Assembly: GCF_947090775.1 (NCBI RefSeq)
Contig: NZ_OX352321.1
Coordinates: 186,001 to 250,000, forward strand
DNA: 64,000 bases
DNA from: Pseudarthrobacter sp. MM222
Lineage (GTDB): Bacteria; Actinomycetota; Actinomycetes; Actinomycetales; Micrococcaceae
Direction of reading: 5' to 3'
Both the position numbers and the translations under genes were made by a program. Each line of letters starts with the position of its first letter. The stretch's first letter is position 1. Below, piece after piece: positions 1 through 64,000 of the stretch. The notes under the pieces were generated by a model. It was not told the origin of the DNA. It made no database searches and worked only from the letters and a program-made list of their open reading frames with translations.

Positions 1-362
1 TGGCCCAGTTTTTCCAGTGCCAGGTTCGCTATCACCTCGTTGGCATTCATGTTTGTGCTCGTGCCGGCACCGCCCTGAATCACGTCTACACAGAACTGTT
101 CGTGGTGGCGTCCGTCCTGGATCTCCTGGCAGGCTTCGCGGATCGCTGCCGCTTGCCGCGGGTTGAGGATGCCAAGTTCGCAGTTGGCCTGCGCCGCAGC
201 GTTCTTGATCATTGCCAGGGCTCGCACCAGCTGCGGATGCCGGGAGACTGGAATCCCACTGATGGTGAAGTTCTCCAAGGCCCGGGCGGTGTGTGCTCCC
301 CAATAGGCTGCGGCAGGTACAGGAACGTTTCCGAGTGAATCCGTTTCGATGCGGGTGGTCAT
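1..362 (-). CDS. aspA: Aspartate ammonia-lyase, N-terminal part (cut by window edge)
   Basis: Converts aspartate to fumarate and ammonia. Only the first 120 codons lie in the window; the rest is beyond position 1. The reading frame from ATG 360-362 begins MTTRIETDSLGNVPVPAAAY and contains VIQGGAGTSTNMNANEVIAN, the substrate-binding block of the aspartase/fumarase superfamily; the GAGTSTNMN form is that of aspartases rather than class II fumarases (TGSGTQSNMN). An AGAGG lies about 10 nt before the start. It is the third gene of a minus-strand run with the homoserine dehydrogenase and aldehyde dehydrogenase, about 100 bp after the latter. This position suggests it is the last step of a homoserine to fumarate route (inference). 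Confidence 0.9.
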   Translation of the reverse strand, partial: MTTRIETDSLGNVPVPAAAYWGAHTARALENFTISGIPVSRHPQLVRALAMIKNAAAQANCELGILNPRQAAAIREACQEIQDGRHHEQFCVDVIQGGAGTSTNMNANEVIANLALEKLG

Positions 363-464
363 GGTTTTTCATCCTCTGGGAGAAGTTTGAGTGGCGCCCT
401 GGTTGCTTGCCGCGAGCTCGGAACCGGAGGGGCGCCAGACCCGGCCCGCGCCCCTCCAGTTAGG

Positions 465-1877
465 TCAGCTTTTGATGCAGATCACTTTTGGCTGGGTCAT
501 TTCCTCATACGCGAAATGGACGCCCTCCCGGCCCATGCTCCCGTACTTGGCGCCGCCGAACGGCATGCCGTCGAACCGGTAATCAGAGGAATCGTTGATC
601 ATGACGCCCCCTGCTTCCAGCTGCCGGGCCGCGTCCATGGCCCTGGCCAGGGAGTCGGTGAAGATGCCCGCGTGAAGGCTGAATTCGATGGCATTGGCGA
701 CGTCGATGGCTTCTTCAAAAGTGTCAAACTTACGGAGCATGACCACAGGCCCGAAGACCTCGTTCCTCCACAGGCTGCTGTCCGACGGGACTGCCTCCAG
801 GACGGTCGGCTCAAGCACGTTACCCTCCGCGATGTTGCCTGCGAGCAGGAGAGCGCCGGCGTCGAGGGCTGCATCCAGCTTGGTCTGAAGCTCCTGCAGT
901 GCAGTGCGGCTGATCATGGGCCCCACATCCGTGCGTTCGTCCGATGGGTCTCCGCTTACCAAATGCGCCGTTGCTTCCAGGAAGCGCCGGCGGAATTCGC
1001 CGTACACCGGCGCGGCTACGAGGATCCGCTGCACTCCCACACAGTTCTGGCCGGCGGCCCAAAACGCCCCGGAGACGCAGGAGTCCACTGCATTCTGGAT
1101 GGGGGCGTCATCCAGGACAATCACGGGCGCGTTGCCGCCGAGATCCATGCTGAGCTTCTTCAGGCCTGCGGTGCGGGCGATGCTCTCACCTGTGGAGAAA
1201 CCGCCCGTGAAGGACACCATTCGTACGTCCCGGGATCTGATGATTGATTCGGCCAATTCCCGGTCGCCATGAACAATTATCAGGGCCTCGGGCGGGAGTC
1301 CGGCGCCCATGAGGGCGTCCGTGAGCAGCTGGGCCGACAGGGGAGTCAGCGCAGAGGGCTTGAGGATCACGGCGTTTCCTCCGGCGAGTGCCGGACCGAT
1401 TTTGTGTGCCACCAGGTTGAGGGGGTCGTTGAAGGGAGTGATCGCGGCAATGATGCCCAATGGCTCGCGTGAGTACCATCCGGTGCGGTCCTCAGAGCCC
1501 TCATACGAGTCAAAGGGGATGACTTCGCCAGCATTCCGGCGCGCTTCGGCGGCAGAGAGGCGGAGCGTGTTGACCGCACGGAGCACTTCCTTGCGCGCCT
1601 GGCGGATCGTTTTCCCGGCCTCGGCCACAATCGTCTGCGCGAACTCTTCGGTCCGCTGCTCGATCTCCGTTGCGGCGCCGTCCAGTATCTTGCCACGTGC
1701 GTTGCGGGACAGGGCCCTTGCCTTCCGGGCGCCGACGCGGGCTATTTCGATGAGGGCATTGCCGGCGTTGGCTTCGGTCAGCGAAACCGCGCCGACAACT
1801 CTGCCGTCGTAGGGGCTGGTCACATCACGGAACTGCGGCAGCATTGTTTCCGTCGAACACAGCGCGGATTCAGACAT
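465..1877 (-). CDS. NAD(P)-dependent aldehyde dehydrogenase, possibly aspartate-semialdehyde oxidising
   Basis: Oxidises an aldehyde to the acid. 470 residues, normal for the ALDH superfamily. Visible are the Rossmann-region ITPFNDPLN and KPSALTP segments, FTGG, the catalytic Cys in [18 protein letters not shown] and the C-terminal [15 protein letters not shown] block typical of succinate-semialdehyde/lactaldehyde-type enzymes. The usual LELGG general-base motif reads MDLGG, so the normal Glu is Asp, which may reflect a subgroup. The start overlaps the stop of the homoserine dehydrogenase gene by 8 nt, so the two are translationally coupled. Acting after homoserine dehydrogenase, aspartate semialdehyde is the obvious candidate substrate, giving aspartate for AspA; this is inference, and succinate semialdehyde remains possible. 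Confidence 0.85.
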
Positions 1878-2922
1878 TTGCGGCCACTCCCGTCTTGGCT
1901 GCGTGCATGGCGATGATGTCGGAGAGTAGGGCGTAGGCGGTCTCCACCCGGCCGGCTCCTGGTCCTGAGACTGTTACTGCCCCCAAAAGGTCGGTGTCGA
2001 AAGACACGGCATTGGTTGCGCCGGAAACCCCGGCCAGCCCATGGCCGAGGGGGAGCGCTACGGGGGATACGCCTGCGGTCACTGATCCGTCCGGGTTCCG
2101 CCGCGCTGCACCGACGAGCTTCCAGCGGCGTCCCTCGCGGGCTGCCTTCTGAATGTTCTCCGGCGTCACGGTCGACATTCCCTGGCGCTGAACGTCCTTG
2201 AGCTCGATGCCGGCATCGAGCAGTTCGTTGGCGAGGATAAGAACCTTGAGCTGAACGTCGTAACCCTCGATGTCTGCTGCGGGGTTTGCCTCGGCGTAGC
2301 CAAGCTCCTGTGCCTCGGCGATTGCCGCTTCAAAGTCCAGTCCGGCTTCCATGCGCCCGAGCACATAGTTGCTGGTGCCGTTGAGGATGCCTTCGAAGCC
2401 GTTCAGCTTCAGCCCCGCGAACATCTTCTTGGCCAGGCGGATGACGGGAGTGCCGCTCATGACGGCGCCTTCGAACTCGAAGTGCACGCCGTGCTGTTCG
2501 GCCAGGGCGGTCAGCTCGGCACCGCGGAGGGCCACCGGGCCCTTGTTGGTGGTGCAGACGCTCTTGCCGGATTCCAGTGCCCATCGCACGTGGGAAACAG
2601 CTGGTTCGCCGTCTTCAGGGTTGGTGAAGGTGGCCTCGCAGATAATGTCGGCGGTGCAGGTGCGGATTACTGATTCGTTGTTGGTGTCCGCGGATCCGCC
2701 GAACGCGGCGAACGTTTCGCTGGCCCCGTCCAGGTTAAGGGCGGACGCGAGGTCGATGCCCTCGGGCTGGATCAGTGAGCCGAGGCGCAGGTCAGTGATG
2801 GCCACTACCCGCAGGCCGAAGCCCAGCTCGGATCGGAATGCGTCGCCGCGTGTTGCGATCAGTTCGGCGAGGGTCCTGTTGACGCCGCCGAAGCCGATCA
2901 GCGCAATGTCGTAGGTGGTCAT
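1870..2922 (-). CDS. Short homoserine dehydrogenase lacking the ACT domain
   Basis: Interconverts homoserine and aspartate semialdehyde. 350 residues: N-terminal NAD(P) fold beginning [18 protein letters not shown], then [28 protein letters not shown] and the catalytic block around [20 protein letters not shown] with its Asp and Lys residues. Biosynthetic actinobacterial Hom proteins are around 430 residues with a C-terminal ACT domain for threonine feedback; here the protein ends after the catalytic domain. AAGGAG lies 4 nt before ATG 2922. It leads the operon with the aldehyde dehydrogenase and aspartase, divergent from an amino-acid permease. Lack of feedback control and this context suggest a catabolic role running homoserine to aspartate semialdehyde (inference). 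Confidence 0.88.
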
Positions 2923-3224
2923 GGTGCTCCTTCAGTCAGGTACATCGGTCATCCAATGCTGGCCGCATTCCATGTCCGTCAGTACATGTGGATGTGACTC
3001 AATGACAGGTCTAATCGACCATTCGCCTGCCGGTTCGACATCGACACCAAATGTAACCTTCGCTCAACATAGACATGTTGAAATGTTTTTAATGACCAAA
3101 ATGGGGTTTTCGTGTTACTTTCGTCACTACCGCCATTGCACAGCCCGAGCCAGCCTTGTCCGAAGCGCCGGTGGCAATGTGCGAAGTCTTCGCATCAGAC
3201 CCGTCCGCTTACCTGGGAGAAACC
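2923..3224. promoter_or_regulatory. Divergent control region between homoserine dehydrogenase operon and permease, with inverted repeats
   Basis: This stretch is less GC-rich than the genes around it and holds no convincing gene. At 3066-3079 it carries AACATAGACATGTT, an AACAT/ATGTT inverted repeat with a 4-nt gap, followed by a second ATGTT at 3083-3087, so ACATGTTGAAATGT (3073-3086) is a further inverted repeat. Two IclR-type regulators are encoded nearby and such repeats are plausible operators. A related CAT-N6-ATG sequence is found before the homocysteine methyltransferase gene. No promoter hexamers could be assigned with certainty. Confidence 0.4.
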
Positions 3225-4664
3225 ATGGAACCCTCAGCACCAGTCCAGCTAGCCCTGCAACCCCCGATTCCCCCGACCACCGATTCCGGGCTCCGGCGTT
3301 CCATGGGGGCGCGGCACCTGGTCATGATCGCCATGGGCGGGGTGATCGGCTCCGGGCTGTTCCTGAGCTCGGGCTACACCATTTCCCAGGCCGGGCCGCT
3401 CGGGGCGGTCATCGCGTATCTGATCGGCGCCTTCGTGGTGTACCTGGTCATGGCATGTCTTGGCGAACTAGCCATCGCCTATCCGGTCTCCGGCGCCTTC
3501 CATATCTACGCGGCGAGGTCGATCGGGCCGGCCACCGGTTTCACCACGGCCTGGCTCTACTGGCTGTGCTGGGCCGTGGCCATCGGATCAGAGTTCACAG
3601 CCTCCGGTCTACTTATGCAGCGCTGGTTCCCCGGTGTTGACGTCTGGGTCTGGTGCGTCATCTTCGCCGCGATCCTCTTCGGCCTCAACGCAGTTTCTTC
3701 CAAGTTCTTTGGTGAATCCGAGTTCTGGTTTGCCATCGTCAAGGTCGGCGCGATCGTTGTGCTCATCGTTCTCGGCGGCGCGGCGCTGTTCGGCCTCCAC
3801 CCGCTCAGCGAGGGCACCGGCCACGCGTTCATGTTTGAAAACTTCAACACCTCCAGCGGGCTTTTCCCCAACGGCTTTACGGGTGTTCTCGTCACAGCAC
3901 TTGCTGTCTTTTATGCGTTCTCCGGCTCGGAACTCATCGGCGTGGCAGCGGGTGAAACCGCTGACCCTGCCACCAGCATCCCCAAAGCCATGCGCAGCAC
4001 TGTCATCCGTCTGCTGATCTTCTTCGTCGGGGCGATCGCCGTCATTGCAGCTACCATCCCGTTCGAGCAGGTCGGGCTGGATGAAAGCCCGTTCGTGACG
4101 GTCTTCTCGTCCATCGGCATTCCGTTTGCTGCCGACATCATGAACTTCGTCATCATCACCGCCCTCCTCTCCGCCGGGAACAGCGGCCTCTTCTCCTGCG
4201 CACGGATGCTCTACTCCCTTGCCGACGAGGGGCACGCCCCCCGGGCGCTGAAGAAGCTGACCCGGCGGGGCATCCCCATGACCGCGCTGTCGGTCAGCAT
4301 GCTCGGGGGCCTGGCATCACTCATCAGCAGTGTCGTTGCACCCGAAACGGTCTACCTGGCTCTCGTTTCGGTCGCCGGTTTCGCCGTCGTCGGGGTCTGG
4401 ATGTCCATCACCGCGTCGCGCTTTTTCCACAGAAGGTCCTTCGTCAGGAAGGGCGGCGATGTCGCCGCCCTTCCCTACAAGGCCCCGCTGTTCCCGCTGG
4501 TGCCGATCCTGGCCTTCTCTCTCTGTCTCATCTCGCTCATCGGCATCGCCTTTGACCCGAACCAGGTAGCAGCCCTCTATTTCGGAGTCTCTTTCGTTGC
4601 TGCCTGTTACGCCTTCTTCTACTTCAAATACGGGCGTAAGGCGCGGACCGACCAGCCTTCCTAA
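3225..4664 (+). CDS. APC-family amino-acid permease, S-methylmethionine permease (MmuP)-like
   Basis: Membrane transporter for an amino acid, 479 residues with about 12 hydrophobic segments. MGARHLVMIAMGGVIGSGLF is the first transmembrane signature of the AAT branch of the APC superfamily; FSGSELIGVAAGETADPATS and LSAGNSGLFSCARMLYSLA follow. As I recall the E. coli S-methylmethionine permease, these blocks resemble it closely; no alignment was run. The longer frame opens at TTG 3156, but GGAG five nt before ATG 3225 makes the latter the likely start. It is divergent from the homoserine dehydrogenase operon and a few genes from a homocysteine S-methyltransferase, which supports homoserine, methionine or S-methylmethionine as substrate (inference). 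Confidence 0.85.
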   Translation: MEPSAPVQLALQPPIPPTTDSGLRRSMGARHLVMIAMGGVIGSGLFLSSGYTISQAGPLGAVIAYLIGAFVVYLVMACLGELAIAYPVSGAFHIYAARSIGPATGFTTAWLYWLCWAVAIGSEFTASGLLMQRWFPGVDVWVWCVIFAAILFGLNAVSSKFFGESEFWFAIVKVGAIVVLIVLGGAALFGLHPLSEGTGHAFMFENFNTSSGLFPNGFTGVLVTALAVFYAFSGSELIGVAAGETADPATSIPKAMRSTVIRLLIFFVGAIAVIAATIPFEQVGLDESPFVTVFSSIGIPFAADIMNFVIITALLSAGNSGLFSCARMLYSLADEGHAPRALKKLTRRGIPMTALSVSMLGGLASLISSVVAPETVYLALVSVAGFAVVGVWMSITASRFFHRRSFVRKGGDVAALPYKAPLFPLVPILAFSLCLISLIGIAFDPNQVAALYFGVSFVAACYAFFYFKYGRKARTDQPS

Positions 4665-5055
4665 CTCCATCATCAGTCAGCGCCAACTCAGCGCGGCGGC
4701 CGCGGACCCACGTCCCCGGCCGCCTCGCTGTCCTTCGGCATCCCATGAATTCACAAGAGCAGCCGCACGGGCCTGCGGCACGACATCGAAGAACTCGTTG
4801 CCGCCGCCGAGCGCCTGGGAGATGCGCAAGATCGCTGCCGAGGCCGGAAAAGTTGGTCCGCAGTTACGGAAATGGCCACCGGCGCGCGCTGGCCAGCCAG
4901 GGCGCCGTGCTTGTCCGCACCCGTCGCGTTGCGATTGTCGATGTCACGGGCGCAGCGGAGCTCTACGCCGTGTGGGCGCAAGGAAACCGCGTCCCGATCA
5001 ACAATAAAGGCGTGTGAGAATAGGCGTAGTCATCGGGGCGGAAGGAGCATGGAGA
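4665..5055. other. Gene-free stretch, possible eroded coding sequence
   Basis: About 390 bp between the permease and the first IclR gene. No intact gene is convincing. Two short stretches read like protein in different frames: GLRHDIEELVAAAERLGDAQ around 4770-4830 and GAVLVRTRRVAIVDVTGAAE around 4905-4965. Such a pattern could be a frameshifted remnant of a small gene, but chance coding potential in high-GC DNA is also possible. The tail (about 4990-5055) should hold the promoter and the ribosome site of the IclR gene. Confidence 0.25.
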
Positions 5056-5856
5056 ATGGACTCTTCCGCGGAAGCGTCGTCCATGGCCCAGGGGCTTCGG
5101 ATAGTTCGGCTGGTCGCGGACCGGGAGAAGTGGGGCAGACGTCTGCTCGGCGTTTCCCAGCTCGCATCCGAGCTGGACATGGAGCAAAGCCGTGTCTCCC
5201 GGTTGACGCAGGAATTGTGTGAGCTGGGATTGCTGGAACGCGTCGAGCGGGGCCCGTTCCGAACCGGCCCACGTTTTTTCAGCCTCGCCGCGGCATTGAA
5301 TGCCGGCTGGGTCCGCGAATCAAGAACGGAACTCGAGGCCCTCGTGGCTTCTTTCGGCCTCAGGTCCAGAGTCTCCGTCCGTGATGGCTTCCGCGTGATT
5401 CTCCTGCGGGCGTCCAGTAATGACGCGGTTCCCGGGAGCTTCGTCAAACCCGGCATGGTGACACCCGTATGGTGTACCGGATCCGGACGGGCGCTGCTGT
5501 GGGATGACCGGCAGCCTGACGTTCAAGCCCTCCTCAAGGACGTCAATTTCATCGGCGTTGGTGGCCCGGGCGCGGCCCATTCGCCAGAAGAAGTGATCCA
5601 GCTGATGGAGCGGGACCGGGCGCGGGGCTTTATTGTCGCGGAGGAGGAATTCGAGCACGGAGTGTACGAATTGGCCGTTCCCGTCCGCAGCGCTGACGGT
5701 TCAATTCTGGCCTCGCTCAGCGTCCTGGGCAGCGGGGCCGGGATCAACTCCGGCGCCAATGACATTGCAAACGCCCTCATGGCGGCAGCCGAACGGTTGG
5801 GCTCCTGGGAGGCCCATACCCGGGGCGACACGGCCCGGAAGGGCCTTGCCGGCTAG
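5056..5856 (+). CDS. IclR-family transcriptional regulator (first copy)
   Basis: DNA-binding regulator, 266 residues from the chosen start. Residues about 8-65 form a winged helix (LGVSQLASELDMEQSRVSRL), and the remainder is the IclR effector domain, ending in the usual region RARGFIVAEEEFEHGVYELA followed by AVPVRSADGSILASLSV. The frame also opens at GTG 5014, but AAGGAG 9 nt before ATG 5056 favours the latter. The gene ends against the second IclR gene, overlapping it tail to tail by 4 nt. Likely controls the flanking homoserine/methionine catabolic genes in response to a small ligand (inference). Confidence 0.87.
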   Translation: MDSSAEASSMAQGLRIVRLVADREKWGRRLLGVSQLASELDMEQSRVSRLTQELCELGLLERVERGPFRTGPRFFSLAAALNAGWVRESRTELEALVASFGLRSRVSVRDGFRVILLRASSNDAVPGSFVKPGMVTPVWCTGSGRALLWDDRQPDVQALLKDVNFIGVGGPGAAHSPEEVIQLMERDRARGFIVAEEEFEHGVYELAVPVRSADGSILASLSVLGSGAGINSGANDIANALMAAAERLGSWEAHTRGDTARKGLAG

Positions 5857-6629
5857 AGCAGGTTCTGCGGCAAGGGGTAACCCAGCGCCGATTCAAGCCA
5901 TTTACCCCAGGACACAAGAGCCGTGGCGCAAAACTCCCGGCGGGGCTCCAATCGTGTTTTGGCTCCTACGACCTGTAGCGCTGCCACTACATCGCCCTTG
6001 AAGTCCCGGACCGGAACGGCCAGGGAATACAGACCCGGCTCGGCTTCCTCATCGACAATGGAATACCCCCGTGCCCGCGCCGCCCGCAGCCGGGAGAGGA
6101 AGTCCTCGACATCCAGCGGTGTATTGGGGCCATGCCGGACGAAGGCAACGTCGGTGAAAATTGTCCGGACCTCGGCGTCCGACGCTTCCCACAGCAGGGC
6201 CTGGCCGGCATCACTGCAGAATGCCGGATAGGGCCGGCCCAGCCACGAACCCACCATGTTGCTGCTTGCCGGGACACATTCACCGATGGTGACGGTACTG
6301 TCCCCGCTCAGGATTCCAAGGAAGCAACCTTCATCGGTTTCGCCAGCCAAACCTTCCAAAGCCGTCACGCCGTCGGTCTGCAACCGTTGTTCCGTCAACA
6401 GCTGCGCGTCGGTCAGGAGCGACCAGTTCAGGGAGTAGGACCGGTGGTCTCCGCGTGCCAGGAACCCCTCCTGCTCGGCGGTCCGCAGGCTGCGCGAAAC
6501 CTGGCTGCGGTCCTTGCCCAGATCGGCTGCTATATCAGCGACCGTTCCGCCAGGAAGGCCTCCTGCGTTGCGGGAGCCGACCGCCAGGACAGCCATGATT
6601 CCCCGGCCCATGCTGGATGTCTTAGACAT
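5853..6629 (-). CDS. IclR-family transcriptional regulator (second copy)
   Basis: 258 residues from ATG 6629 (GTG 6647 in frame would add six). Winged helix near the N-terminus (GGTVADIAADLGKDRSQVSR), then the effector domain with ARGYSIVDEEAEPGLYSLA and AVPVRDFKGDVVAALQVVGA. It parallels the adjacent convergent IclR protein in layout, so the pair may be an old duplication; the two are clearly not near-identical. It lies about 30 bp downstream of the cyclase gene on the same strand and may be the last gene of the NIF3-like/cyclase operon. No clear Shine-Dalgarno is seen for either start. Confidence 0.86.
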   Translation of the reverse strand: MSKTSSMGRGIMAVLAVGSRNAGGLPGGTVADIAADLGKDRSQVSRSLRTAEQEGFLARGDHRSYSLNWSLLTDAQLLTEQRLQTDGVTALEGLAGETDEGCFLGILSGDSTVTIGECVPASSNMVGSWLGRPYPAFCSDAGQALLWEASDAEVRTIFTDVAFVRHGPNTPLDVEDFLSRLRAARARGYSIVDEEAEPGLYSLAVPVRDFKGDVVAALQVVGAKTRLEPRREFCATALVSWGKWLESALGYPLPQNLL

Positions 6630-6659
6630 GGATCCGATTCTAGTCACTTGACCCGCGTG

Positions 6660-7412
6660 TCAGTGGATGGCGAAGACCCGGGCAGGAAAACCGCTGCCGC
6701 TCAGGGGCTTAGGCCAGCTCGCAATGATGGCGGCGCCGGCTTCCGGAAGTCCTTGCAAGTTCGCCATGAGCTCGATCTGCCACCGGTTCTGTGACAGGAC
6801 ATACGTTTCCAAGCTGAAATCCTGGCGGGACGTTGCCATCCCCGGGTCCGTGTCCGTCTGCTCATGACCGACGGCAGTAACTGACCGCTCCTCAAGGAGG
6901 AAGGAAAGGGCTTCGCGCGACCAGCCTGGTGTGTGGCTGACACCCTCCTCATCCCTGTTTGCCATGGCGCTAACGTCGGGCCAACGGTGACTCCACCCGG
7001 TCCGCAAGGCCACAAAGGCCCCGGCTGGGATGGCGCCGTTGCGGCGCTCCCATGCCTGGACGTCCTCCAGCGTGGGCGTCGCGTCCGGATCGGCGGTGAC
7101 CCGGGCGGTGATGTCGAGGATGACCAGCGGAAGGACCATGTCCTCGACCGGAATCTGGTCCAGGGTCCGTCCCCCGCGGATGAAATGCGATGGGGGATCA
7201 ACGTGCGTGCCCCATTGGCCGATGATCGAATAGCGGTGAGCGGTGAAACCGTCGCCGTCCTCCAGGTCGAACAACGCCTCCCTGATCTCATCGGGGAATG
7301 CCGGGAAATGCGGCTGGCCAGGGTGGAAGGCGTGAGTCAGGTCGGTGAAAGACCTGCCGGCAAGCAGCGGCCGCAGTCCGTCCCACAGCCCGGTCCTGGT
7401 GGCTTCCATCAT
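6660..7412 (-). CDS. Metal-dependent cyclase/hydrolase family protein (kynurenine formamidase/isatin hydrolase fold)
   Basis: 250 residues of the cyclase family (PF04199), whose characterised members hydrolyse N-formylkynurenine, isatin or related amides and lactams with divalent metal. The family metal motif HxGTHxDxPxH appears as QWGTHVDPPSHF, so the first His is Gln while the GTH, Asp and last His are kept. A later VGHEQTDTDPG fits the substrate-proximal His/Asp region. The ATG overlaps the stop of the upstream NIF3-like gene as ATGA, so the two are coupled. The substrate is unknown; context with homoserine and methionine genes raises a lactone or amide of those amino acids, which is speculation. 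Confidence 0.8.
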   Translation of the reverse strand: MMEATRTGLWDGLRPLLAGRSFTDLTHAFHPGQPHFPAFPDEIREALFDLEDGDGFTAHRYSIIGQWGTHVDPPSHFIRGGRTLDQIPVEDMVLPLVILDITARVTADPDATPTLEDVQAWERRNGAIPAGAFVALRTGWSHRWPDVSAMANRDEEGVSHTPGWSREALSFLLEERSVTAVGHEQTDTDPGMATSRQDFSLETYVLSQNRWQIELMANLQGLPEAGAAIIASWPKPLSGSGFPARVFAIH

Positions 7413-7858
7413 GACGCAGCCCCGCTCACTTGGATGGCCGGAAGTGCCGTGCTGGAGACGCTGATGGGTCCGGTCAGTTCGATGACCGGCACTTCCCAGG
7501 GGTGGATATCAACGATGTGCTGCAGGAAGCGTTCGACCGCAGCGTCTTCGAGCGCGGCATCGAAATAGGTTGTAAAGACAAAAGTGGGTGAAATTGTGCG
7601 CTGGCCCACCTGCCCCAGCGTCGGGTTTGCGCCTTCGGTGCAGGTGAACCCCTCGAAACCGAGGCCGGATTCGAAGACATGCCTGTAGTTGCCAAAATCC
7701 CCCAAGTCAGGGGAATCCGACAAAGCCTGAAGCAGGGCCGCGATGCCGGCTTCCTCTCTGAATGCTTCTACGTCGCCCTTGGCGAGCCGCGAGAAGGATT
7801 CCGCGACTATGGGCCAATGCACCCGCATCTTGCGTACTGATTTCATTTCAATCTTCAA
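7409..7858 (-). CDS. Small stand-alone NIF3/PII-like domain protein (YqfO insert-type), function unknown
   Basis: 149 residues. The middle and C-terminal parts carry GNYRHVFESGLGFEGFTCTE, then GANPTLGQVGQ, and end in a strand-forming block with HPWEVPVIEL. This series matches the pattern of the CutA/PII-like insert of NIF3/YqfO proteins (G-Y, G-G-F, GA-P-x-G, and HPYEEP near the end), here with W-E-V instead of Y-E-E. The N-terminal 50 residues are not recognised. Start: TTG 7858 with AGAGG 5 nt upstream; ATG 7846 has no ribosome site at a usable distance. First gene of an operon with the cyclase. The family assignment is from motif reading only. Confidence 0.6.
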   Translation of the reverse strand: MKIEMKSVRKMRVHWPIVAESFSRLAKGDVEAFREEAGIAALLQALSDSPDLGDFGNYRHVFESGLGFEGFTCTEGANPTLGQVGQRTISPTFVFTTYFDAALEDAAVERFLQHIVDIHPWEVPVIELTGPISVSSTALPAIQVSGAAS

Positions 7859-7969
7859 GGAATCCTCTTTCTGAGCGGTTCACAATAGATGTCTGAATGC
7901 ATGTTGGCATAGAGTGATGGTCATTACAAGCATTGAAAAATGCTCATTACGCACATGTGGGAGCCGTCG
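7859..7969. promoter_or_regulatory. Divergent control region with palindrome AGCATTGAAAAATGCT
   Basis: AT-richer 111 bp between the NIF3-like/cyclase operon and the homocysteine methyltransferase gene. At 7929-7944 there is AGCATTGAAAAATGCT (6-bp arms, 4-nt centre), flanked by a direct repeat TCATTAC at 7921-7927 and 7944-7950. The inner CATTGAAAAATG resembles CATGTTGAAATG at 3074-3085 before the permease, which suggests one regulator for both promoters, most simply one of the two IclR proteins. No hexamers can be assigned firmly. Confidence 0.45.
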
Positions 7970-8959
7970 ATGTTGAATCAGCACATCCATCCGCCCAGAA
8001 ACACCAAGCTGTCGCGCATGCTCGATGCTGGAGCGAACCTGACTGTGGACGGGGCACTCGCCACCGAGCTTGAAGCGCTCGGCTGTGATCTGGAAGACCC
8101 GCTGTGGTCGGCTAAGGTCCTTCTGGAACAGCCGGAGCTCGTCAAGCGCGTACACGGCGACTACTTCCGCGCCGGTGCCTCGGTGGCCATCACGGCCAGC
8201 TACCAGGCAACACCGCTGGGATTTGCGCGGCGCGGCATCGGTGAGGAGGACGCGTTGGAACGGGTGGCATTGAGTGTGCGGCTGGCCGACGAGGCGCGCC
8301 GCGAGCACCGGGCAGAAAACCCGGAGACGGGCACCCTGCTGGTTGCAGGATCGGTCGGGCCGTACGGCGCGTACCTCGCCGACGGGTCGGAATACCGGGG
8401 CGACTACTTCCTCAGCCACAACGAGTTCCTGGAGTTCCACCGGCCCCGGATCGCAGCGCTGGTGGAGGCGGGAGCTGACTTTCTTGCCTGCGAGACGCTG
8501 CCTTCATTGCCGGAGGCCGAGGCCCTTTTGGCGCTCCTGAAGGAATTTGAGGTCGAAGCCTGGCTCTCCTTCACGCTGCGGGACGGCGGCCACATCGCCG
8601 ACGGTACGCCGCTGGCTCAGGTGGCAAAGCTTTGCGGGGAGCAGCCGCTCGCCGTGGCGATCGGCGTGAACTGTGTGCCGCTGGAGCTGGTCGCTCCAGC
8701 CCTGGAGGCCTTGGCCAACGCCACCGAGAAGCCGCTGATCGCGTATCCGAATTCGGGTGAAAGCTATGACGCAGTCACCAAAACGTGGGGGCCGGCCGTG
8801 GCCGGGGACCGCCCATCGGGTCCCGGCAGTAAACAGCCTGCAGGCCTTGCGGAGGGGGCGCCCCTCTGGCGTGAACTTGGTGCCCGGCTGATCGGCGGAT
8901 GCTGCCGGACCACCCCGCAGGACATCGCCGCAATGGCCAGACTGTCAGTGCGGCCCTGA
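7970..8959 (+). CDS. mmuM: Homocysteine S-methyltransferase
   Basis: Transfers a methyl group to homocysteine to make methionine, in characterised relatives using S-methylmethionine or S-adenosylmethionine as donor. 329 residues, usual for MmuM. Starts the (beta/alpha)8 fold with DGALATELEALGCDL, and keeps the zinc-binding Cys residues in GVNC and GGCCRT near the C-terminus. The frame opens at ATG 7940 and 7955, but GGGAG six nt before ATG 7970 identifies the likely start. It stands alone on the plus strand, divergent from the NIF3-like/cyclase operon. Together with an MmuP-like permease 3 kb away it suggests use of S-methylmethionine (inference). Confidence 0.87.
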   Translation: MLNQHIHPPRNTKLSRMLDAGANLTVDGALATELEALGCDLEDPLWSAKVLLEQPELVKRVHGDYFRAGASVAITASYQATPLGFARRGIGEEDALERVALSVRLADEARREHRAENPETGTLLVAGSVGPYGAYLADGSEYRGDYFLSHNEFLEFHRPRIAALVEAGADFLACETLPSLPEAEALLALLKEFEVEAWLSFTLRDGGHIADGTPLAQVAKLCGEQPLAVAIGVNCVPLELVAPALEALANATEKPLIAYPNSGESYDAVTKTWGPAVAGDRPSGPGSKQPAGLAEGAPLWRELGARLIGGCCRTTPQDIAAMARLSVRP

Positions 8960-9030
8960 CCGGAAGCTGCCAGGGGGCGGAGTAGGTCCGGTTTACGGTT
9001 GATCGCAGCGCACCGCCCCGCGGGATGCCG

Positions 9031-9525
9031 CTAATCCGCCTGCCGGAGCCCGGCCGCATCCAGAATGAGTCCCGCAGAGATGAACCGGCCGCATTGCTGG
9101 CCGTACGGGTAGGCCACCCGGGGCGTGAAGGTCACCGTCCGGACGGGCAGGGGCAGGCCACTGACGTCAATACCGCTGGACGTCGCGTCAATCCGGGACT
9201 CAGTCAGCCGGTCGAACATCAGCATCCCGGTGAGGGTCCCATCGGGGGAGGAGGTGGCCGAACAGGCCCTATCGCTACCCGGGCCCGGTTCGCAGCCCTG
9301 GTCCACGGTGGTGCTCCCCGGAAACAGCTCCAACTCCGACTCAACGCAGCGGCCCTCCTGGCATGCCCGGAGCCGGATGGTCTTCACCGTAGCGGCGTAG
9401 TCCCGCGCAACCGTCAACGCAACCACCGGCGCCGGAGCAATCGCCGGGCAAGCCGTCTCGGGCTGGCAACCGGCCGCCGGAAGTGCTGCAACAGCCAGGG
9501 CGAGAACCGCCGCAAACTTGCGCAT
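9031..9525 (-). CDS. Small secreted lipoprotein of unknown function
   Basis: 164 residues. N-terminal signal MRKFAAVLALAVAALPAAGC with a lipobox (LPAAGC) indicates export and lipid anchoring at Cys20. The mature part has several Cys residues (CQEGRCVESE, QGCEPGPGSDRAC, GQQCGRF) that could pair outside the cell, and no domain I recognise. It lies convergent with the homocysteine methyltransferase gene and downstream of, but apart from, mutY. Confidence 0.7.
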   Translation of the reverse strand: MRKFAAVLALAVAALPAAGCQPETACPAIAPAPVVALTVARDYAATVKTIRLRACQEGRCVESELELFPGSTTVDQGCEPGPGSDRACSATSSPDGTLTGMLMFDRLTESRIDATSSGIDVSGLPLPVRTVTFTPRVAYPYGQQCGRFISAGLILDAAGLRQAD

Positions 9526-9707
9526 GCCTCAGGGTAGATCCGGAAGGCCGGTCCAGCTAGGCCGTCCGGATTCCTGCACTGGCGCCAGGCGCCGGGCGCC
9601 ATACCGCCGCCGCACCCCGTTCGTGCCGGGCGCACCGGGCCCCGCACCCGCCGTTGCACAGCGGCGCCTCCGCGCCATCCGTGCCGCCATGCGGCACCCA
9701 CGCCCGG

Positions 9708-10793
9708 TCAGGCCGGTAGCCGGAGACCGCCAAGGTGCAGTTCGGCGAGACCGTCGGCCAGCAGGCCGGCCAGCGCACGTTCAAGCTGTTCGGGTGCGGA
9801 ATTGAGCCGGTGCAGGGCCGCCAACGGAATGCCGACCCCGGCCGGCTCGAAGCCAAGGTCCGCCGGGGCGCGCTGGAGCAGTTCCGGCGGCACCGGGGCA
9901 TCGGCCACGCGGAGGACGGCCAGCACGGCGCCGCGGACCTGGCGGTCCGTCCCGTGCCAGGACTGGCCTTTCGGCGTATAGGTCGGCGGCGGTTCGCCGG
10001 CAGCGAGCCAGGCGCAGGAACTGCGCACGGGGCATGCGCCGCACTTCGGCGCCCGAGCCGTGCAAACCAGGGCGCCGAGCTCCATGACGGAGGCATTCCA
10101 GCGCACGGAGGCCCCGACGTCGTCCGGCAGCAGCTGCCCCGCCAGCCGCATCTCCGTGGCGGTCAGCGCCTGCGAAGGCAGGGCGGTGCCGGCAAACAAC
10201 CGTGCATGGACCCGGCGGATGTTGGTGTCCACCACCGTTTCGCGGCGTCCGTAGGCGAAAGCGGCGACGGCCGCCGCGGTGTAGCTGCCCACGCCGGGAA
10301 GCCCCAACAGCTCCGCGTAGGTGGCAGGGACCATCCCGCCGTGGCTGTCCCCGATGGCGACGGCCGCCGCATGCAGGCGCAGCGCCCGCCGCGGATAGCC
10401 GAGCCGGCCCCACGAACGGACGGCTTCACCTGCGGACTCCCTGGCCAGGTCGGCCGGCTCCGGCCAGCGCCGCAGCCATTCCTCCCAGACCGGAAGGACA
10501 CGCACCACCGGGGTCTGCTGCAGCATGATCTCGCTGACCAGCACGCCCCAGGCAGAACAGCCGGCATCCCGCCACGGGAGATCGCGGGCGTGGGACTCGA
10601 ACCAGGTGTCCAGGGCAGCATGAAGGCCGGCCAGCGAGGCGCCGGCGTCCGAGGGCGGGACGCCGGGCGTCGGGCCCGACGGTTTTTCGGGTGGCGCGGC
10701 CATGGGCAGGGCGGGGGGATCGGCTAAAGCTTTGATCCAATCAGCGTAATAGATGCGGGCGGTGGCCGCTCCAGCGGCGTGGTGGGACCCCAT
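9708..10793 (-). CDS. mutY: A/G-specific adenine DNA glycosylase
   Basis: Removes adenine mispaired with 8-oxoguanine. Catalytic Glu in SEIMLQQTPV, helix-hairpin-helix LLGLPGVGSYTAAAVAAFAY, catalytic Asp in VVDTNIRRVHARLF, and an iron-sulphur cluster motif C-x6-C-x2-C-x5-C (CTARAPKCGACPVRSSC). 361 residues if started at 10793; the first 30 residues look low in conservation and ATG 10703 is an alternative start. No convincing Nudix-like recognition domain follows the cluster beyond a short C-terminal region. Near disA and radA, so this part of the window is rich in genome-integrity functions. Confidence 0.9.
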   Translation of the reverse strand: MGSHHAAGAATARIYYADWIKALADPPALPMAAPPEKPSGPTPGVPPSDAGASLAGLHAALDTWFESHARDLPWRDAGCSAWGVLVSEIMLQQTPVVRVLPVWEEWLRRWPEPADLARESAGEAVRSWGRLGYPRRALRLHAAAVAIGDSHGGMVPATYAELLGLPGVGSYTAAAVAAFAYGRRETVVDTNIRRVHARLFAGTALPSQALTATEMRLAGQLLPDDVGASVRWNASVMELGALVCTARAPKCGACPVRSSCAWLAAGEPPPTYTPKGQSWHGTDRQVRGAVLAVLRVADAPVPPELLQRAPADLGFEPAGVGIPLAALHRLNSAPEQLERALAGLLADGLAELHLGGLRLPA

Positions 10794-10821
10794 AGTCTGC
10801 GGGGGTCTCTAGCCTAGAAGG

Positions 10822-11550
10822 ATGGGCAGGCAAGGCAACTCAGGAACAAGCGGTTCACGACCGAAGGGTTCCGGCAGCGGACAGGCCGCGCGCAAGCCCG
10901 CCAGGAAGCCCGCGCGGAAACCGGCGCGGAAACCGGCCAGCCCGGTCTTCCGCCGCCGACGGCTGTTGGTGGGCGCTGCCCTTCTCGCGGTGATCGCCGT
11001 CGTCGTGGGCGGCTTCATTGCCGTCGCCAGCATCATCAACGGCGACGGGCAATCCGTTCCGGATGGGGCCGCAACATCCACCGGTGCCCAGACAACTGGT
11101 CCGAGCCAGTCCGCTGCAACGTCCTCCGCCACGCCCTCCGCCACGTCGACGGAGGCCAGCGGCTGCCAGCAGAACCTCATCGTCGTCACGGCTTCCACCG
11201 ACAAACCGAGCTACGGCGCCGGTGAGAAGCCGCTGCTCAGTCTCAAGGTCACGAACAACAACAAGATGCCGTGCGAGGTCAATATCGGAACCTCGCAGAT
11301 GGAGTTCCTGATCACCAGCGGCTCGGACCGGATCTTCTCCTCGCAGGACTGCCAAGCAGACAGCACGGACCTGATGAAGACCATCGCGCCGGGCAAGAGC
11401 GAGACGGCCAACTTCCCGTGGCAGCGCAACCGTACCGTCCAGGGCTGTGACCCCATCGAAGCGAAGCCGGGCGCGGGCGGGGCGTACTACGTCTTCACAG
11501 CGCGCCTGGCGAGCAAGACGAGCCCGAAGGCCGTGTTCCAGCTCAACTGA
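10822..11550 (+). CDS. Membrane-anchored exported protein with (ARKP)n basic repeat
   Basis: 242 residues. The N-terminal cytosolic part is Gly/Ser-rich and then repeats ARKP four times, followed by RRRR and one transmembrane helix (LLVGAALLAVIAVVVGGFIA). A Ser/Thr-rich linker leads to a C-terminal domain of about 130 residues with three or four Cys (GCQQN, PCEVN, QDCQAD, QGCDP), likely outside the cell. No enzyme motif is seen. The domain layout recalls small actinobacterial surface proteins of unknown role. Divergent from mutY (28 bp) and convergent with disA across a 48-bp palindromic repeat. Confidence 0.72.
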   Translation: MGRQGNSGTSGSRPKGSGSGQAARKPARKPARKPARKPASPVFRRRRLLVGAALLAVIAVVVGGFIAVASIINGDGQSVPDGAATSTGAQTTGPSQSAATSSATPSATSTEASGCQQNLIVVTASTDKPSYGAGEKPLLSLKVTNNNKMPCEVNIGTSQMEFLITSGSDRIFSSQDCQADSTDLMKTIAPGKSETANFPWQRNRTVQGCDPIEAKPGAGGAYYVFTARLASKTSPKAVFQLN

Positions 11551-11560
11551 TTTCATCCGC

Positions 11561-11608
11561 TGCTCCGTAAACGCCCTTTTGGGGCCCCAAAAGGGCAGTT
11601 GCGGAGCA
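11561..11608. repeat. 48-bp palindromic element, copy 1 (likely bidirectional terminator)
   Basis: Outer arms TGCTCCG (11561-11567) and CGGAGCA (11602-11608) enclose a perfect 24-bp palindrome at 11573-11596 whose arms are GCCCTTTTGGGG and its complement. It sits between convergent genes (the membrane protein and disA), 10 bp after one stop and 12 bp after the other. A second copy of exactly the same length is at 27730-27777, again between convergent genes, and both are followed by A(T/C)CGA(C/T)GG. Hairpins form on both strands and carry internal T runs, fitting a two-way terminator. Confidence 0.75.
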
Positions 11609-11619
11609 ATCGACGGGGT

Positions 11620-12696
11620 TTAGAGGAACCTGTCCAGCAGACTGGCTTCAGCCATGCGGCTCAGTCCCTCGCGGACGGTGCGGGCACGCTGGTCGCCAAT
11701 GCCGTCCACGGTCATGAGGTCATCGATTGTGGCCGCCATCAGGAACTGCAGCCCGCCGAAGTGGTCCACCAAGCGGTCGGCGACGGCCTTCGGCACGGCC
11801 TTGAGCCCGGACAGCAGGCGGTAGCCGCGCGGCTGGACGACAGCATCGAGGTTGGCCTCCCCGCCGGCAAAGCCGACGATGCCCGCGATCTTGCTAAGGT
11901 CGATCAGCTCCGTGGGGCCGAGGCTGACCAAGGCCTTGACGGCTTTGTCGATGTCTTCGGGGGAGGTGTCCGCGCCGGAGTAGTCCCGGATGATGACATC
12001 GCTGCCGGGACCCCGGCCCACCGTCAGTTCGTCCAGCTGCAGCGATAGCAGGCGCCCGTCCTCACCAAGTTCCAGCACGTACTGCGAGATCTCCTCGGAG
12101 ATGCGGCGCACCATTTCCTGGCGCTGAAGGGTGACCGCAACGTCGCGAACGGTCACCATCGCCTCGATCTCGAGCGCTGACAGCGAGCTGGTCACCTGGT
12201 CCAGTCGCGAACGGTACCGCTCCAGGGTGGCCAAGGCCTGGTTGGCGCGGGCCAGGACCTTCTCCGAGCCTTCCAGCACGTGCCGCAGCCCGTTCACGTA
12301 GAGCGCGATAATCTGCATGGACTGGCTTACTGAGATGACCGGCACGCCGGTCTGGATGGCCACGCGTTCGGCGGTGCGGTGACGTGTTCCTGATTCCTGG
12401 GTTTCGATGCTGGAGTCCGGCACCAGCTGCACGGCGGCGCGGAGGATATTGCTGGCGTCCTTGTCGCAAATGATGGCGCCGTCCATCTTGGCCAGTTCCC
12501 GGAGCCGCGTGGGGGAAAAGTCGATGCCGATGTCGAAGCCGCCGGAACAGATGGACTCGATGGTCCGGTCGATGCCGAGCACGATCAGCGCACCGGTCCG
12601 TCCGCGGAGGATGCGTTCCAGGCCGTCGCGAAGGGCGGTGCCCGGTGCCACCCTGCCCAGAGTCGCCTTAAGTGAATCTTCAGGGCTCCGAGCCAT
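11620..12696 (-). CDS. disA: DNA integrity scanning protein, diadenylate cyclase
   Basis: Makes cyclic di-AMP from two ATP and scans DNA for branched structures. 358 residues from ATG 12696 (AAGGG six nt upstream; an in-frame TTG just before gives one residue more). N-terminal DAC domain with DGAIICDKD and RHRTAERVAIQTGVPVISVS, both needed for cyclase activity; a helical middle part; C-terminal helix-hairpin-helix region (FLMAATIDDLMTVDGIGDQR). Convergent with the (ARKP)n protein. radA, a known functional partner of disA in other bacteria, is 8 kb away in this window. Confidence 0.95.
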   Translation of the reverse strand: MARSPEDSLKATLGRVAPGTALRDGLERILRGRTGALIVLGIDRTIESICSGGFDIGIDFSPTRLRELAKMDGAIICDKDASNILRAAVQLVPDSSIETQESGTRHRTAERVAIQTGVPVISVSQSMQIIALYVNGLRHVLEGSEKVLARANQALATLERYRSRLDQVTSSLSALEIEAMVTVRDVAVTLQRQEMVRRISEEISQYVLELGEDGRLLSLQLDELTVGRGPGSDVIIRDYSGADTSPEDIDKAVKALVSLGPTELIDLSKIAGIVGFAGGEANLDAVVQPRGYRLLSGLKAVPKAVADRLVDHFGGLQFLMAATIDDLMTVDGIGDQRARTVREGLSRMAEASLLDRFL

Positions 12697-13027
12697 CAAT
12701 TTCCCTTCAAAGGTGCAGGCCAGCGCCCGCAGGTACGCCGGTTTCCAGTGTTTCCCGGCAGGATCAAAAGTACTCGGTTCCCCGCTCTCACCATGATAGA
12801 GGTAACGGAGGGCCGCAACCGCACAGGCAAGCCTTAAAGTGGCCCATTCGAGACCTGCGCGCGGGGCCCCGGAATGGCCCCGGAGCGCGCCGCCCGAAAC
12901 CGCACTTTGGCGGTGTCCGGGACCCGCTTCGCGTCAGTTCGGCGGCCTGCGATAAACTGGAAGCCGTGGATGGACCGCGGGCTCTCCGCGCGATTCCCCT
13001 CCCCACCGCCGCAGCGAAAGTAGCACC
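12697..13027. promoter_or_regulatory. Divergent intergenic region disA / prfC
   Basis: 331 bp with no gene supported. Both flanking genes must be transcribed from it. A GATAAACT at about 12951-12958 could be a -10 element for prfC, but no matching -35 is clear. No strong inverted repeat or riboswitch-like fold was recognised by eye. Confidence 0.3.
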
Positions 13028-14641
13028 GTGTCCCAAGACGTCCTTAGCCCCGCCCGAGTCCAGGAGATTCACAAGCAGGCGGCCCGGCGTCGGACTTTTG
13101 CGGTGATCTCGCACCCCGACGCCGGCAAATCCACCCTGACGGAGGCCCTCGCACTGCACGCCAAGGTGATCGGCACTGCCGGCGCCTCCAGCGGCAAGGC
13201 CAACCGCAAGGAAACGGTCTCGGACTGGATGCAGATGGAAAAGGACCGCGGCATCTCCATCAGCTCCGCCGCGCTCCAGTTCGGCTACCGGGACACCGTC
13301 ATCAACCTCCTGGACACCCCGGGCCATGCGGACTTTTCCGAGGACACCTACCGCGTGCTCGCGGCGGTGGACTGCGCCGTCATGCTGGTCGACGCCGCGA
13401 AGGGCCTGGAAACCCAGACCATGAAGCTCTTCGAGGTCTGCAAGCAGCGCAACCTGCCCATCATCACGGTCATCAACAAGTGGGACCGGCCCGGCCTGGA
13501 CGCCCTCGCCCTCATGGACGAAATCACCGAGCGCACCGGGCTGCAGCCCATGCCGCTGACCTGGGCCGTGGGCATCTCCGGCGACTTCCGCGGCGTCTGG
13601 GACCTGCGCAATGACCGCTTCGCGCAGTTCAAGCGCAACAACTCCGGCGCCAACATCGCCCTCACCGAGTACTTCACCCCTGACGAGGCCGCGGCCAGCC
13701 AGGGCGATGACTGGTCCAACGCCGTGGACGAGGCCGGGCTGGTCATCGAATCCAACCTGGCGTTCGACGTCGAGGCCTTCCACGCCGGCAAGGCGACGCC
13801 GATCCTCTTCAGCTCGGCCGCGCTGAACTTCGGCGTGAAGGAGATCCTGGACGCCCTCGTCGACTTCGCCCCGCCCGCTGCCCCGCGGCCCGACGTCGAA
13901 GGTGAGCCCCGCCCGGTCGACGCCCCGTTTGCCGGGTTCGTTTTCAAGGTCCAGGCCGGCATGAACAAGGCCCACCGCGACCACGTCGCCTTCATCCGGG
14001 TCTGCTCCGGGATGTTCGAGCGCGGCATGGTGGTCACCCAGACCCGGACCGGGAAGTCCTTCGCCACCAAGTATGCCCAGCAGGTGTTCGGCCGCGAACG
14101 CGAGGTCATTGACGAGGCGTTCCCCGGCGACGTCGTTGGCCTGGTGAATGCCTCGTCGCTGCGGGTCGGCGACAGCCTGTTCCTGGATCAGCCGGTGGAG
14201 TTCCCCGCCATCCCCTTGTTCGCCCCGGAGCACTTCCAGGTGGCCCGGTCCAAGGACCCCAGCCGCTTCAAGCAGTTCCGCCGCGGCATCGAGCAGCTGG
14301 AGCACGAAGGCGTCATCCAGGTCCTCCGTTCCGACATCCGCGGTGACCAGGCCCCGGTGCTGGCCGCCGTCGGACCTATGCAGTTCGAAGTGGTCGAAGA
14401 CCGCATGGCCCACGACTTCAGTGCGCCCATGCGGCTGGAGCGGTTGCCGTATTCGATTGCCCGGATCTCGACGGCGGACGCCATGGCGGTGCTGGCCAAC
14501 GTCCCCGGTGCCGAGGTGCTGCTGCGCTCCGACGGCGAGTACCTGGCTTTGTTCAACGACGTCTGGGCGCTGCGCAGGATCGAGAAGAACCATCCGGACC
14601 TGACGCTGCTGCCGATCGGCACCCACAATCCCGCAAAATAG
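13028..14641 (+). CDS. prfC: Peptide chain release factor 3
   Basis: GTPase that recycles release factors 1 and 2 from the ribosome after termination. 537 residues, usual length. G1 SHPDAGKSTLTEALAL, switch region with KETVSDWMQMEKDRGIS, G3 DTPGHADFSEDTYR, G4 INKWD; then the RF3 domain 2/3 region including QTRTGKSFATKYAQQVFGRE. The GTG start at 13028 gives the canonical N-terminus MSQDVLSPARVQEIHKQAA. Stands alone, divergent from disA. Confidence 0.96.
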   Translation: MSQDVLSPARVQEIHKQAARRRTFAVISHPDAGKSTLTEALALHAKVIGTAGASSGKANRKETVSDWMQMEKDRGISISSAALQFGYRDTVINLLDTPGHADFSEDTYRVLAAVDCAVMLVDAAKGLETQTMKLFEVCKQRNLPIITVINKWDRPGLDALALMDEITERTGLQPMPLTWAVGISGDFRGVWDLRNDRFAQFKRNNSGANIALTEYFTPDEAAASQGDDWSNAVDEAGLVIESNLAFDVEAFHAGKATPILFSSAALNFGVKEILDALVDFAPPAAPRPDVEGEPRPVDAPFAGFVFKVQAGMNKAHRDHVAFIRVCSGMFERGMVVTQTRTGKSFATKYAQQVFGREREVIDEAFPGDVVGLVNASSLRVGDSLFLDQPVEFPAIPLFAPEHFQVARSKDPSRFKQFRRGIEQLEHEGVIQVLRSDIRGDQAPVLAAVGPMQFEVVEDRMAHDFSAPMRLERLPYSIARISTADAMAVLANVPGAEVLLRSDGEYLALFNDVWALRRIEKNHPDLTLLPIGTHNPAK

Positions 14642-14708
14642 CGGTCGCCGCTGGTCCCGGGAAACGTTCAGGAAAATGTGCTGCACGGCTTCCCAGGGGC
14701 GGTTTCCG

Positions 14709-14725
14709 GGTTATCATAAGTAACC
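14709..14725. promoter_or_regulatory. Inverted repeat GGTTA-N7-TAACC upstream of kinase-GAF gene
   Basis: GGTTATCATAAGTAACC, 98 bp before the kinase start, in a short AT-rich patch. It is the only distinct symmetrical site in the 181-bp gap between prfC and the kinase gene and could be a regulator site or part of the promoter. The regulator is not known. Confidence 0.35.
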
Positions 14726-14822
14726 TTGCTAACACTGCGGGAGCCGGCGATCCTGCCGGCGATTTGGACTGACCCGCCCGACTTCATCGGCGGGACCCGC
14801 ACTAAGGGACAACGAACACTTC

Positions 14823-16238
14823 TTGACTGACACGACTTTCCAGCCGGCGGCTTCGAAGCCGGCCACAGCCATACGGAGCATGGAACCCGGATTCCTGCTG
14901 AGCGGCCGGTACCGTGTTGAAGAACTCATCGGCCGCGGAAGCCAGTCCACCGTCTACCGTGCCCATGACGAACTTCTGCAGCGTCAGGTCGCCGTCAAGG
15001 TCTTTCGCAATGGCGCGGACGACGTCGAGCGCACCCGCCAGCAGGGCCAGGAAGTCCGCATCCTCGCCGGGATGAGCCACCACGCCCTCGTGACACTGTT
15101 CGACGCCGGCGCCGACCTCAGCGACCCGGACGCGAGGCTCAGGTACCTCGTGATGGAACTCGTGCGCGGTCCGGATCTGCGGCACCGCGCGGCCCAGGGG
15201 CCGCTCTCGGCGGCGCATATGGCTCTCATCGGCCACGACCTGGCCGACGGCCTCTCCTATATGCACCACCACGGCATCGTCCATCGGGACATCAAGCCGG
15301 CCAACATCCTGCTGGTCGACTACAGCAATGACGACCGGCGTCCCCGGGCCAAGCTCAGCGACTTCGGCGTAGCGGTCCTCCAGGGGGCGGGCCATGTCGC
15401 CGACGAGGGCGGAACGTCGGGAACCCCCGCGTACCTCAGTCCTGAACAGGCCGCGGGCGAACCCGCCAGCCCGCCCAGCGACATCTACTCGCTGGGCTTG
15501 GTGCTGCTCGAAGGGCTCACCGGAAAGATGGCTTACCCGGGGGCTCCGATCCAGTCTGCCGTCGCGCGGTTGCTCCAGGATCCGCACATCCCGGAAGAAC
15601 TCGCCCCGATGTGGGTAGCGCTGCTGTCCTCCATGCTCGCCCGTGATCCCTCCGAGCGGCCGGCCGCCCGCGAGGTGTCCCTGGCACTGCGGCAGGAAGT
15701 GATCAACGGAGCCGGCCGGCACCGGCTCGATGAGACCCCGACTTCCACAGACGAGGAAGGGCGCATGCGGGCGGTGGAGCGGTACCGGATCCTGGACACA
15801 CCCGCTGACGGCGTCTTCGACCGGGTCGCGGGCCTGGCGGCCCGCCTGTTCTCGGTGCCCGTCGCGATCGTCAGCGTGGTGGACCACGACCGGATCTGGT
15901 TCAAGGCCCATCACGGCACCGACGTGACGGAAATCGGCCGGGACCCCGGGCTGTGTGCCTCGGCGATCCTGCAGGATGAGGCCTGGGTGGTCGAGAACGC
16001 CACCCTGGACCCCCGCACGCTCGCCAATCCGCTCGTGGCCGGCGAATTCGGGCTCGAGTTTTACGCCGGGGTGCCGCTGCGCACTCCGGACGGCTACAAC
16101 CTGGGGACCTTTTGCATCCTGGACACGAAGGCGCGGGAGTTCACCGCTGAGGACACCCGGATGCTGGAGGACCTCGCCGCGATCGTGATGAACGACCTCG
16201 AGATGCGGCTGCAGAGCCGGGAAGCGATCGCCCGCTAG
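14823..16238 (+). CDS. Soluble serine/threonine protein kinase fused to a GAF sensor domain
   Basis: 471 residues. Residues about 28-285 are a Hanks-type kinase: GRGSQSTVYRA, VAVKVF (ATP-binding Lys), HRDIKPANILLVD (catalytic loop), DFGVAVL, GTPAYLSPEQAAG. Residues about 310-465 are a GAF domain of the type with ERYRILDTPADGVFDRVA, WFKAHHG, FYAGVPLRTPDGYNLGTFC and ILDTKAREF. No transmembrane helix is present, unlike most actinobacterial Pkn proteins, so it is cytosolic, and the GAF domain probably senses a small ligand or redox state to set kinase activity (inference). Start TTG 14823 has a weak ribosome site; ATG 14880 just before the kinase domain is an alternative. A second kinase of similar sequence lies at 31642-32538. 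Confidence 0.85.
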   Translation: MTDTTFQPAASKPATAIRSMEPGFLLSGRYRVEELIGRGSQSTVYRAHDELLQRQVAVKVFRNGADDVERTRQQGQEVRILAGMSHHALVTLFDAGADLSDPDARLRYLVMELVRGPDLRHRAAQGPLSAAHMALIGHDLADGLSYMHHHGIVHRDIKPANILLVDYSNDDRRPRAKLSDFGVAVLQGAGHVADEGGTSGTPAYLSPEQAAGEPASPPSDIYSLGLVLLEGLTGKMAYPGAPIQSAVARLLQDPHIPEELAPMWVALLSSMLARDPSERPAAREVSLALRQEVINGAGRHRLDETPTSTDEEGRMRAVERYRILDTPADGVFDRVAGLAARLFSVPVAIVSVVDHDRIWFKAHHGTDVTEIGRDPGLCASAILQDEAWVVENATLDPRTLANPLVAGEFGLEFYAGVPLRTPDGYNLGTFCILDTKAREFTAEDTRMLEDLAAIVMNDLEMRLQSREAIAR

Positions 16239-16263
16239 GGATGCAGGGCGGGGCCGCGGGGGC

Positions 16264-17463
16264 CTAGCGTCGTCCCGCGAGTAACGCCAGTTCCAGCTCA
16301 AACCGCGCCCGCGGGTCTTCCAGGGTGTCGCCGAACAGTTCCCGCAGCTGCGCCGCGCGGTAGCCGACGGTCTGCGGGTGGATGCCGAGTTCGGCCGCCA
16401 CGGGAGCACGCTGGCCCCAGTGCCGCAGCCAGGAGAGCAGTGTTTCCGCCAGCCGTTCGCGCTGGGCCGGGCGCAGCCCCTCCAGCGGTGCCAGACGGCG
16501 GTTGGCCAGCTCAGTAATGGCGGACGGTTCCGCGCCGAGGATCACCTGGGCCAGGTGGTCGTCCGCCCAGATCGGCGGGTCTTCCGGACCGTCCCGCGGC
16601 TCCAACACGGACGCCGCCAGCACGGCGAGCCGCAGCGAGTCGGGGACTTTCTCCCAGCCGCCGGCCGGACCCACGGAGGCGCTGCGGCCCTGCAGCGCCG
16701 TTTCGAGGTGCGCCCGCGCGGTACTGGACTTCTGCACCGGAACCAGGGCGACGACGTCGGTCTCCCGTTCGATCACAAGCGTTCCCGCGCCCAGCCGCAG
16801 CCGCAGCCCGGCTGCCCGCTCCAGCGGCAGCGTCACCACCACCATTCGCGGCGGCAGGGACCAGTCAGCCAGGGCTGCCTTTTGACGGAGGGCTGCCTCA
16901 TCCGCCTGACCCAGCAGCAACAGATCCAGCAGTTCGGTGCGGCGCCGGTCCACCGCGCCGGCCCGCTCGGACTGCTCAAAAGCGTAGGCCTCGGCGCTGA
17001 CGGCGGACAGTTCGTCGATGTAGGCCAAAATCGATTCGCCCAGGTCCACCACGACGCTCTGCCCCAAATGGTGCTCGACGGAAACGCGGGACATCTCCCG
17101 GAACGTCACCCGGGCGCCCATGCGGTAGGCGCTCAGCAGCGCGTCCATGCTCCTGCCCTGCCGGAACTCGCCGCTTCCCAGCCCAGCCACCAGCTGCCGG
17201 CTCTCCTCCGACAACGCCGGAAGCCTGGTCCCGGGCAACTGCAGGAAGCGGTCCAGCGCCGCGGCCACCCCGCGGCGGAGGCCGCGGCCGAAGCGGCCCT
17301 CAATCGGCCGGGCGTAGGCGGGTACCAGCTGCGGCACCGCGTCGATGATGGCCTCCACTATGCCCGGCATCATGGGCCGGAGCATATCGCTGACCTCCCG
17401 CGGCAACGCCAGCCAAGGCGGGTCGTAACTGGGGGCCGCAGCGCGTCCGGATGGTGAGTTCAT
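16264..17463 (-). CDS. PucR-type transcriptional regulator
   Basis: 399 residues. N-terminal helical region of unknown ligand, a central GGDEF-like/CdaR-type domain, and a C-terminal PucR helix-turn-helix (LETLLSWLRHWGQRAPVAAE followed by LGIHPQTVGYRAAQLRELFG). Divergent from the ferredoxin reductase and fatty-acid desaturase genes with about 100 bp between, so the most likely target is that pair. In mycobacteria the DesA3 desaturase works with a comparable reductase; a PucR-family partner is a context inference here. Confidence 0.8.
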   Translation of the reverse strand: MNSPSGRAAAPSYDPPWLALPREVSDMLRPMMPGIVEAIIDAVPQLVPAYARPIEGRFGRGLRRGVAAALDRFLQLPGTRLPALSEESRQLVAGLGSGEFRQGRSMDALLSAYRMGARVTFREMSRVSVEHHLGQSVVVDLGESILAYIDELSAVSAEAYAFEQSERAGAVDRRRTELLDLLLLGQADEAALRQKAALADWSLPPRMVVVTLPLERAAGLRLRLGAGTLVIERETDVVALVPVQKSSTARAHLETALQGRSASVGPAGGWEKVPDSLRLAVLAASVLEPRDGPEDPPIWADDHLAQVILGAEPSAITELANRRLAPLEGLRPAQRERLAETLLSWLRHWGQRAPVAAELGIHPQTVGYRAAQLRELFGDTLEDPRARFELELALLAGRR

Positions 17464-17562
17464 GGCTAGGATCCGTAAAGTTGTTTCAGACAGACAGTTT
17501 CTTTGATTCGATCGTATGCCTTGGGTGAAGAACTATGACGCAAACTGACATAAGCTTAGTAA

Positions 17563-18642
17563 ATGATCCGGCTCCGTAAGCTGGCGCGCGCCGCATCTCT
17601 ACTGACCACCCCGCTAGCTCCAGAAGACATCCTGGCGCTTTTCAATCCCGTGTATTCTGCCCGCCAGTTGCGCGGGGTCGTCACCCGGGTGGTTCCAGAA
17701 ACGGCCGATTCCGCCACCATTTTCTTCCGTCCCGGCCGCGGCTGGCAAGCACACCTTGCCGGCCAGTGGGCCCGCATCGGCGTTGAACTCGACGGCGTCC
17801 GCCACTGGCGGTCGTACTCGCTCAGCGCCCCGGCCGGCCAGGACCCGGCCATCACCGTCACCGATATGGGCGCTGTCTCAGGGACCCTGGTGCGCAGCAC
17901 CAAGCCCGGCGACGTGCTCTTCCTGGCATCGCCGCAGGGCGACTTCGTCCTGCCGGAACACCCGCGTCCGCTGCTCATGCTCACCGCCGGCAGCGGCATC
18001 ACTCCGGTCATGTCGATGATCCGTACGCTCGTTCCGCACCGGCCCGACGCCGACGTCGTCCTCATCCACACCGCCCGGACGCCGGCGGACGCCATTTTCC
18101 GCGAGGAACTTGCCGAACTCGCGGACCAGTTCCCCAACTTCCGCGTCATCCACTGGTTCACCGGGGAACGCGGACGGCTGGACTTCACCTCCGCCGACGA
18201 GCTTGAGGGGCTCTGCCCCGACTGGCGCCAGCGGGCGGCCTACGCCTGCGGCCCCGAGGGCTTCCTCGACGACGCCGAAGCCCTTTGGGAAGCCGAGACC
18301 GCCGGGACGTCCGCGGAGGCCGCACAGTCCGCCACCCTCACGATCGAACGTTTCAGCACCAAGCTGGCCGGCGGTGAGGGGCACGACGGCGGCCTGGTCA
18401 CTTTCGAGGCGTCGGACCGCGAGGTCGAAGCCGACGGCGACACCCCGCTGCTCGACGTCGGTGAGGACGCCGGCGTCCTGATGCCCAGCGGCTGCCGGAT
18501 GGGCATCTGCCACAGCTGCCTCATCCCCCTCCGGGCCGGCCAGGTCCGTGACCTGCGCACGGACGAAGTCCACGGCGAGCCCGGCCAACTAATCCAGACG
18601 TGCGTTTCGGCTGCCGCCGGACCCGTTAACCTCGACCTCTAA
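17563..18642 (+). CDS. Ferredoxin-NAD(P)H oxidoreductase partner of the desaturase
   Basis: Feeds electrons from NAD(P)H to the adjacent desaturase. 359 residues: FAD site RSYSLSAPAG, NAD(P) site TAGSGITPVMSMIRT, and a C-terminal plant-type [2Fe-2S] domain with C-x4-C-x2-C (GCRMGICHSC) and a later Cys in QTCVSAAAG. This FNR-plus-2Fe2S layout matches the reductase that serves DesA3-type stearoyl-CoA desaturase in mycobacteria (established for Rv3230c/DesA3). The desaturase follows 13 bp downstream. No Shine-Dalgarno is visible before ATG 17563, so the message may be leaderless. Confidence 0.9.
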   Translation: MIRLRKLARAASLLTTPLAPEDILALFNPVYSARQLRGVVTRVVPETADSATIFFRPGRGWQAHLAGQWARIGVELDGVRHWRSYSLSAPAGQDPAITVTDMGAVSGTLVRSTKPGDVLFLASPQGDFVLPEHPRPLLMLTAGSGITPVMSMIRTLVPHRPDADVVLIHTARTPADAIFREELAELADQFPNFRVIHWFTGERGRLDFTSADELEGLCPDWRQRAAYACGPEGFLDDAEALWEAETAGTSAEAAQSATLTIERFSTKLAGGEGHDGGLVTFEASDREVEADGDTPLLDVGEDAGVLMPSGCRMGICHSCLIPLRAGQVRDLRTDEVHGEPGQLIQTCVSAAAGPVNLDL

Positions 18643-18655
18643 GGAGTACCACCGC

Positions 18656-19858
18656 ATGACGATTGTTTCCGACAAGCCGGACGTTTCCGGGGACGCTGAC
18701 AACGGTGACACGGCAACGGCCACGGTGACCCCCGCCCCCAAGCGGCGGCCCGGCGCCCTCGCCGAAACCGGCAGCCCGCTGGTCCGCCCGGCCGCGGCGG
18801 CGCACCTCTCCGACGAGCAGGTCGCCGAGCTGGGCCGCGAACTCGACGCCATCAAAGACGAAATCCTCGCAAAGCGCGGCGCCAGCGACGCGGCGTACAT
18901 CCGCCGGGTGATCAAGGTCCAGCGCGGGCTGGAAATCACCGGCCGTGCCACGCTGCTCATGAGCAAGCACAAAGCCGCCTGGGTGGCCGGCACCGCGATG
19001 CTCAGCTTCGCCAAGATCCTGGAAAACATGGAACTGGGCCACAACATCCTGCACGGCCAGTGGGACTGGATGCGGGACCCGGACATCCACTCCACCACCT
19101 GGGACTGGGACTTCGTCACCCCCACCCGCTCCTGGCAGCACACCCACAACGACCTGCACCACCGCTGGACAAACGTGGTGGGCAAGGACAACGACATCGG
19201 GTACAACCTGCTGCGCATGGATCCCTCCCAGGAATGGAAGCCCTTCAACCTGGGCAACCCGCTGTACAACGCCATCCTGGCACCGGTGTTCGAATGGGGC
19301 ATCGCCCTCTACGACCTCGAGCTGCCCGACTACCAGGAGGGCAAGAAGAGCAAGGAGGCCATGACCCGGGACCTCAAGGCCCTGGGGCTCAAAGCCCTGA
19401 AGCAGTTCACCAAGGACTACGCCGCCACACCGGCGGTTGCTATGCTGACCGGCTCCGGCAAGCAGGCGCTGTACGGAACCCTGACCGCCAACGCGGTCCG
19501 GAACGTGTGGGCGCACGCGATCATCTTCTGCGGGCACTTCCCGGACGGCACCGACACCTTCACCGAAGAGATGGTCGACGGCGAGACCCGCGGCGACTGG
19601 TATGTCCGGCAGATGATCGGATCGGCCAACATCTCCGGCTCCAAGTTCATGCACCTGATGAGCGGTAACCTCTCGCACCAGATCGAGCACCACCTCTTCC
19701 CGGACCTGCCGTCCAACCGCTACGCCGAGGTGGCCCCGAAGGTGCAGGAGATCTGCAAGCGCTACGGCCTGCCGTACACCACTGGGCCGCTGCTGAAGCA
19801 GGTCGGTTCCACCTGGGCCAAGGTCTTCAAGCTGGCCCTGCCGCCGAAAAAGGCGTAA
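18656..19858 (+). CDS. Membrane fatty-acid desaturase, DesA3-like
   Basis: Inserts a double bond into acyl-CoA or acyl lipids using electrons from the upstream reductase. 400 residues with the three histidine boxes of membrane desaturases: HNILHGQWDW, HTHNDLHHRWTN and HQIEHHLFPDLPSNRY. Hydrophobic segments lie between the boxes. AAGGAG stands upstream of ATG 18656. The gene is followed by a strong terminator. Likely role is adjusting membrane fluidity; the exact position of the double bond cannot be read from sequence. Confidence 0.92.
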   Translation: MTIVSDKPDVSGDADNGDTATATVTPAPKRRPGALAETGSPLVRPAAAAHLSDEQVAELGRELDAIKDEILAKRGASDAAYIRRVIKVQRGLEITGRATLLMSKHKAAWVAGTAMLSFAKILENMELGHNILHGQWDWMRDPDIHSTTWDWDFVTPTRSWQHTHNDLHHRWTNVVGKDNDIGYNLLRMDPSQEWKPFNLGNPLYNAILAPVFEWGIALYDLELPDYQEGKKSKEAMTRDLKALGLKALKQFTKDYAATPAVAMLTGSGKQALYGTLTANAVRNVWAHAIIFCGHFPDGTDTFTEEMVDGETRGDWYVRQMIGSANISGSKFMHLMSGNLSHQIEHHLFPDLPSNRYAEVAPKVQEICKRYGLPYTTGPLLKQVGSTWAKVFKLALPPKKA

Positions 19859-19899
19859 CGTCCCGGGACTGCGTCCCGGCAACACAGCTACAGATGAAT

Positions 19900-19940
19900 G
19901 AGGGGCGCCTGCCAGTACACACCGGCAGGCACCCCTCTTT
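19900..19940 (+). terminator. Rho-independent terminator after the desaturase gene
   Basis: Stem of 14 bp with one mismatch: GAGGGGCGCCTGCC (19900-19913) and GGCAGGCACCCCTC (19924-19937), a 10-nt loop, then TTT. It ends the reductase-desaturase operon. The remaining 160 bp to the convergent methyltransferase gene show nothing notable. Confidence 0.8.
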
Positions 19941-20100
19941 GCGCGCGACGTGCGCCTTGGCGGCAGCGCAGACACTGTCCGCTCAAACTGCTTTATTGGC
20001 GCGGGAGCGGTGCCGGGTCCAACTCCGAAAACGGCGCCAGCGTGTCGGTGCCGCCACAGCTCTGCGCCTGCTCGCAGATACTCTCTGATGCCAGGCAGCT

Positions 20101-20742
20101 TTATGCCCCGGCTTTGACCGCCACGCCGAGGATGTGGGCCACCCGCGGGTTGCCGGGCAATGCGGAAAAGCCGAAGCGCTCCAGGTCCTGCACGGTGAGG
20201 CCTACCCGGGCGATCGCGGCGGCGGTGTCGCGGTTCGGGTGGCATCCGCCCGCGATACGGCTCCACAGCGGCGTAAGGAGGTCCTCGGCCGCCCCCAGCA
20301 CACGATTTGCCGAGCGGACGTGTTCATAGAACAGCAGTAGGCCACCCGGCCGGAGGACCCGGACAGCCTCCGCCAGGGCGGCGGACTGCTCCGCCACGCT
20401 GCACAGCACCAAGCTGGAGACAACGACGTCGATCGAGGCGTCCGCCGCCGGCAGCGCCTCGGCCCTGCCATCCTGCACCGTGACGGGCACCGGCGCCCTT
20501 GTGGCGGCGGCCAGCGCCAAAGCCCGGAGCGTCGGGTCTGGTTCCAGCGCCAGCACGGCCGTCACCGCGGCCGGGTAGTGTGGAAAGGTTGCCCCGTAGC
20601 CTGCCCCGATCTCGATGACGGCGCCGTGCGCGGCTGCCACGAGGCGCCGGCGGTGGTCCGCCGCTCCGCGGGCGTCCATGCGCGGACCCACGCGGGCGAA
20701 ACGCCGCCCGAACGACGGAGTGCGGGGGGTGGCGTCTGGCAT
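20101..20742 (-). CDS. Class I SAM-dependent methyltransferase
   Basis: 213 residues. Methyltransferase 11-type fold: motif I VIEIGAGYGATFPHY, an acidic residue at the end of strand 2 (LALEPDP), DGRAEALPAADASIDVVVSS, then EAVRVLRPGGLLLFYEHVRS. The C-terminal HPNRDTAAAI and GLTVQDLERFGF resemble small-molecule or thiopurine-like methyltransferases, but the substrate cannot be told. Lies 34 bp downstream of radA on the same strand. Confidence 0.82.
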   Translation of the reverse strand: MPDATPRTPSFGRRFARVGPRMDARGAADHRRRLVAAAHGAVIEIGAGYGATFPHYPAAVTAVLALEPDPTLRALALAAATRAPVPVTVQDGRAEALPAADASIDVVVSSLVLCSVAEQSAALAEAVRVLRPGGLLLFYEHVRSANRVLGAAEDLLTPLWSRIAGGCHPNRDTAAAIARVGLTVQDLERFGFSALPGNPRVAHILGVAVKAGA

Positions 20743-20776
20743 GGCGGAGTCCTTCCGTTCGGAGTATGCGTCCCGG

Positions 20777-22150
20777 TCAGCTGATCAGCAAGCCCAAAGC
20801 CTCGGCGAGGTGCCCGACCTCCCGCACCGAGAACCCGGCCGGGACAGGCCCGGGCCCGTTCGGGCTGGCGGGAACCACCGCATGGGTGAACCCCAGCCGG
20901 TGGGCCTCCTGGATGCGCTGGTTGATGCCCGGCACGGGACGGACCTCGCCGGCCAGGCCCACCTCGCCGAACGCGATGAGCCGCTGCGGCAGCGGTTTCT
21001 TGGCCTTCGCGGAGGCCACGGCCAGAGCCACGGCGAGGTCCGTAGCCGGCTCGCTCAGCTTCACGCCGCCCACGGTGGCGACGTACGAATCGTCCTTGTT
21101 CAGCAGGCAACCGGCCCGTTGCTGCAAGACCGCGAGCAGCATCGCCACCCGGGAGCTATCCAGCCCACTTGTGGCCCGGCGGGGCTGCGAACTGGCGCTT
21201 TCGGCCAGCAGGGATTGCACCTCGGCCAGCAGCGGACGGCGCCCCTCGAGGGTGACGGTGATGCAGGTGCCGGAGACCGGTTCCTTGGTCCGGGAGACAA
21301 AAAGCCCGCTCGGATCGGCCAGGCCCACAATCCCGTCCTCGTTCAGGTCAAAGCAGCCGACGTCGTCCGTGGGCCCGTAGCGGTTCTTGACGGCCCGGAG
21401 CAGCCGGAGCCGGGAGTGCCGCTCGCCTTCGAACTGGCAGACGACATCAACGAGGTGCTCGAGCAGCCGGGGGCCGGCGATGGAGCCGTCCTTCGTCACG
21501 TGCCCCACCAGCAGAGTGGTCATGTTGCGGCGCTTTGCCGCGGCAATGAGGGAAGCGGCCACCTCCCGAACCTGGGAGACGCCGCCGGCGCTGCCTTCGA
21601 CGTCGGCGCTGCTGAGCGTCTGGACGGAGTCCACCACCAGCAGGCGGGGTTCCAGCCTCTCCACCTGGCCCAGGGCCTGGCCGAGGTCCGTTTCGGCGGA
21701 CAGGTAGAGCGATTCGGCGACGGCGTCGATCCGGTCTGCGCGAAGCTTCACCTGCGCGGCGGACTCCTCACCGGTGATGTAGAGGACGTCCTGGGCGGTG
21801 CGGGCAAACTTGGCCGCGACGTCGAGCAGCAGAGTGGACTTGCCCACGCCGGGTTCGCCGGCCAGCAGGATGACGGCGCCCGGGACCAGCCCGCCGCCGA
21901 GCACGCGGTCCAGTTCGTCGACGCCGGTGGGCAGGAAGGCCGCGGTGGTCGCATCAACTTCGGCGATCCTGCGGGCCGGCTCCAGGACGGTGGTGGCCGC
22001 CGTCGTCCGGGCCACGGCGGCGCCGGTCTCCTCCACAGTGCCCCAGGCCTGGCATTCGCCGCAGCGGCCCACCCATTTTGCCGTGGTCCAGCCGCATTCG
22101 GCGCACTTGTAGCCGGGCGCCTTGGAGGTGCGGGAAGTCTTGGTAGCCAT
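20777..22150 (-). CDS. radA: DNA repair protein RadA
   Basis: Branch-migration ATPase of recombinational repair. 457 residues: N-terminal zinc finger C-x2-C...C-x2-C (KCAECGWTT, RCGECQAW), Walker A GEPGVGKSTLLLD, Walker B region LLVVDSVQTL, the RadA-specific KNRYGPTDDVGCFDL (the KNRFG motif with Tyr for Phe), and a C-terminal Lon-like domain (FGEVGLAGEVRPVPGINQR). Usually coupled in function with disA, which is 8 kb upstream. Followed by the methyltransferase gene on the same strand. Confidence 0.95.
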   Translation of the reverse strand: MATKTSRTSKAPGYKCAECGWTTAKWVGRCGECQAWGTVEETGAAVARTTAATTVLEPARRIAEVDATTAAFLPTGVDELDRVLGGGLVPGAVILLAGEPGVGKSTLLLDVAAKFARTAQDVLYITGEESAAQVKLRADRIDAVAESLYLSAETDLGQALGQVERLEPRLLVVDSVQTLSSADVEGSAGGVSQVREVAASLIAAAKRRNMTTLLVGHVTKDGSIAGPRLLEHLVDVVCQFEGERHSRLRLLRAVKNRYGPTDDVGCFDLNEDGIVGLADPSGLFVSRTKEPVSGTCITVTLEGRRPLLAEVQSLLAESASSQPRRATSGLDSSRVAMLLAVLQQRAGCLLNKDDSYVATVGGVKLSEPATDLAVALAVASAKAKKPLPQRLIAFGEVGLAGEVRPVPGINQRIQEAHRLGFTHAVVPASPNGPGPVPAGFSVREVGHLAEALGLLIS

Positions 22151-22205
22151 CGTTCCACCCTATCCGCGACCGCCGACATCGCAGGGGACCCGCCGACGGG
22201 CAGGG

Positions 22206-23333
22206 CTAGAGCGGCGGCAGGATGTCCCGGGCTTCCTGGGCGTCAACCCCGGCGGCTTCCAGCAGGTCCACCATCAGCGGGCGGAACAGCATGACCACCG
22301 TTTCGCCCTCCAGCCGCTCCACTCCCAGCAGCCTGGGGTGCAGGCGGTCGGCAATCTCCCGCAGATCGGCCCGGGCCGTCCGCAAATGCGCGCGGCGGGC
22401 GCCGTCATGCACCTCCGCCAGGCCCAGGGAGAGCTCGTCGACTGCCGCGGCAGTCTCCTGGAGGACTTCGGCGAGGTTCTGGGTCGCCTCATCGGAGAGC
22501 GCCGCGTGGTTGATGGCGCTGGTCAGGCGGCGGGCAAAGACCCGGCTGTTGCGCAGCGCGAGGTCGATGTAGTCCAGCGACTGCTCCATCTGGTCCAGCT
22601 CCTCCCGGTGCCGCCGGTAGGCCGGCGCCAGGGTGGCCACCTCGCCGGAGGACCGGAGCGACTGGCGCATCACATCGACCAGTGGCTGGCAGTTGCGGCC
22701 CCGGATCAGCGCATGCCAGGCCTGGGTGGAATCGCTGTAGCTCAGCGCGGAGGCACACTCCCGCAGCACCTCGGCGAGCTCGTGCAGGAGCTTCTTCACG
22801 TCCTTGCGGGGTTCCCGACGCGGGTCCTTGGGAATCAGGATGGTCACCAGCAGCGCGAAGATGCCGCCCACCACTGCGTCTATGCTGCGCGTGAACGGGC
22901 CTCCCGCCGGCGCCGGCAGGAGCACCACCAGCAAGGACTGCAGCCCCAGTTGCGTGGTGAAAATATTGCCGCTGTCCAGGAAGCGCGCCAGCAGGATGGA
23001 GAAGAGCAGTACGACGGCGGCCTGCCAGATTCCCGCGCCCAGCCAGTGGAGCAGCAGGTCTCCGACCACGATCCCGATGGTGCAGCCGAGACCGACCTCC
23101 ATGACCCGGCGCAGTCTGGGGTCTCGGGAGAAACCGAGGGCAATCAGGGAGGACGTTGCCGCGAACAGCGGGCCGCTGTGGCCCAGGACGTACTCGGCGA
23201 ACGCGTACGCCCCCACCGCGCAACCGGTCATCTGGATTGCCGGCATGAGCGAGTTCCGGCTCCGGACAAAGCCCGTGCGGACCCGGCCCCGCAGGAATCG
23301 TGCGCTTGTGGAAAGTCCAGTAGACGGGGCCAT
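22206..23333 (-). CDS. FUSC-type (aromatic acid exporter-like) membrane protein
   Basis: 375 residues. The N-terminal half has about five or six transmembrane helices (GPLFAATSSLIALGFS, VVLLFSILLARFL, TTQLGLQSLLVVLLPAP, AVVGGIFALLVTILIPKDPR), followed by a long helical cytosolic half rich in coiled-coil heptads. This half-sized FUSC/DUF939-like layout occurs in many actinobacteria; substrate unknown. A second FUSC-like protein of different topology is at 50634-51704. Divergent from pstS. Confidence 0.7.
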   Translation of the reverse strand: MAPSTGLSTSARFLRGRVRTGFVRSRNSLMPAIQMTGCAVGAYAFAEYVLGHSGPLFAATSSLIALGFSRDPRLRRVMEVGLGCTIGIVVGDLLLHWLGAGIWQAAVVLLFSILLARFLDSGNIFTTQLGLQSLLVVLLPAPAGGPFTRSIDAVVGGIFALLVTILIPKDPRREPRKDVKKLLHELAEVLRECASALSYSDSTQAWHALIRGRNCQPLVDVMRQSLRSSGEVATLAPAYRRHREELDQMEQSLDYIDLALRNSRVFARRLTSAINHAALSDEATQNLAEVLQETAAAVDELSLGLAEVHDGARRAHLRTARADLREIADRLHPRLLGVERLEGETVVMLFRPLMVDLLEAAGVDAQEARDILPPL

Positions 23334-23446
23334 GCCTTCCAGTCTATTTGTTCGTCCGGGCGGCAGTGTCCTGGCCCCGGCCCCTACGGATGCGGCGCGG
23401 CCGGCGCAATGGGGACCCGGCAGATGTAAGCCAATGTCCCGGCGTC

Positions 23447-23490
23447 GTTAACCCTCCGTTCACCTTTCACGGCAATTCTCTTCATCTGGG
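23447..23490 (+). promoter_or_regulatory. PHO-box-like 11-nt repeats upstream of pstS
   Basis: Successive 11-nt units GTTAACCCTCC (23447-23457) and GTTCACCTTTC (23458-23468), then after one degenerate unit CTTCATCTGGG (23480-23490). Actinobacterial PhoP sites are direct repeats of 11 nt starting with GTTCA-like sequence, so this fits phosphate-starvation control of the pst operon. It ends about 95 bp before the pstS start. Promoter hexamers were not assigned. Confidence 0.55.
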
Positions 23491-23585
23491 ACACCTAACT
23501 TCAATAAAGGTACAAACCGTACGCATCCCCTGCCTGGCCTTCTCCGGCCGGCACGCATAGAAAATCCCTGGAAGGGGTACATCTA

Positions 23586-24704
23586 GTGAAGGCACTCCGC
23601 TTCGGCCGCCACGCGGCTATCGCTGTCATCGCAGCCGGCGCACTCGCGCTCACCGCTTGTGGTTCTGATAACGCCACGAACGCCCCGGCCGCTAACCCGA
23701 CTGCGACGGGACCGAAGGTCACCGGCACGCTGACCGGCATCGGCTCCTCTGCGCAGGGTGCAGCCATGGACGTCTGGAAGACCAACTTTGCCTCGGCAAA
23801 CCAGGGTGCCACCGTGCAGTACTCCCCGGACGGCTCGGGCGCCGGACGCAAGGCCATCCTGGACGGCTCCGCCCAGTTCGCCGGCTCGGACGCTTACCTC
23901 AAGGACGATGAGTACGCCACTTCGATGGCCAAGTGCGGCCCCGACGGCGCCCTCAACATCCCGGTGTACATTTCCCCGATCGCCGTGGCCTTCAACCTGC
24001 CCGACATCAAGGAACTGAAGCTCGACGCCGCGACCGTCGCCAAGATCTTCCGCGGCCAGATCGCCACGTGGAACGACCCCGCCATCGCGGCCCTGAACCC
24101 TGACGCCACGCTGCCGGACCTCAAGGTCACGCCGGTAAGCCGCTCGGATGATTCCGGTACCACCTCCAACTTCACCGACTACCTGGCTGCCGCCGCCCCG
24201 GAGGTCTGGACCGACAAGGCCGCGGGCATCTGGCCGGCATCCCTCTCGGGTGAGAACGCCAAGGGCACCTCCGGCGTGGTCAAGACCGTGACCGACACCC
24301 CGGGCGCCGTCACCTACGCCGATGACTCCGCCGTCAGCGGCAAGCTCGGCATCGCGCAGATCAAGGTCGGCGAAACGTTCACCAAGATCTCCGCGGATGC
24401 CGCTGCCAAGGCAGTCGACGCGGCCAAGCCGGTTGCAGGCCGCGGCGCCAACGATCTCTCCCTCAAGCTGGACCGCACCACCACCATCGAGGGAGCGTAC
24501 CCGATCGTGCTGGTTTCCTTCCACGTTGTGTGCTCCACCTACGACAAGCAGGAGACCGTCGACCTCGTGAAGGCCTTCGACAGCTACGTCGTCTCCGACG
24601 CCGGTCAGCAGGCCGCGGCCGACGCCGCCAAGTCCGCCCCGCTGTCCAAGTCCCTGCAGGAGAAGGCCCTGAAGTCGATCGAATCGATCAAGGTCAAGTC
24701 CTAG
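23586..24704 (+). CDS. pstS: Phosphate ABC transporter, substrate-binding lipoprotein
   Basis: Captures phosphate outside the membrane and hands it to PstCA. 372 residues from GTG 23586 (GGAAGGGG eight nt upstream). Signal sequence with lipobox LTAC at about residue 23, then the PstS fold: TGIGSSAQGAAMDVWK, SPDGSGAGRKAILDG, FAGSDAY, SRSDDSGTTSNFTDYLA, all of which line the phosphate site in the family. First gene of pstSCAB and preceded by PHO-box-like repeats. Confidence 0.95.
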   Translation: MKALRFGRHAAIAVIAAGALALTACGSDNATNAPAANPTATGPKVTGTLTGIGSSAQGAAMDVWKTNFASANQGATVQYSPDGSGAGRKAILDGSAQFAGSDAYLKDDEYATSMAKCGPDGALNIPVYISPIAVAFNLPDIKELKLDAATVAKIFRGQIATWNDPAIAALNPDATLPDLKVTPVSRSDDSGTTSNFTDYLAAAAPEVWTDKAAGIWPASLSGENAKGTSGVVKTVTDTPGAVTYADDSAVSGKLGIAQIKVGETFTKISADAAAKAVDAAKPVAGRGANDLSLKLDRTTTIEGAYPIVLVSFHVVCSTYDKQETVDLVKAFDSYVVSDAGQQAAADAAKSAPLSKSLQEKALKSIESIKVKS

Positions 24705-24750
24705 GGATACCTAGCGCTGACGGGCATAGTGGAAACACCAGCCTGATTCA

Positions 24751-24802
24751 GGTTCCCTGTCCCGGTTCGGCTGTCGTAGACGGCCGGCCGGGGCGGGGAA
24801 CC
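24751..24802 (+). promoter_or_regulatory. Fifteen-pair hairpin between pstS and pstC
   Basis: Arms GGTTCCCTGTCCCGG (24751-24765) and CCGGGGCGGGGAACC (24788-24802) pair at all 15 positions counting two G-U pairs. No T run follows, so it is not a classical full terminator. In a pst operon such a structure can protect the pstS end of the message and reduce read-through, giving more binding protein than permease (inference). Confidence 0.65.
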
Positions 24803-24845
24803 GCCGTGTTTGTCCGAAGTACCCCAAGATCTGAAGGATCATGAA

Positions 24846-25778
24846 GTGACCACCACCTCCCTGACCTCGTCCCGGGGCGCAGGCCGCACCGGAGACAAAG
24901 TCTTCTCCGCAGCCACCCTGGCCGCGGGGTGCCTGATCCTGGCTGTGCTCTTCGGAGTGGCGCTCTTCCTCGTCGTCCAGGCAATTCCGGCCCTCACGGC
25001 CTCCCCGGACCAGATCCAGGGCGGCGAAGGCTTCTTCGCCTACATCTGGCCGATCGTGGTCGGCACGCTGATTGCCGCCGCGATCGCCCTCGTCATCGCT
25101 ACCCCGGTCGCGATCGGCGTCGCCCTGTTCATCTCGCATTTCGCCCCGCGGCGGCTTGCCTCCGGCCTCGGGTACCTGATCGACCTGCTGGCCGCCATCC
25201 CCTCCGTCGTCTACGGCGCCTGGGGCGCGGCGTTCCTGGCCAAGGAGATCTCGCCGGCCTACAACTGGCTGGCTAACAACATGGGCTGGCTGCCGATCTT
25301 CCAGGGTCCGGCCTCGGCAACCGGCAAGACCATCCTGACCGCGGGAATCGTCCTGTCCGTCATGGTGCTTCCCATCATCACCTCGCTGAGCCGCGAAATC
25401 TTCCTGCAGACCCCCAAGCTGCACGAAGAAGCTGCCCTGGCGCTCGGCGCCACCCGCTGGGAAATGATCCGGATGGCTGTGCTGCCCTTCGCCCGCCCCG
25501 GCATTGTCAGCGCCGTGATGCTGGGACTGGGCCGCGCGCTCGGCGAGACCATGGCGGTGGCGCTCGTGCTGTCCTCCGGCGCCCTGACTGCCAGCCTGGT
25601 CCAGTCCGGCAACCAGACCATCGCCGCCGAAATCGCGCTGAACTTCCCGGAGGCCAGCGGACTTCAGGTCAGCACGCTGATCGCCGCCGGCCTGATCCTG
25701 TTCCTCATCACCCTCGGCGTGAACATGATTGCCCGCTGGATCATCACCCGGCACAAAGAATTCTCGGGAGCCAACTAA
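24846..25778 (+). CDS. pstC: Phosphate ABC transporter permease PstC
   Basis: Membrane subunit of the phosphate importer. 310 residues from GTG 24846, chosen because AAGGA stands 7 nt upstream; the frame also opens at TTG 24810. Six transmembrane helices and the EAA loop LHEEAALALGATRWEMIRMAVLP that contacts PstB. Contains AAIPSVVYGAWG and LGRALGETMAVALVLSSG, characteristic of PstC. The pstA start follows the stop directly. Confidence 0.94.
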   Translation: MTTTSLTSSRGAGRTGDKVFSAATLAAGCLILAVLFGVALFLVVQAIPALTASPDQIQGGEGFFAYIWPIVVGTLIAAAIALVIATPVAIGVALFISHFAPRRLASGLGYLIDLLAAIPSVVYGAWGAAFLAKEISPAYNWLANNMGWLPIFQGPASATGKTILTAGIVLSVMVLPIITSLSREIFLQTPKLHEEAALALGATRWEMIRMAVLPFARPGIVSAVMLGLGRALGETMAVALVLSSGALTASLVQSGNQTIAAEIALNFPEASGLQVSTLIAAGLILFLITLGVNMIARWIITRHKEFSGAN

Positions 25779-26888
25779 ATGACCTCCACCCTGACCCCCG
25801 TGCAGAAGCGCTCGGCCCTCACCAAGGGCCAGCTGCCAAAGTGGTCCCCCTACCTGGTCCTGGGAATCGCCCTGATTCTCGGAGCCGCCGTCCTTGCCCT
25901 GATCGGCTTCAACGCCTTCGGCTGGGGGATCGTCTCGGCCATCCTCTTCGCCGCCGGCCTCGTCGGCTGGAGCGCCATCGTGGAGGGCTCCCGCAGGGCC
26001 ACGGATAGGCTTGCCACCTGCCTGGTGGTCGGCGCCTTCCTGGTTGCTCTCCTCCCGCTGGTCTCCGTGATCTGGACCGTGCTCGTGAACGGCCTGCCCG
26101 GCCTCACGGACCCCGGGTTCCTCACCACCTCGATGAACGGCGTCACCGGCGCTTTCGACAACAAGAGCGTCGAGGAAAGCGCCCCGGTAGTTGGCGGCAT
26201 CTACCATGCCCTGCTGGGCACAGTTCAGATCACGCTGCTGGCGACCGTCATCTCCGTGCCGGTCGGCCTGCTGACCGCGGTGTACCTCGTGGAGTACGGC
26301 AACGACCGCCCGCTGGCCCGCGCGATCACTTTCTTCGTCGACGTCATGACCGGCATCCCCTCGATCGTGGCAGGCCTGTTCGCCGCGGCCTTCTTCTTCG
26401 CCGTCGTCGGGCCCGGCACCAAGACCGGTGCGGTTGCCGCCGTCGCGCTGTCCGTGCTGATGATCCCCGTGGTGGTGCGCTCCAGCGAGGAGATGCTCAA
26501 GATCGTCCCGAACGAGCTCCGGGAAGCCGCCTACGCCCTCGGCGTGCGCAAGTGGCGGACCATCCTCAAGGTGGTCATCCCGACGGCGATCTCCGGCATC
26601 GCCTCGGGCGTCACCCTCGCGATCGCCCGCGTGATCGGCGAGACCGCGCCGATCCTGGTCACGGCAGGCTTCGCCACGTCGATCAACACCAACGTGTTCT
26701 CCGGCTGGATGGCCTCGCTGCCGACCTTCATCTACACGCAGATCCTCAACCCCACCTCGCCGTCGAACCCGGACCCGTCCTCCCAGCGGGCCTGGGGAGC
26801 GGCTCTGGTCCTCATCATCCTGGTGATGCTGCTCAACCTCGGCGCCCGCCTGGTTGCCCGCGTCTTCGCCCCCAAGGCCGGCCGCTAG
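25779..26888 (+). CDS. pstA: Phosphate ABC transporter permease PstA
   Basis: Second membrane subunit of the phosphate importer, 369 residues. The N-terminal third has extra hydrophobic segments before the ABC permease core, common in actinobacterial PstA. Core blocks: YLVEYGNDRPLARAITFFVD, MTGIPSIVAGLFAAAFF, the EAA loop NELREAAYALGVRKWRTILK and ARVIGETAPILVTAGF. The ATG abuts the pstC stop (TAAATG), so translation is coupled. Confidence 0.95.
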   Translation: MTSTLTPVQKRSALTKGQLPKWSPYLVLGIALILGAAVLALIGFNAFGWGIVSAILFAAGLVGWSAIVEGSRRATDRLATCLVVGAFLVALLPLVSVIWTVLVNGLPGLTDPGFLTTSMNGVTGAFDNKSVEESAPVVGGIYHALLGTVQITLLATVISVPVGLLTAVYLVEYGNDRPLARAITFFVDVMTGIPSIVAGLFAAAFFFAVVGPGTKTGAVAAVALSVLMIPVVVRSSEEMLKIVPNELREAAYALGVRKWRTILKVVIPTAISGIASGVTLAIARVIGETAPILVTAGFATSINTNVFSGWMASLPTFIYTQILNPTSPSNPDPSSQRAWGAALVLIILVMLLNLGARLVARVFAPKAGR

Positions 26889-26927
26889 GCCAGCGCCCCT
26901 CTACCCTCCAGCAAGTTAAGGAACCTC

Positions 26928-27707
26928 ATGTCTAAGCGCATCGACGTCAAAGACCTGAACGTCTACTACAGCAAATTCCTGGCCGTCGAAGACGTCAACA
27001 TCAACATCGAAGCCAAGTCGGTCACGGCTTTCATCGGCCCCTCGGGCTGCGGCAAGTCCACCTTCCTGCGCACCCTGAACCGCATGCACGAGGTCATTCC
27101 CGGCGCCCGCGTCGAAGGCGAAGTGCTGCTCGACGGCGACAACCTCTACGGTCCCGGCGTGGACCCGGTGACCGTCCGCTCACAGATCGGCATGGTCTTC
27201 CAGCGCCCCAACCCGTTCCCGACGATGTCCATCCGGGACAACGTGCTGGCCGGCGTGAAGCTGAACAACCAGAAGATCTCCAAGGGCGAGGCCGATGCCC
27301 TGGTGGAGCGCTCGCTGCGCGGTGCGAATCTGTGGAACGAGGTCAAGGACCGGCTGGGCAAGCCGGGCTCGGGCCTGTCCGGCGGGCAGCAGCAGCGGCT
27401 CTGCATCGCCCGGGCCATTGCCGTGGAACCGCAGGTCATCCTGATGGACGAGCCCTGCTCCGCGCTGGACCCGATCTCCACGCTGGCCATTGAGGACCTC
27501 ATCAACGATCTCAAGGACCAGTACACCGTGGTGATCGTGACCCACAATATGCAGCAGGCAGCGCGCGTTTCGGACCGGACGGCCTTCTTCAACATCGCCG
27601 GCACCGGAAAGCCCGGGAAGCTGATCGAGGTCGGGGACACCCACACCATGTTCAGCAACCCGACGCAGAAGGCCACGGAAGACTACGTTTCCGGCCGCTT
27701 CGGGTAG
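26928..27707 (+). CDS. pstB: Phosphate ABC transporter ATPase
   Basis: ATP-hydrolysing subunit, 259 residues. Walker [21 protein letters not shown]-loop [13 protein letters not shown], signature [14 protein letters not shown], Walker [15 protein letters not shown]-loop [15 protein letters not shown]; the [14 protein letters not shown] stretch is typical of PstB. AAGGAA upstream of ATG 26928. Last gene of pstSCAB; no phoU follows, instead a 48-bp palindromic element and a convergent Pit operon. Confidence 0.96.
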
Positions 27708-27729
27708 AGACCACCGCCTGCCCATCGAG

Positions 27730-27777
27730 TGCTCCGCAGGTGCCCTTTTGAGCCCTCATAACGGCGCCTGCGGAGCA
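27730..27777. repeat. 48-bp palindromic element, copy 2
   Basis: Arms TGCTCCGCAGG (27730-27740) and CCTGCGGAGCA (27767-27777) flank a 26-nt centre that starts TGCCCTTTTGAG. Compared with copy 1 at 11561-11608 the length is identical (48), the outer arms TGCTCCG/CGGAGCA are identical and the GCCCTTTTG block is at the same offset. Between the convergent pstB and pit genes. The inner palindrome of copy 1 is only partly kept here. Confidence 0.72.
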
Positions 27778-27789
27778 ACCGATGGCTGG

Positions 27790-28806
27790 CTAGAGCCCCG
27801 CCAGCGGCGAGAGCGAGAGTTCCAGGACGAAAGCGACCGCCGCGGTGACGGCCGGGGTGAGCACCCAGAAGGCCAGCACCTCCATCACGACCCGCCTGTT
27901 GGTGGCAGGGAAGCCCTGGTTGGCTCCCGCCCCCAGCACGGCTGTGGTCACCGTATGGGTCGTGGAAATGGGCCAGTGCAGCCCGATCGCCCCGACCAGC
28001 AGCATCACCGAGCTGTAGAGCTGGGCCACGAATCCGCGGAGGGGATCCATCCGGATCAGCCGGTAACCCACCGTGTAGGAGATCCGCCAACCCCCGGCCA
28101 GGGTCCCCGCCGTCAGCAAGGACGCCGTGAGCAGAGCCACCCAGACCGGCATCGAGCCGCCGTCTGACAGCCCGGACGCGATCAGGGCTAGGACCAGCAC
28201 CGCCCCGCTCCGCTGTCCGTCCTGCAGGCCGTGGGCGAACGCGACGGCGCCGGCGGCGATGGTCTGGGCCCGGCGGGACCGGCTGTTGACAACGTTCGGG
28301 GGCGTGTAGCGCGCAGCCCAGGTCGCGGGCCAGACCAGCAGATAGGCGCCGGCGAAGGCAATGGCAGGCGATAGCAGCAGCGGAAGCACCACCTGGAACA
28401 GCAGGGAATTATCCACTCCCGAGACCGAATGCCCGCCCACCGCGACGCTTGCCACGCCAGCCCCGGCCAGTCCGCCCACCAGCGCATGGGTGGAGGAGGA
28501 GGGGATCCCGCGCCACCATGTGTAGATGCCCCAGACGACGGCGCTGAGGAGGCCTGCCGCCAGAATCGTCAGGCCGTTCTGCCCGGCCGGCAGCTGGATC
28601 CAGGTCCTGCTGACCTCCAGCACGAGGGTGGCGCTGAGGGCGGCCCCGATGAAGTTGAACAGGGCCGCGAAGAGCACCGCCACGGTGGGCGTCAGGGCGC
28701 GGGTCCGTACCGGCAGCGCCACCGACGTCGAGGCGTCGCGGAAGCCGTTCAGGAAGGCAAATGCCCCGGCGAAAACCACCACCAAGGCAAAGAAGAACAC
28801 CGTCAC
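27790..28806 (-). CDS. Low-affinity inorganic phosphate transporter, PiT family
   Basis: Cation-coupled phosphate carrier, 338 residues, about ten transmembrane helices. Repeated PiT signatures in both halves: FLNGFRDAST with GIPSSSTHALVGG, and AFAHGLQDGQRSG with HWPISTTHT. The canonical N-D pair of each GxND motif reads R-D and Q-D, a variant also expected in the shorter actinobacterial branch. Start GTG 28806 lies two nt after the DUF47 stop with AAGGA 8 nt upstream; the longer frame to 28890 overlaps the DUF47 gene and is not used. Operon DUF47-pit. Confidence 0.88.
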   Translation of the reverse strand: MTVFFFALVVVFAGAFAFLNGFRDASTSVALPVRTRALTPTVAVLFAALFNFIGAALSATLVLEVSRTWIQLPAGQNGLTILAAGLLSAVVWGIYTWWRGIPSSSTHALVGGLAGAGVASVAVGGHSVSGVDNSLLFQVVLPLLLSPAIAFAGAYLLVWPATWAARYTPPNVVNSRSRRAQTIAAGAVAFAHGLQDGQRSGAVLVLALIASGLSDGGSMPVWVALLTASLLTAGTLAGGWRISYTVGYRLIRMDPLRGFVAQLYSSVMLLVGAIGLHWPISTTHTVTTAVLGAGANQGFPATNRRVVMEVLAFWVLTPAVTAAVAFVLELSLSPLAGL

Positions 28807-28807
28807 G

Positions 28808-29425
28808 TCAGGATTCCTTGACGATGATGCTGCCCACCTGGGTGGCGATCCGCCGCATGTCCTTGGTGACTTCCACGAGCTGGTTGGCAATGTCCCGGTT
28901 GCGGGCGTACTGGGCCGACTTCATGTCATTGAGCATGTCCGCCACCCAGACCCGGTGGGTCCGCTCCGCGCGCTTGGCCAGCCGGAGGATCTCGATCCAG
29001 TAGTCCTCGAGGTCATCCAGGTTGTTGAGCTTGCGCATCGCCTCGACGGTGAGCTCGGCCTGCCGGCTGATGATCTCCAGCTGGTCCGCGGCCCTTTTGG
29101 GCAGGCGGTCCAGCTTGTACAGGGATACCAGCTCGGCGGCGGCGTCGAGTTTTTCCATCGCCTCATTGAGGTACCGGGAGAGCGCATACATGTCCTCGCG
29201 GGGGAGCGGGTTCACGAAGCTGGTCCGCATGTGGGTCAGCAGGGCAAAATGCAGTTCCGCGGATTTGGCCTCGTGGTTGTGCATGTCCTCCACGAGCCGG
29301 CCGTGTTCGCTCGCCGGCGCGCCGAGAATTTCCGAGAGGGTGCCGGTGGCCAGCACGATCTGGCGTGCCAGCAGGGAAAGTAGGTTCAGCCCGGCGGGCT
29401 CCTGGGGAAAAAGGCGCAGCTTCAC
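28808..29425 (-). CDS. DUF47-family (PhoU-like) Pit accessory protein
   Basis: 205 residues, all-helical, of the DUF47 family related to PhoU and commonly encoded just before pit; genetic work in other bacteria links it to control of Pit transport. N-terminus MKLRLFPQEPAGLNLLSLLA, conserved HNHEAKSAELHFALLTHMRT and PREDMYALSRYLNEAMEKLD (acidic metal-site region). GTG start at 29425. The pit gene follows two nt after the stop. Confidence 0.87.
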   Translation of the reverse strand: MKLRLFPQEPAGLNLLSLLARQIVLATGTLSEILGAPASEHGRLVEDMHNHEAKSAELHFALLTHMRTSFVNPLPREDMYALSRYLNEAMEKLDAAAELVSLYKLDRLPKRAADQLEIISRQAELTVEAMRKLNNLDDLEDYWIEILRLAKRAERTHRVWVADMLNDMKSAQYARNRDIANQLVEVTKDMRRIATQVGSIIVKES

Positions 29426-29755
29426 GTCGGGTCACCGGTCTTCGAAGGGGAGGTGCGGGGGTACTGGCTGCCGGCCGTGTGACTTGACGATGACCCGCGC
29501 ATGAGGATTACTTTACCGTCCGCGTTGAGGGCCCCGGGAAACCGTCAAAAGGCGGCGATAAAATGTGAAGCCGCCGGTCAGAGGGCAAGAAAATGGTGCC
29601 GAACCGGATACGCCTCTCGGCGGTAGGCCGCTCTAGGCGGCTAGATGTTGAAGCCCGGGGGTTTCGCGGTTCGGCACCGCTTTTAGTGTTCTACGACAGT
29701 TCCCTCAAGTCAACGTTGACAGCCGGGCGCCGGCGTGTTTACAGGTGGGCGAATT
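29426..29755. other. 330-bp gap without protein gene, holds a structured element
   Basis: Between the DUF47 gene (minus) and a hypothetical gene (minus). No plausible ORF. The upstream part (29426-29590) should include the DUF47-pit promoter. The middle carries an 84-nt element closed by an 11-bp stem, listed separately. A TAAAAT at 29559-29564 could act as a -10 site for plus-strand transcription of that element, but no -35 was recognised. Confidence 0.4.
29595..29684 (+). ncRNA. Candidate structured RNA or terminator-like element, identity unknown
   Basis: GGTGCCGAACC (29595-29605) pairs perfectly with GGTTCGGCACC (29668-29678), closing an 84-nt unit followed by GCTTTT. Inside are a further imperfect stem between AGGCCGC and GGCGGCT and a hairpin GAAGCCC/GGGTTTC with G-U pairing, so a multi-arm fold is likely. 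AAAA precedes and TTTT follows the closing stem, extending it as in terminators. I do not recognise tRNA, SRP RNA, 6S RNA, 6C RNA or a known riboswitch. It could also be a small transposon-derived element. Confidence 0.4.
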
Positions 29756-30412
29756 TCAGTCCAGTTCGCCCAGACGCCACGCGTTGGCGGCGTGTTCCAG
29801 GTCCTCGGCGGTTTTGACCAGGAGGTGCGAATTGCGCGTGAGCTTGCTCGCGTGGCTCGCATTGCTGTGCTCGGCGCCGTCGGCCAGCGTTGCCTGGCCC
29901 AGCGCGACGACCCGGCAGAACGCCGCCGAGCGCTCCAGCGCGACGTCGAACTCGCCGTCGAACGCTCCGGAGAGAATGGCGTCTGCCATCCGCTTCATCT
30001 CATCGGCCCCGGGCGGCTCGGCGGCGCCGGCAACCACATGGGAAACCTGCGCCGTGTCCTTGCCGGCCTTGAAGTAGACCGAAATGCGCTCGGGGTCCTG
30101 GATGGTTGCGGCGCGCAGGGCGTACAGGCGCCACAAGGCGCCAGGGAGCGAGCGCGCCGGGCTTTCCGCCCACATCTCGGCGATGGCTTCCAGGCCCTGT
30201 TCATCGGCGAGCTTCACCAGCCGCTTGGTCACCGTGGGATCGTCGCTGTCGCGTCCCCGCCGGACCAGAGCCTGGGCCGCCAGATGGGCGGCCTCGGAAA
30301 TGCGGGCGGGATCGGCTCCGCCCGCGAAGGGCTCAAAATCCATCGGCGCGAAGGCCTTCGGCTTGTGATGCCGGTGCGGTCCTGGGCTGCTTGCTCCTGC
30401 TTGCTCGCTCAT
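29756..30412 (-). CDS. Conserved hypothetical protein
   Basis: 218 residues, soluble, mostly helical by composition. The N-terminus (MSEQAGASSPGPHRHHKPKA) is low-complexity with several His; the rest includes RRGRDSDDPTVTKRLVKLAD, WAESPARSLPGALWRLYALR and a C-terminal ALERSAAFCRVVALGQATLA with SKLTRNSHLLVKTAEDLEHA. I recognise no catalytic motif and no named family. Coding is supported by strong third-position GC and a clean start. Divergent from tRNA-Lys. Confidence 0.7.
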   Translation of the reverse strand: MSEQAGASSPGPHRHHKPKAFAPMDFEPFAGGADPARISEAAHLAAQALVRRGRDSDDPTVTKRLVKLADEQGLEAIAEMWAESPARSLPGALWRLYALRAATIQDPERISVYFKAGKDTAQVSHVVAGAAEPPGADEMKRMADAILSGAFDGEFDVALERSAAFCRVVALGQATLADGAEHSNASHASKLTRNSHLLVKTAEDLEHAANAWRLGELD

Positions 30413-30636
30413 GCCCCCACGCTACTCCTGTGCTGTACGGGAATCGAGCATGGGAACGGGCCCGGAACCGGGACTGGGGACCGGCCGCGGGGGCGGCGGC
30501 CGGCACGACGGCGTCGCCCCGGCTCCGTGCGCCAATTCCGGCTCCGGTCTGGGGTACAGTATTAAACGTTCAGAAATGGACTGGGCTGATCGGCCTCCGG
30601 GATGAGGATTTTTCCTCTGATCGGGGCTGTTGGCTG

Positions 30637-30709
30637 GGGCCTTTAGCTCAGTTGGTAGAGCATCGGACTTTTAATCCGTGGGTCGTGGGTTCGATCCCCA
30701 CAGGGCCCA
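30637..30709 (+). tRNA. tRNA-Lys (anticodon TTT)
   Basis: 73-nt cloverleaf: acceptor GGGCCTT pairs with AGGGCCC plus discriminator A; D arm GCTCAGTTGGTAGAGC; anticodon stem-loop CGGACTTTTAATCCG with anticodon TTT; T arm GTGGGTTCGATCCCCAC. CCA is not encoded. Followed 20 nt later by a strong terminator. Confidence 0.97.
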
Positions 30710-30729
30710 CTCTTTCTCGGAAAGAGTGG

Positions 30730-30769
30730 AAAACCCCCGGCATCCTGAAAACAGGGTGCCGGGGGTTTT
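30730..30769 (+). terminator. Rho-independent terminator after tRNA-Lys
   Basis: Near-perfect hairpin: AAAACCCCCGGCATCCTG (30730-30747) and CAGGGTGCCGGGGGTTTT (30752-30769) with an AAAA loop, one bulged base, ending in a T run. Confidence 0.9.
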
Positions 30770-30802
30770 GCTGTTTCCGCAGCCGTCCGGATTCCAAGAC
30801 GG

Positions 30803-30824
30803 CCTAGTTACCAGTTCGGCTAGG
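30803..30824. promoter_or_regulatory. Candidate MarR operator before its own gene
   Basis: CCTAGTTA (30803-30810) with CTAGG (30820-30824) forms an inverted pair CCTAG-N12-CTAGG ending 8 nt before the marR start codon. The same CCTAGTTA occurs twice more at 31352-31372 before the next gene. MarR proteins usually repress their own gene from such sites. Confidence 0.5.
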
Positions 30825-30832
30825 ATTGCCGG

Positions 30833-31336
30833 ATGAACACGCGCAGCGGCTCCGGTTCCGGGAACTCTTACGCCCCTGACGAGCAGCCCGACGGGCCCGC
30901 GGCGGTCCTAAAAGCGCTGCGCGACTACCGCGAGGCCGAAGTGGCAACGCGACGCTCCACCCGGGACTCCACCGGGATGGGGGAGACGGACCTGATCGCC
31001 CTGCGCTACCTCCTGCGTGCGCAGGCGGCAGGCGAACAGGTGGGCCCAAAGGATCTCAGCCGTGTTTTGCAGATCACCACCGCCTCGACAACCACGCTGA
31101 TCGACAGGCTGGTGGGCAGTGGGCACGTCCGCCGGGATCCCCACCCGACGGACCGGCGATCCCTCGTGGTGGTCCCCACTGTGGCCGTGGACTCGGAAGT
31201 CCGGACAGCCCTGGGGGCCCAAAACTCCAAGATGCTTGCCGTTGCCGAGGAGCTCAGCGCGGACGAGGCGCGCATCGTCATCTCGTTCCTGCGCCGGATG
31301 GGGGAGGCCGTCTCCGGACCAGGCGCTGCCCAGTAG
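30833..31336 (+). CDS. MarR-family transcriptional regulator
   Basis: 167 residues. Winged helix typical of MarR: MGETDLIALRYLLRAQAAGE, then GPKDLSRVLQITTASTTTLI, DRLVGSGHVRRDPHPTDRRS (wing with the DxRS pattern). The N-terminal 30 residues are Gly/Ser/Pro-rich and variable. It is followed at 55 bp by a small Cys-rich protein gene and a Ser/Thr kinase gene, with CCTAGTTA boxes before both marR and that pair, so local control of the kinase unit is likely (inference). Confidence 0.88.
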   Translation: MNTRSGSGSGNSYAPDEQPDGPAAVLKALRDYREAEVATRRSTRDSTGMGETDLIALRYLLRAQAAGEQVGPKDLSRVLQITTASTTTLIDRLVGSGHVRRDPHPTDRRSLVVVPTVAVDSEVRTALGAQNSKMLAVAEELSADEARIVISFLRRMGEAVSGPGAAQ

Positions 31337-31351
31337 CCAGCGCGCCCGCCA

Positions 31352-31391
31352 CCTAGTTAGATCACCTAGTTATATGTATGCTTACTAGTTA
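31352..31391. promoter_or_regulatory. Triple CTAGTTA boxes before the Cys-rich protein/kinase genes
   Basis: CCTAGTTA at 31352-31359 and again at 31365-31372 (13 nt apart, as the direct repeat CACCTAGTTA), and ACTAGTTA at 31384-31391 running into the ATG at 31391. The last box overlaps the start codon, so binding there would block initiation. The same sequence stands before marR. Confidence 0.55.
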
Positions 31392-31645
31392 TGTCTGATA
31401 TTCGTTTGTGCGGGGCGGCCGTCGCTGAACTGGCTCCTGGCCTCGAAACCACCTTGCAGAGTCAGGGTGCTCCACTGCATTGCGGTGTTGCAATGGAGTG
31501 GAAAACTCCGGACCCGGTGGCCATGTCTGTCTATTCCTTCGACACCGGAGCCGAGGAACTGCCTCCGGTCTGGCGCTGCAGCTGCGGCTTCCAGCTGGAC
31601 GGCGTCGCGCACCCCCCGGCGGCCGTGGCCGAGCTAAGCCGTTGA
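31391..31645 (+). CDS. Small Cys-rich protein, probable metal-binding
   Basis: 84 residues. His30-Cys31 in LHCGVAMEW and Cys63-x-Cys65 in PPVWRCSCGFQLD form a plausible zinc site of the short zinc-ribbon type; Cys7 is extra. No family name is known to me. ATG 31391 has no Shine-Dalgarno and lies in a CTAGTTA box, so the message may be leaderless or the true start may lie further in. The stop overlaps the presumed kinase start as TTGA, so the kinase appears translationally coupled to it. Confidence 0.6.
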   Translation: MSDIRLCGAAVAELAPGLETTLQSQGAPLHCGVAMEWKTPDPVAMSVYSFDTGAEELPPVWRCSCGFQLDGVAHPPAAVAELSR

Positions 31646-32538
31646 GTCCAGCGCAGGCTGCAGCGCCGTTGGCTCTGGCTGAGCGGCCCGCGGCCGGTTT
31701 AGGGCCGGGGCTTAGCTCCAAGGTGCTGCCTTTCCCGGGCGCGCCCGAGGGGCGTTTTATGGTTCACGAGCAGCTGGGCCGGGGTGCCACGGCTACCGTA
31801 TTCCGGGGGACTGACTTGTCAGACGGCCGGCCCGTGGCCCTCAAGATCGCCGAGGGGCCCAAGTCGCCGCAGGCTGAACGGATCCACGCCGAAGCACGGG
31901 TCCTCGCCACACTCGACCACCCGGCGATCGTTCGGTTCATCGGCCAGGGCATCGTGCCCGACGGCGACAGCTGGGCGGGCCGTCCGTTCCTAGCCGAGGA
32001 ATTGGTGTACGGCGGGAGCCTCGCCGAGCGGATCCGCGGCGGTGCAGCCGATCCCGTGGAGGTGGCACGGTGGGGCGCCGCCGCCCTCTCCGGGCTGGCC
32101 CACGTCCATGCGCGCGGCCTGGTCCACCGGGACATCAAGCCGGCCAACATCCTGCTGAGCGAGCTCCGCCGGTGCGCGGTCCGGATCGCGGACTTCGGCA
32201 TCGCCACCCCGGCAGGGACTGCCCTGGAGCCGGGCGATTCCTCCGGCACCGTCCACTACATGAGCCCGGAGCAGGCCGCCGGCCGGCATCCCGGAACGTC
32301 CGGCGACATCTACTCGCTGGGCCTCGTCCTGCTGGAGTGCCTCACCGGGGCCAAGGCGTTCGCCGGCACTCCGGTCGAATCGCTGGTCGCGCGGACCCTG
32401 CGCGACCCCGAGGTTCCCGCACGGCTGGGCAAGCCCTGGGTCTCCTTATTGCGCGCGATGACTGCGAGGGACCCCGGCGCGCGGCCCTCGGCCACCGACG
32501 CCGAGGCGCAGGCCCTGAGGCTGCTGCCCCGCCGTTGA
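31642..32538 (+). CDS. Serine/threonine protein kinase, kinase domain only
   Basis: 298 residues from TTG 31642. Kinase domain from about residue 38: EQLGRGATATVFRGTDL, VALKIAEG (ATP Lys), HRDIKPANILLSE (catalytic loop), IADFGIATP, GTVHYMSPEQAAG, SGDIYSLGLVLLE. No transmembrane or sensor domain follows, so it is a minimal cytosolic kinase, probably regulated by a partner, perhaps the coupled Cys-rich protein. It shares the unusual SPEQAAG...DIYSLGLVLLEGLTG-like C-lobe with the kinase-GAF protein at 14823-16238, suggesting a common origin. The open frame continues upstream to 31480 over the previous gene; TTG at the gene overlap is preferred but not certain. Confidence 0.8.
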   Translation: MSPAQAAAPLALAERPAAGLGPGLSSKVLPFPGAPEGRFMVHEQLGRGATATVFRGTDLSDGRPVALKIAEGPKSPQAERIHAEARVLATLDHPAIVRFIGQGIVPDGDSWAGRPFLAEELVYGGSLAERIRGGAADPVEVARWGAAALSGLAHVHARGLVHRDIKPANILLSELRRCAVRIADFGIATPAGTALEPGDSSGTVHYMSPEQAAGRHPGTSGDIYSLGLVLLECLTGAKAFAGTPVESLVARTLRDPEVPARLGKPWVSLLRAMTARDPGARPSATDAEAQALRLLPRR

Positions 32539-32562
32539 GTCCTCCCGGGCGCCGGTGGCGGC

Positions 32563-33735
32563 TCAGTGGACGTCGTTGCCTGTCAGGGTGAGGCCGACGA
32601 CGGCGCGGTTGCGGCCCGCGGCCTTCGCCTCGTACAGCGCACTGTCCGCTTCCCGGATCAGCCGCTGGAGTCCGGTGCTCCGGGTCCGGGTGTCAACGAT
32701 CCCGAAACTCGCAGTGGGTTGCGGTGCGCCCTCAGGCAGGGAGCTGTGTTCGGCGAGGGACCGGTTGATCCGGTCTGCGATGCGGACCGCCTCCTGGGCG
32801 TCCACTCCGGTGAGCAGCAGGGCAAATTCTTCGCCGCCGTAGCGTCCCACCAGGTCGGCTGTCCGCATCGCGGTCCGGCAGGCGTCGCTGAAGGCGCGGA
32901 TGACGCCGTCGCCCGCATCGTGGCCGAAACTGTCGTTGATCGCCTTGAAGCGGTCCAGGTCCGCCATGACAACCGTCGAGTCGATGCCGGCGTCGAGGTT
33001 GTAGCGGAGCTGTTGTTGCGCCTGCTGCAGGAATCCGCGGCGGTTCAGGAGGCCGGTGAGGGCGTCGCGGGAGGCCAGTTCCTTCAGGTCCTCGGTCCGG
33101 CGGGCATTGTTCAGGGCCGTGATGCTGGAGGAGACCACCACCAGCAGAACCATTGCCATCAGGAGGGTGACGCCGGTTCCGAAAAGCAGCTGGAACAGTG
33201 CGCTTTCCGGTCCCAGAATGGCCAGTCCGGCCATCCGGCTGAGGTAGTAGGCGGCGCACACGGCTGTGGCGATGGCGAGCGAACGGACCAGGTGCCAGGA
33301 GGTCGCCCGTTCGCGCCGCAACTCGAAAGAGGCCAGCCCGATAGCCGCGCCCATCATCGCCAGAAGTACGATGCTGCCGATCCTGGTGTCGCCCGCTAGG
33401 CGGGCCGCGAAGGCCACCGCCCATGCCGCCGCGGACGGGAGAGCCAGCAGCCAGGGCCGGACGCGCCGTCCGGAGAGGGACCGGGCGCCGGCCCAGACAC
33501 AGCCGGAACCGAGCACCATGACCCCGTTTCCAACGCTCGTTGCCCAAGCCATGGCCCCGGATTCACCCAGGTAGTAAAAGGCGGCGGCGCAGAAGAATGA
33601 GCCGACGGCGACGCACCACCAGCCGGCAAACGGGGCCCGGTTTCTCCGATAGGTGTCGAAGTAGAAGAGCGCGAGCATGGTCAGCGTCATGACGGCGAAG
33701 ACCACCATGAGCGTTGACCTGTCGAGTAGGACCAT
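32563..33735 (-). CDS. Membrane diguanylate cyclase (GGDEF protein)
   Basis: Makes cyclic di-GMP. 390 residues from ATG 33735. N-terminal about 220 residues form seven or eight transmembrane helices (MVVFAVMTLTMLALFYF first) as a membrane sensor; a short linker leads to a GGDEF domain: ASRDALTGLLNRRGFLQQA, VVMADLDRFKAINDSFGHDA and the active-site RYGGEEFALLL (GGEEF, expected active). No EAL domain and no clear I-site RxxD five residues before GGEEF. The frame stays open to 34050 over the divergent PHP gene, which is a shadow. Confidence 0.9.
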   Translation of the reverse strand: MVLLDRSTLMVVFAVMTLTMLALFYFDTYRRNRAPFAGWWCVAVGSFFCAAAFYYLGESGAMAWATSVGNGVMVLGSGCVWAGARSLSGRRVRPWLLALPSAAAWAVAFAARLAGDTRIGSIVLLAMMGAAIGLASFELRRERATSWHLVRSLAIATAVCAAYYLSRMAGLAILGPESALFQLLFGTGVTLLMAMVLLVVVSSSITALNNARRTEDLKELASRDALTGLLNRRGFLQQAQQQLRYNLDAGIDSTVVMADLDRFKAINDSFGHDAGDGVIRAFSDACRTAMRTADLVGRYGGEEFALLLTGVDAQEAVRIADRINRSLAEHSSLPEGAPQPTASFGIVDTRTRSTGLQRLIREADSALYEAKAAGRNRAVVGLTLTGNDVH

Positions 33736-33895
33736 ATTTGACCGATTCCCAAGCTGCCGTAGGTGGCCCCCAGCAGACCCGCGACGTAGTTCAACTGCCG
33801 GATCAGGCCCCGGCCCGGTCAAGTCTTGCAGACGCTCGGCCACCGCCCAAGCTGCGACACAGACCCGGCCGGGGTCCGTAGTGCAAGATGGTGCC

Positions 33896-34918
33896 ATGAA
33901 CCCCGTTGACGCCCTCAATGAGATTGCATTCTGGCTCGAACGCGAGCTTGCCCCCACCTTCAAGGTGCAGGCGTTCCGGAAGGCGGCCGCAATTATTGCC
34001 GCGGTCGAGCCGGAGGAGCTCGCGACGCGGGCGCGGGACGGCCGGCTCAAGCGGATGAAGGGGATCGGTGACCGGACCTTTCAGGTCATTCAGGAATCCC
34101 TCGACGGTGAAGTGCCCGAGTATCTGGCCGGACTGCGCAGCCGGGGCTCCCAACCACTGGCGGAAGGCGGCGGCGAGCTGCTGGGCTTGCTTCGGGGGGA
34201 TCTGCACAGCCACAGCGACTGGTCCGACGGAGGATCGCCGATCGAGCTCATGGTGGATGCCGCGCAGCTGCTGGGCCGCGAGTACCTGGCCCTGACGGAC
34301 CATTCGCCGAACCTCAAGATCGCGAACGGCCTAAGTTCCGAGCGACTGACCGAGCAGCTAACCGTCGTTGCGGGGATCAACGACGGCGGTGCGGGGGAGT
34401 TCCGGCTCCTCAGGGGCATCGAGGTCGACATCCTGGAGGACGGCAGCCTGGACCAGACGGCGGAGATGCTCTCAGCGCTGGACGTTGTGGTGGCGAGCGT
34501 CCATTCGAAGCTCCGCTCCGACAAGCGCACCATGACCCGGCGCATGCTCGGGGGCATCACCGACCCGCACACCAATGTGCTGGGACACTGCACCGGCCGG
34601 CTGCTCCAGGGGTCGAGGGGGACCCGCCCCGAGTCCGAGTTCGACGCGGAGACCGTATTTGCCGCCTGCGCGGAAAACAACGTGGCAGTGGAGATCAATT
34701 CGAGGCCGGAACGACAGGACCCGCCGGACCGGCTGATCCAGTTGGCCCTCGACGCCGGATGTCTGTTCAGCATTGACAGCGACGCCCATGCCCCGGGCCA
34801 GCTCGATTTCCTCCAGTACGGGGCGGAGCGGGCCGCAGCCAACGGTGTCCCCGCGGACCGGATCATCACCACCTGGCCGCTGGAACGCCTGCTGGCGTGG
34901 ACCACGTCCGGGGCCTGA
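33896..34918 (+). CDS. PHP-domain phosphoesterase with N-terminal helix-hairpin-helix, PolX-like without polymerase
   Basis: 340 residues. The first 90 residues resemble the helical N-terminus of PolX (NEIAFWLERELAPTFKVQAF, RMKGIGDRTFQVIQESL). From about residue 105 there is a PHP domain with metal ligands GDLHSHSDWSDGG, LTDHSP, GIEVDILEDG, ASVHS, LGHCTGRLL, EINSRPER and DSDAHAP. A PolX protein would be nearly 570 residues with a polymerase domain between; that part is absent. Likely a nuclease or phosphoesterase acting on DNA ends (inference). ATG 33896 is chosen since the region before it shows no conserved coding. Confidence 0.85.
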   Translation: MNPVDALNEIAFWLERELAPTFKVQAFRKAAAIIAAVEPEELATRARDGRLKRMKGIGDRTFQVIQESLDGEVPEYLAGLRSRGSQPLAEGGGELLGLLRGDLHSHSDWSDGGSPIELMVDAAQLLGREYLALTDHSPNLKIANGLSSERLTEQLTVVAGINDGGAGEFRLLRGIEVDILEDGSLDQTAEMLSALDVVVASVHSKLRSDKRTMTRRMLGGITDPHTNVLGHCTGRLLQGSRGTRPESEFDAETVFAACAENNVAVEINSRPERQDPPDRLIQLALDAGCLFSIDSDAHAPGQLDFLQYGAERAAANGVPADRIITTWPLERLLAWTTSGA

Positions 34919-34988
34919 GCTTGCCGCGGGGCTATGGGTGCGGGCGTTTCGAGGGTGGCGCCGGGGGACATGCCCTCCGCCCGCCGTG

Positions 34989-35044
34989 AACTGCTCCCCG
35001 GAAGTTGGACTGAGAAATTCAGTTCCGACTCCCGGGGAGCAGTT
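34989..35044 (+). promoter_or_regulatory. Left-end hairpin that buries the orfA ribosome site
   Basis: AACTGCTCCCCGG (34989-35001) pairs exactly with CCGGGGAGCAGTT (35032-35044), and most of the bases between also pair, giving a long stem with a small loop. The only Shine-Dalgarno for orfA, GGGGAG at 35034-35039, is in the right arm, 7 nt before ATG 35047. Transcripts that enter from outside would fold and hide it, while those starting inside the left end could not. TTTT follows the stem, so it may also terminate read-through. Confidence 0.7.
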
Positions 35045-35046
35045 TT

Positions 35047-35535
35047 ATGCATGTACGTAGTCCGTTATCCGAAGTTCAGCGCGAGGCCGCTGTAGCGTGG
35101 TTTGAGAAGGGCATCGCGGATAAAGCGGCTGCGCGGCTGTTGGGTGTGTCGCACTCGCCGGTCCAGCTTCTCTATCTGCGGTGGAGGATCCATGGTCGAG
35201 GAGCGCTGGTGGCCAAGCCGACGAAACAGGTGTATTCGTTCGAACTCAAGCTCGCATTAGTCGAACGGTTCATCGCGGGCGAGACCGCCCAGGATCTCGC
35301 GGCGGAGGCTGGCCTGTCCTCGTCCGGGTTACTCAAAAACTGGGCGGCTGCCTATCGTCGCGAGGGCCCGGACGCCTTGCGGCCGAAGCCTAAAAGCAGG
35401 CCCAGGGAACCCGATTCCCCGCCGTCGGCGGAGCTGCCCGAGCTGGAACGGCTGCGCCGGGAGAACGAACGGCTCCGGGCGGAGGTGGCCTACCTGGGAA
35501 AATTGCGGGCCTTGAGGGCGCAGGAACGACGGTGA
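35047..35535 (+). CDS. IS3-family OrfA (DNA-binding part of transposase)
   Basis: 162 residues. Two helix-turn-helix segments (DKAAARLLGVSHSPVQLLYL and ETAQDLAAEAGLSSSGLLKN) and a C-terminal leucine-zipper-like helix ELERLRRENERLRAEVAYLG, as in IS150-group OrfA. Binds the IS ends and joins OrfB by frameshifting into the full transposase. Its stop overlaps the GTG of orfB. Confidence 0.92.
   Translation: MHVRSPLSEVQREAAVAWFEKGIADKAAARLLGVSHSPVQLLYLRWRIHGRGALVAKPTKQVYSFELKLALVERFIAGETAQDLAAEAGLSSSGLLKNWAAAYRREGPDALRPKPKSRPREPDSPPSAELPELERLRRENERLRAEVAYLGKLRALRAQERR
35496..35502 (+). other. Programmed -1 frameshift heptamer GGGAAAA
   Basis: G GGA AAA in the orfA frame fits the X-XXY-YYZ rule. 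After slipping back one base the ribosome enters the orfB frame, which has no stop between 35499 and the orfB start, giving a continuous OrfAB protein. Known IS3 elements use such a shift, most often at A6G. Not tested. Confidence 0.7.
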
Positions 35536-36386
35536 AGGTTCAGACCCTCATCGCCCTCAAGGCGGACTTCCCCCTTGCGGTGCTGCTGCAGGCCGCCGGC
35601 CTGGCCCGGTCCACGTTCTTCTACCACCAGGCCCGCCTCCAGGCCCCCGATCCGCAAGCGGCGATCAAAGCCGCGGTCACAGAGATCTTCGAGAAGAACC
35701 ATGGCCGCTACGGGCATCGCCGCATCCACACTGAACTGGCCAGGCAAGGGTGGACGGTCGCGAAGAAGACCGTGCTGAAACTCATGCGTGTGCTCCGGCT
35801 GGTCTGCAAGGTCCGAAGGAAGAAACGCTACAACTCCTACCAGGGCGAGCAGGGCAGGATTGCCCCGAACGTCCTGAACCGCCGGTTCGAGGCCGATGAA
35901 CCCAACCAGAAGTGGGTGACGGATGTGACCGAGTTCAGCGTCGGGGACCGGAAGCTCTACCTCTCACCGGTCATGGACCTCTTCGACCGGCAGATCATCT
36001 CCCATTCGATCAGCTCGTCCCCGACCCTGGAACTGACCAACACCTCGCTGCGCCGGGCCCTGAACACGCTCGAGGATGGGCAGAAACCGCTCGTGCATTC
36101 GGACCAGGGTTTCCAATACCAGCACGTGTCCTGGCGCGTTCTTCTGGAGGGTGCCGGCGCGGTCCAATCGATGTCCCGCAAGGGCAACTGCTACGACAAC
36201 GCGGTGATGGAGAACTTCTTCGGCCACCTCAAGGAAGAGCTCTTCCACCACGTCCGGTTCATCAGCACCGACGCCTTGGCAGCGGCGTTGCACACGTACA
36301 TCCACTGGTACAACACCGAAAGAATCTCAACAAAGCTCAAGGGCCTGAGCCCGGCGCAATACCGTTCTCAAGCCCTCGCAGCCTAG
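35532..36386 (+). CDS. IS3-family OrfB (DDE integrase-type catalytic part)
   Basis: 284 residues. Retroviral-integrase-type core with HTH_21 region (KNHGRYGHRRIHTELARQG), first catalytic Asp in KWVTDVTEFSVGDRKLYLSP, second in PLVHSDQGFQYQ, and Glu in MSRKGNCYDNAVMENFFGHL with the following Lys. Carries out IS excision and insertion, mainly as the OrfAB fusion. Starts at GTG 35532 if made alone. Confidence 0.95.
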   Translation: MKVQTLIALKADFPLAVLLQAAGLARSTFFYHQARLQAPDPQAAIKAAVTEIFEKNHGRYGHRRIHTELARQGWTVAKKTVLKLMRVLRLVCKVRRKKRYNSYQGEQGRIAPNVLNRRFEADEPNQKWVTDVTEFSVGDRKLYLSPVMDLFDRQIISHSISSSPTLELTNTSLRRALNTLEDGQKPLVHSDQGFQYQHVSWRVLLEGAGAVQSMSRKGNCYDNAVMENFFGHLKEELFHHVRFISTDALAAALHTYIHWYNTERISTKLKGLSPAQYRSQALAA

Positions 36387-36488
36387 GCTCTACCAACCAG
36401 TCCAACTTTCGGGGACCAGTTCACCGCCACGGTTGGGCATACTGCCGTTGTGCCCATTCCTGGATGCGAGGGATGGGCATGTCCTCCG

Positions 36489-37571
36489 CTAGGGGTTGCG
36501 GGCGGCGGGCACCAGGGCCGTCGGCGAGGCCAGCGCCAGCCGATGGGTAGGCTCACCGGGGAGGCCGCTGTCCGGGTCGAGCGGGAACGTCACTAGGTCG
36601 TGGGAACGTTCGTGGGCCACATGCAGCCAGCCCTCCCGGACCAGGTGATGGCGGGGCCAGTCGCCCCCGCTGGGGAAATCCGCCAGCGGCTGCAAGGAAG
36701 TGCCGTCCGCCCCGACCTGCAGGACGCTCATCCGGTTGGAGCCGCGCACGCCCACGTAGGCGTGCCTGCCGTCCGAGGCCAAGGCAATCTCGGCGGCTGA
36801 GTCCCCGGGCAGGGCGCCGGCTTGGGTGGCCGGTCCGACGCCGGCCAGCCGGAAGGTCCCGGTGGCCGCCGACCGCTGTACGACGGCCACTTCGACCGAG
36901 TACTCGGTCACCACGAAGACGCTGCCGCTGGCGTGCTGGGCCAGATGGCGGGGGCCGCAGCCGTGCGGCAGGGCGACTTCATGGTCCAGGGCCAGGCCCG
37001 CGCCGGGAACGTAATTCCAGACCCGCAGCAGATCATGCCCCAGATCCGTCGTCATCACGCGCCCGTCCGCCAGCGTCAGGCTCGAGTGAGCCCGGCTGGG
37101 CCGGTCCGGCTCGGTTGAGGCGGCAGCGCCGAACACTGCCGCAATGCCGCCGTCGTCGTCCAGTTCAAAAAGCAGCACCCGCCCATCTCCCCAGCAGGTC
37201 ACGGTGAGGTAGCGTCCCTGCGGGTCGACGGCGACGTGGCACGGGGCTTCCCCCGTCGGCCAGGCGGGGCCAGCCGGATCGAGGCCGAACGCGCCGGCCC
37301 GGCGGTACGCGCGGAGGGTCCGGGCCTGCTCGCCCACCGCGTAGACCACAGGAAGCGAGGGGTGCGCCGCAAGGAAGGACGGTGAATCCGCCTTGGCCGC
37401 GAGGCCCAGCCAGCGCAGCGTACCGTCACGCGCGGCCCGGACGGCTCCGATGCCCTCGGCCTGGCCGCCTTTGTCCGCGGTGTAACTGCCGGTCCAGATG
37501 AGGTCCTCCGCCGCTTCGGGGGAAGTCCGTTCGGGAGTGCTCGGGGCGGAAGCCACAGATTCGAATGCCAT
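36489..37571 (-). CDS. Beta-propeller lactonase (6-phosphogluconolactonase family)
   Basis: 360 residues from ATG 37571 (AGGA seven nt upstream); the open frame to 38078 overlaps the divergent methyltransferase and is not used. Seven-bladed propeller repeats: LIWTGSYTADKGGQAEGIGA, FLAAHPSLPVVYAVGE, APCHVAVDPQGRYLTVTCWG, MTTDLGHDLLRVWNYVPGAG, GCGPRHLAQHASGSVFVVTE, IALASDGRHAYVGVRGSNRM. Family members hydrolyse 6-phosphogluconolactone or related lactones; substrate here untested. Lies just after the IS element. Confidence 0.82.
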   Translation of the reverse strand: MAFESVASAPSTPERTSPEAAEDLIWTGSYTADKGGQAEGIGAVRAARDGTLRWLGLAAKADSPSFLAAHPSLPVVYAVGEQARTLRAYRRAGAFGLDPAGPAWPTGEAPCHVAVDPQGRYLTVTCWGDGRVLLFELDDDGGIAAVFGAAASTEPDRPSRAHSSLTLADGRVMTTDLGHDLLRVWNYVPGAGLALDHEVALPHGCGPRHLAQHASGSVFVVTEYSVEVAVVQRSAATGTFRLAGVGPATQAGALPGDSAAEIALASDGRHAYVGVRGSNRMSVLQVGADGTSLQPLADFPSGGDWPRHHLVREGWLHVAHERSHDLVTFPLDPDSGLPGEPTHRLALASPTALVPAARNP

Positions 37572-37635
37572 GGTGCCATCCTGCCACTTCGATAGCATGG
37601 GGTCCCGAGCACCAGGAGCGGAAAGGGGCATTGCC

Positions 37636-38484
37636 ATGACGGGATCAACGGTGTCCCAATTTCCCCCTTCCCGCAGGGACCCGGCCCTCATCGCCTCGCT
37701 CGCTGCGAGGCTCCGCGCTGCCGGCTGCGTCTTCGCCGAGGAAGAAGCCCGGTTACTGACCGCCTCCGCGACGTCCACCGGGCAGCTTGATGCCCTCGTG
37801 GAACGGCGGGGCAACGGGGTGCCGCTTGAGCACCTTTTGGGTTGGGCGGAGTTCTGCGGGCTGCGGATCGGCGTGGATACCGGCGTCTTCGTCCCGCGCC
37901 GGCGCACCGAGTACCTGGTAGAGCAGGCAGCCCTGCTGCTGCGGGCATCCCGGCCACCGTTTTCCCCATCCGGCGGCGCCCGTCCGCCTGTCGTCGTCGA
38001 CCTGTGCTGCGGTTCGGGGGCAGTCGGCGCGGCGCTCGCGGTGCGGGCAGGTCCGGTGGAGCTGCACGCCTCGGACATCGATGCGGCCGCGGTCCGCTGC
38101 GCCCGCCGGAACCTGCTCCCGCACGGAGGGGAGGTCTACGAGGGCGATCTGTATGGTCCGCTGCCGGCCCGGCTGCGCGGACGCGTCGAAGTGCTGGCGG
38201 TAAATGCGCCCTACGTGCCGTCCGCGGGGATCCCGAGCATGCCGCAGGAAGCCCGCCTGCACGAGCCGCTGATCTCCCTGGACGGTGGTGCTGACGGGCT
38301 GGACGTGCAACGACGGGTGGCCGCCGCGGCGCCGCAATGGCTGGCGCCGGGCGGCCACCTGCTGGTTGAAACGAGCCGGCGGCAGGCGCCGCTGACCGTG
38401 GACCTGTTCCTGGCTAACGGGTTGACCGCACGGGTGGCCAGCTCCGAGGAACTGGACGCCACGGTGGTCATCGGCAGATTCTAG
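37636..38484 (+). CDS. PrmC/HemK-related protein-(glutamine-N5) methyltransferase homologue
   Basis: 282 residues from ATG 37636 (AAAGGGG seven nt upstream). N-terminal helical part (RLLTASATSTGQLDALVERR, GVPLEHLLGWAEFCGLRIGV), then PRRRTEYLVEQAA, SAM site VVVDLCCGSGAVGAAL and the substrate motif as VNAPYVP, where true PrmC has NPPY. This NAPY branch occurs as a second PrmC-like protein in actinobacteria and its target is not known. Ends overlapping the YtxH-like gene on the other strand by 4 nt. Confidence 0.82.
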   Translation: MTGSTVSQFPPSRRDPALIASLAARLRAAGCVFAEEEARLLTASATSTGQLDALVERRGNGVPLEHLLGWAEFCGLRIGVDTGVFVPRRRTEYLVEQAALLLRASRPPFSPSGGARPPVVVDLCCGSGAVGAALAVRAGPVELHASDIDAAAVRCARRNLLPHGGEVYEGDLYGPLPARLRGRVEVLAVNAPYVPSAGIPSMPQEARLHEPLISLDGGADGLDVQRRVAAAAPQWLAPGGHLLVETSRRQAPLTVDLFLANGLTARVASSEELDATVVIGRF

Positions 38485-38975
38485 GCTGTCTTGTCCGGGT
38501 TGACGTTCGCCGCGGCCCCGCCGGGCGTCGCGCCGCCCTCGTCCGACCAGTCCTGGCCGGTCCGGTCGTTCAGGGCAGGATCCGACTCGACGTCACGGGC
38601 AGTTGCGGATGACGTGGTTCCCAGGTTCACCGTTTCCGGATGCGTGCTGTGCGCCGGAATGGTCCCGCCATCGGCGGCAGCCGTGGTGGATCCGTCACCG
38701 GGAGTTTTGGCCGCCCCGCTGCGGGAGTCCTCCCGACGGACGGCCGAGCCGATTACGGTGCCGGCCCGCCGGGCGGCCTCGGTCAGCTGCTCCGACACCT
38801 CGGGCGCCTTTTCCTTCACAGCCTCCGAAGCGGCGGTGATCTTGTCCTGGACCGGCTTGCTTTCCCACAGGGCCGCCGCCCGGGATTTCAGCTTTTCGTA
38901 GGCTGCACGTCCGGACCGTGATCCGAGAACGTAGCCCGCGGCTATTCCGGTGCCGAAAAGAAATTTGCCTTTCAT
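38481..38975 (-). CDS. YtxH-like membrane-associated protein
   Basis: 164 residues. N-terminal Gly-rich hydrophobic segment FLFGTGIAAGYVLGSRSGRAA followed by a helical amphipathic region (KSRAAALWESKPVQDKITAA) like YtxH-domain proteins, then a long polar, Ala/Thr/Gly-rich disordered tail. AGGAG six nt before ATG. Probably a stress-related envelope protein; no enzyme motif. Confidence 0.65.
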   Translation of the reverse strand: MKGKFLFGTGIAAGYVLGSRSGRAAYEKLKSRAAALWESKPVQDKITAASEAVKEKAPEVSEQLTEAARRAGTVIGSAVRREDSRSGAAKTPGDGSTTAAADGGTIPAHSTHPETVNLGTTSSATARDVESDPALNDRTGQDWSDEGGATPGGAAANVNPDKTA

Positions 38976-39030
38976 GCTGTACTCCTGCTCTTTGGTGGTG
39001 TCAGTGAATAGGAAGTCATGCCGTGTGCCA

Positions 39031-39067
39031 AAAAACCGGCCCCAGGAAAAAATCCCGGGACCGGTTT
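39031..39067 (-). terminator. Terminator of the GlsB-like gene (minus strand)
   Basis: On the minus strand AAACCGGTCCCGGG and CCTGGGGCCGGTTT form a stem of 14 pairs with two mismatches, loop ATTTTTT, then a run of T. Lies 17 bp after the stop of the GlsB-like gene. Confidence 0.75.
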
Positions 39068-39083
39068 CCGGTCGCGTTCAGCT

Positions 39084-39347
39084 TTAGCGGGCTGAACGCT
39101 TGGTGATCATGCCGTAAACCAGCAGGACGATGATCGCACCGCCGATGGCCAGCAGCCAGGTGGACAGCGAGAAGAACTCGTTGAGACCCACACCGAAGAG
39201 CGCGCTGCCAATAAAACCACCAAGGAGTGCGCCAACAACGCCGAGGATCAGCGTGATGATGATGCCACCGCCCTGACGGCCCGGGAGGATTGCCTTAGCA
39301 ATCGCACCAGCGATAAGACCCAGAAGCAGAAATCCGAGAAAACCCAT
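39084..39347 (-). CDS. GlsB/YeaQ/YmgE-family small membrane stress protein
   Basis: 87 residues from ATG 39347, with AAGGAA eight nt upstream. Three hydrophobic helices: MGFLGFLLLGLIAGAIAKAI with PGRQGGG turn, GIIITLILGVVGALLGGFIG, and STWLLAIGGAIIVLLVYGMI. This is the transglycosylase-associated (Transgly_assoc) pattern; role in general stress is known for relatives, mechanism unclear. Confidence 0.9.
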   Translation of the reverse strand: MGFLGFLLLGLIAGAIAKAILPGRQGGGIIITLILGVVGALLGGFIGSALFGVGLNEFFSLSTWLLAIGGAIIVLLVYGMITKRSAR

Positions 39348-39545
39348 TTTATTGTTCCTTCTTCTTTCATTGAGGAGACACCCGGGTTGCCGGGTGCGCT
39401 TCATCCTTCTGCCTCAATACTAATCATGCTTACTAAAAAATTGCCACTTGAGCATCGCGGAATATCTTGCCGCACCAGCCGGCAATGTGTATTTCCGGCC
39501 GAAAACAGGCTGGACGGCCCCGTCTCCGGGTCCCCGCTGCGGAGT

Positions 39546-39815
39546 TCACCACGTGTAGTCCTCCGGTGCGCTCCGGTGACCCGGGAAGATTTCGTCCAGC
39601 CGCTTGAGAGCATCGGCGTCGAGCGGCACGCCGGGCGCACGGCGGCCGCTGCCGCCGTAGACGTTGGCGGTGTCGAAGAAGCTGATGCCGGAATCCAGGG
39701 CCGCGTTCATCATGGAGTGCGCGGCTGGTTCGCCGGTCTGCGGCCCGAAGTTCACGGTGCCAAGGCAGAGCCGGGAGACTTTCAGGCCGGAGCGGCCCAG
39801 CTGCGTGTATTGCAT
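39546..39815 (-). pseudogene. Aldo/keto reductase gene with large internal deletion
   Basis: 89 residues from ATG 39815 (AAGGA upstream). The first 58 match an aldo/keto reductase N-terminus (QYTQLGRSGLKVSRLCLGTV, GISFFDTANVYGGSGRR), with catalytic Asp and Tyr, but the text then jumps to APGVPLDADALKRLDEIFPG and HRSAPEDYTW, the family C-terminus. About 220-240 residues of the barrel, including catalytic Lys and His and the NADPH site, are missing without loss of frame. The product cannot be a functional reductase by the usual mechanism. Either a decaying gene or a short reading frame kept by chance. Confidence 0.75.
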
Positions 39816-39895
39816 GGCGTCGTCCTTCGGTGGGCCGGCCACCAGGTTGCGGCGCGCTCCCCGGCAGCGCCCCAGCCGCGCCCCGGCCGCGGACC

Positions 39896-40105
39896 TCAGC
39901 GCTCCAGGCGGAACCCGAGCTTGATGGTCACCTGCCAGTCGGCCACTTCGCCGTTTTCGAGATGACCGCGGATTTCCTTCACTTCAAACCAGTCGAGGTT
40001 GCGCAGTGTCTTTGCCGCCTCGGAGATGCCGTTGCGGACGGCCGCATCAACGCCCTCATTCGAGGTTCCGACAATTTCAGAAATGCTGTAAGTGTGATTA
40101 GGCAA
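39896..40105 (-). CDS. Dodecin family flavin-binding protein
   Basis: 69 residues. SISEIVGTSNEGVDAAVRNG, LRNLDWFEVKEIRGHLENGE and VADWQVTIKLGFRLE are the dodecin pattern, including the Trp of WFEVKEIRG that stacks on the flavin. Forms hollow dodecamers that store or buffer flavin. Start is TTG 40105 with GAGGAG five nt upstream. Confidence 0.92.
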   Translation of the reverse strand: MPNHTYSISEIVGTSNEGVDAAVRNGISEAAKTLRNLDWFEVKEIRGHLENGEVADWQVTIKLGFRLER

Positions 40106-40157
40106 CTTCGCTCCTCGTGATCGTCCTCGATGCCCGGCTGCGGGCCGTTCCTGCAGA

Positions 40158-41060
40158 TTAGCCGACAGAGCGCGGCTGGACTAGGGGTGCGGGGAGGGGG
40201 CCTGCGGACGGGACAACCGGGCCCGGCTGCGGGCGCTTCGCGGCCAGCGGCACGCCGTCGCCCCCGGGGCGGACGCGGCGCACCAGCCAGGGCAGCAGAT
40301 AGTTGGCGAACCAGACGACGTCACCTGCCCTGTTGTCCCGCCAGCTGCCGACCGGGAGCGGTTTGGGTTGCAGCGGCAGCAGGCTGTGCGTTACATCCAA
40401 GGTGTCCAGGACCATTGCGGCGATGGTGTGGTGGCCCAACGGTGAGAAATGCAGGCGGTCCGGATCCCACATTTGCGGATCCGAGAGTTGGCGCAGCGTC
40501 CAGAGGTCAGCGATCACACCGTTGTGGCGCGCCGCGATTGTCCGGATGTTTTCGTTAAACACCGCCACTTTGCCCCGGATATGGCTGAACAACGGAGTGT
40601 CGCCCCAGTCCGGGCCGGTGAACAGGACGATGGTCGCTCCCGTGGCGCTGAGCATGCCCACGCCGGCGTCCAGCATTGCGGCCAGCCGGTCCGGGTCGCT
40701 GCGGTGAAAAACCAGGTCATTGCCACCGGCGGACAGGGTGACGAGGTCAGGCTTCAACGCGACGGCCGGCCCCAGCTGCTGGTCCAGGATCTGCCGCATC
40801 ACCAGGCCGCTGACGGCGAGATTGGCGTAGGCGAAGTCCCTCCGTCCGGCACTCAGCTCTTCGGCAATACGGTCCGCCCAGCCCCTGATGCCCCCGGGGC
40901 TGCGCGGCTCGGGGTCCCCAATACCCGCGGTGAATGAGTCGCCCATCGCAACGTACCGGCCCCAAGGCCCTGCGCTCCCTGCACCCGGGGGGTGGCCCCT
41001 GATGCGGTCTGGGGCGACGGGATGGCCGGCGCCGGAATCGAAGAAACGGGCCGCATTCAC
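40158..41060 (-). CDS. SGNH/GDSL-family hydrolase
   Basis: 300 residues. Block I YVAMGDSFTAGIGDPEP (nucleophile Ser), block II Gly in NLAVSGLVMRQIL, block III SAGGNDLVF (Asn), block V DPDRLHFSPLGHH (Asp, His): a complete SGNH esterase/lipase catalytic set. The C-terminal 70 residues are Pro/Arg-rich and variable. Start GTG 41060 gives a 36-residue lead before block I; no signal peptide, so probably cytosolic. Confidence 0.85.
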   Translation of the reverse strand: MNAARFFDSGAGHPVAPDRIRGHPPGAGSAGPWGRYVAMGDSFTAGIGDPEPRSPGGIRGWADRIAEELSAGRRDFAYANLAVSGLVMRQILDQQLGPAVALKPDLVTLSAGGNDLVFHRSDPDRLAAMLDAGVGMLSATGATIVLFTGPDWGDTPLFSHIRGKVAVFNENIRTIAARHNGVIADLWTLRQLSDPQMWDPDRLHFSPLGHHTIAAMVLDTLDVTHSLLPLQPKPLPVGSWRDNRAGDVVWFANYLLPWLVRRVRPGGDGVPLAAKRPQPGPVVPSAGPLPAPLVQPRSVG

Positions 41061-41140
41061 ATTATTAGCAATACGCCGGTATTCCGGGGTTCGGTAGGTC
41101 CTAAGGACCTATAAACACCGCCGCAGGCTCGGAGTGCCGC

Positions 41141-41851
41141 CTAGGCGGAACGCACCTTGAGGACGTAGCTCTTGAGGTCGTCGAGCGTCTGCTGCATGTG
41201 GGCGTCCATGGCGTCGCGGGCGCGGTGCGGATCCCGTGAGGCCAGGGCGTCCGCGATCTGCTGATGGTGCCAGATGGCATGCTCCTGGATATCCGGCACC
41301 TTCGAGGTCTCGGTGCGGCGCTTCTCCAGGATCCGGTGCAGGGGTTCGAACAGCACTGCGGCAAAGACGTTTTCGGAGGCTTTGAGGATGAGGTCGTGGA
41401 ACGCCAGGTCCGCCTCCACGAAAACCGCGAGGTCGTTGCTGCCGTGGGCGGCGCGCATGGCCTCCAAGTGCCCGTAGAGACTCGCGAGGTCGGCGTCGCC
41501 GATCCGGGCCGCGGCCAGTTCGCAGGCGCCGCTTTCCAGCATCCGGCGGAGTTCGATCAGCTGGACGGCCGCAGAGGCATCGTTCTTCCCCTCCGAGGCT
41601 GCCCGCAGGACGGCCTCCAGGGATGCCCAACGGTTCAGCGGGTTCACGAACGTTCCCCGGCCCCGCTCCACGCTGAGGATGCGCTGGGCCTCCAGCGTTT
41701 TCATGGCCTCCCGCACGGTCATCCGGCTGACCTCGTGCCGCGCGCTTAGCTCGAGTTCGCCGGGGACGCTTGTTCCCGGCGGAAACTCCCCGGCAATGAT
41801 CCGGTCCAGCAGTTCGTCCGCCACCACTCCGACCAACGATTTCCTAGCCAA
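41141..41851 (-). CDS. GntR/FadR-family regulator of the acid-sugar operon
   Basis: 236 residues from TTG 41851. N-terminal GntR winged helix (PPGTSVPGELELSARHEVSR followed by MTVREAMKTLEAQRILSVER with GRGTFV), C-terminal FCD domain with metal/ligand residues (FVEADLAFHDLILKASEN, HHQQIADALASRDPHRARDA). Divergent from the DUF1537 kinase gene with the perfect palindrome AAGATGTCAGACATCTT between them, the expected operator. Likely a repressor released by a sugar-acid intermediate (inference). Confidence 0.88.
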   Translation of the reverse strand: MARKSLVGVVADELLDRIIAGEFPPGTSVPGELELSARHEVSRMTVREAMKTLEAQRILSVERGRGTFVNPLNRWASLEAVLRAASEGKNDASAAVQLIELRRMLESGACELAAARIGDADLASLYGHLEAMRAAHGSNDLAVFVEADLAFHDLILKASENVFAAVLFEPLHRILEKRRTETSKVPDIQEHAIWHHQQIADALASRDPHRARDAMDAHMQQTLDDLKSYVLKVRSA

Positions 41852-41950
41852 TATTCCCCGTCCAGCGACTTGGTCTTGCGTGATGTTCCCGCTCGGAGCA
41901 CAGTCTACTTGCGCGCCTTTGTGCCTTATGACACACTATCACTCGGACAT

Positions 41951-41967
41951 AAGATGTCAGACATCTT
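41951..41967. promoter_or_regulatory. GntR/FadR operator
   Basis: AAGATGTCAGACATCTT, a perfect 7-bp inverted repeat around CAG. FadR-type GntR proteins bind sites of the form ATGTN(2-3)ACAT-like symmetry, so this fits. Located midway in the 171-bp gap between the divergent regulator and kinase genes. A longer CTTATG...CATAAG pair overlaps its left side. Confidence 0.75.
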
Positions 41968-42022
41968 ACAAATAGCTCGACTGCGGACCTGCCGCAGATC
42001 AACACACACAATGGAGTGCAAA

Positions 42023-43543
42023 GTGCCCCTTGAAGCAGATGTGCTCGCCGCCTTCCCGGCCGAGGTACAAATCCCCGCCCGCCTGGTGGCCGACAGCGTG
42101 GCCGCCTCATCCCAGGACGTTCCCCGGATCCTGGTGGTCCTTGATGACGACCCCACCGGCACGCAGTCCGTCGCGAACCTGCCCGTGTTGACCCGCTGGG
42201 AGCCGGCTGACTTCGCCTGGGCGTTCGCCCATGAGATCGAGGGCCAGCGCCCCCGGGCGGTCTATGTGCTCACGAATACCCGCAGCCTGGACCCGGCCGA
42301 GGCGGCAGCCCGCAACGAGGAAGTCGTCCGGAACGCCCTGACGGCAGCCGCCGCGGCAGCTGACAATCCCGGTTCCGGGCTTCGCCTGAGCTTCGTCAGC
42401 CGTAGCGACTCCACCCTGCGCGGGCACTACCCGCTGGAACCCGACGTCATTGCCGCCACGGTCGCTGCAGTCAGCGGCGAAGCAACAGACGGCGTCGTGA
42501 TCGTCCCCGCGTTCCCCGACGCCGGCCGCGTCACCATCGGCGGCGTTCACTACATGCGCGGCACCGGCGTCGACGCCGGCAAGCTCACCCCCGTTGCCGA
42601 GACCGAATTCGCCAAGGACGCCAGCTTCGGGTTCGCCAACTCCGAGATGGCCAAATATGTGGAGGAAAAGTCCCAGGGCCGCTTCGCTGCGGACTCCGTG
42701 ATCGTGCTGGATTTGAACATCATCCGCGCCGGTGCCGCGACGGACGGCACCTCCGCGGACCCGCAGCGCTCCGCCAAGGCGATAGCAGATGCCATCGGCG
42801 CGGCCACGGAATCCACCCCGATCGTCGCGGACATCGTCACCGAAAACGACCTCCGCGCCCTTGCCCTGGGCCTGGAGGAAGCCGAGCGCCGCGGCAAGAA
42901 GCTCCTCTACCGCGTCGGCCCGCCGTTCGTCCGCGCCCGGATCGGGCAGGAGATCCGTTCCGAGCTCAGCGGTGCGGAAGCCTACGCCGGCAACACCCCG
43001 TCCGAGGCCGGCGGCCTGATCGTCGTTGGCTCCCACGTCGGCGTCACGACCCGCCAGCTCAAGGTCCTCACCGAGCAGCACGGCGCCGCCCGGATCGTGG
43101 AAATCGACGTCGAGAAGCTGCTCGGCGCCAACGCCGCGGACCACCTGGACCAGACCGTGGACACGGTCGTCGCTGCCCTGCACGGCGGCGACGTCATCGT
43201 CCACACCAGCCGCCTGCTCATCAAGACCGACGACGCCGCAGAGAGCCTGCGGATCGCACGCACCGTCTCGGCCGCCGTCGTCGCCGTCGTCAACCGCACG
43301 CTCAAAACCTTCCCGCCGCGGTTCGTCATCGCCAAGGGCGGCATCACCTCCTCGGACGTCGCCGCCCACGGCCTGGAGATCCGGCACGGGATCGTCCGCG
43401 GACCCATGCTGCCGGGCATCGTGAGCCTCTGGGAACCGGTGGACGGGCCCGCAAAGGGCATCCCGTACATCGTCTTCGCCGGAAACGTCGGCGACGACGA
43501 GTCCCTGGCCCAGGTCACCCGCAAACTCAGCAACACCTTCTGA
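42023..43543 (+). CDS. Four-carbon acid sugar kinase family protein (DUF1537)
   Basis: Phosphorylates an oxidised acid sugar; characterised members act on 3-oxo-tetronate or D-threonate. 506 residues from GTG 42023, which has GGAG six nt upstream; ATG 42011 lacks a ribosome site. N-domain LVVLDDDPTGTQSVANLPVL, TNTRSLDP, SRSDSTLRGHYPLEPDV, PAFPDAGRVTIGGVHY; C-domain with KGGITSSDVAAHGL and IPYIVFAGNVGDDESL. First gene of a four-gene plus-strand operon with dehydrogenase, GntP permease and aldolase. Exact substrate not determined. Confidence 0.9.
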   Translation: MPLEADVLAAFPAEVQIPARLVADSVAASSQDVPRILVVLDDDPTGTQSVANLPVLTRWEPADFAWAFAHEIEGQRPRAVYVLTNTRSLDPAEAAARNEEVVRNALTAAAAAADNPGSGLRLSFVSRSDSTLRGHYPLEPDVIAATVAAVSGEATDGVVIVPAFPDAGRVTIGGVHYMRGTGVDAGKLTPVAETEFAKDASFGFANSEMAKYVEEKSQGRFAADSVIVLDLNIIRAGAATDGTSADPQRSAKAIADAIGAATESTPIVADIVTENDLRALALGLEEAERRGKKLLYRVGPPFVRARIGQEIRSELSGAEAYAGNTPSEAGGLIVVGSHVGVTTRQLKVLTEQHGAARIVEIDVEKLLGANAADHLDQTVDTVVAALHGGDVIVHTSRLLIKTDDAAESLRIARTVSAAVVAVVNRTLKTFPPRFVIAKGGITSSDVAAHGLEIRHGIVRGPMLPGIVSLWEPVDGPAKGIPYIVFAGNVGDDESLAQVTRKLSNTF

Positions 43544-43587
43544 TCCCGACGCCTTCCCGACAGATACGCCTTCAACGGAGAAAAACC

Positions 43588-44490
43588 ATGACCGCACAGT
43601 ACACAGTCACCGTCCTCGGCCTCGGCGCCATGGGCCTGCCGATGGCCACCCGCCTTGCCACCCAGCTGACCGTCCACGGCTTCGACATCGCCGAGCCGCG
43701 CCTGAAGCTGGCTGAAGAGGCCGGCATCCGGACCTTCACCTCGGCCCGGGAAGCCGCCGAGGGCGCCGACGCCCTGCTGCTCGCGGTGCGCAACGGCGAA
43801 CAGCTCGACGACGTCCTCTTCGGCGAGAACGGCGTCGCCTCCGTGCTGAAGCCGGGCGCCGTCGTGGTCCTTGGCAGCACCGTGGGCACGGAAGCCATCC
43901 CGGCAACTGTCGCCCGCCTCGCGGAATTCGACGTGGCCCTGGTGGACGCGCCGCTCTCCGGCGGACCCAAGCGCGCCGGTGAAGGGGACCTGCTGATCGT
44001 CGTCGGCGCCGAGCCTGCCGCCCTGGAAACTGCCCGCCCGGTCCTGGAGCTGCTCGCCTCCACCCTCACCGTCGTCGGCGACAGGCCCGGCGACGGCCAG
44101 GCCCTCAAGACCGTCAACCAGCTCCTCTGCGGGATCCACATCGCCGCCGCGGCCGAGGCCATGGCCCTCGCCGATGCCCTCGGCCTTGACCAGGCCAAAA
44201 CCCTCGCCGCCCTCGAAGCCGGTGCCGCAGGCTCCTTCATGCTCTCCAACCGGGGCCCGCGGATCCTGGAGGCCTACACCGAAGACGGCGCCGAGGTCCT
44301 CAGCCGCCTGGACATCTTCGTCAAGGACATGGGCATCGTCGGCAAGGCCACCCGCGCCGCAGGGCTCGCCGCCCCCGTGGCCGCCGCCGCCGAACAGCTC
44401 TACCTCCTCGGCCAGGCCCAGGGGCTCGCCGCCGCCGACGACTCCGCCGTCATCAAAGTCATCGCCCCCACCAAGCGCACCGCCCAGTAG
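43588..44490 (+). CDS. YgbJ/LtnD-like beta-hydroxyacid dehydrogenase
   Basis: 300 residues. NAD-binding VLGLGAMGLPMATRLA, the substrate-side motif DAPLSGGPKRAGEGDL, catalytic Lys in GDGQALKTVNQLLCG, and LDIFVKDMGIVGKATR near the end. Family members linked with DUF1537 kinases oxidise L-threonate or D-erythronate at C2 or C3, preparing the kinase substrate. Lies 44 bp after the kinase gene with AACGGAG upstream of ATG. After it comes a 9-bp hairpin CGACGGCGG/CCGCCGTCG (44508-44533) before the permease gene. Confidence 0.9.
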   Translation: MTAQYTVTVLGLGAMGLPMATRLATQLTVHGFDIAEPRLKLAEEAGIRTFTSAREAAEGADALLLAVRNGEQLDDVLFGENGVASVLKPGAVVVLGSTVGTEAIPATVARLAEFDVALVDAPLSGGPKRAGEGDLLIVVGAEPAALETARPVLELLASTLTVVGDRPGDGQALKTVNQLLCGIHIAAAAEAMALADALGLDQAKTLAALEAGAAGSFMLSNRGPRILEAYTEDGAEVLSRLDIFVKDMGIVGKATRAAGLAAPVAAAAEQLYLLGQAQGLAAADDSAVIKVIAPTKRTAQ

Positions 44491-44605
44491 ACCCCTGATG
44501 CCTCCGACGACGGCGGTCCCCCCTCCGCCGTCGCCGGACCCTGCCCGCCCTGATCCCGACGACTGACTCGTCGGACGACTTTCCTGTCAAAGGAGACACT
44601 CCCTG

Positions 44606-46072
44606 ATGCACCCCCTGATTAACTCCCTGGCGGTGCGCGCCGCAGACGCGCCCGTCATCAAACCCGCCGTGGAGCTGGGCACCCCGCTGCTGCTCACCAT
44701 CGCAGCCATAGGCATCGCCCTCCTGCTGGTGATGATCATCCGCTTCAAGATCCAGGCTTTCGTGGCCCTGCTTACCGTCAGCATCCTGGTGGCCGTGGCC
44801 TCCCAGATCCCGCTTAAGGACGTGTTCACCGTGGTGGCCAACGGCGTGGGCGGAACCATGGGCAAGGTGGCCCTGCTGATCGCGCTGGGCGCGGTTCTTG
44901 GCCGGATGATCGAGGTCTCCGGCGGCGTCCAGTCACTCGCCGCCCACTTCACCGCGAAGCTTGGCGCCCGGCGGGTGGCGGTTGCCCTCACGGCCGTCGG
45001 CTTCCTCGTGGCAATCCCGGTGTTCTTCGAGGTGGGCATCATCGTGCTCGTGCCGATCGTTTACGCCTTCGCGAAGATCGCCAACGTGCACCCGGTCAAA
45101 TTCGGCCTCCCCATGGCCGGCATCATGCTGTCCATCCACGTCGCCGTTCCGCCGCACCCCGGCATTGTGGCCGGCGCGGGCGTGTTCGGCGCCGACATCG
45201 GCCTCATCACCCTCATCTCGCTGCTCATCTGCATCCCGCTCGGCTTCCTGTCCTACTGGGTGGCCAGCATTATGAACCGCAGAGACTACGAACTCCTCCC
45301 GGGCGTCAAAGCACAGGTGGACGAATATGGTTCAGACTCCCTGGTGCGCGTCGGCCATGACGGTCCAGGCGCCCTCGCCATTGCTCCGCCGCGTCCGGCC
45401 CTGATCATCTTCCTGATCGCCGCTCCGATCGTGCAGATCCTGGTCGGCACCCTGGGCACCCTCACCATTCCCAAGGACAACGGCTGGTACGGCCTGGCGG
45501 CCTTCATCGGCAACCCGTTCTTCGCCCTCCTGGTGGCCGTTGCCCTGTCCTTCTTCCTCCTGGCCGTCCGCCGCAACTGGTCGCTCAAGGAAACCGGCGA
45601 GATTTTCGAGGGCGCGCTGCCTCCAATCGCGTCCATCCTCATGGTGGTTGCCGCCGGCGGTGTATTCGGTGAGGTCCTGCGGACCTCCGGCATCGGCGCC
45701 GCCCTGTCCCAGACACTGGACCACCTAGGCCTGCCCGTCATCGTCCTTGGCTTCATCATTTCCCTGGCCCTTCGCGCCGCGCAGGGTTCGGCCACGGTCG
45801 CCATCGTCACCACCACCGGCCTGCTGACGTCCGCCGTCGCCGGCGGCGGCTACTCACCCGCCCAGATCGCCGTGATTGTGATCGCCATCGGCTTCGGCGC
45901 CCTGGGCCTGTCCCACGTGACCGACGCCGGATTCTGGACTGTCGTGCGTTACTACGGCCTGACCGTCTCCGACGGCCTGCGGACCTGGACGGTCCTGACG
46001 ACTATCCTCGGACTCGCCGGGTTCATCCTCACCTTCGTGGCCTGGATCCTAGTGGGAGGACTGAGCGCCTGA
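44606..46072 (+). CDS. GntP-family sugar-acid permease
   Basis: 488 residues, 12 or more transmembrane helices, uptake of gluconate-like acids by proton symport. GntP-type blocks: NGVGGTMGKVALLIALGAVL, VFFEVGIIVLVPIVYAFAK, HVAVPPHPGIVAGAGVFGAD, ALRAAQGSATVAIVTTTGLL, GALGLSHVTDAGFWTVVRYY. AAGGAG precedes ATG 44606. The aldolase start overlaps its stop by one base (TGATG), so the two are coupled. Place in the operon makes it the importer of the acid sugar. Confidence 0.93.
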   Translation: MHPLINSLAVRAADAPVIKPAVELGTPLLLTIAAIGIALLLVMIIRFKIQAFVALLTVSILVAVASQIPLKDVFTVVANGVGGTMGKVALLIALGAVLGRMIEVSGGVQSLAAHFTAKLGARRVAVALTAVGFLVAIPVFFEVGIIVLVPIVYAFAKIANVHPVKFGLPMAGIMLSIHVAVPPHPGIVAGAGVFGADIGLITLISLLICIPLGFLSYWVASIMNRRDYELLPGVKAQVDEYGSDSLVRVGHDGPGALAIAPPRPALIIFLIAAPIVQILVGTLGTLTIPKDNGWYGLAAFIGNPFFALLVAVALSFFLLAVRRNWSLKETGEIFEGALPPIASILMVVAAGGVFGEVLRTSGIGAALSQTLDHLGLPVIVLGFIISLALRAAQGSATVAIVTTTGLLTSAVAGGGYSPAQIAVIVIAIGFGALGLSHVTDAGFWTVVRYYGLTVSDGLRTWTVLTTILGLAGFILTFVAWILVGGLSA

Positions 46073-46938
46073 TGCGTGCCCGACTCGACCACCTTGTGTC
46101 CTCCGCCCTGCAGCAGGGCTCCGCGGTACCGGCCTTCACCTGCTACGACTTCACCACCGCCCTGGCGGTCGTCAGCGCGGCCGAGGAGGCCGGCCGCGGC
46201 GCCATCCTGCTGGTGGCGCCCAAGACGGCGGCTTCGCCGAACGGCCCGCGGCTGATCGCAGCCCTCCGCGGCCTCGCCGACGGCGCCGGCGTGCCGATCG
46301 CCGTCCAGCTCGACCACGCCGCCGATCCGGAGTTGATCCTGGCCGCCGTCGCGGCCGGGGCGGATTCCGTGCTCGTGGACGGATCGTCGTTGCCGTACGA
46401 GGACAACATCGCACTGGTCCGCAGCGTCCGTGCGGATCTGGACGGGCGGGGGAACGCCGACGTCGTGATCGAAGCCGAACTCGGTGGCCTCGCCGGTGAC
46501 GAAGACCGTGCCTTCGGAGCCGACGCCGCCGGCAGCGCGCCGGCAGCGGGGCTCACCGATTCCGGGCAGGTGGAGGACTTCGTGTCGCGGACCGGCGCGC
46601 AGCTGCTGGCGGTGGCCGTCGGCAACGTCCACGGGAAGTACCAGGGCGAACCCCGGCTCCGCTGGGACGTGCTGCAGGACATCGCCGTGCGGACCCGCAT
46701 TCCGCTGGTGCTGCACGGCGCCTCCGGGATTCCGGCGGAGGAACTGGTGAAGGCTGCCGCCATGAACGTCGGCAAGGTGAACTTCAACACCGAGCTCCGC
46801 ACCGGCGTGCTGGCCGTGCTCGAGGAGCGGGTCTCCGCCCACCGGGCCGACGGCGAGAATCTCCAGGCCCTGCTGGGCCAGTGGGGCGACGCCGCCCGCA
46901 ACTTCGCCGCGGACGCCCTGCGCACGCTGGCCCGCTGA
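46072..46938 (+). CDS. Class II (zinc) aldolase of the fructose-bisphosphate/tagatose-bisphosphate type
   Basis: 288 residues. FBA-II signatures: PAFTCYDFTTALAVVSAAEE, zinc His in QLDHAADPELI, SVLVDGSSLPYEDNIAL, VIEAELGGLAGDEDR, zinc His in VAVGNVHGKYQGEP, and LVLHGASGIPAEEL. It resembles KbaY/GatY more than glycolytic Fba. In known four-carbon acid sugar pathways the last step is a decarboxylating AraD-like protein (OtnC); here this aldolase holds that place, and no OtnI isomerase is seen. It probably cleaves the phosphorylated sugar acid to DHAP plus a short product (inference). Confidence 0.88.
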   Translation: MRARLDHLVSSALQQGSAVPAFTCYDFTTALAVVSAAEEAGRGAILLVAPKTAASPNGPRLIAALRGLADGAGVPIAVQLDHAADPELILAAVAAGADSVLVDGSSLPYEDNIALVRSVRADLDGRGNADVVIEAELGGLAGDEDRAFGADAAGSAPAAGLTDSGQVEDFVSRTGAQLLAVAVGNVHGKYQGEPRLRWDVLQDIAVRTRIPLVLHGASGIPAEELVKAAAMNVGKVNFNTELRTGVLAVLEERVSAHRADGENLQALLGQWGDAARNFAADALRTLAR

Positions 46939-46968
46939 CCGCGCCCGCACAGACGCAGGACCGCCCGG

Positions 46969-47008
46969 AGAGGGGCCTGGATCAGACCATGATCCTGGCC
47001 CCTCTTTT
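46969..47008 (+). terminator. Terminator of the acid-sugar operon
   Basis: Stem AGAGGGGCCTGGATC with GATCCTGGCCCCTCT (one T-T mismatch), 7-nt loop AGACCAT, followed by TTTT. 30 bp after the aldolase stop. Confidence 0.9.
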
Positions 47009-47152
47009 GGCCGCCGCTGGCAGTTCACCCGGACAAGTCCGACAATAGAGGCAGGGCAACGGGCCATCCCCGGACGGGGTGGAGTGGAGCGCTGAGAAAT
47101 TCCAGAGCAGGAAGCAGCCAGCGGCCCGGATGCGACGCCGGACCGCGACCTG

Positions 47153-48433
47153 GTGATCGACCTCGCCAGGTTCTTTTGCCTTGCTCTCGTGGTCACCTCC
47201 CACTCCCTGATGGTGAGCCCGGAGCTGCATCCTGACGGCACGGTGACGACGGAGAATACCCTCGGCAACCAGCGCTGGTTCGAGCCCGTCGTCTGGATCC
47301 TCCAGATCATGCCGCTGTTCTTCGTGGCAGGCGGGATCACGGGGTTGCAGTCCTGGCGCAGGCTCCGCGCCCGCGGCGGCAACGCCGTCGACTTCATCCA
47401 GGGACGGATGTTGCGCCTCATCCGTCCGGCCAGCGTCCTGCTGGCCGTCATGTTCGCCGGCCTTTGGGGGGCTCGGTTGGCCGGGGTCGACGTGCAGGTC
47501 ATCCAACTGCTGGCCACAGGCGCCGGGATGCCGCTGTGGTTCCTGGCCGCCTACCTGGCGGCCCAGCTGAACCTGCCGATGTTCGCCGCGCTGCATGCCC
47601 GGGCACCCCGGCTCACCCTCGCCGGGCTCGCGTGCCTGGTCATCACGGTCGATTGCCTGCGCGGGGCACTTCCCCTGCTGGCCTACCTCAACATGGTCTT
47701 CCTCTGGTGCGCAGTGCAGCAGCTCGGCTTTTTCCTGGCGGACGGCAGGCTGCTGGGCCTCACGCGTCCGGCCTTGGCGGGCCTGCTCGTGGGCAGCAAC
47801 CTTGTGCTGGGGCTGCTCGTCGCACTGGGCCTGTACTCCGGAAACATGCTGGTGAACCTCAACCCACCCAACCTGACGCTACTCCTCCTGGCCATTGCGC
47901 AGGCCGCCGCGCTGCAGCTTTTCCGGCCGGCGCTCCTGCGGGTGGCGTCCGCGATCCGGCTGCGCCGGATGATGGCCGTCGTCGGCCGGCGGTCGATGAC
48001 CGTCTACCTCTGGCACCTGCCCCTGCTCGCGGCCATGTCGGGCCTGCTGCTGCTCACTGACTTCCCCCAGCCAGCGGGGGGAACCCCCGCGTGGTGGTGG
48101 AGCAGGCCGCTCGTGCTGATGGTGGTCGTGATTCTGCTCCTGCCGGTGCTGGTCCTCTTCGGCAGGCTGGAAGACCGTCCGACGCCGGCGGCCGCTTCGC
48201 GCTCCCGCCCGGCGGCCGCGGTGCTCACCGCCGCCGCCGTCGTCTTCGTCCCGGTCGCCGACGCAGCCCTGAACGGGCTTACCCTGGGGCTCCTGGGCGG
48301 GGGAGCGGCCTGCTTCGCTCTGGCGGTCCTGCTGCTGGGCAGGGGCCCGGCCCGGACAGGCGTGCCGGCGCGCGGCGCCGGACCGGGCGGACCATTGCCA
48401 CGCCCGCCATTAAGTGCCAATGTCGAACCATGA
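47153..48433 (+). CDS. Acyltransferase_3-type integral membrane protein
   Basis: 426 residues, about ten transmembrane helices. VIDLARFFCLALVVTSHSLM carries the conserved R and H of the acyltransferase-3 family (O-acetylation of surface sugars and lipids in known members); IMPLFFVAGGITGLQSWRRL and SMTVYLWHLPLLAAMSGLLL are further family blocks. The GTG at 47153 gives an abrupt N-terminus with no ribosome site; the frame is open upstream only to TGA near 47096, and no better start is seen, so the 5' end may be changed. The next gene overlaps by 4 nt. Confidence 0.75.
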   Translation: MIDLARFFCLALVVTSHSLMVSPELHPDGTVTTENTLGNQRWFEPVVWILQIMPLFFVAGGITGLQSWRRLRARGGNAVDFIQGRMLRLIRPASVLLAVMFAGLWGARLAGVDVQVIQLLATGAGMPLWFLAAYLAAQLNLPMFAALHARAPRLTLAGLACLVITVDCLRGALPLLAYLNMVFLWCAVQQLGFFLADGRLLGLTRPALAGLLVGSNLVLGLLVALGLYSGNMLVNLNPPNLTLLLLAIAQAAALQLFRPALLRVASAIRLRRMMAVVGRRSMTVYLWHLPLLAAMSGLLLLTDFPQPAGGTPAWWWSRPLVLMVVVILLLPVLVLFGRLEDRPTPAAASRSRPAAAVLTAAAVVFVPVADAALNGLTLGLLGGGAACFALAVLLLGRGPARTGVPARGAGPGGPLPRPPLSANVEP

Positions 48434-48774
48434 CGGAGAACTCGGCAGCCACTGAAGACACGTTCAGCCCAGACGTCTCCACCACCCGTAACGATGCCCA
48501 GCACCGTTACGAGTTGCACGTCGGCGGCAAGCTGGCAGTAGAGATTCGGTTCATCGATAAACCCGGGCACGTGGAATTCGTCCACACCGACACGGCGGAA
48601 CAGTTCCGGGGACACGGGCTTGCGAAAGTGCTGGCCCACTTCGCTCTGGATGATGTGGTGGCGTCGGGGAAGCGGATCAATCCAAACTGCCCGTTCATGT
48701 ACCGCTACCTCCGCAAACACGACTCCTACAATCAGGGCGTCGACTGGCCGGAACAGCCCCCGCCCGATGCGTGA
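48430..48774 (+). CDS. Small GNAT-like N-acetyltransferase (YidJ/Acetyltransf_CG type)
   Basis: 114 residues. The ATG overlaps the acyltransferase stop as ATGA. The core KLAVEIRFIDKPGHVEFVHT, DTAEQFRGHGLAKVLAHFAL, GKRINPNCPFMYRYLRKHDS matches the one-domain GCN5-like family, with the acetyl-CoA loop as FRGHGLA and the C-terminal CPF-Y motif. The N-terminal 25 residues are variable. Substrate unknown. Confidence 0.87.
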   Translation: MTENSAATEDTFSPDVSTTRNDAQHRYELHVGGKLAVEIRFIDKPGHVEFVHTDTAEQFRGHGLAKVLAHFALDDVVASGKRINPNCPFMYRYLRKHDSYNQGVDWPEQPPPDA

Positions 48775-48898
48775 CGGCGGGTCCCAGGCATCTCCGGACC
48801 GGCGCCGCCCGCGCCCGGGTTGTGAGCCGGACGACAAACTCGTAAGGTTTGAGCAGAGTTATGCAGTTGGCTCTTGGCCGTGTCTTTTGGAGAACCCC

Positions 48899-49606
48899 GT
48901 GAACCATAAACTGCGTGTGCTCGTCCGTGTGGATATCAACCCCGGACATGTGACTCTCGAAGTCACCGGCTGCCTGACCCAGGCGGATTTCCCGGCATTG
49001 CTGCACATTTTGCGCCGGACCGGCCGGCTGCAACCCGGATCGGAAGTCAGGGTAGACCTCCACGGTGCGTCGCACCTGGACCCCGAGTTACTGCTGCAGT
49101 TGCGTAGCATCGCGGCCGCCAGCGAGGGGCAGACAGGCGCCGAACAGTTCCGGCTCACGCTCGATGAGCCCGCCGAGTTGCCGATCTGCCTGCTCCACGT
49201 CGGCTCCGAGAGCGAAGTCCTCGCAGACCTTGACGGGGAGCTTGCCACCGTTCCGCTGGATTTCGGGAGCGAGGGGGTTCTGGAGGGCTTCCGGGGCGGG
49301 CCGCTGAGCTCCGGGCTCGATGAAAGCCCCGGCACGTTTCCGTCCGAGCTCAGCCTCATCAACGGGCTGGAACTTGCGGACTACTTCGAAGGAACGCTGG
49401 ACCCTGCGGCCACGGTCCGCGCGCTCTCCGATGCCGCCCTCGGACAACTGGCCGATGCTTTGTACCGCCACCTGGATACCAGCAGCCCCTCCTTCGGCGC
49501 CCACACCTGGTATGAGCTCGCCGCCGAAGAGCTGCAGAACCGGCATCTGGCGGATGCGGACGGACCGGCGGAAGATGAACTTGCCGCAGGCCAGACCCTC
49601 GCCTGA
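48899..49606 (+). CDS. Protein with N-terminal STAS-like domain, function unknown
   Basis: 235 residues from GTG 48899, with GGAG six nt upstream; the frame is open further up to 48620 over the GNAT gene. Residues 5-95 (VRVDINPGHVTLEVTGCLTQ, GSEVRVDLHGASHLDPELLL) look like a STAS fold as in anti-anti-sigma proteins, without a clear phosphorylatable Ser motif. The acidic C-terminal half (ELSLINGLELADYFEGTLDP, FGAHTWYELAAEELQNRHLA) is not recognised. No anti-sigma kinase or sigma factor is adjacent. Confidence 0.6.
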   Translation: MNHKLRVLVRVDINPGHVTLEVTGCLTQADFPALLHILRRTGRLQPGSEVRVDLHGASHLDPELLLQLRSIAAASEGQTGAEQFRLTLDEPAELPICLLHVGSESEVLADLDGELATVPLDFGSEGVLEGFRGGPLSSGLDESPGTFPSELSLINGLELADYFEGTLDPAATVRALSDAALGQLADALYRHLDTSSPSFGAHTWYELAAEELQNRHLADADGPAEDELAAGQTLA

Positions 49607-49636
49607 CCGGGCATCCCCTTCGCGTAGGCTGCCGCT

Positions 49637-50416
49637 ATGAGCCCTGCCGCCGCGAGGCACCCTGACACCGCCCTGATCACGGGCGCAACCGCGGGCATCG
49701 GTGCGGAGTTCGCCCGCCAGCTCGCCGAGCAGGGACACGACGTGGTCCTGGTGGCCCGGGACACCGCCCGGTTGCAGGCCAAGGCCGAGGAACTGGAACG
49801 GCGCTTCAGCGTCCGCGCCGAGGTGCTGGCCGCCGATCTAGCGGACGACGCCGGCGTGGCCGCCGTCGTCGCGCGGCTCTCGGACCCGGCACGGCCGGTG
49901 GGGATCCTGGTCAACAACGCCGGGATGGGTCTGCTGGGCTCCTTCGCCGAGAACGACATTGCCGACGAGAAAAGGCATCTCAAGCTGCACGTTGAATCCG
50001 CCATGGAGCTTACGCACGCCGCGCTGCAGGGAATGCTTCTGCGCCAGTCAGGCCGGATCATCAACGTGGCGAGCGTGGCGGCGTTCCTGCCCCGGGAGAC
50101 GTACTCCGCGGCCAAAGCGTGGATCGTGAGCTTCTCCCGGTGGGCCAACCTTGCCTATGCCAAGCGCGGGGTCAGGGTCACGGCGGTATGCCCCGGGTTC
50201 ACCCACACCGAGTTCCACGACCGGATGGGGATGGACAAGGCGGTGGCCCCGCGCTGGCTGTGGCTTCAGCCTGAGCGCGTGGTCCGCGAGGGTCTGGCAG
50301 GCAACCAGCGGGGCAAGGCCGTCTCGATTCCGGCCAAGCGGTACAAACTGCTGACGGCAGCGGCCCGCGTACTGCCCTCCCGGCTTGTGGCCGGGCCGCC
50401 CCGGCGGGCCAAATAG
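49637..50416 (+). CDS. Short-chain dehydrogenase/reductase
   Basis: 259 residues. Cofactor motif ALITGATAGIGAEFARQLA, NNAGMGLLGSF, catalytic Ser-Tyr-Lys in INVASVAAFLPRETYSAAKA, and VTAVCPGFTHTEFHDRMGM. This is the DltE-like classical SDR branch with NADP-binding Arg after strand 2 (VLVARDTARLQ). Substrate unknown. Followed by the GGACATGCTC repeat area. Confidence 0.9.
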   Translation: MSPAAARHPDTALITGATAGIGAEFARQLAEQGHDVVLVARDTARLQAKAEELERRFSVRAEVLAADLADDAGVAAVVARLSDPARPVGILVNNAGMGLLGSFAENDIADEKRHLKLHVESAMELTHAALQGMLLRQSGRIINVASVAAFLPRETYSAAKAWIVSFSRWANLAYAKRGVRVTAVCPGFTHTEFHDRMGMDKAVAPRWLWLQPERVVREGLAGNQRGKAVSIPAKRYKLLTAAARVLPSRLVAGPPRRAK

Positions 50417-50434
50417 CCTCTCGTCCCGGCCGCC

Positions 50435-50612
50435 GGACATGCTCATTTGTAGGGCCCGGGCGCAGGGGACATGCTCATTTGTGGAGCGGTGGACCGGACA
50501 TAATGCCACTATGTCCACGGGACCTACGGAAGGAAGGGCATGCCCTGTGCTGACGTTGCCGCGCGATGGACATGCTCTTTCCCGAAGCCCGGGCAGACGG
50601 GACATGCTCATT
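50435..50612. repeat. Four copies of GGACATGCTC(A/T)TT in two pairs
   Basis: Copies at 50435-50450, 50467-50482, 50568-50580 and 50600-50612, all in the same direction. Each pair is 32 bp apart and its members are joined by sequence containing GCCCGGGC. Between the pairs is an inverted repeat GGACATA (50496-50502) / TATGTCC (50510-50516). Lies in the gap between convergent SDR and FUSC genes. A related GGACATGCCC/GGGCATGTCC pair flanks the IS element at 34966-34975 and 36475-36484. Function unknown. Confidence 0.65.
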
Positions 50613-50633
50613 CAGCGCTCCGGCCGCGTTGCC

Positions 50634-51704
50634 CTAACGTCCAAACGCTGCGGCGCCGGGGATCGTCCGGCGCCGGACCAGGATCACCACCGCAATACCC
50701 GTGCAGGCGCCCACCAGGGTCTCGACGGCCCGCTCGGACACCAGGACGTACGGGTCGGCTGGCGCGGCGAGCTGGGTCATCAGCAGGATCACCGGCGTGA
50801 AGGACACCATCGCCAGCCCGTAGTGCCGGGTCATGAAAAGCTCCGTGGAGAACTGCAGGACCATCACGAGGACCGCCAGGACGGCGGACTCATGCCCCGG
50901 GAAGGCACGCAGCGGCGAGAAGGCCCACGGAAACAGCACCGCCGCAACCACCACGAGGCCCAGCAGGGTGCCGACGATCCGGTGCAGGCCGCGGTAGACG
51001 CTGCTGGGCATGTCCGCACCCGCCAAAGGGACCGCCGCGGCAGCCATGGACCAGTGCGGGTGCCCGCTTCCGCTGAGGACCCCGAAGGCCCCCGCGATGC
51101 CGACCGCTGCCAGATAGCGGACCGCGTGGATCGTGGCGGCCCGACGGCGGTCCCCCCGGAGCGGCGCAACATCGCGTGCCGCCCCGGGATCCCAGGCGCG
51201 GCCGCGGACCCAGCCGCCGAAGCCGACCACCATGGAAAAAGCTGCGGACAGTGCACCGATCAGGACAGCGGTGTGCCAGGGGACGGTTGTCGGAACGGAG
51301 GCGCAGGCGCCCAGGGCCAGAATGCCGAAGAACGGGCCGTTGGGCAACAGGCCTACCTTGTCCGCGAAGAGGGATCCTGCAGCGGCCAGCAGGGCCTCGA
51401 TGAGGACCAACGTCCAGGACTGGAGCTGATGCACCGAGAGGAAGACGCCGACGGCGATGCCTCCCACCAGCAGCAGGGAGGCCTGGCTCTGGTGCCTAAG
51501 CCGCAGCTGATGGGGTTCGGTCCGGCCGTACATTCCGGTCAGGGCGCCAAAGACGGCGTAGATCATGAGGTCGGGGCGTCCCGCCGCCAGCAGCACGAAT
51601 GAGGGCACCGCGACGCTGACCGCGACACGCAGGGCAGAAACATGGTCCTTGTTGGGTGGCGCCAGGCTGTGCAGGGTGCGCAGGTGCCCTCGGAGGAACT
51701 TCAT
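50634..51704 (-). CDS. FUSC-family membrane protein
   Basis: 356 residues with about ten helices in two halves: SALRVAVSVAVPSFVLLAAG, LMIYAVFGALTGMYGRTEPH, then a second bundle (YLAAVGIAGAFGVLSGSGHP, SSVYRGLHRIVGTLLGLVVV, ERAVETLVGACTGIAVVILV). The HR-IGT-LG motif is typical of fusaric-acid-resistance-like (FUSC) transporters. Substrate unknown. Stop lies just after the GGACATGCTC repeat cluster. Confidence 0.82.
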   Translation of the reverse strand: MKFLRGHLRTLHSLAPPNKDHVSALRVAVSVAVPSFVLLAAGRPDLMIYAVFGALTGMYGRTEPHQLRLRHQSQASLLLVGGIAVGVFLSVHQLQSWTLVLIEALLAAAGSLFADKVGLLPNGPFFGILALGACASVPTTVPWHTAVLIGALSAAFSMVVGFGGWVRGRAWDPGAARDVAPLRGDRRRAATIHAVRYLAAVGIAGAFGVLSGSGHPHWSMAAAAVPLAGADMPSSVYRGLHRIVGTLLGLVVVAAVLFPWAFSPLRAFPGHESAVLAVLVMVLQFSTELFMTRHYGLAMVSFTPVILLMTQLAAPADPYVLVSERAVETLVGACTGIAVVILVRRRTIPGAAAFGR

Positions 51705-51783
51705 GGAACTCTTCTATCTCCAATCTCGGGGCTCTGTCGGCGGCCAGGGCAGCTGGGACGTAGCTTAGGCCCGGACACGCCTA

Positions 51784-51834
51784 AGGCCTGCCTTGGGCGC
51801 TTCCCCGAACAGGGAAAACACGCAAGGCAGGCCT
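51784..51834. terminator. Hairpin after the MHS transporter gene
   Basis: AGGCCTGCCTTG (51784-51795) and CAAGGCAGGCCT (51823-51834) pair perfectly over 12 bp, with a smaller inner hairpin TTCCC/GGGAA. About 80 bp beyond the stop of the minus-strand transporter gene. No long T run, so termination strength is uncertain. Confidence 0.55.
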
Positions 51835-51915
51835 CAAAGGGCGGGGCTCAACTACAGAGTCTGAACTAGCTGGGCCGGATCAGGATGATCCGGACCGGGC
51901 TGCCAGAGGGCACGC

Positions 51916-53514
51916 TCAGGCCCCGGCCGGAACCTTTTCGGTTTCGCGGGGAGCGGTCGAATCAGCCGCCACGGTGGTGAACGGCATGTCCATGTGCTCC
52001 AGGTCGATCAGCGGGTTCTCGTCCTGGGTGGCAACCAGCTCGCGGGCCTCGGCCTGGGTGTCCACGCTGGGCATGGACCCGGGCAGGGGGCGCTGGGCTG
52101 ATTCCTTGAGGAAGTAGATCGCGACCGCCCCGATTGCCGAGGTGGCCATCAGGTAGTAGGCCGGCATCATGTCATCGCCCGTGCCTTCGATGAGGGCGGC
52201 AACGATGAAAGGTGTGGTGCCGCCGAAGATGGCCACTGCGAAGTTGTACGCGATGCCCATGGCGCCGTAACGGCTTGCCGTCGGGAACTGGGCCGGCAGG
52301 GCCGAGGCCAGGTTGGCCACGTAGAACGTCACCGGGAAAGCGATGAGGGAAAGTCCGGCCAGCGTTGACCATACGTCGCCGATCCCGATCAGCAGGAACG
52401 CCGGCGTTGCCAGCACCACGGTGCTGATGGCGCCGATCCACAGCACGGGACGGCGGCCGATCCGGTCGGACAGCTTGCCGGTCAGCGGGATGCAGAGGCT
52501 CATGATGACCAGCACGGGAATTGTCAGCAGGGTGCCGTGAACGGGATCGTAGCCCTTGGACTCCGTGAGGTACGTCGGCATGTAGGACGTCAGGGCGTAG
52601 CCGGCGGTGTTTGCGGCCGCCACCAGAATCATGGCGACGATCAGCGAACGCCAGTAGGCCTTCACGATTCCCACCGGGCCCTTGGACGCGACGGCATCGC
52701 CGGCGCTGGCATCCTTGGCATTGTCTTCCTGCGCGTCCAGAGTTGCCTGGAACTGCGGGGATTCTTCAATCTTGTTACGGAAGTAGATGGCGATCAGGCC
52801 CAGAGGGCCGGCAATCAGGAACGGGATTCTCCAGCCCCACTCTTCCATTGCGCTCTGCCCGAGGGTCAGTTGCAGCACGGAGACGAGGGCTGCGCCCATG
52901 GCGAAGCCGAGGTAGCTGCCCATATCCAGGAAGCTGGCGAAGAAGCCGCGGCGTTTGTCCGGGGCGTACTCGCTGACGAACGTAGTGGCGCCGGCGTATT
53001 CGCCGCCGGTGGAGAAGCCCTGGACGAGTTTCAGGACAACCAGGAGCGCTGCCGCCCAGATGCCGATCTGCGCGTAGCCGGGCAGGAGCCCCACTGCGAA
53101 GGTGCTGGCGGCCATGATCATTAATGTGGCCGCAAGGACCTTCTGGCGGCCAATCTTGTCGCCGAGCCAGCCGAACACGACGCCGCCGAGGGGGCGGGCA
53201 ATGAAGGTGGCGGCGAAGGTTCCCAGCAGGAACAGGGTCTGCACGGACTTGTCCGCTTCAGGCAGGAACACCGGTCCCATGGTAGTGATCAGGTAGCCGA
53301 ACACTCCGACGTCGTACCATTCCATGGTGTTTCCGACGATGGTGCCGCCGAGTGCTTTCTTGAGCATCGGCTGGTCTACGACGTTGACATCCGACTCTTT
53401 GAGTCGACGGCGCAGTAGCTTTGGTTTTCTCGCACCCTTGGATGCAACTTGGTTGGTTCCGCTGGCGTTCAGAACGCCTGCTGAAGAGTCGGTCGTGCTT
53501 CGGTCTGTGGGCAT
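51916..53514 (-). CDS. MHS-family (ProP-like) metabolite:proton symporter
   Basis: 532 residues from ATG 53514, which has AGGAG 8 nt upstream; ATG 53538 lies before this ribosome site and is not used. Twelve transmembrane helices with MFS motif FGWLGDKIGRQKVLAATLMI in loop 2-3, MHS signatures GNTMEWYDVGVFGYL and FIARPLGGVVFGWLG, and QGFSTGGEYAGATTFVSEYA. Relatives carry proline/betaine, citrate, alpha-ketoglutarate or shikimate. The N-terminal 50 residues are polar and the C-terminal tail is about 60 residues, longer than usual. Confidence 0.9.
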   Translation of the reverse strand: MPTDRSTTDSSAGVLNASGTNQVASKGARKPKLLRRRLKESDVNVVDQPMLKKALGGTIVGNTMEWYDVGVFGYLITTMGPVFLPEADKSVQTLFLLGTFAATFIARPLGGVVFGWLGDKIGRQKVLAATLMIMAASTFAVGLLPGYAQIGIWAAALLVVLKLVQGFSTGGEYAGATTFVSEYAPDKRRGFFASFLDMGSYLGFAMGAALVSVLQLTLGQSAMEEWGWRIPFLIAGPLGLIAIYFRNKIEESPQFQATLDAQEDNAKDASAGDAVASKGPVGIVKAYWRSLIVAMILVAAANTAGYALTSYMPTYLTESKGYDPVHGTLLTIPVLVIMSLCIPLTGKLSDRIGRRPVLWIGAISTVVLATPAFLLIGIGDVWSTLAGLSLIAFPVTFYVANLASALPAQFPTASRYGAMGIAYNFAVAIFGGTTPFIVAALIEGTGDDMMPAYYLMATSAIGAVAIYFLKESAQRPLPGSMPSVDTQAEARELVATQDENPLIDLEHMDMPFTTVAADSTAPRETEKVPAGA

Positions 53515-53924
53515 TTGGGCCGCTCCTAGGGAGGTCATTTGCTTGCGACTTGTAGCTGCCCCGCTCTGGGCAGGCTTTCAATTTTACGCGAAAACCATGG
53601 AGTTTCCGATCCGGGTGGCGTATGATCACCTGTTTCGGGCCCCGATCGGGTCGAAATGGCGGATCGGTTTTCCGTGATCTCGCCGCGCCGTTGCTGGGAA
53701 CCGGTCTAGTCCGCGGTGCGGTGTCCAAACTTTTTCCTGAACCGGCCTGCGGGTGCAGGTTTCGCCGCGGATCACGCTTTCACCCGCCGGTTCGCGGGCC
53801 AGAACGGGATGCTCCGGGAGCTCTGAAAAGGGGGTACCCAAGGACTCCAAAAAGCGCTTAGGGTGAAGTTATCTTTAGTGCTGACGACAGCCCACCCACA
53901 GAGACCACTCAAGGAGAGCAGTCC
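53515..53924. other. 410-bp gap without recognised gene
   Basis: Between divergent transporter and small-protein genes. No conserved ORF. Contains scattered A/T-richer patches (for example around 53575-53600 and 53845-53880) that could be promoters for the two genes, but no hexamers or operators were identified with confidence. Confidence 0.35.
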
Positions 53925-54164
53925 ATGACCGGCAAAGACACCGAAAAGACCGATTCCAAGGCGGAGAAGGCCCCCGGCAACGGGCAGGCAGAGGCCGCCG
54001 GTGAAGAGGCGAAAGGCATCAAATCACGCCTGACGGACGCCCAAAAGGAAATGCTGGCCAGTAAGTCCCGCGGCGGGACCTCGACGCAGAGCGTCGGGCA
54101 CAACCACAAGCCCACCCACGCGAGCGGGAAACAGGGTCCGGCCGAGAAGAAGGTCCGCTGGTAG
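53925..54164 (+). CDS. Small hydrophilic protein, possibly stress-related
   Basis: 79 residues, rich in Lys, Glu, Ala and Gly (MTGKDTEKTDSKAEKAPGNG, then a conserved-looking EAKGIKSRLTDAQKEMLASK and SVGHNHKPTHASGKQGPAEK). No Cys, no membrane segment, predicted largely disordered. AAGGAG stands before ATG 53925. I know of no named family. Clear terminator only after the next small gene, so both may be on one transcript. Confidence 0.65.
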   Translation: MTGKDTEKTDSKAEKAPGNGQAEAAGEEAKGIKSRLTDAQKEMLASKSRGGTSTQSVGHNHKPTHASGKQGPAEKKVRW

Positions 54165-54253
54165 GGCCACCGACGGCGGCAAAGCACGATGAGCATTTCA
54201 TTTCACGGCAACAATTCTTCACGGCAGCAACGCCGCAGCGGAAAGGAAGAGAA

Positions 54254-54511
54254 ATGGCAGAACATCGCTTCGGAGACGAGATCGAACCAGGGGTAGCCAG
54301 TCATCTGATGGGGTCCATGGGCGACGCTCCCGGACCGGAGGTCAAGCGCCCCGCACCGCCCACGGCCGCCGAAGGCAAACAGTGGCCGGACGGTAGCGGC
54401 AAGCGGCGCCACCCCAAGGACAACGACACCGCGCACGGCCGGATGGGCCACGAAGCGGCGGTCACCGCCGTCCACCGGACCGCGCGGCCGGACGTCCCGC
54501 ACTCCTCCTAG
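54254..54511 (+). CDS. Small hydrophilic hypothetical protein
   Basis: 85 residues, Gly/Pro/His/Arg-rich (MAEHRFGDEIEPGVASHLMG, KQWPDGSGKRRHPKDNDTAH, GRMGHEAAVTAVHRTARPDV). No domain recognised; likely disordered. AAGGAAGAG precedes the ATG. Follows the other small protein by 89 bp and is followed by a perfect terminator, so the pair looks like a short operon. Confidence 0.6.
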   Translation: MAEHRFGDEIEPGVASHLMGSMGDAPGPEVKRPAPPTAAEGKQWPDGSGKRRHPKDNDTAHGRMGHEAAVTAVHRTARPDVPHSS

Positions 54512-54544
54512 GGCCAGGACCTGGGATTTCACCCCGACCTAACC

Positions 54545-54580
54545 AGCCCGGGACACAAGCATCGGGTGTCCCGGGCTTTT
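54545..54580 (+). terminator. Rho-independent terminator after the small-protein pair
   Basis: Perfect 12-bp stem AGCCCGGGACAC (54545-54556) / GTGTCCCGGGCT (54566-54577), 9-nt loop, TTTT tail. It lies 32 bp before the ligD stop, so it ends plus-strand transcription running toward ligD. Confidence 0.9.
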
Positions 54581-54612
54581 CGCTGTCCGGCGCTTCCGGG
54601 GGTCTCCGCCGC

Positions 54613-57141
54613 TCAGCCCTGCTCGAGCACCACGTCCGCCGGGTCCTTGTCCAGCCGCCAGCCCCGCCAGACGGGGTGCCGCAGTTTCCCGCTGCCGGTC
54701 CATTCCCCATAAGTGACCTCGCCGACGAGCCGGACGCTCACCCAGCGGGCGTCTGAGGCATCGGCGGCCGGGACCTCATTGAAAGGGGACGTCTTCCGCG
54801 GAAGGGCATCGAGCTGCTGCCGCAGCTCCTCAAGCTCACGAGTGCTGAAACCGCTGCCTACCCGCCCCACGTACCGCAGCTTTGAACCGTCCGGGATGCC
54901 CAGCAGCAGCGAGCCCACGGACTGGCTTCGCCCGCCCTTTCCCGGCCGCCAGCCGCCGACCACTACTTCCTGGGTGCGTTCAAACTTGAGTTTGAGCCAG
55001 GACCGGCTGCGCTGGCCGACGTACCGGCCGTCGGTGCGCTTCGCCATCACCCCCTCGAGCCCGAGTTCCTGGGCGCTTTCCAGGATGTGGGTGACGTCGC
55101 CGTCGATCACGGCGGAAAGTTCCACCGGGCAGGCGGAGGGCTGGAAGAACTTCTCCAGCCGGCCGCGGCGTTTGGCCAGCGGCAGCCGCCGGAGGTCCTG
55201 CCCGCCCTCGGACAGCAGGTCGAACAACATCAGCCGCACAGGGATGGAGGGTTGGGCCTTCGCCACGTCCGAGGGCCTGGTCAGCTTCATCCGACCCTGC
55301 AGCAGCCCGAAATCGGGCCGCCCGGAAGGCCCGACGGCGACGATCTCGCCGTCGGCGATGAAGTCCTGGTCCGGCCAGCAGGAGCGGTCGGTCAGCTCCG
55401 GGTACGTGGCTGTCACATCGTTGCCGTTGCGGCTGAACAGCCGGATTCTGTCTGCGTCCGCGACGACCAGGGCCCGCACGCCGTCCCACTTGAGTTCGAA
55501 CTGCCAGTCCATGTCCGGAAGATCCGCAGGAGTCCCCGGGCTGGCCAGCATCGGCGTGAAGTCGTGCGTGAAGTCGGGTGCGGCGGGCGTCTTCCCGGTG
55601 TCCGCGGGGGACTTCTGGGCCGGTCGGGTTTCGGGGCGGTCCTTCGACGGCGGCGCGGGATTTTCCTTCTTCGAGCCGAGGGGGTCCATCAGGTGGATCA
55701 GCCATTGGTCGTTGCCCTGGCCGGTGTGGATCAGGGCGAACCTGCGCGTGCCGCCAAGGCCTCCGCCGTCCTGGCCCGTCAGGGTGGCGATGACCTCCTT
55801 GCCCGCGATCCACTTCTCCACTTCGTAGTGCCCGCGGTCCCAGATGCTCATGGTCCCGGCACCGTACTGGCCTTTGGGGATGGTGCCTTCGAAGTCCAGG
55901 TAGTCCATGGGATGGTCCTCGGTCTGAACCGCGAGGTGGTTCTTGGCCTTGGAGACGGGGACGCCTTTGGGCAGCGCCCAGGACACCAGGACGCCGTCGC
56001 GCTCCAGCCGCAAATCGAAGTGCAGCCTGCTGGCATGGTGTTCCTGGATGACAAACGCCTCCCGGCGGGCGCCGGCGTCGGCCTCCGCGCGGTGCCGCTC
56101 GGCCGTGAACGGCTCGGGGGTGGCCGCCGCGTCCCGCTTGATGCGGTACGTCTCCAGCCGGGGGTCGGTGTGGCCGCCGTCGCCCGGGCTGTCGGTGGGA
56201 ACGTGTCCCTGCCGTTTCGGCTCGGTGCCGGATCCTTTGCCTCCCGAAATGGCCGCGAAGGGATCCTTGCCCGCTTTCACGCGTTTCAGGACCTCCTGGT
56301 AGTCCAGCTGGTGCAGGGATGCGGCGCTGAGTTCACGCCAGGTCCGGGGCGCCGCCACGGTCGGACGAAGCCGCCCGCGGAGCGAGTACGGCACGATGGT
56401 GGTCTTCGCGGCATTATTCTGGCTCCAGTCCACCAGGACCTTGCCGGTGCGGAGGGCCTTCTTCATATCGCTCACGGCTAGCCCGGGATGGTCCGCCTCC
56501 AGCGAACGCGCCAGTTCATGGGCGAACTCCGAGATCTGGTCGGAACTCTGCGTCCCGTCGAGGGAAGCGTAGAGGTGGATTCCCTTGCTGCCGCTGGTGA
56601 CCGGGACGGGGTCCAGGCCGACATCCTGCAAGATGGTCCGGGCCAGCATCGCGACTTCCACGCACTCCGGCAGCCCGGCGCCCTCGCCCGGGTCGAGGTC
56701 CAGCACCAGCCGGTCCGGCGCCATGGCGTTGCCATGGGAGTCCACGCGCCACTGCGGCACGTGGATCTCGAGGGAGCCGATCTGGGCCAGCCAGGTCAGG
56801 GTGGCGGGATCATTGACCAGCGGGTATTGGATGGCGCGTTCCTTATGCGTGATGGAAGCGCGCGGTATCCAGCCCGGCGTCGAGTGGTCCAGGTTCTTCT
56901 GGAAGAACATCTCACCCGGGGCCTCGGCCGTTCCGACGCCGTGGACCCAGCGCTTCCGGGTCGCCGGCCGGTTCACGGCGGCCGGGATCAGCACGGGCGC
57001 CACGGCGGCGTAGTAGGCGAGGACGTCGGCCTTGGTGGTGCCGGTCTCCGGATACATCACCTTGTCCAGGTTCGTCACCACCAGCTCCCGGCCGTCAACG
57101 CGCACCCTTTCCCGGCTGTTAGCGGGTGTCCGTTCAGGCAT
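54613..57141 (-). CDS. ligD: Multifunctional ATP-dependent DNA ligase/polymerase of NHEJ
   Basis: Seals double-strand breaks with Ku. 842 residues from ATG 57141 (GGAGGAG upstream; the frame to 57225 overlaps ku). Order POL-PE-LIG as in mycobacteria: primase-polymerase domain to about residue 290 (VLDLDPGEG metal site, SGSKGIHLYASLDG), 3'-phosphoesterase at about 355-500 (VIQEHHASRLHFDLRLERDG), ligase from about 530 with the adenylated Lys in FELKWDGVRALV and FIADGEIVA, GLEGVMAKRTDGRY, WLKLKF. A Pro/Lys-rich linker separates PE and LIG. Divergent from ku over 40 bp. Confidence 0.95.
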   Translation of the reverse strand: MPERTPANSRERVRVDGRELVVTNLDKVMYPETGTTKADVLAYYAAVAPVLIPAAVNRPATRKRWVHGVGTAEAPGEMFFQKNLDHSTPGWIPRASITHKERAIQYPLVNDPATLTWLAQIGSLEIHVPQWRVDSHGNAMAPDRLVLDLDPGEGAGLPECVEVAMLARTILQDVGLDPVPVTSGSKGIHLYASLDGTQSSDQISEFAHELARSLEADHPGLAVSDMKKALRTGKVLVDWSQNNAAKTTIVPYSLRGRLRPTVAAPRTWRELSAASLHQLDYQEVLKRVKAGKDPFAAISGGKGSGTEPKRQGHVPTDSPGDGGHTDPRLETYRIKRDAAATPEPFTAERHRAEADAGARREAFVIQEHHASRLHFDLRLERDGVLVSWALPKGVPVSKAKNHLAVQTEDHPMDYLDFEGTIPKGQYGAGTMSIWDRGHYEVEKWIAGKEVIATLTGQDGGGLGGTRRFALIHTGQGNDQWLIHLMDPLGSKKENPAPPSKDRPETRPAQKSPADTGKTPAAPDFTHDFTPMLASPGTPADLPDMDWQFELKWDGVRALVVADADRIRLFSRNGNDVTATYPELTDRSCWPDQDFIADGEIVAVGPSGRPDFGLLQGRMKLTRPSDVAKAQPSIPVRLMLFDLLSEGGQDLRRLPLAKRRGRLEKFFQPSACPVELSAVIDGDVTHILESAQELGLEGVMAKRTDGRYVGQRSRSWLKLKFERTQEVVVGGWRPGKGGRSQSVGSLLLGIPDGSKLRYVGRVGSGFSTRELEELRQQLDALPRKTSPFNEVPAADASDARWVSVRLVGEVTYGEWTGSGKLRHPVWRGWRLDKDPADVVLEQG

Positions 57142-57181
57142 AAGGCTTCTCCTCCGTGCAACTGTGATGTTCACTTGATCC

Positions 57182-58210
57182 ATGAGAGCCATCTGGAAAG
57201 GCGCGATAGCGTTCGGGCTGGTCAACGTGCCGGTTAAGGTCTACACCGCGACCGAGGATCACGACATCAGCCTGCATCAGGTCCACAACGCCGACGGCGG
57301 CCGGATCCGCTACCAGCGCCGCTGCGAGATCTGCAGCAAGATCGTGGACTACGAGGACATCGACAAGGCCTACGAGGACGACGGCCGGACGGTGGTACTC
57401 AGCCGCGACGAACTCAAATCGATCCCTGCCGAAAACAGTCACGAGATCGACGTCGTGCAGTTCGTCCCGGCCGAACAGCTGGACCCCATCATGTTCGAGA
57501 AGAGCTACTACCTTGAACCGGATGCCAAGTCGCCCAAGGCCTACGTGCTGCTGCGCCGCGCCCTGGAGGACACGGACCGGGTGGCAATTGTGCAGTTTGC
57601 GCTGCGCGACAAGACCCGCCTGGGTGCACTGCGGATCCGCGGCGACGTGCTGATGCTGCAGGCCCTCCTCTGGGCGGACGAAGTGCGCGAGGCGGCCTTC
57701 CCGGCGCTGGAGACGTCCGTCAGGATCTCCGCCCAGGAGCGGGAGATGTCCGCCGCGCTGGTGGACTCCATGGCCGCAGATTTCGATCCGGCGCAGTTCA
57801 CCGACGAGTACCAGCTCCAGCTGCGCCAGCTCATTGACGCGAAGCTGGAAAAGGGCGAGTCCCTGGACACCGAGGAGACCTTCGGAGCCCCCGCCGCTGA
57901 AGCGGGCAGCGGCGATGTGATCGACCTGATGGAAGCGCTCAAACGGAGCCTCGAGAAGAAGCGCGGCGGCAACGCGGCGGGCACAGCCGGGGACACCGAG
58001 GACAAACCCGCCGCGAAGTCGCCCTCGAAGGCCGCCGCCAAGCCGGCGCAAGCCAAGACGGCGACCAAGACCGCCGCCAAGTCGGCCACCAAGGCGGCGC
58101 CTAAGGCAGCGACGAAAACTGCCGCCAGGACTCCCCGGGCCGCGGCAAAGACGGGGGCCGCGAAGACCGACGCCAAGGCTACCGAGAAGACCGCGCGCAA
58201 GGAGGCCTGA
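57182..58210 (+). CDS. ku: Bacterial Ku protein with long Lys/Ala-rich tail
   Basis: Binds DNA ends and recruits LigD. 342 residues: Ku core to about residue 255 (MRAIWKGAIAFGLVNVPVKV, YQRRCEICSKIVDYEDI, AYVLLRRALEDTDRVAIVQF), then a tail of about 85 residues built of AAKPAQAKTATKTAAK-like repeats, resembling histone H1. Such basic tails in mycobacterial and Streptomyces Ku aid DNA binding. Only 40 bp separate the start from ligD, with no clear Shine-Dalgarno, so the ku message may be leaderless. A SAP-like small protein lies next to it. Confidence 0.95.
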   Translation: MRAIWKGAIAFGLVNVPVKVYTATEDHDISLHQVHNADGGRIRYQRRCEICSKIVDYEDIDKAYEDDGRTVVLSRDELKSIPAENSHEIDVVQFVPAEQLDPIMFEKSYYLEPDAKSPKAYVLLRRALEDTDRVAIVQFALRDKTRLGALRIRGDVLMLQALLWADEVREAAFPALETSVRISAQEREMSAALVDSMAADFDPAQFTDEYQLQLRQLIDAKLEKGESLDTEETFGAPAAEAGSGDVIDLMEALKRSLEKKRGGNAAGTAGDTEDKPAAKSPSKAAAKPAQAKTATKTAAKSATKAAPKAATKTAARTPRAAAKTGAAKTDAKATEKTARKEA

Positions 58211-58239
58211 GTCCGGCAGGTGGCCCGCGGCCATCGGAA

Positions 58240-58527
58240 TCAGGAGTTCCTGAGCGCGGAGATGAGCTCGCTTTTCTTTTTGGCCGAGTAGCCCTTGAGT
58301 CCGATCTCCTTGGCGCGCTTCTTCAGCTGGGGGACCGTCCAGTCCTCATAGTCACCGGACTGGCCGCCCTTCCGGCCCACGGCCGAGCGGCCCTTAGCGG
58401 CGGCGGCATTGGAGATGCGGGCGGCCTTCTGCTTGGAGGCGCCGTCCTCCACCAGTTTCTCGTAGAGTTCCGGATCCTTGATGCTGGGGTTCTCGGCACC
58501 GCGCGGGGTGTCCTTCTTCGTGGGCAC
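58240..58527 (-). CDS. Small SAP/Rho_N-like DNA-binding-type protein beside ku
   Basis: 95 residues from GTG 58527 with GAGG eight nt upstream; the frame continues to 58608 over the neighbour. N-terminal KDTPRGAENPSIKDPELYEK and ASKQKAARISNAAAAKGRSA, then a C-terminal SAP/Rho_N motif DYEDWTVPQLKKRAKEIGLK with GYSAKKKSELISALRNS. The SAP-like helix pair binds DNA or RNA in other proteins. Eukaryotic Ku70 ends in a SAP domain; here a free SAP-like protein is encoded tail-to-tail with ku (30 bp apart). Functional link is inference. Confidence 0.82.
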   Translation of the reverse strand: MPTKKDTPRGAENPSIKDPELYEKLVEDGASKQKAARISNAAAAKGRSAVGRKGGQSGDYEDWTVPQLKKRAKEIGLKGYSAKKKSELISALRNS

Positions 58528-58532
58528 GGCTG

Positions 58533-59036
58533 TTACCTCGGCCGCTGGGTTCCGGCGCCGCCGGGGGTGTCGTCGTCCACTTCCCCCTGCGCGACGGAGG
58601 AGCGCCACTCGCCGGTTTCAATGCCGCGGGATTCAATGAACTCCTTGAAGCGCCCGAGGTCCGCCGTGACCTGACGGTTGTCCGCCCCGAGCGCGGAACC
58701 CACGTTCTCCACGAAGCCTTCGGGATCCCACTCCAGTTCCACACTGACGCGGGTGCGCTCCGCGTCCAGGGGTTCGAAGGTCACGGTTCCGGCGTTGCGG
58801 GGCTTGTCCGTGCTGACCCAGGCAATTTTGCGGTCGGGGGTCTGCTCGGTGATCTGGGCAAAGTATTCGCGCCTGACCCCCGCGACCTCGACCTGGAACC
58901 GGAGCGAGGTCTCATCGATCTGTTCCACCGATTCGACCCCCTTCATGAACTCCGGGAAGGTCTCGAACTGCGTCCACTGGTTGTACGCGGTGGACACGGG
59001 AACGTCGACTTCAATGCTTTCCAGCACGCTTGCCAC
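58533..59036 (-). CDS. SRPBCC-family (polyketide cyclase-like) protein
   Basis: 167 residues from GTG 59036 (AAAGGAG upstream). SVLESIEVDVPVSTAYNQWT and FETFPEFMKGVESVEQID are the START/SRPBCC entry, with KIAWVSTDKPRNAGTVTFEP and TRVSVELEWDPEGF as further strands; helix at the C-terminus, followed by a polar tail. The fold binds hydrophobic ligands; no catalytic residue is obvious. Its stop is only 5 bp from the start of the SAP-like gene, so the two form one transcript. Another SRPBCC gene is divergent. Confidence 0.85.
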   Translation of the reverse strand: MASVLESIEVDVPVSTAYNQWTQFETFPEFMKGVESVEQIDETSLRFQVEVAGVRREYFAQITEQTPDRKIAWVSTDKPRNAGTVTFEPLDAERTRVSVELEWDPEGFVENVGSALGADNRQVTADLGRFKEFIESRGIETGEWRSSVAQGEVDDDTPGGAGTQRPR

Positions 59037-59262
59037 GGGCTGATCTCCTTTGGCCGGGGACGCATTCCTGCCGCGGCCCATGCCGGATGAGCCGCGGATT
59101 CCAAACTATCGGCGCCGCCGCGCCGTGACAAGCGCTTGCTAAGGCTGCTTGCGGCAGCGGAACGGGGCACCGGCTGTCTGCTCCCGCCTGTTCGCGGGCC
59201 TGCGCTCGGAGTAGTCTCGGTGCCGGGCGGCCCGCCCGTCCGACCAGCATGGAAGGGAAGCC

Positions 59263-59709
59263 ATGGCAGGCAACTATGTGGCGACGTCGACCGTCACCAT
59301 TGACGCTCCGCCGCCCCGGGTCTGGACAGTGATCACGGACCCCGCGGCTGTCAAGGAATTCATGTTCGGGACCGAGTTACTCACGGACTGGTCCGTGGGC
59401 GCGCCCATTGTATGGCGCGGCGAGTGGGAGGGCAGGGCCTACGAGGACAAGGGGGAGATTCTCGAGTTTGAACCGGACCAGCGCCTCGTCCACACGCACT
59501 TCAGCCCCCTTGGCGGCCAGGCGGACGCGCCGGAAAATTACCATACTTTGACCTGGACTCTCGAGGACGACGCCGGAAAGACGCGGCTCACGCTCTCCCA
59601 AGACAACAACGACAGCGCTGAGGCTGCCCAGCATTCACAGGAGATGTGGGACAGGCTAGTGGCCGACGTCAAGAAAATCGCGGAACAGAAAATCGCGGAA
59701 CAAGCGTAG
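59263..59709 (+). CDS. SRPBCC/AHSA1-type protein
   Basis: 148 residues. ATSTVTIDAPPPRVWTVITD, GAPIVWRGEWEGRAYEDKGE, LEFEPDQRLVHTHFSPLGGQ and TLTWTLEDDAGKTRLTLSQD show the AHSA1/ATPase-activator-like START fold. The C-terminus repeats KIAEQ twice, from a tandem 15-bp unit AAAATCGCGGAACAG, a recent-looking small duplication. GGAAGGGAAG before ATG 59263. Divergent from the other SRPBCC gene; function unknown. Confidence 0.85.
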   Translation: MAGNYVATSTVTIDAPPPRVWTVITDPAAVKEFMFGTELLTDWSVGAPIVWRGEWEGRAYEDKGEILEFEPDQRLVHTHFSPLGGQADAPENYHTLTWTLEDDAGKTRLTLSQDNNDSAEAAQHSQEMWDRLVADVKKIAEQKIAEQA

Positions 59710-59761
59710 GGCGCCCGCCGTCAGGCACGGCACGGAACTCCGCCGGATGCCCCCTTAAAGG

Positions 59762-59823
59762 CTTCCGGCCGCCGTCCCGCCACTGCCCCGTCAGTCGGGG
59801 GAGGGCGGGACGGCGGCCGGAAG
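59762..59823. terminator. Very strong hairpin between convergent genes
   Basis: Perfect 20-bp stem: CTTCCGGCCGCCGTCCCGCC (59762-59781) with its complement (59804-59823), and an inner CCCCG/CGGGG stem. Between the SRPBCC gene (plus) and ptsH (minus). No T run on either side, but position and symmetry suit two-way termination or message-end protection. Confidence 0.7.
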
Positions 59824-59832
59824 GCAGCGCTG

Positions 59833-60111
59833 CTAGACGGCGTCGTGATCCGTCTCGAGGATCTGGACGAGGCGCTCGAGGGCGGCGTCGGCGCCCTCTC
59901 CCTCGGCACGCAACACCACCACCTCGCCGTGCGATGCGCCCAGGCTCATCAGGGACAGGATGCTGGCGGCGTCCATGGCCTCGTCCTCGGGTTCGCCCAG
60001 ACGGGCGATGGTGATTTCGAGATCGAACTCGCCTGCAGCCTCGGCAAAGATGGCAGCCGGGCGGGCGTGCAGCCCTACACGGCTGGCGATGGTGGCGTTA
60101 CGTTCGGTCAT
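59833..60111 (-). CDS. ptsH: Phosphocarrier protein HPr
   Basis: 92 residues. Carries phosphate from enzyme I to the sugar-specific EII. Active His in SRVGLHARPAAIFAEAAGEF and the regulatory Ser region AASILSLMSLGASHGEVVVL. Last gene of the fru operon, 75 bp after fruA. AGGAG precedes ATG. Enzyme I (ptsI) is not in the window. Confidence 0.95.
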   Translation of the reverse strand: MTERNATIASRVGLHARPAAIFAEAAGEFDLEITIARLGEPEDEAMDAASILSLMSLGASHGEVVVLRAEGEGADAALERLVQILETDHDAV

Positions 60112-60185
60112 TTCTGCTCCTTGTATATCAAAAAAAGGAATGTAGGCCCGGGAAGGTCGGCTCGGAAGGGATTTCCGGGACCGGC

Positions 60186-62222
60186 TTAGACGGTTACGGG
60201 AACCGGTTCAACCGTATCAACGGTCTTCTTGGCTGCCCAGCGCTTAAGGGCGATCACGGCAAGGGCGCTGACCACGGTTCCGGCGAGGATGGCGACGATG
60301 AACATCACCAGGTTGCCGATGGCGAAGAATACGAAGATGCCGCCGTGCGGTGCCTGCGAGGTGACGCCGGTGGCCATGCAGAGTGCCCCGGTGAGGGCGC
60401 CGCCCAGCATGCTGGCCGGGATGACGCGCAGCGGGTCCGCCGCGGCGAACGGGATGGCACCTTCGGAGATGAAGGACGCGCCCAGCAGCCAGGCGGCCTT
60501 GCCGTTTTCGCGCTCGTTCAGGGTGAACAGCTTCTTATCGAGGACAGTGGCCAGGGCCATTGCCAGCGGGGGCACCATGCCTGCGGCCATCACGGTGGCC
60601 ATGATCTGCCATGGCGCCTGGTTGGTGGCGCTGCCGGCGCTCAGGCCGGCCACGGCGAAGGCATAGGCAACCTTGTTGACCGGGCCGCCAAGGTCGAAGC
60701 ACATCATGAGGCCCAGGATGATGCCCAGGATGACGGCGGACGCGCCGGTCATTCCCGAGAGCCAGCCGTTGAGGGCTTTGGTGAGGCCCGCGATCGGCCC
60801 GCCGAGGACCAGGATCATCAGGCCGGAGGCGAAGATGGACGCAAGCAACGGGATGATCACCACAGGCATCAGGCCGCGGAGCCAGCGCGGTACCTGCCAG
60901 GTTCCGATCAGGTGTGCCATGTAGCCGGCGAGCAGGCCGCCGATGATGCCGCCGAGGAAGCCAGCGTCCATGAATCCAGCCACCGCACCGGCGACGAAGC
61001 CCGGCGCGATACCGGGCCGGTCGGCGATGGCGTAGGCAATGTAGCCGGCCAGCGCTGGAACAAGGAAGCCCATCGAGAGGGCACCGATTTTGAAGAGCAC
61101 AGCGCCGAGGTAGAGCGCGAGGCCGCCTTCAGGGAGATTGAACAGCGTATTGGCAGCCAGGATGTCGTTGGCTTTGGTTCCAATCGCGATGTCGTAGCCG
61201 CCCAGGAGGAAGCCCAGGGCAATCAGCAGGCCGCCGCCGGCGACGAACGGGATCATATAGCTGACACCGGTGAGCAGTGCCTTCTTCAGCTTCTGGCCGA
61301 TGTGCTCGCCCTTTTCCTGGGCCTGCTGGTCCGCCTGTTCCTCGGCGCCGAAGTGCGGAACGCGGCGGGCGTGCGGGTTGTCCGCGGCGGCGAGGGCCTC
61401 CTGGACCATCTTGTCCGGCTCGTCGATGCCGCGCTTGACGGGGGCGTTGATGACGGGCTTGCCGGCGAAGCGCTCCTTGCCGCGGACGTCGACATCCACG
61501 GCGAAGATCACGGCGTCGGCGGCGGCGATGACGGCCGGGTCCAGCGGCTTGGCGCCCGAAGATCCCTGGGTCTCGACCTGCAGGTCGACTCCGGCTTCCT
61601 TGGCCGCGGCCACGAGCGAATCGGCGGCCATGTAGGTGTGGGCGATGCCGGTGGGGCAGGCTGTGACGGCCACGAGGCGCTTGGGGCCACGGGCGGAGCC
61701 TGAGTCCCCGGCGGCAGGCGCCGCGGCAACGGCAGCGGCGGCCGGAGCCGCTGCGGCGTGGGCAGCGGGCTTGTCTGCCAGCGCGCCCTCGACGAGTTCG
61801 ACAATCTCGGCTTCCGAGTTGGCTGCGCGCAGGGAGGCGGTGAAGTCCTTCTTGATCAGGGACCGGGCGAGCTTGGACAGGAGCTTGAGGTGCTCCTGGT
61901 CCGCGCCTTCGGGGGCCGCGATGAAGAAGATCAGATCCGCGGGGCCGTCCTTGGCGCCGAAATCAACCGGCTGGGACAGCCGTGCCATCGCCAGCGTCGG
62001 TTCGATGACCGCCGTCGACCGGCAATGCGGGATCGCGATACCGCCGGGGACGCCCGTGGCAGTCTTGGATTCCCGGGCAAAGGCGTCGGCGAAGAGGCCT
62101 TCGGCCTCGGTGGCGCGTCCGGTGGCCGCAACTCTGCCTGCCAGATGCCGGATCACGTCCTCGGGCGAGCTGCCCAGGTTCTGGTCGAGCTCGACCAGTT
62201 CGGTTGTAATGAGCTGAGTCAC
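60186..62222 (-). CDS. fruA: Fructose-specific PTS enzyme IIABC
   Basis: Takes up fructose as fructose 1-phosphate. 678 residues from GTG 62222 (AAGGA six nt upstream). IIA domain with phosphorylated His in GIAIPHCRSTAV; an Ala-rich linker; IIB domain with Cys in VAVTACPTGIAHTYMAADSL; IIC membrane domain with about nine helices (SYMIPFVAGGGLLIALGFLL, GFMDAGFLGGIIGGLLAGYM, SQAPHGGIFVFFAIGNLVMF). Domain order A-B-C. Between fruK and ptsH. Confidence 0.95.
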   Translation of the reverse strand: MTQLITTELVELDQNLGSSPEDVIRHLAGRVAATGRATEAEGLFADAFARESKTATGVPGGIAIPHCRSTAVIEPTLAMARLSQPVDFGAKDGPADLIFFIAAPEGADQEHLKLLSKLARSLIKKDFTASLRAANSEAEIVELVEGALADKPAAHAAAAPAAAAVAAAPAAGDSGSARGPKRLVAVTACPTGIAHTYMAADSLVAAAKEAGVDLQVETQGSSGAKPLDPAVIAAADAVIFAVDVDVRGKERFAGKPVINAPVKRGIDEPDKMVQEALAAADNPHARRVPHFGAEEQADQQAQEKGEHIGQKLKKALLTGVSYMIPFVAGGGLLIALGFLLGGYDIAIGTKANDILAANTLFNLPEGGLALYLGAVLFKIGALSMGFLVPALAGYIAYAIADRPGIAPGFVAGAVAGFMDAGFLGGIIGGLLAGYMAHLIGTWQVPRWLRGLMPVVIIPLLASIFASGLMILVLGGPIAGLTKALNGWLSGMTGASAVILGIILGLMMCFDLGGPVNKVAYAFAVAGLSAGSATNQAPWQIMATVMAAGMVPPLAMALATVLDKKLFTLNERENGKAAWLLGASFISEGAIPFAAADPLRVIPASMLGGALTGALCMATGVTSQAPHGGIFVFFAIGNLVMFIVAILAGTVVSALAVIALKRWAAKKTVDTVEPVPVTV

Positions 62223-62224
62223 TG

Positions 62225-63211
62225 TCAATCCTTCCGGAGGGCCGTGATGGTTACGGCATCAGGGGTGGTTTGGTGGACTGCCGGGACGGTGGAGCCCGGC
62301 AGGGAAGCGGCGGCGGCACCATGGGCCACAGCCTGACGCAGACAATCGACCGGGGCATCGCCCTGGCTGGAGGCGAGCAGGTAGCCGGCCAGCGACGAGT
62401 CGCCGGCTCCGACAGTGCTGACCGCGGTGACCGGCGGATGCGTGGCGAGCCACGCGCCGTCGGCCGTCACAAGCACCGCACCCTTGGAGCCGAGGGTTGC
62501 CAGGACGGCGCCCACTCCGGAACGCACGACGGCGCCAGCGGCGGCCGCGGCAGCCTCCGGGTCCGCTTCGAGCTCCTCGGCGGTCTTGTTGGTGGCGAAT
62601 CCGGCTGCGGCAGCCAGTTCCACCAGTTCCTCGGCATTGGGTTTCAACAGATCAGGTTTCCCGGCGGCGTCGCCCGAAACGGCGGCGGCGAGCGGTTCCC
62701 CTGAGGAGTCGACGGCGATGCGTGGGGCATCGGTCCCGCCGTGGATGGACCGTAGCCGCCGGGTGACGGTGGCGTAGAAGTCGGCCGGAACTCCTGGTGG
62801 GAGCGAACCGGCCAGGACAACCCAGCTGGCGCCGCGGGAGTGGTCCAGGAGCAGCCCGATCAGGGCCTCCTGCTGGTCCTCACTCAGCACCGGGCCGGGT
62901 TCGTTGATTTTGGTCGTGACGCCGCCGGGCTCCGTGAGTGCCACGTTGCTGCGCAGCGGCTCGCCAATGGGAAGAGCGGCGAACGGGACGTCGCCGTCCC
63001 GCAGCCCGGCGAGGACCGGATCGGCCTCGGCCCCGGGCAGCACCGCGATGGTCTTCAGCCCGGAGGCGACCAGGGCTCGGGAGACGTTGACTCCCTTGCC
63101 CCCGGACTCCTGCCGGACGGAGACGGCCCGCTGGACCTCGCCGCGGAGCAAGGGTCCTGGCAGGGCGACGGTGCGGTCCAGGCTGGGGTTGGCGGTCAGG
63201 GTGACAATCAT
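62225..63211 (-). CDS. fruK: 1-phosphofructokinase
   Basis: Makes fructose 1,6-bisphosphate from the fructose 1-phosphate delivered by FruA. 328 residues of the PfkB family: MIVTLTANPSLDRTVALPGP, ESGGKGVNVSRALVASGLKT, KPNAEELVELA and the ATP/catalytic motif STVGAGDSSLAGYLLA with its Asp. Start overlaps the regulator stop by 4 nt; its stop lies just before the fruA start, so the operon is tightly coupled. Confidence 0.95.
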   Translation of the reverse strand: MIVTLTANPSLDRTVALPGPLLRGEVQRAVSVRQESGGKGVNVSRALVASGLKTIAVLPGAEADPVLAGLRDGDVPFAALPIGEPLRSNVALTEPGGVTTKINEPGPVLSEDQQEALIGLLLDHSRGASWVVLAGSLPPGVPADFYATVTRRLRSIHGGTDAPRIAVDSSGEPLAAAVSGDAAGKPDLLKPNAEELVELAAAAGFATNKTAEELEADPEAAAAAAGAVVRSGVGAVLATLGSKGAVLVTADGAWLATHPPVTAVSTVGAGDSSLAGYLLASSQGDAPVDCLRQAVAHGAAAASLPGSTVPAVHQTTPDAVTITALRKD

Positions 63212-64000
63212 GCGACCACCACCTCGACGCCGGCCTCGGCAAGGGCGTCGGCGAGTGCCTGGCTTGGTTTCGTGTCAGTGATCAAGGTGTCCAGATCTTT
63301 CAACGAGGCGAACTGGACGAGGGTCTCCGCGTCCAGCTTGGAGGAATCAGCCAGCACCACGATGCGGCGCGCTGATTGGACGAAGGCAGCCTTGACAGCG
63401 GCTTCTTCAGGGTCGGGGGTGCTCAGCCCGAAGGCTGCATGGATGCCGTTGGTGCCGATGAAGGCGATGTCCGGGCGGATCCGGCGGGCCGCTTCCACCG
63501 TTGACTGGCCGACGGCGGCCTGCGTGAGTCCGCGGACCTTCCCGCCGAGCAGGTGGAGGGCGATGCCGGGTTCACCGGACAGCTTGACCGCGATGGGCAG
63601 CGCGTGGGTGATGACGACGAGTTCGTTTCCGGAACCGGGTGCACTGCCGCCGGCCGTCCGCGCGGCCAGGAGTTCCGCGAGGGCCTCGGTGCTGGAGCCT
63701 GCGTCGATGAGGACGCTGCCGGAATGGTCCTTGGGGATGAGAGCGAGGGCGGCCTCGGCGATGCGGGTCTTTTCCGGCTGGCGGAGGACGGTCCGCTCAA
63801 GGATGCTTTCCTCCGTGGTGCTGAAGCGGTCCGGGGACACCGCGCCGCCATGGACGCGGCGTACGCTGCCGGCCGTTTCGAGGGCAGCCAGGTCGCGGCG
63901 GATCGTCTCGGTGGTGATGCTGAAGCGTTCGGCAAGGTCCGTGACGCTGGCCCGCCCACGGGCGGTGATGAGCCCAACAATCAGCTGTTGGCGTTCTTCG
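63208..64000 (-). CDS. fruR: DeoR-family regulator of fructose use, 5' end beyond the window
   Basis: The minus-strand frame is open to the right edge: it reads EERQQLIVGLITARGRASVT, DLAERFSITTETIRRDLAAL, ETAGSVRRVHGGAV, the complete DeoR helix-turn-helix, then the sugar-phosphate-sensing domain (SVLIDAGSSTEALAELLAAR, IRPDIAFIGTNGIHAAFGLS, VVLADSSKLDAETLVQFASL). Only a few N-terminal residues are outside. An internal start at 63840 would remove the DNA-binding part and is not credible. Four-nt overlap with fruK. Likely represses the operon until fructose 1-phosphate is present (family knowledge). Confidence 0.92.
   Translation of the reverse strand, partial: EERQQLIVGLITARGRASVTDLAERFSITTETIRRDLAALETAGSVRRVHGGAVSPDRFSTTEESILERTVLRQPEKTRIAEAALALIPKDHSGSVLIDAGSSTEALAELLAARTAGGSAPGSGNELVVITHALPIAVKLSGEPGIALHLLGGKVRGLTQAAVGQSTVEAARRIRPDIAFIGTNGIHAAFGLSTPDPEEAAVKAAFVQSARRIVVLADSSKLDAETLVQFASLKDLDTLITDTKPSQALADALAEAGVEVVVA

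Follow-up and report, generated by a model that had tools for sequence, protein, structure and literature searches.

A homoserine gene cluster of rhizobia (Vanderlinde 2014) and a route leading from canavanine to homoserine (Hauth 2022) are cited in print. We presume that the operons on rhizobial plasmids considered here are these published ones. In two of the three plasmids that we examined, genes for a homoserine dehydrogenase (HSD), an aldehyde dehydrogenase (ALDH), DapA and an aspartase form an operon together with an Lrp gene; the third has HSD and Lrp, only a fragment of ALDH and no aspartase. Closer to the organism studied here, an HSD from Arthrobacter nicotinovorans is described as belonging to a new HSD family with a strong preference for homoserine oxidation (Liang 2022; PMC10228743).

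Two further systems bear on the compound from which homoserine might be derived. The mmuP-mmuM genes of Escherichia coli serve in the use of S-methylmethionine (SMM), whose methyl group is consumed. The SAM lyases of phages are described as PII-like proteins whose product is homoserine lactone. The conversion of SMM to dimethyl sulfide is documented as an enzyme activity of animal tissue (PMC13209565).

Here we analyse a locus at the start of a 64,000-nucleotide stretch of Pseudarthrobacter DNA (the window). Its host lives in soil and belongs to the Arthrobacter group. How far does the locus resemble these systems, and what might it do that they do not?

A conserved gene set with two divergent promoters

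The features of the locus are listed below by their positions in the window; PWM denotes the weight matrix described further on.

1..362, minus strand: N-terminal part of an aspartate ammonia-lyase (PF00206), starting at 362, the rest lying beyond the window end
L003, 16959-18362: the full aspartase gene, 467 aa (NF008909, 673.5 bits, cut-off 510)
465..1877, minus: ALDH, aldehyde dehydrogenase, 470 aa (PF00171, 455.4 bits), which would convert aspartate semialdehyde to aspartate
1870..2922, minus: HSD, homoserine dehydrogenase lacking an ACT domain, 350 aa (NF004912, 450.2 bits, cut-off 373)
3065..3096, minus: first copy of the operator-like motif, lying between HSD and the permease (PWM 31.1, and pattern match)
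3225..4664, plus: MmuP-like amino acid permease (NF008484, 622.8 bits, below the cut-off of 716)
4764..5005, plus: remnant of a decayed broad-specificity racemase gene (tblastn E 8.7e-14, large gaps)
5014..5856, plus: IclR-family regulator 1 (PF01614, 48.7 bits, cut-off 24)
5853..6647, minus: IclR-family regulator 2 (PF01614, 97.7 bits, cut-off 24)
6660..7412, minus: CYC, cyclase-family hydrolase (PF04199, 138.6 bits, cut-off 23.1), a possible homoserine lactonase
7409..7858, minus: NIF, 149-aa protein of PII/CutA fold, overlapping CYC by 4 nt, a conjectural SMM lyase
7920..7951, plus: second copy of the operator-like motif, lying between NIF and MmuM (PWM 49.0, and pattern match)
7940..8959, plus: MmuM, homocysteine S-methyltransferase (NF007020, 395.9 bits, cut-off 215)

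For the permease we chose the ATG at 3225 as the start, the open reading frame list having a TTG at 3156. The start of MmuM may lie slightly downstream of 7940, to judge from the starts called in relatives. The original prediction described an operon of aspartase, ALDH and ACT-less HSD facing an MmuP-like permease, and every gene that it named was found; profile scores confirm the two IclR genes, the PF04199 cyclase and MmuM that it placed nearby.

It also proposed a survey of genomes for co-occurrence, and such a survey shows an association. CYC and NIF occur in the identical 39 of 395 family genomes; of the 33 genomes that encode this HSD, 32 fall in that group (Fisher 4e-39, a value not corrected for phylogeny). 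A locus in another genus (L055) and one on a Streptomyces plasmid (L160/L163) contain HSD, ALDH, aspartase, Lrp, HAD, CYC, permease, NIF and both types of IclR gene in rearranged order; MmuM is missing from the Streptomyces set.

The PWM was trained on the promoters of NIF in 59 further loci, with the window excluded. Its only matches in the 64-kb window are the two listed above, in the HSD/permease and NIF/MmuM promoters, each with overlapping reverse matches; the next-best place scores 7.8. Permease upstream regions (the window and 36 relatives' loci with HSD opposite, 19 without HSD) score at least 12.0 in 56 of 56 cases, against a maximum of 3.0 in one shuffle of each. Across the 59 loci, all 211 sites scoring above 12 fall inside these same promoters or at most 50 bases away. 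An IUPAC pattern drawn from both copies found no third site in the genome (4.29 Mb) at up to two mismatches. The copies agree at 21 of 32 positions and are imperfect palindromes, with 10 and 9 of 16 pairs in the best register; no inverted repeat of at least 8 was found in either. A first guess at the motif, TAATGAsC, occurred in a minority of promoters (22 of 56 for the permease and 6 of 64 for NIF, against 0.9 and 0.6 in shuffles) and gave way to the PWM.

Because gene order, co-occurrence and the shared promoter motif are all conserved, the locus is more than a chance grouping of genes. It is one conserved gene set with two divergent promoters that share a motif, and likely a regulon with a specific promoter motif.

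A probable path from homoserine to fumarate

The HSD of the locus has the PF00742 domain and no ACT domain in a Pfam search; the other HSD found in a search of the genome, 442 aa long, has one. The HSD gene and that of ALDH overlap by 8 nt. All 74 aligned stretches, two of them from the gene in the window itself, retain Cys279 of ALDH, and no NCBIfam cut-off was reached among the 25 of 45 matching models listed. The aspartase passes the cut-off of subfamily model NF008909, falls below that of equivalog TIGR00839 (579.2 bits against 681.2) and contains a GRTQLQDA stretch, which we take to be of aspartase type.

That this is a single locus for homoserine degradation is well supported by inference: the ACT-less HSD is redundant and forms an operon with ALDH and aspartase, the permease, CYC and NIF are conserved with it, and the promoter motif is shared. 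Homoserine is probably oxidized to aspartate and, in this strain, to fumarate. The catabolic run first envisaged, through aspartate semialdehyde and aspartate to fumarate, is thus upheld by inference as regards homoserine breakdown. Its fumarate end fits the window but does not extend to all relatives: aspartase is absent from 20 of their 36 HSD-bearing loci.

How does this cassette compare with that of rhizobia? The rhizobial HSDs are 62-64% and the ALDHs 61-63% identical to the window's, and HSD, ALDH and aspartate ammonia-lyase are common to both systems, standing in the two rhizobial operons together with an Lrp gene. Those operons also include genes for a PLP enzyme, for an SMR transporter, for DapA and for a phosphotransferase, whereas the window has the MmuP-like permease, CYC, NIF and IclR genes. 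With regard to canavanine as a source, no PLP canavanine gamma-lyase was seen by eye among the open reading frames of L003 and of window positions 1-14000. In the genome of Paenarthrobacter nicotinovorans (L131) the locus is present without MmuM and its HSD is 79% identical to the window's; our guess is that this gene encodes the oxidizing enzyme of A. nicotinovorans.

The statement that no described pathway has this gene set must therefore be narrowed, since two rhizobial plasmids have such operons, and a rhizobial homoserine cluster, an oxidizing HSD and the canavanine-to-homoserine route are in the literature. Rhizobia already provide a precedent for the HSD-ALDH-aspartase cassette; for the CYC-NIF front end we found no description. 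In the open-licence papers that our searches brought up, the titles and abstract openings seen name neither a CYC-NIF-homoserine locus nor a gene for an SMM lyase.

The permease, MmuM and the CYC-NIF pair

Where would the homoserine come from? The permease is closest to the MmuP model NF008484, the second-best model scoring 375.1 bits, about 250 bits lower; its Streptomyces relative (607.9 bits) is likewise nearest MmuP. MmuM is present in 34 of the 59 loci, where it shares the promoter region of NIF, and in one clade an NtaA/DmoA-family monooxygenase occupies its place. An MmuP-like permease that recurs in Streptomyces and MmuM in 34 loci make a link to SMM plausible on sequence grounds. As to whether SMM itself is imported, we are close to evenly divided, leaning slightly against. 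As in E. coli, an MmuP-like permease and MmuM lie at one locus; unlike the E. coli genes, they share a promoter motif with a homoserine-degrading operon. An early idea that HSD and MmuM replace each other was dropped because no association between them is visible within the 59 loci (MmuM in 23 of 36 with HSD and 11 of 23 without).

CYC matches 8f9x with 131.1 bits and isatin hydrolase with 122.6 bits. Isatin hydrolases open a lactam ring. NIF, for its part, has no match in a Pfam search. It had been called NIF3-like, and it does match a part of NIF3-related proteins: the match by sequence is weak (best E 0.0033) and the match by fold, from a monomer structure model, is clear. The 149 residues align only to positions 134-241 of a 364-residue NIF3-related chain, so that the complete NIF3/DUF34 architecture is absent. 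The predicted model gives NIF the fold of the PII/CutA superfamily, to which phage SAM lyases belong, and shows the PII-like ferredoxin fold found in those enzymes; by fold comparison NIF is closer to CutA and NIF3-related proteins than to a SAM lyase.

Sequence kinship with T3 SAMase was rejected (hhalign probability 0.1%). A PHROG search with NIF gave nothing up to E 1, and in a viral fold library the top match, J3IYW3, is nameless and the remaining ones are weak or uncharacterized. Positions E63, E69 and E127 are acidic in all nine NIF-clade sequences and in none of the five paralogs of the same alignment, which left out the sphingomonad matches L157 and L158. Those two have none of the locus's other genes within 20 kb.

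The chemistry that we propose for NIF is modelled on the attack proposed for phage SAM lyases acting on SAM. The MmuP-like permease would import SMM, and NIF would cleave its sulfonium through attack by the substrate's own carboxylate, yielding homoserine lactone along with dimethyl sulfide. Hydrolysis of the lactone by CYC would give homoserine, from which HSD would make aspartate semialdehyde and ALDH, in turn, aspartate; aspartase, here and in some relatives, would then release fumarate and ammonium. Where present, MmuM would use part of the SMM to methylate homocysteine. The motif common to the two promoters would be the binding site of one IclR protein or of both. With the phage SAM lyases (T3 SAMase, Svi3-3) and the SAM-AMP lyases, NIF would share a PII-like fold and a proposed lactone-freeing carboxylate attack; it differs in that no sequence similarity to T3 SAMase was found and in that it would have another sulfonium substrate and a catabolic role.

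Our confidence in the parts of this scheme varies. That the locus runs from homoserine to fumarate with SMM as the homoserine source is a tentative proposal, on which we would not quite stake an even bet. A lactonase function for CYC is possible, though we lean against it. It is rather unlikely that NIF is a lyase, and a shade more unlikely that it does in cellular catabolism what SAM lyases do in phages, turning SMM into dimethyl sulfide and homoserine lactone while linked, through overlapping genes, to a PF04199 lactonase and to a homoserine-to-fumarate pathway.

Other readings of the locus

The likeliest alternative dispenses with SMM. The permease would take up either homoserine or homoserine lactone, perhaps as products of acyl-homoserine-lactone turnover, CYC would be the lactonase, and NIF would handle metal for CYC or regulate it. 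We judge this rather unlikely, though several points speak for it: CYC belongs to a metal-hydrolase family related to isatin hydrolases, the nearest folds to NIF lie on the CutA/NIF3 side, MmuM is optional, and NIF (matches at E up to 1e-30) never occurs without CYC in the 395 genomes. Against it stand the permease's margin in favour of MmuP and the position of MmuM in the NIF promoter region, and a chaperone dedicated to one hydrolase would be unusual.

Alternatively, CYC and NIF might jointly split a different derivative of an amino acid, be it an amide, an ester or a ring compound, to yield homoserine or aspartate semialdehyde. A racemase hints at a D- or racemic substrate: 15 of the 59 loci have a broad-specificity racemase gene between the permease and IclR regulator 1, open in L056, L057, L059, L070 and others, and scoring about 350 bits against solved broad-specificity racemases and 147 against the best other alanine racemase. 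Yet the gene is optional, its remnant in the window is decayed, and no substrate that we can name accounts equally for an MmuP-like permease and MmuM; we think this reading improbable.

Might the locus instead hold two functions under one regulator, HSD and ALDH serving free homoserine and the permease, CYC and NIF an unrelated compound? Each block does occur without the other: 23 of the 59 CYC-NIF loci have no HSD nearby in the stretches covered, and HSD lacks a nearby CYC in L079-L083, on a second Streptomyces plasmid (L164) and on the three rhizobial plasmids. The motif common to both promoters and the jointly rearranged loci of another genus and of Streptomyces speak against such a division, to which we give little credence. 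That HSD is biosynthetic and its neighbourhood incidental is scarcely credible: HSDs are reversible in principle, but a second HSD, this one with an ACT domain, is encoded in the genome, the short one adjoins ALDH and aspartase and has its motif in common with the permease and NIF, and the A. nicotinovorans precedent for oxidation is in print.

We return, then, to SMM breakdown by way of homoserine. SMM is a plant compound, also known as vitamin U, and there are bacterial reports of its conversion to dimethyl sulfide. If the proposal is true, this conversion would have named genes in soil bacteria of a common kind, dimethyl sulfide arising in soil could be traced to a gene, and the PII-fold lyase chemistry of phages and CRISPR systems would extend to catabolism. 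Even without the SMM step, the locus offers what is likely a regulon, marked by its own promoter motif, and in CYC and NIF a pair of proteins whose chemistry is open to direct testing.

The gene set and its known parts

The locus described from the window is real and forms a single conserved unit, as its layout, its conservation and a shared promoter motif attest. It lies in a genome assembled as a single contig of 4,287,032 bases, from a strain with close relatives among Arthrobacter species.

Genes of the locus in the window and in the adjoining stretch, L003
465-1877, minus strand: aldehyde dehydrogenase (ALDH), overlapping HSD by 8 nt
1870-2922, minus strand: homoserine dehydrogenase (HSD) without ACT domain
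start at 362, minus strand: aspartase, in the same run as HSD and ALDH; complete 467-aa gene in L003
L003 15665-16405: HAD-family hydrolase gene, beyond aspartase
L003 16480-16953, convergent: Lrp-family gene, beyond aspartase
plus strand, facing HSD: MmuP-like permease, then the regulator gene IclR1 on the same strand
minus strand: the regulator gene IclR2, CYC (PF04199 cyclase family, a proposed homoserine lactonase) and NIF (149-aa PII/CutA-fold protein, a proposed S-methylmethionine lyase); CYC and NIF overlap by 4 nt
divergent from NIF: homocysteine S-methyltransferase (MmuM)

A second HSD of the same genome carries an ACT domain and the short one does not, so the short enzyme is likely dispensable for biosynthesis. 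At ALDH (465-1877) residue 245, where most aldehyde dehydrogenases have a catalytic Glu, Asp stands in 68 of 74 aligned stretches and Glu in six; the window's own gene is among the 74, and some genomes are counted twice. Between permease and IclR1 (4764-5005) lies the remnant of a broad-specificity racemase gene that several relatives keep as an open reading frame (in L070, for instance, at 6812-7975).

How much of this gene set is already known? PMC10228743 cites a rhizobial gene cluster for homoserine catabolism as well as an HSD family, initially reported from A. nicotinovorans, that strongly favours oxidation; PMC10018355 cites the breakdown of canavanine to homoserine. Two of three rhizobial plasmids examined carry an HSD-ALDH-DapA-aspartase operon with an Lrp gene, the HSD being 62-64% identical to the window's; the third has HSD, Lrp and an ALDH fragment but lacks aspartase. 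Together with the published parts, as cited, these operons indicate that the homoserine cassette, HSD-ALDH(-aspartase), is a known, re-used module. The original remark that no described pathway is known with exactly this gene set narrows to the CYC-NIF-permease front end, which is named in none of the titles and abstract openings listed by our literature search.

Conservation of the locus

A search with NIF in named genomes found 61 loci, two from sphingomonads and 59 titled Arthrobacter, Pseudarthrobacter or Paenarthrobacter (two of them MAGs). Gene order is identical among the listed relatives' loci.

Gene presence among the 59 loci (thresholds 50% identity, 60% coverage; within 10 kb on either side, or as far as the contig end)
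CYC 59, NIF 59, IclR2 58, permease 55, IclR1 55
Lrp 37, HSD 36, ALDH 36, MmuM 34, aspartase 16, racemase 15

Two of the four loci without permease (L099, L118) stop at contig ends. All 16 aspartase genes lie in loci bearing HSD. In the remaining 20 loci with HSD, only 11-342 bases separate ALDH from the Lrp gene that follows it; aspartase is therefore truly absent there, and other enzymes would be needed to consume the aspartate. The HAD-family gene accompanies the Lrp-HSD cassette, also in L055, L163 and L164; it occurs in at least 24 of the 36 HSD loci (a lower bound, since flanks end near the gene) and in none of the 23 without HSD. In L111 (Arthrobacter sp. Hiyo8) several locus genes match as broken pieces, perhaps through sequencing errors.

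Read from the result table, NIF (E up to 1e-30) is found in 39 of 395 family genomes, the same 39 that hold CYC (E up to 1e-40). HSD (E up to 1e-80) is found in 33, 32 of which have CYC; in four of the 32 (G361, G369, G372, G382) the HSD gene sits at another place in the genome, with 65-67% identity. Another 35 family genomes gave only weak NIF matches (2e-8 to 7.5e-4). Thirteen of these matches, on inspection, were short proteins that do not have the stretch specific to NIF; a Pfam scan of two of them gave CutA1 hits below the cut-off. Among 396 genomes sampled across the phylum, NIF (E up to 1e-20) occurs in four: the window's, one of its genus, and two of 8-9 Mb from another family of the same class.

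Within 20 kb, those two large genomes matched only IclR2, NIF, CYC and IclR1 of the set, making CYC-NIF with two IclR genes the next-smallest unit after CYC-NIF-IclR2 (L154, L155). Permease and the homoserine cassette are frequent additions to this CYC-NIF-IclR core. In L055, a relative belonging to a different genus, the set lacks MmuM and is rearranged. A Streptomyces plasmid encodes CYC (71% identical), NIF (47%), permease (75%), IclR1 (45%), IclR2 (56%), HSD (66%), ALDH (64%), aspartase (66%), Lrp (60%) and HAD (50%). Some relatives (L079-L083) have, at another place, an additional and divergent Lrp-[aspartase]-ALDH-HSD cassette, adjoining genes that by eye are DapA-like or aminotransferase-like. 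The two sphingomonads (L157, L158, 10001 onward) have NIF-like stretches of 38-42% identity, that of L157 containing a stop codon; the other genes of the set, sought in both, gave no match.

A shared promoter motif

Upstream of NIF lies a conserved element of the type CATTACAAGCAT-N-ATGCTTATTA. A 32-position weight matrix, trained on 59 sites of L098-L156 with the window excluded, gives 49.0 for the window site at 7920 and 31.1 for that at 3065; the next-best score is 7.8, once overlapping reverse matches of both sites are set aside. Permease-upstream regions were absent from training, and none of the 56 (one from the window and 55 from the loci, of which 19 lack HSD) falls below 12.0; their median is 27.4, and the highest value after one mononucleotide shuffle per region is 3.0. 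Scored separately, 17 of the 19 HSD-less regions gave 14.7 to 39.1. With a fixed background, all 211 sites above 12 in the 59 loci fall within either promoter region or at most 50 bases away (213 sites with the window's own background; positions are given for the 211).

An IUPAC pattern built from both window copies, and so matching them without mismatch by construction, finds two places in the whole genome and no third at up to two mismatches; the reversed pattern finds none. Outside the training set, the matrix gives weaker hits at the NIF promoters of L055 (17.9), the Streptomyces plasmid (10.7) and the two large genomes (12.4 and 7.2). In L079-L083, the HSD loci without CYC, no site scores higher than 5. 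From the shared motif we infer that the locus would be one regulon, with the two IclR proteins as the obvious candidates for binding the motif.

The proposed substrate

Is S-methylmethionine the source of homoserine? The permease is nearest MmuP in two lineages, MmuM is present in 34 of the 59 loci, and in one clade an NtaA/DmoA-family FMN monooxygenase takes its place, divergent from NIF (L066 7889-9274; also L071, L078, L148, L150-L153). These eight loci represent seven genomes, L066 and L151 being one contig, and the enzyme scores 332 bits to dimethyl-sulfide monooxygenase versus 363 to alkane monooxygenase. The net reaction has precedent: a review (PMC13209565) states that in animals the liver and the kidney split S-methylmethionine by hydrolysis, yielding dimethyl sulfide and homoserine. 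Against this substrate, MmuM is optional, the permease scores under the MmuP model cut-off, and a racemase of broad-specificity class, with no clear role, occurs in 15 of the 59 loci.

Of the proposed route from homoserine to fumarate, the oxidation is likely and the fumarate end fits this strain, but it does not extend to the 20 of 36 HSD loci that lack aspartase. The locus likely oxidises homoserine, with fumarate as the end product in this strain; S-methylmethionine and the lyase step are our best current guess for what precedes it.
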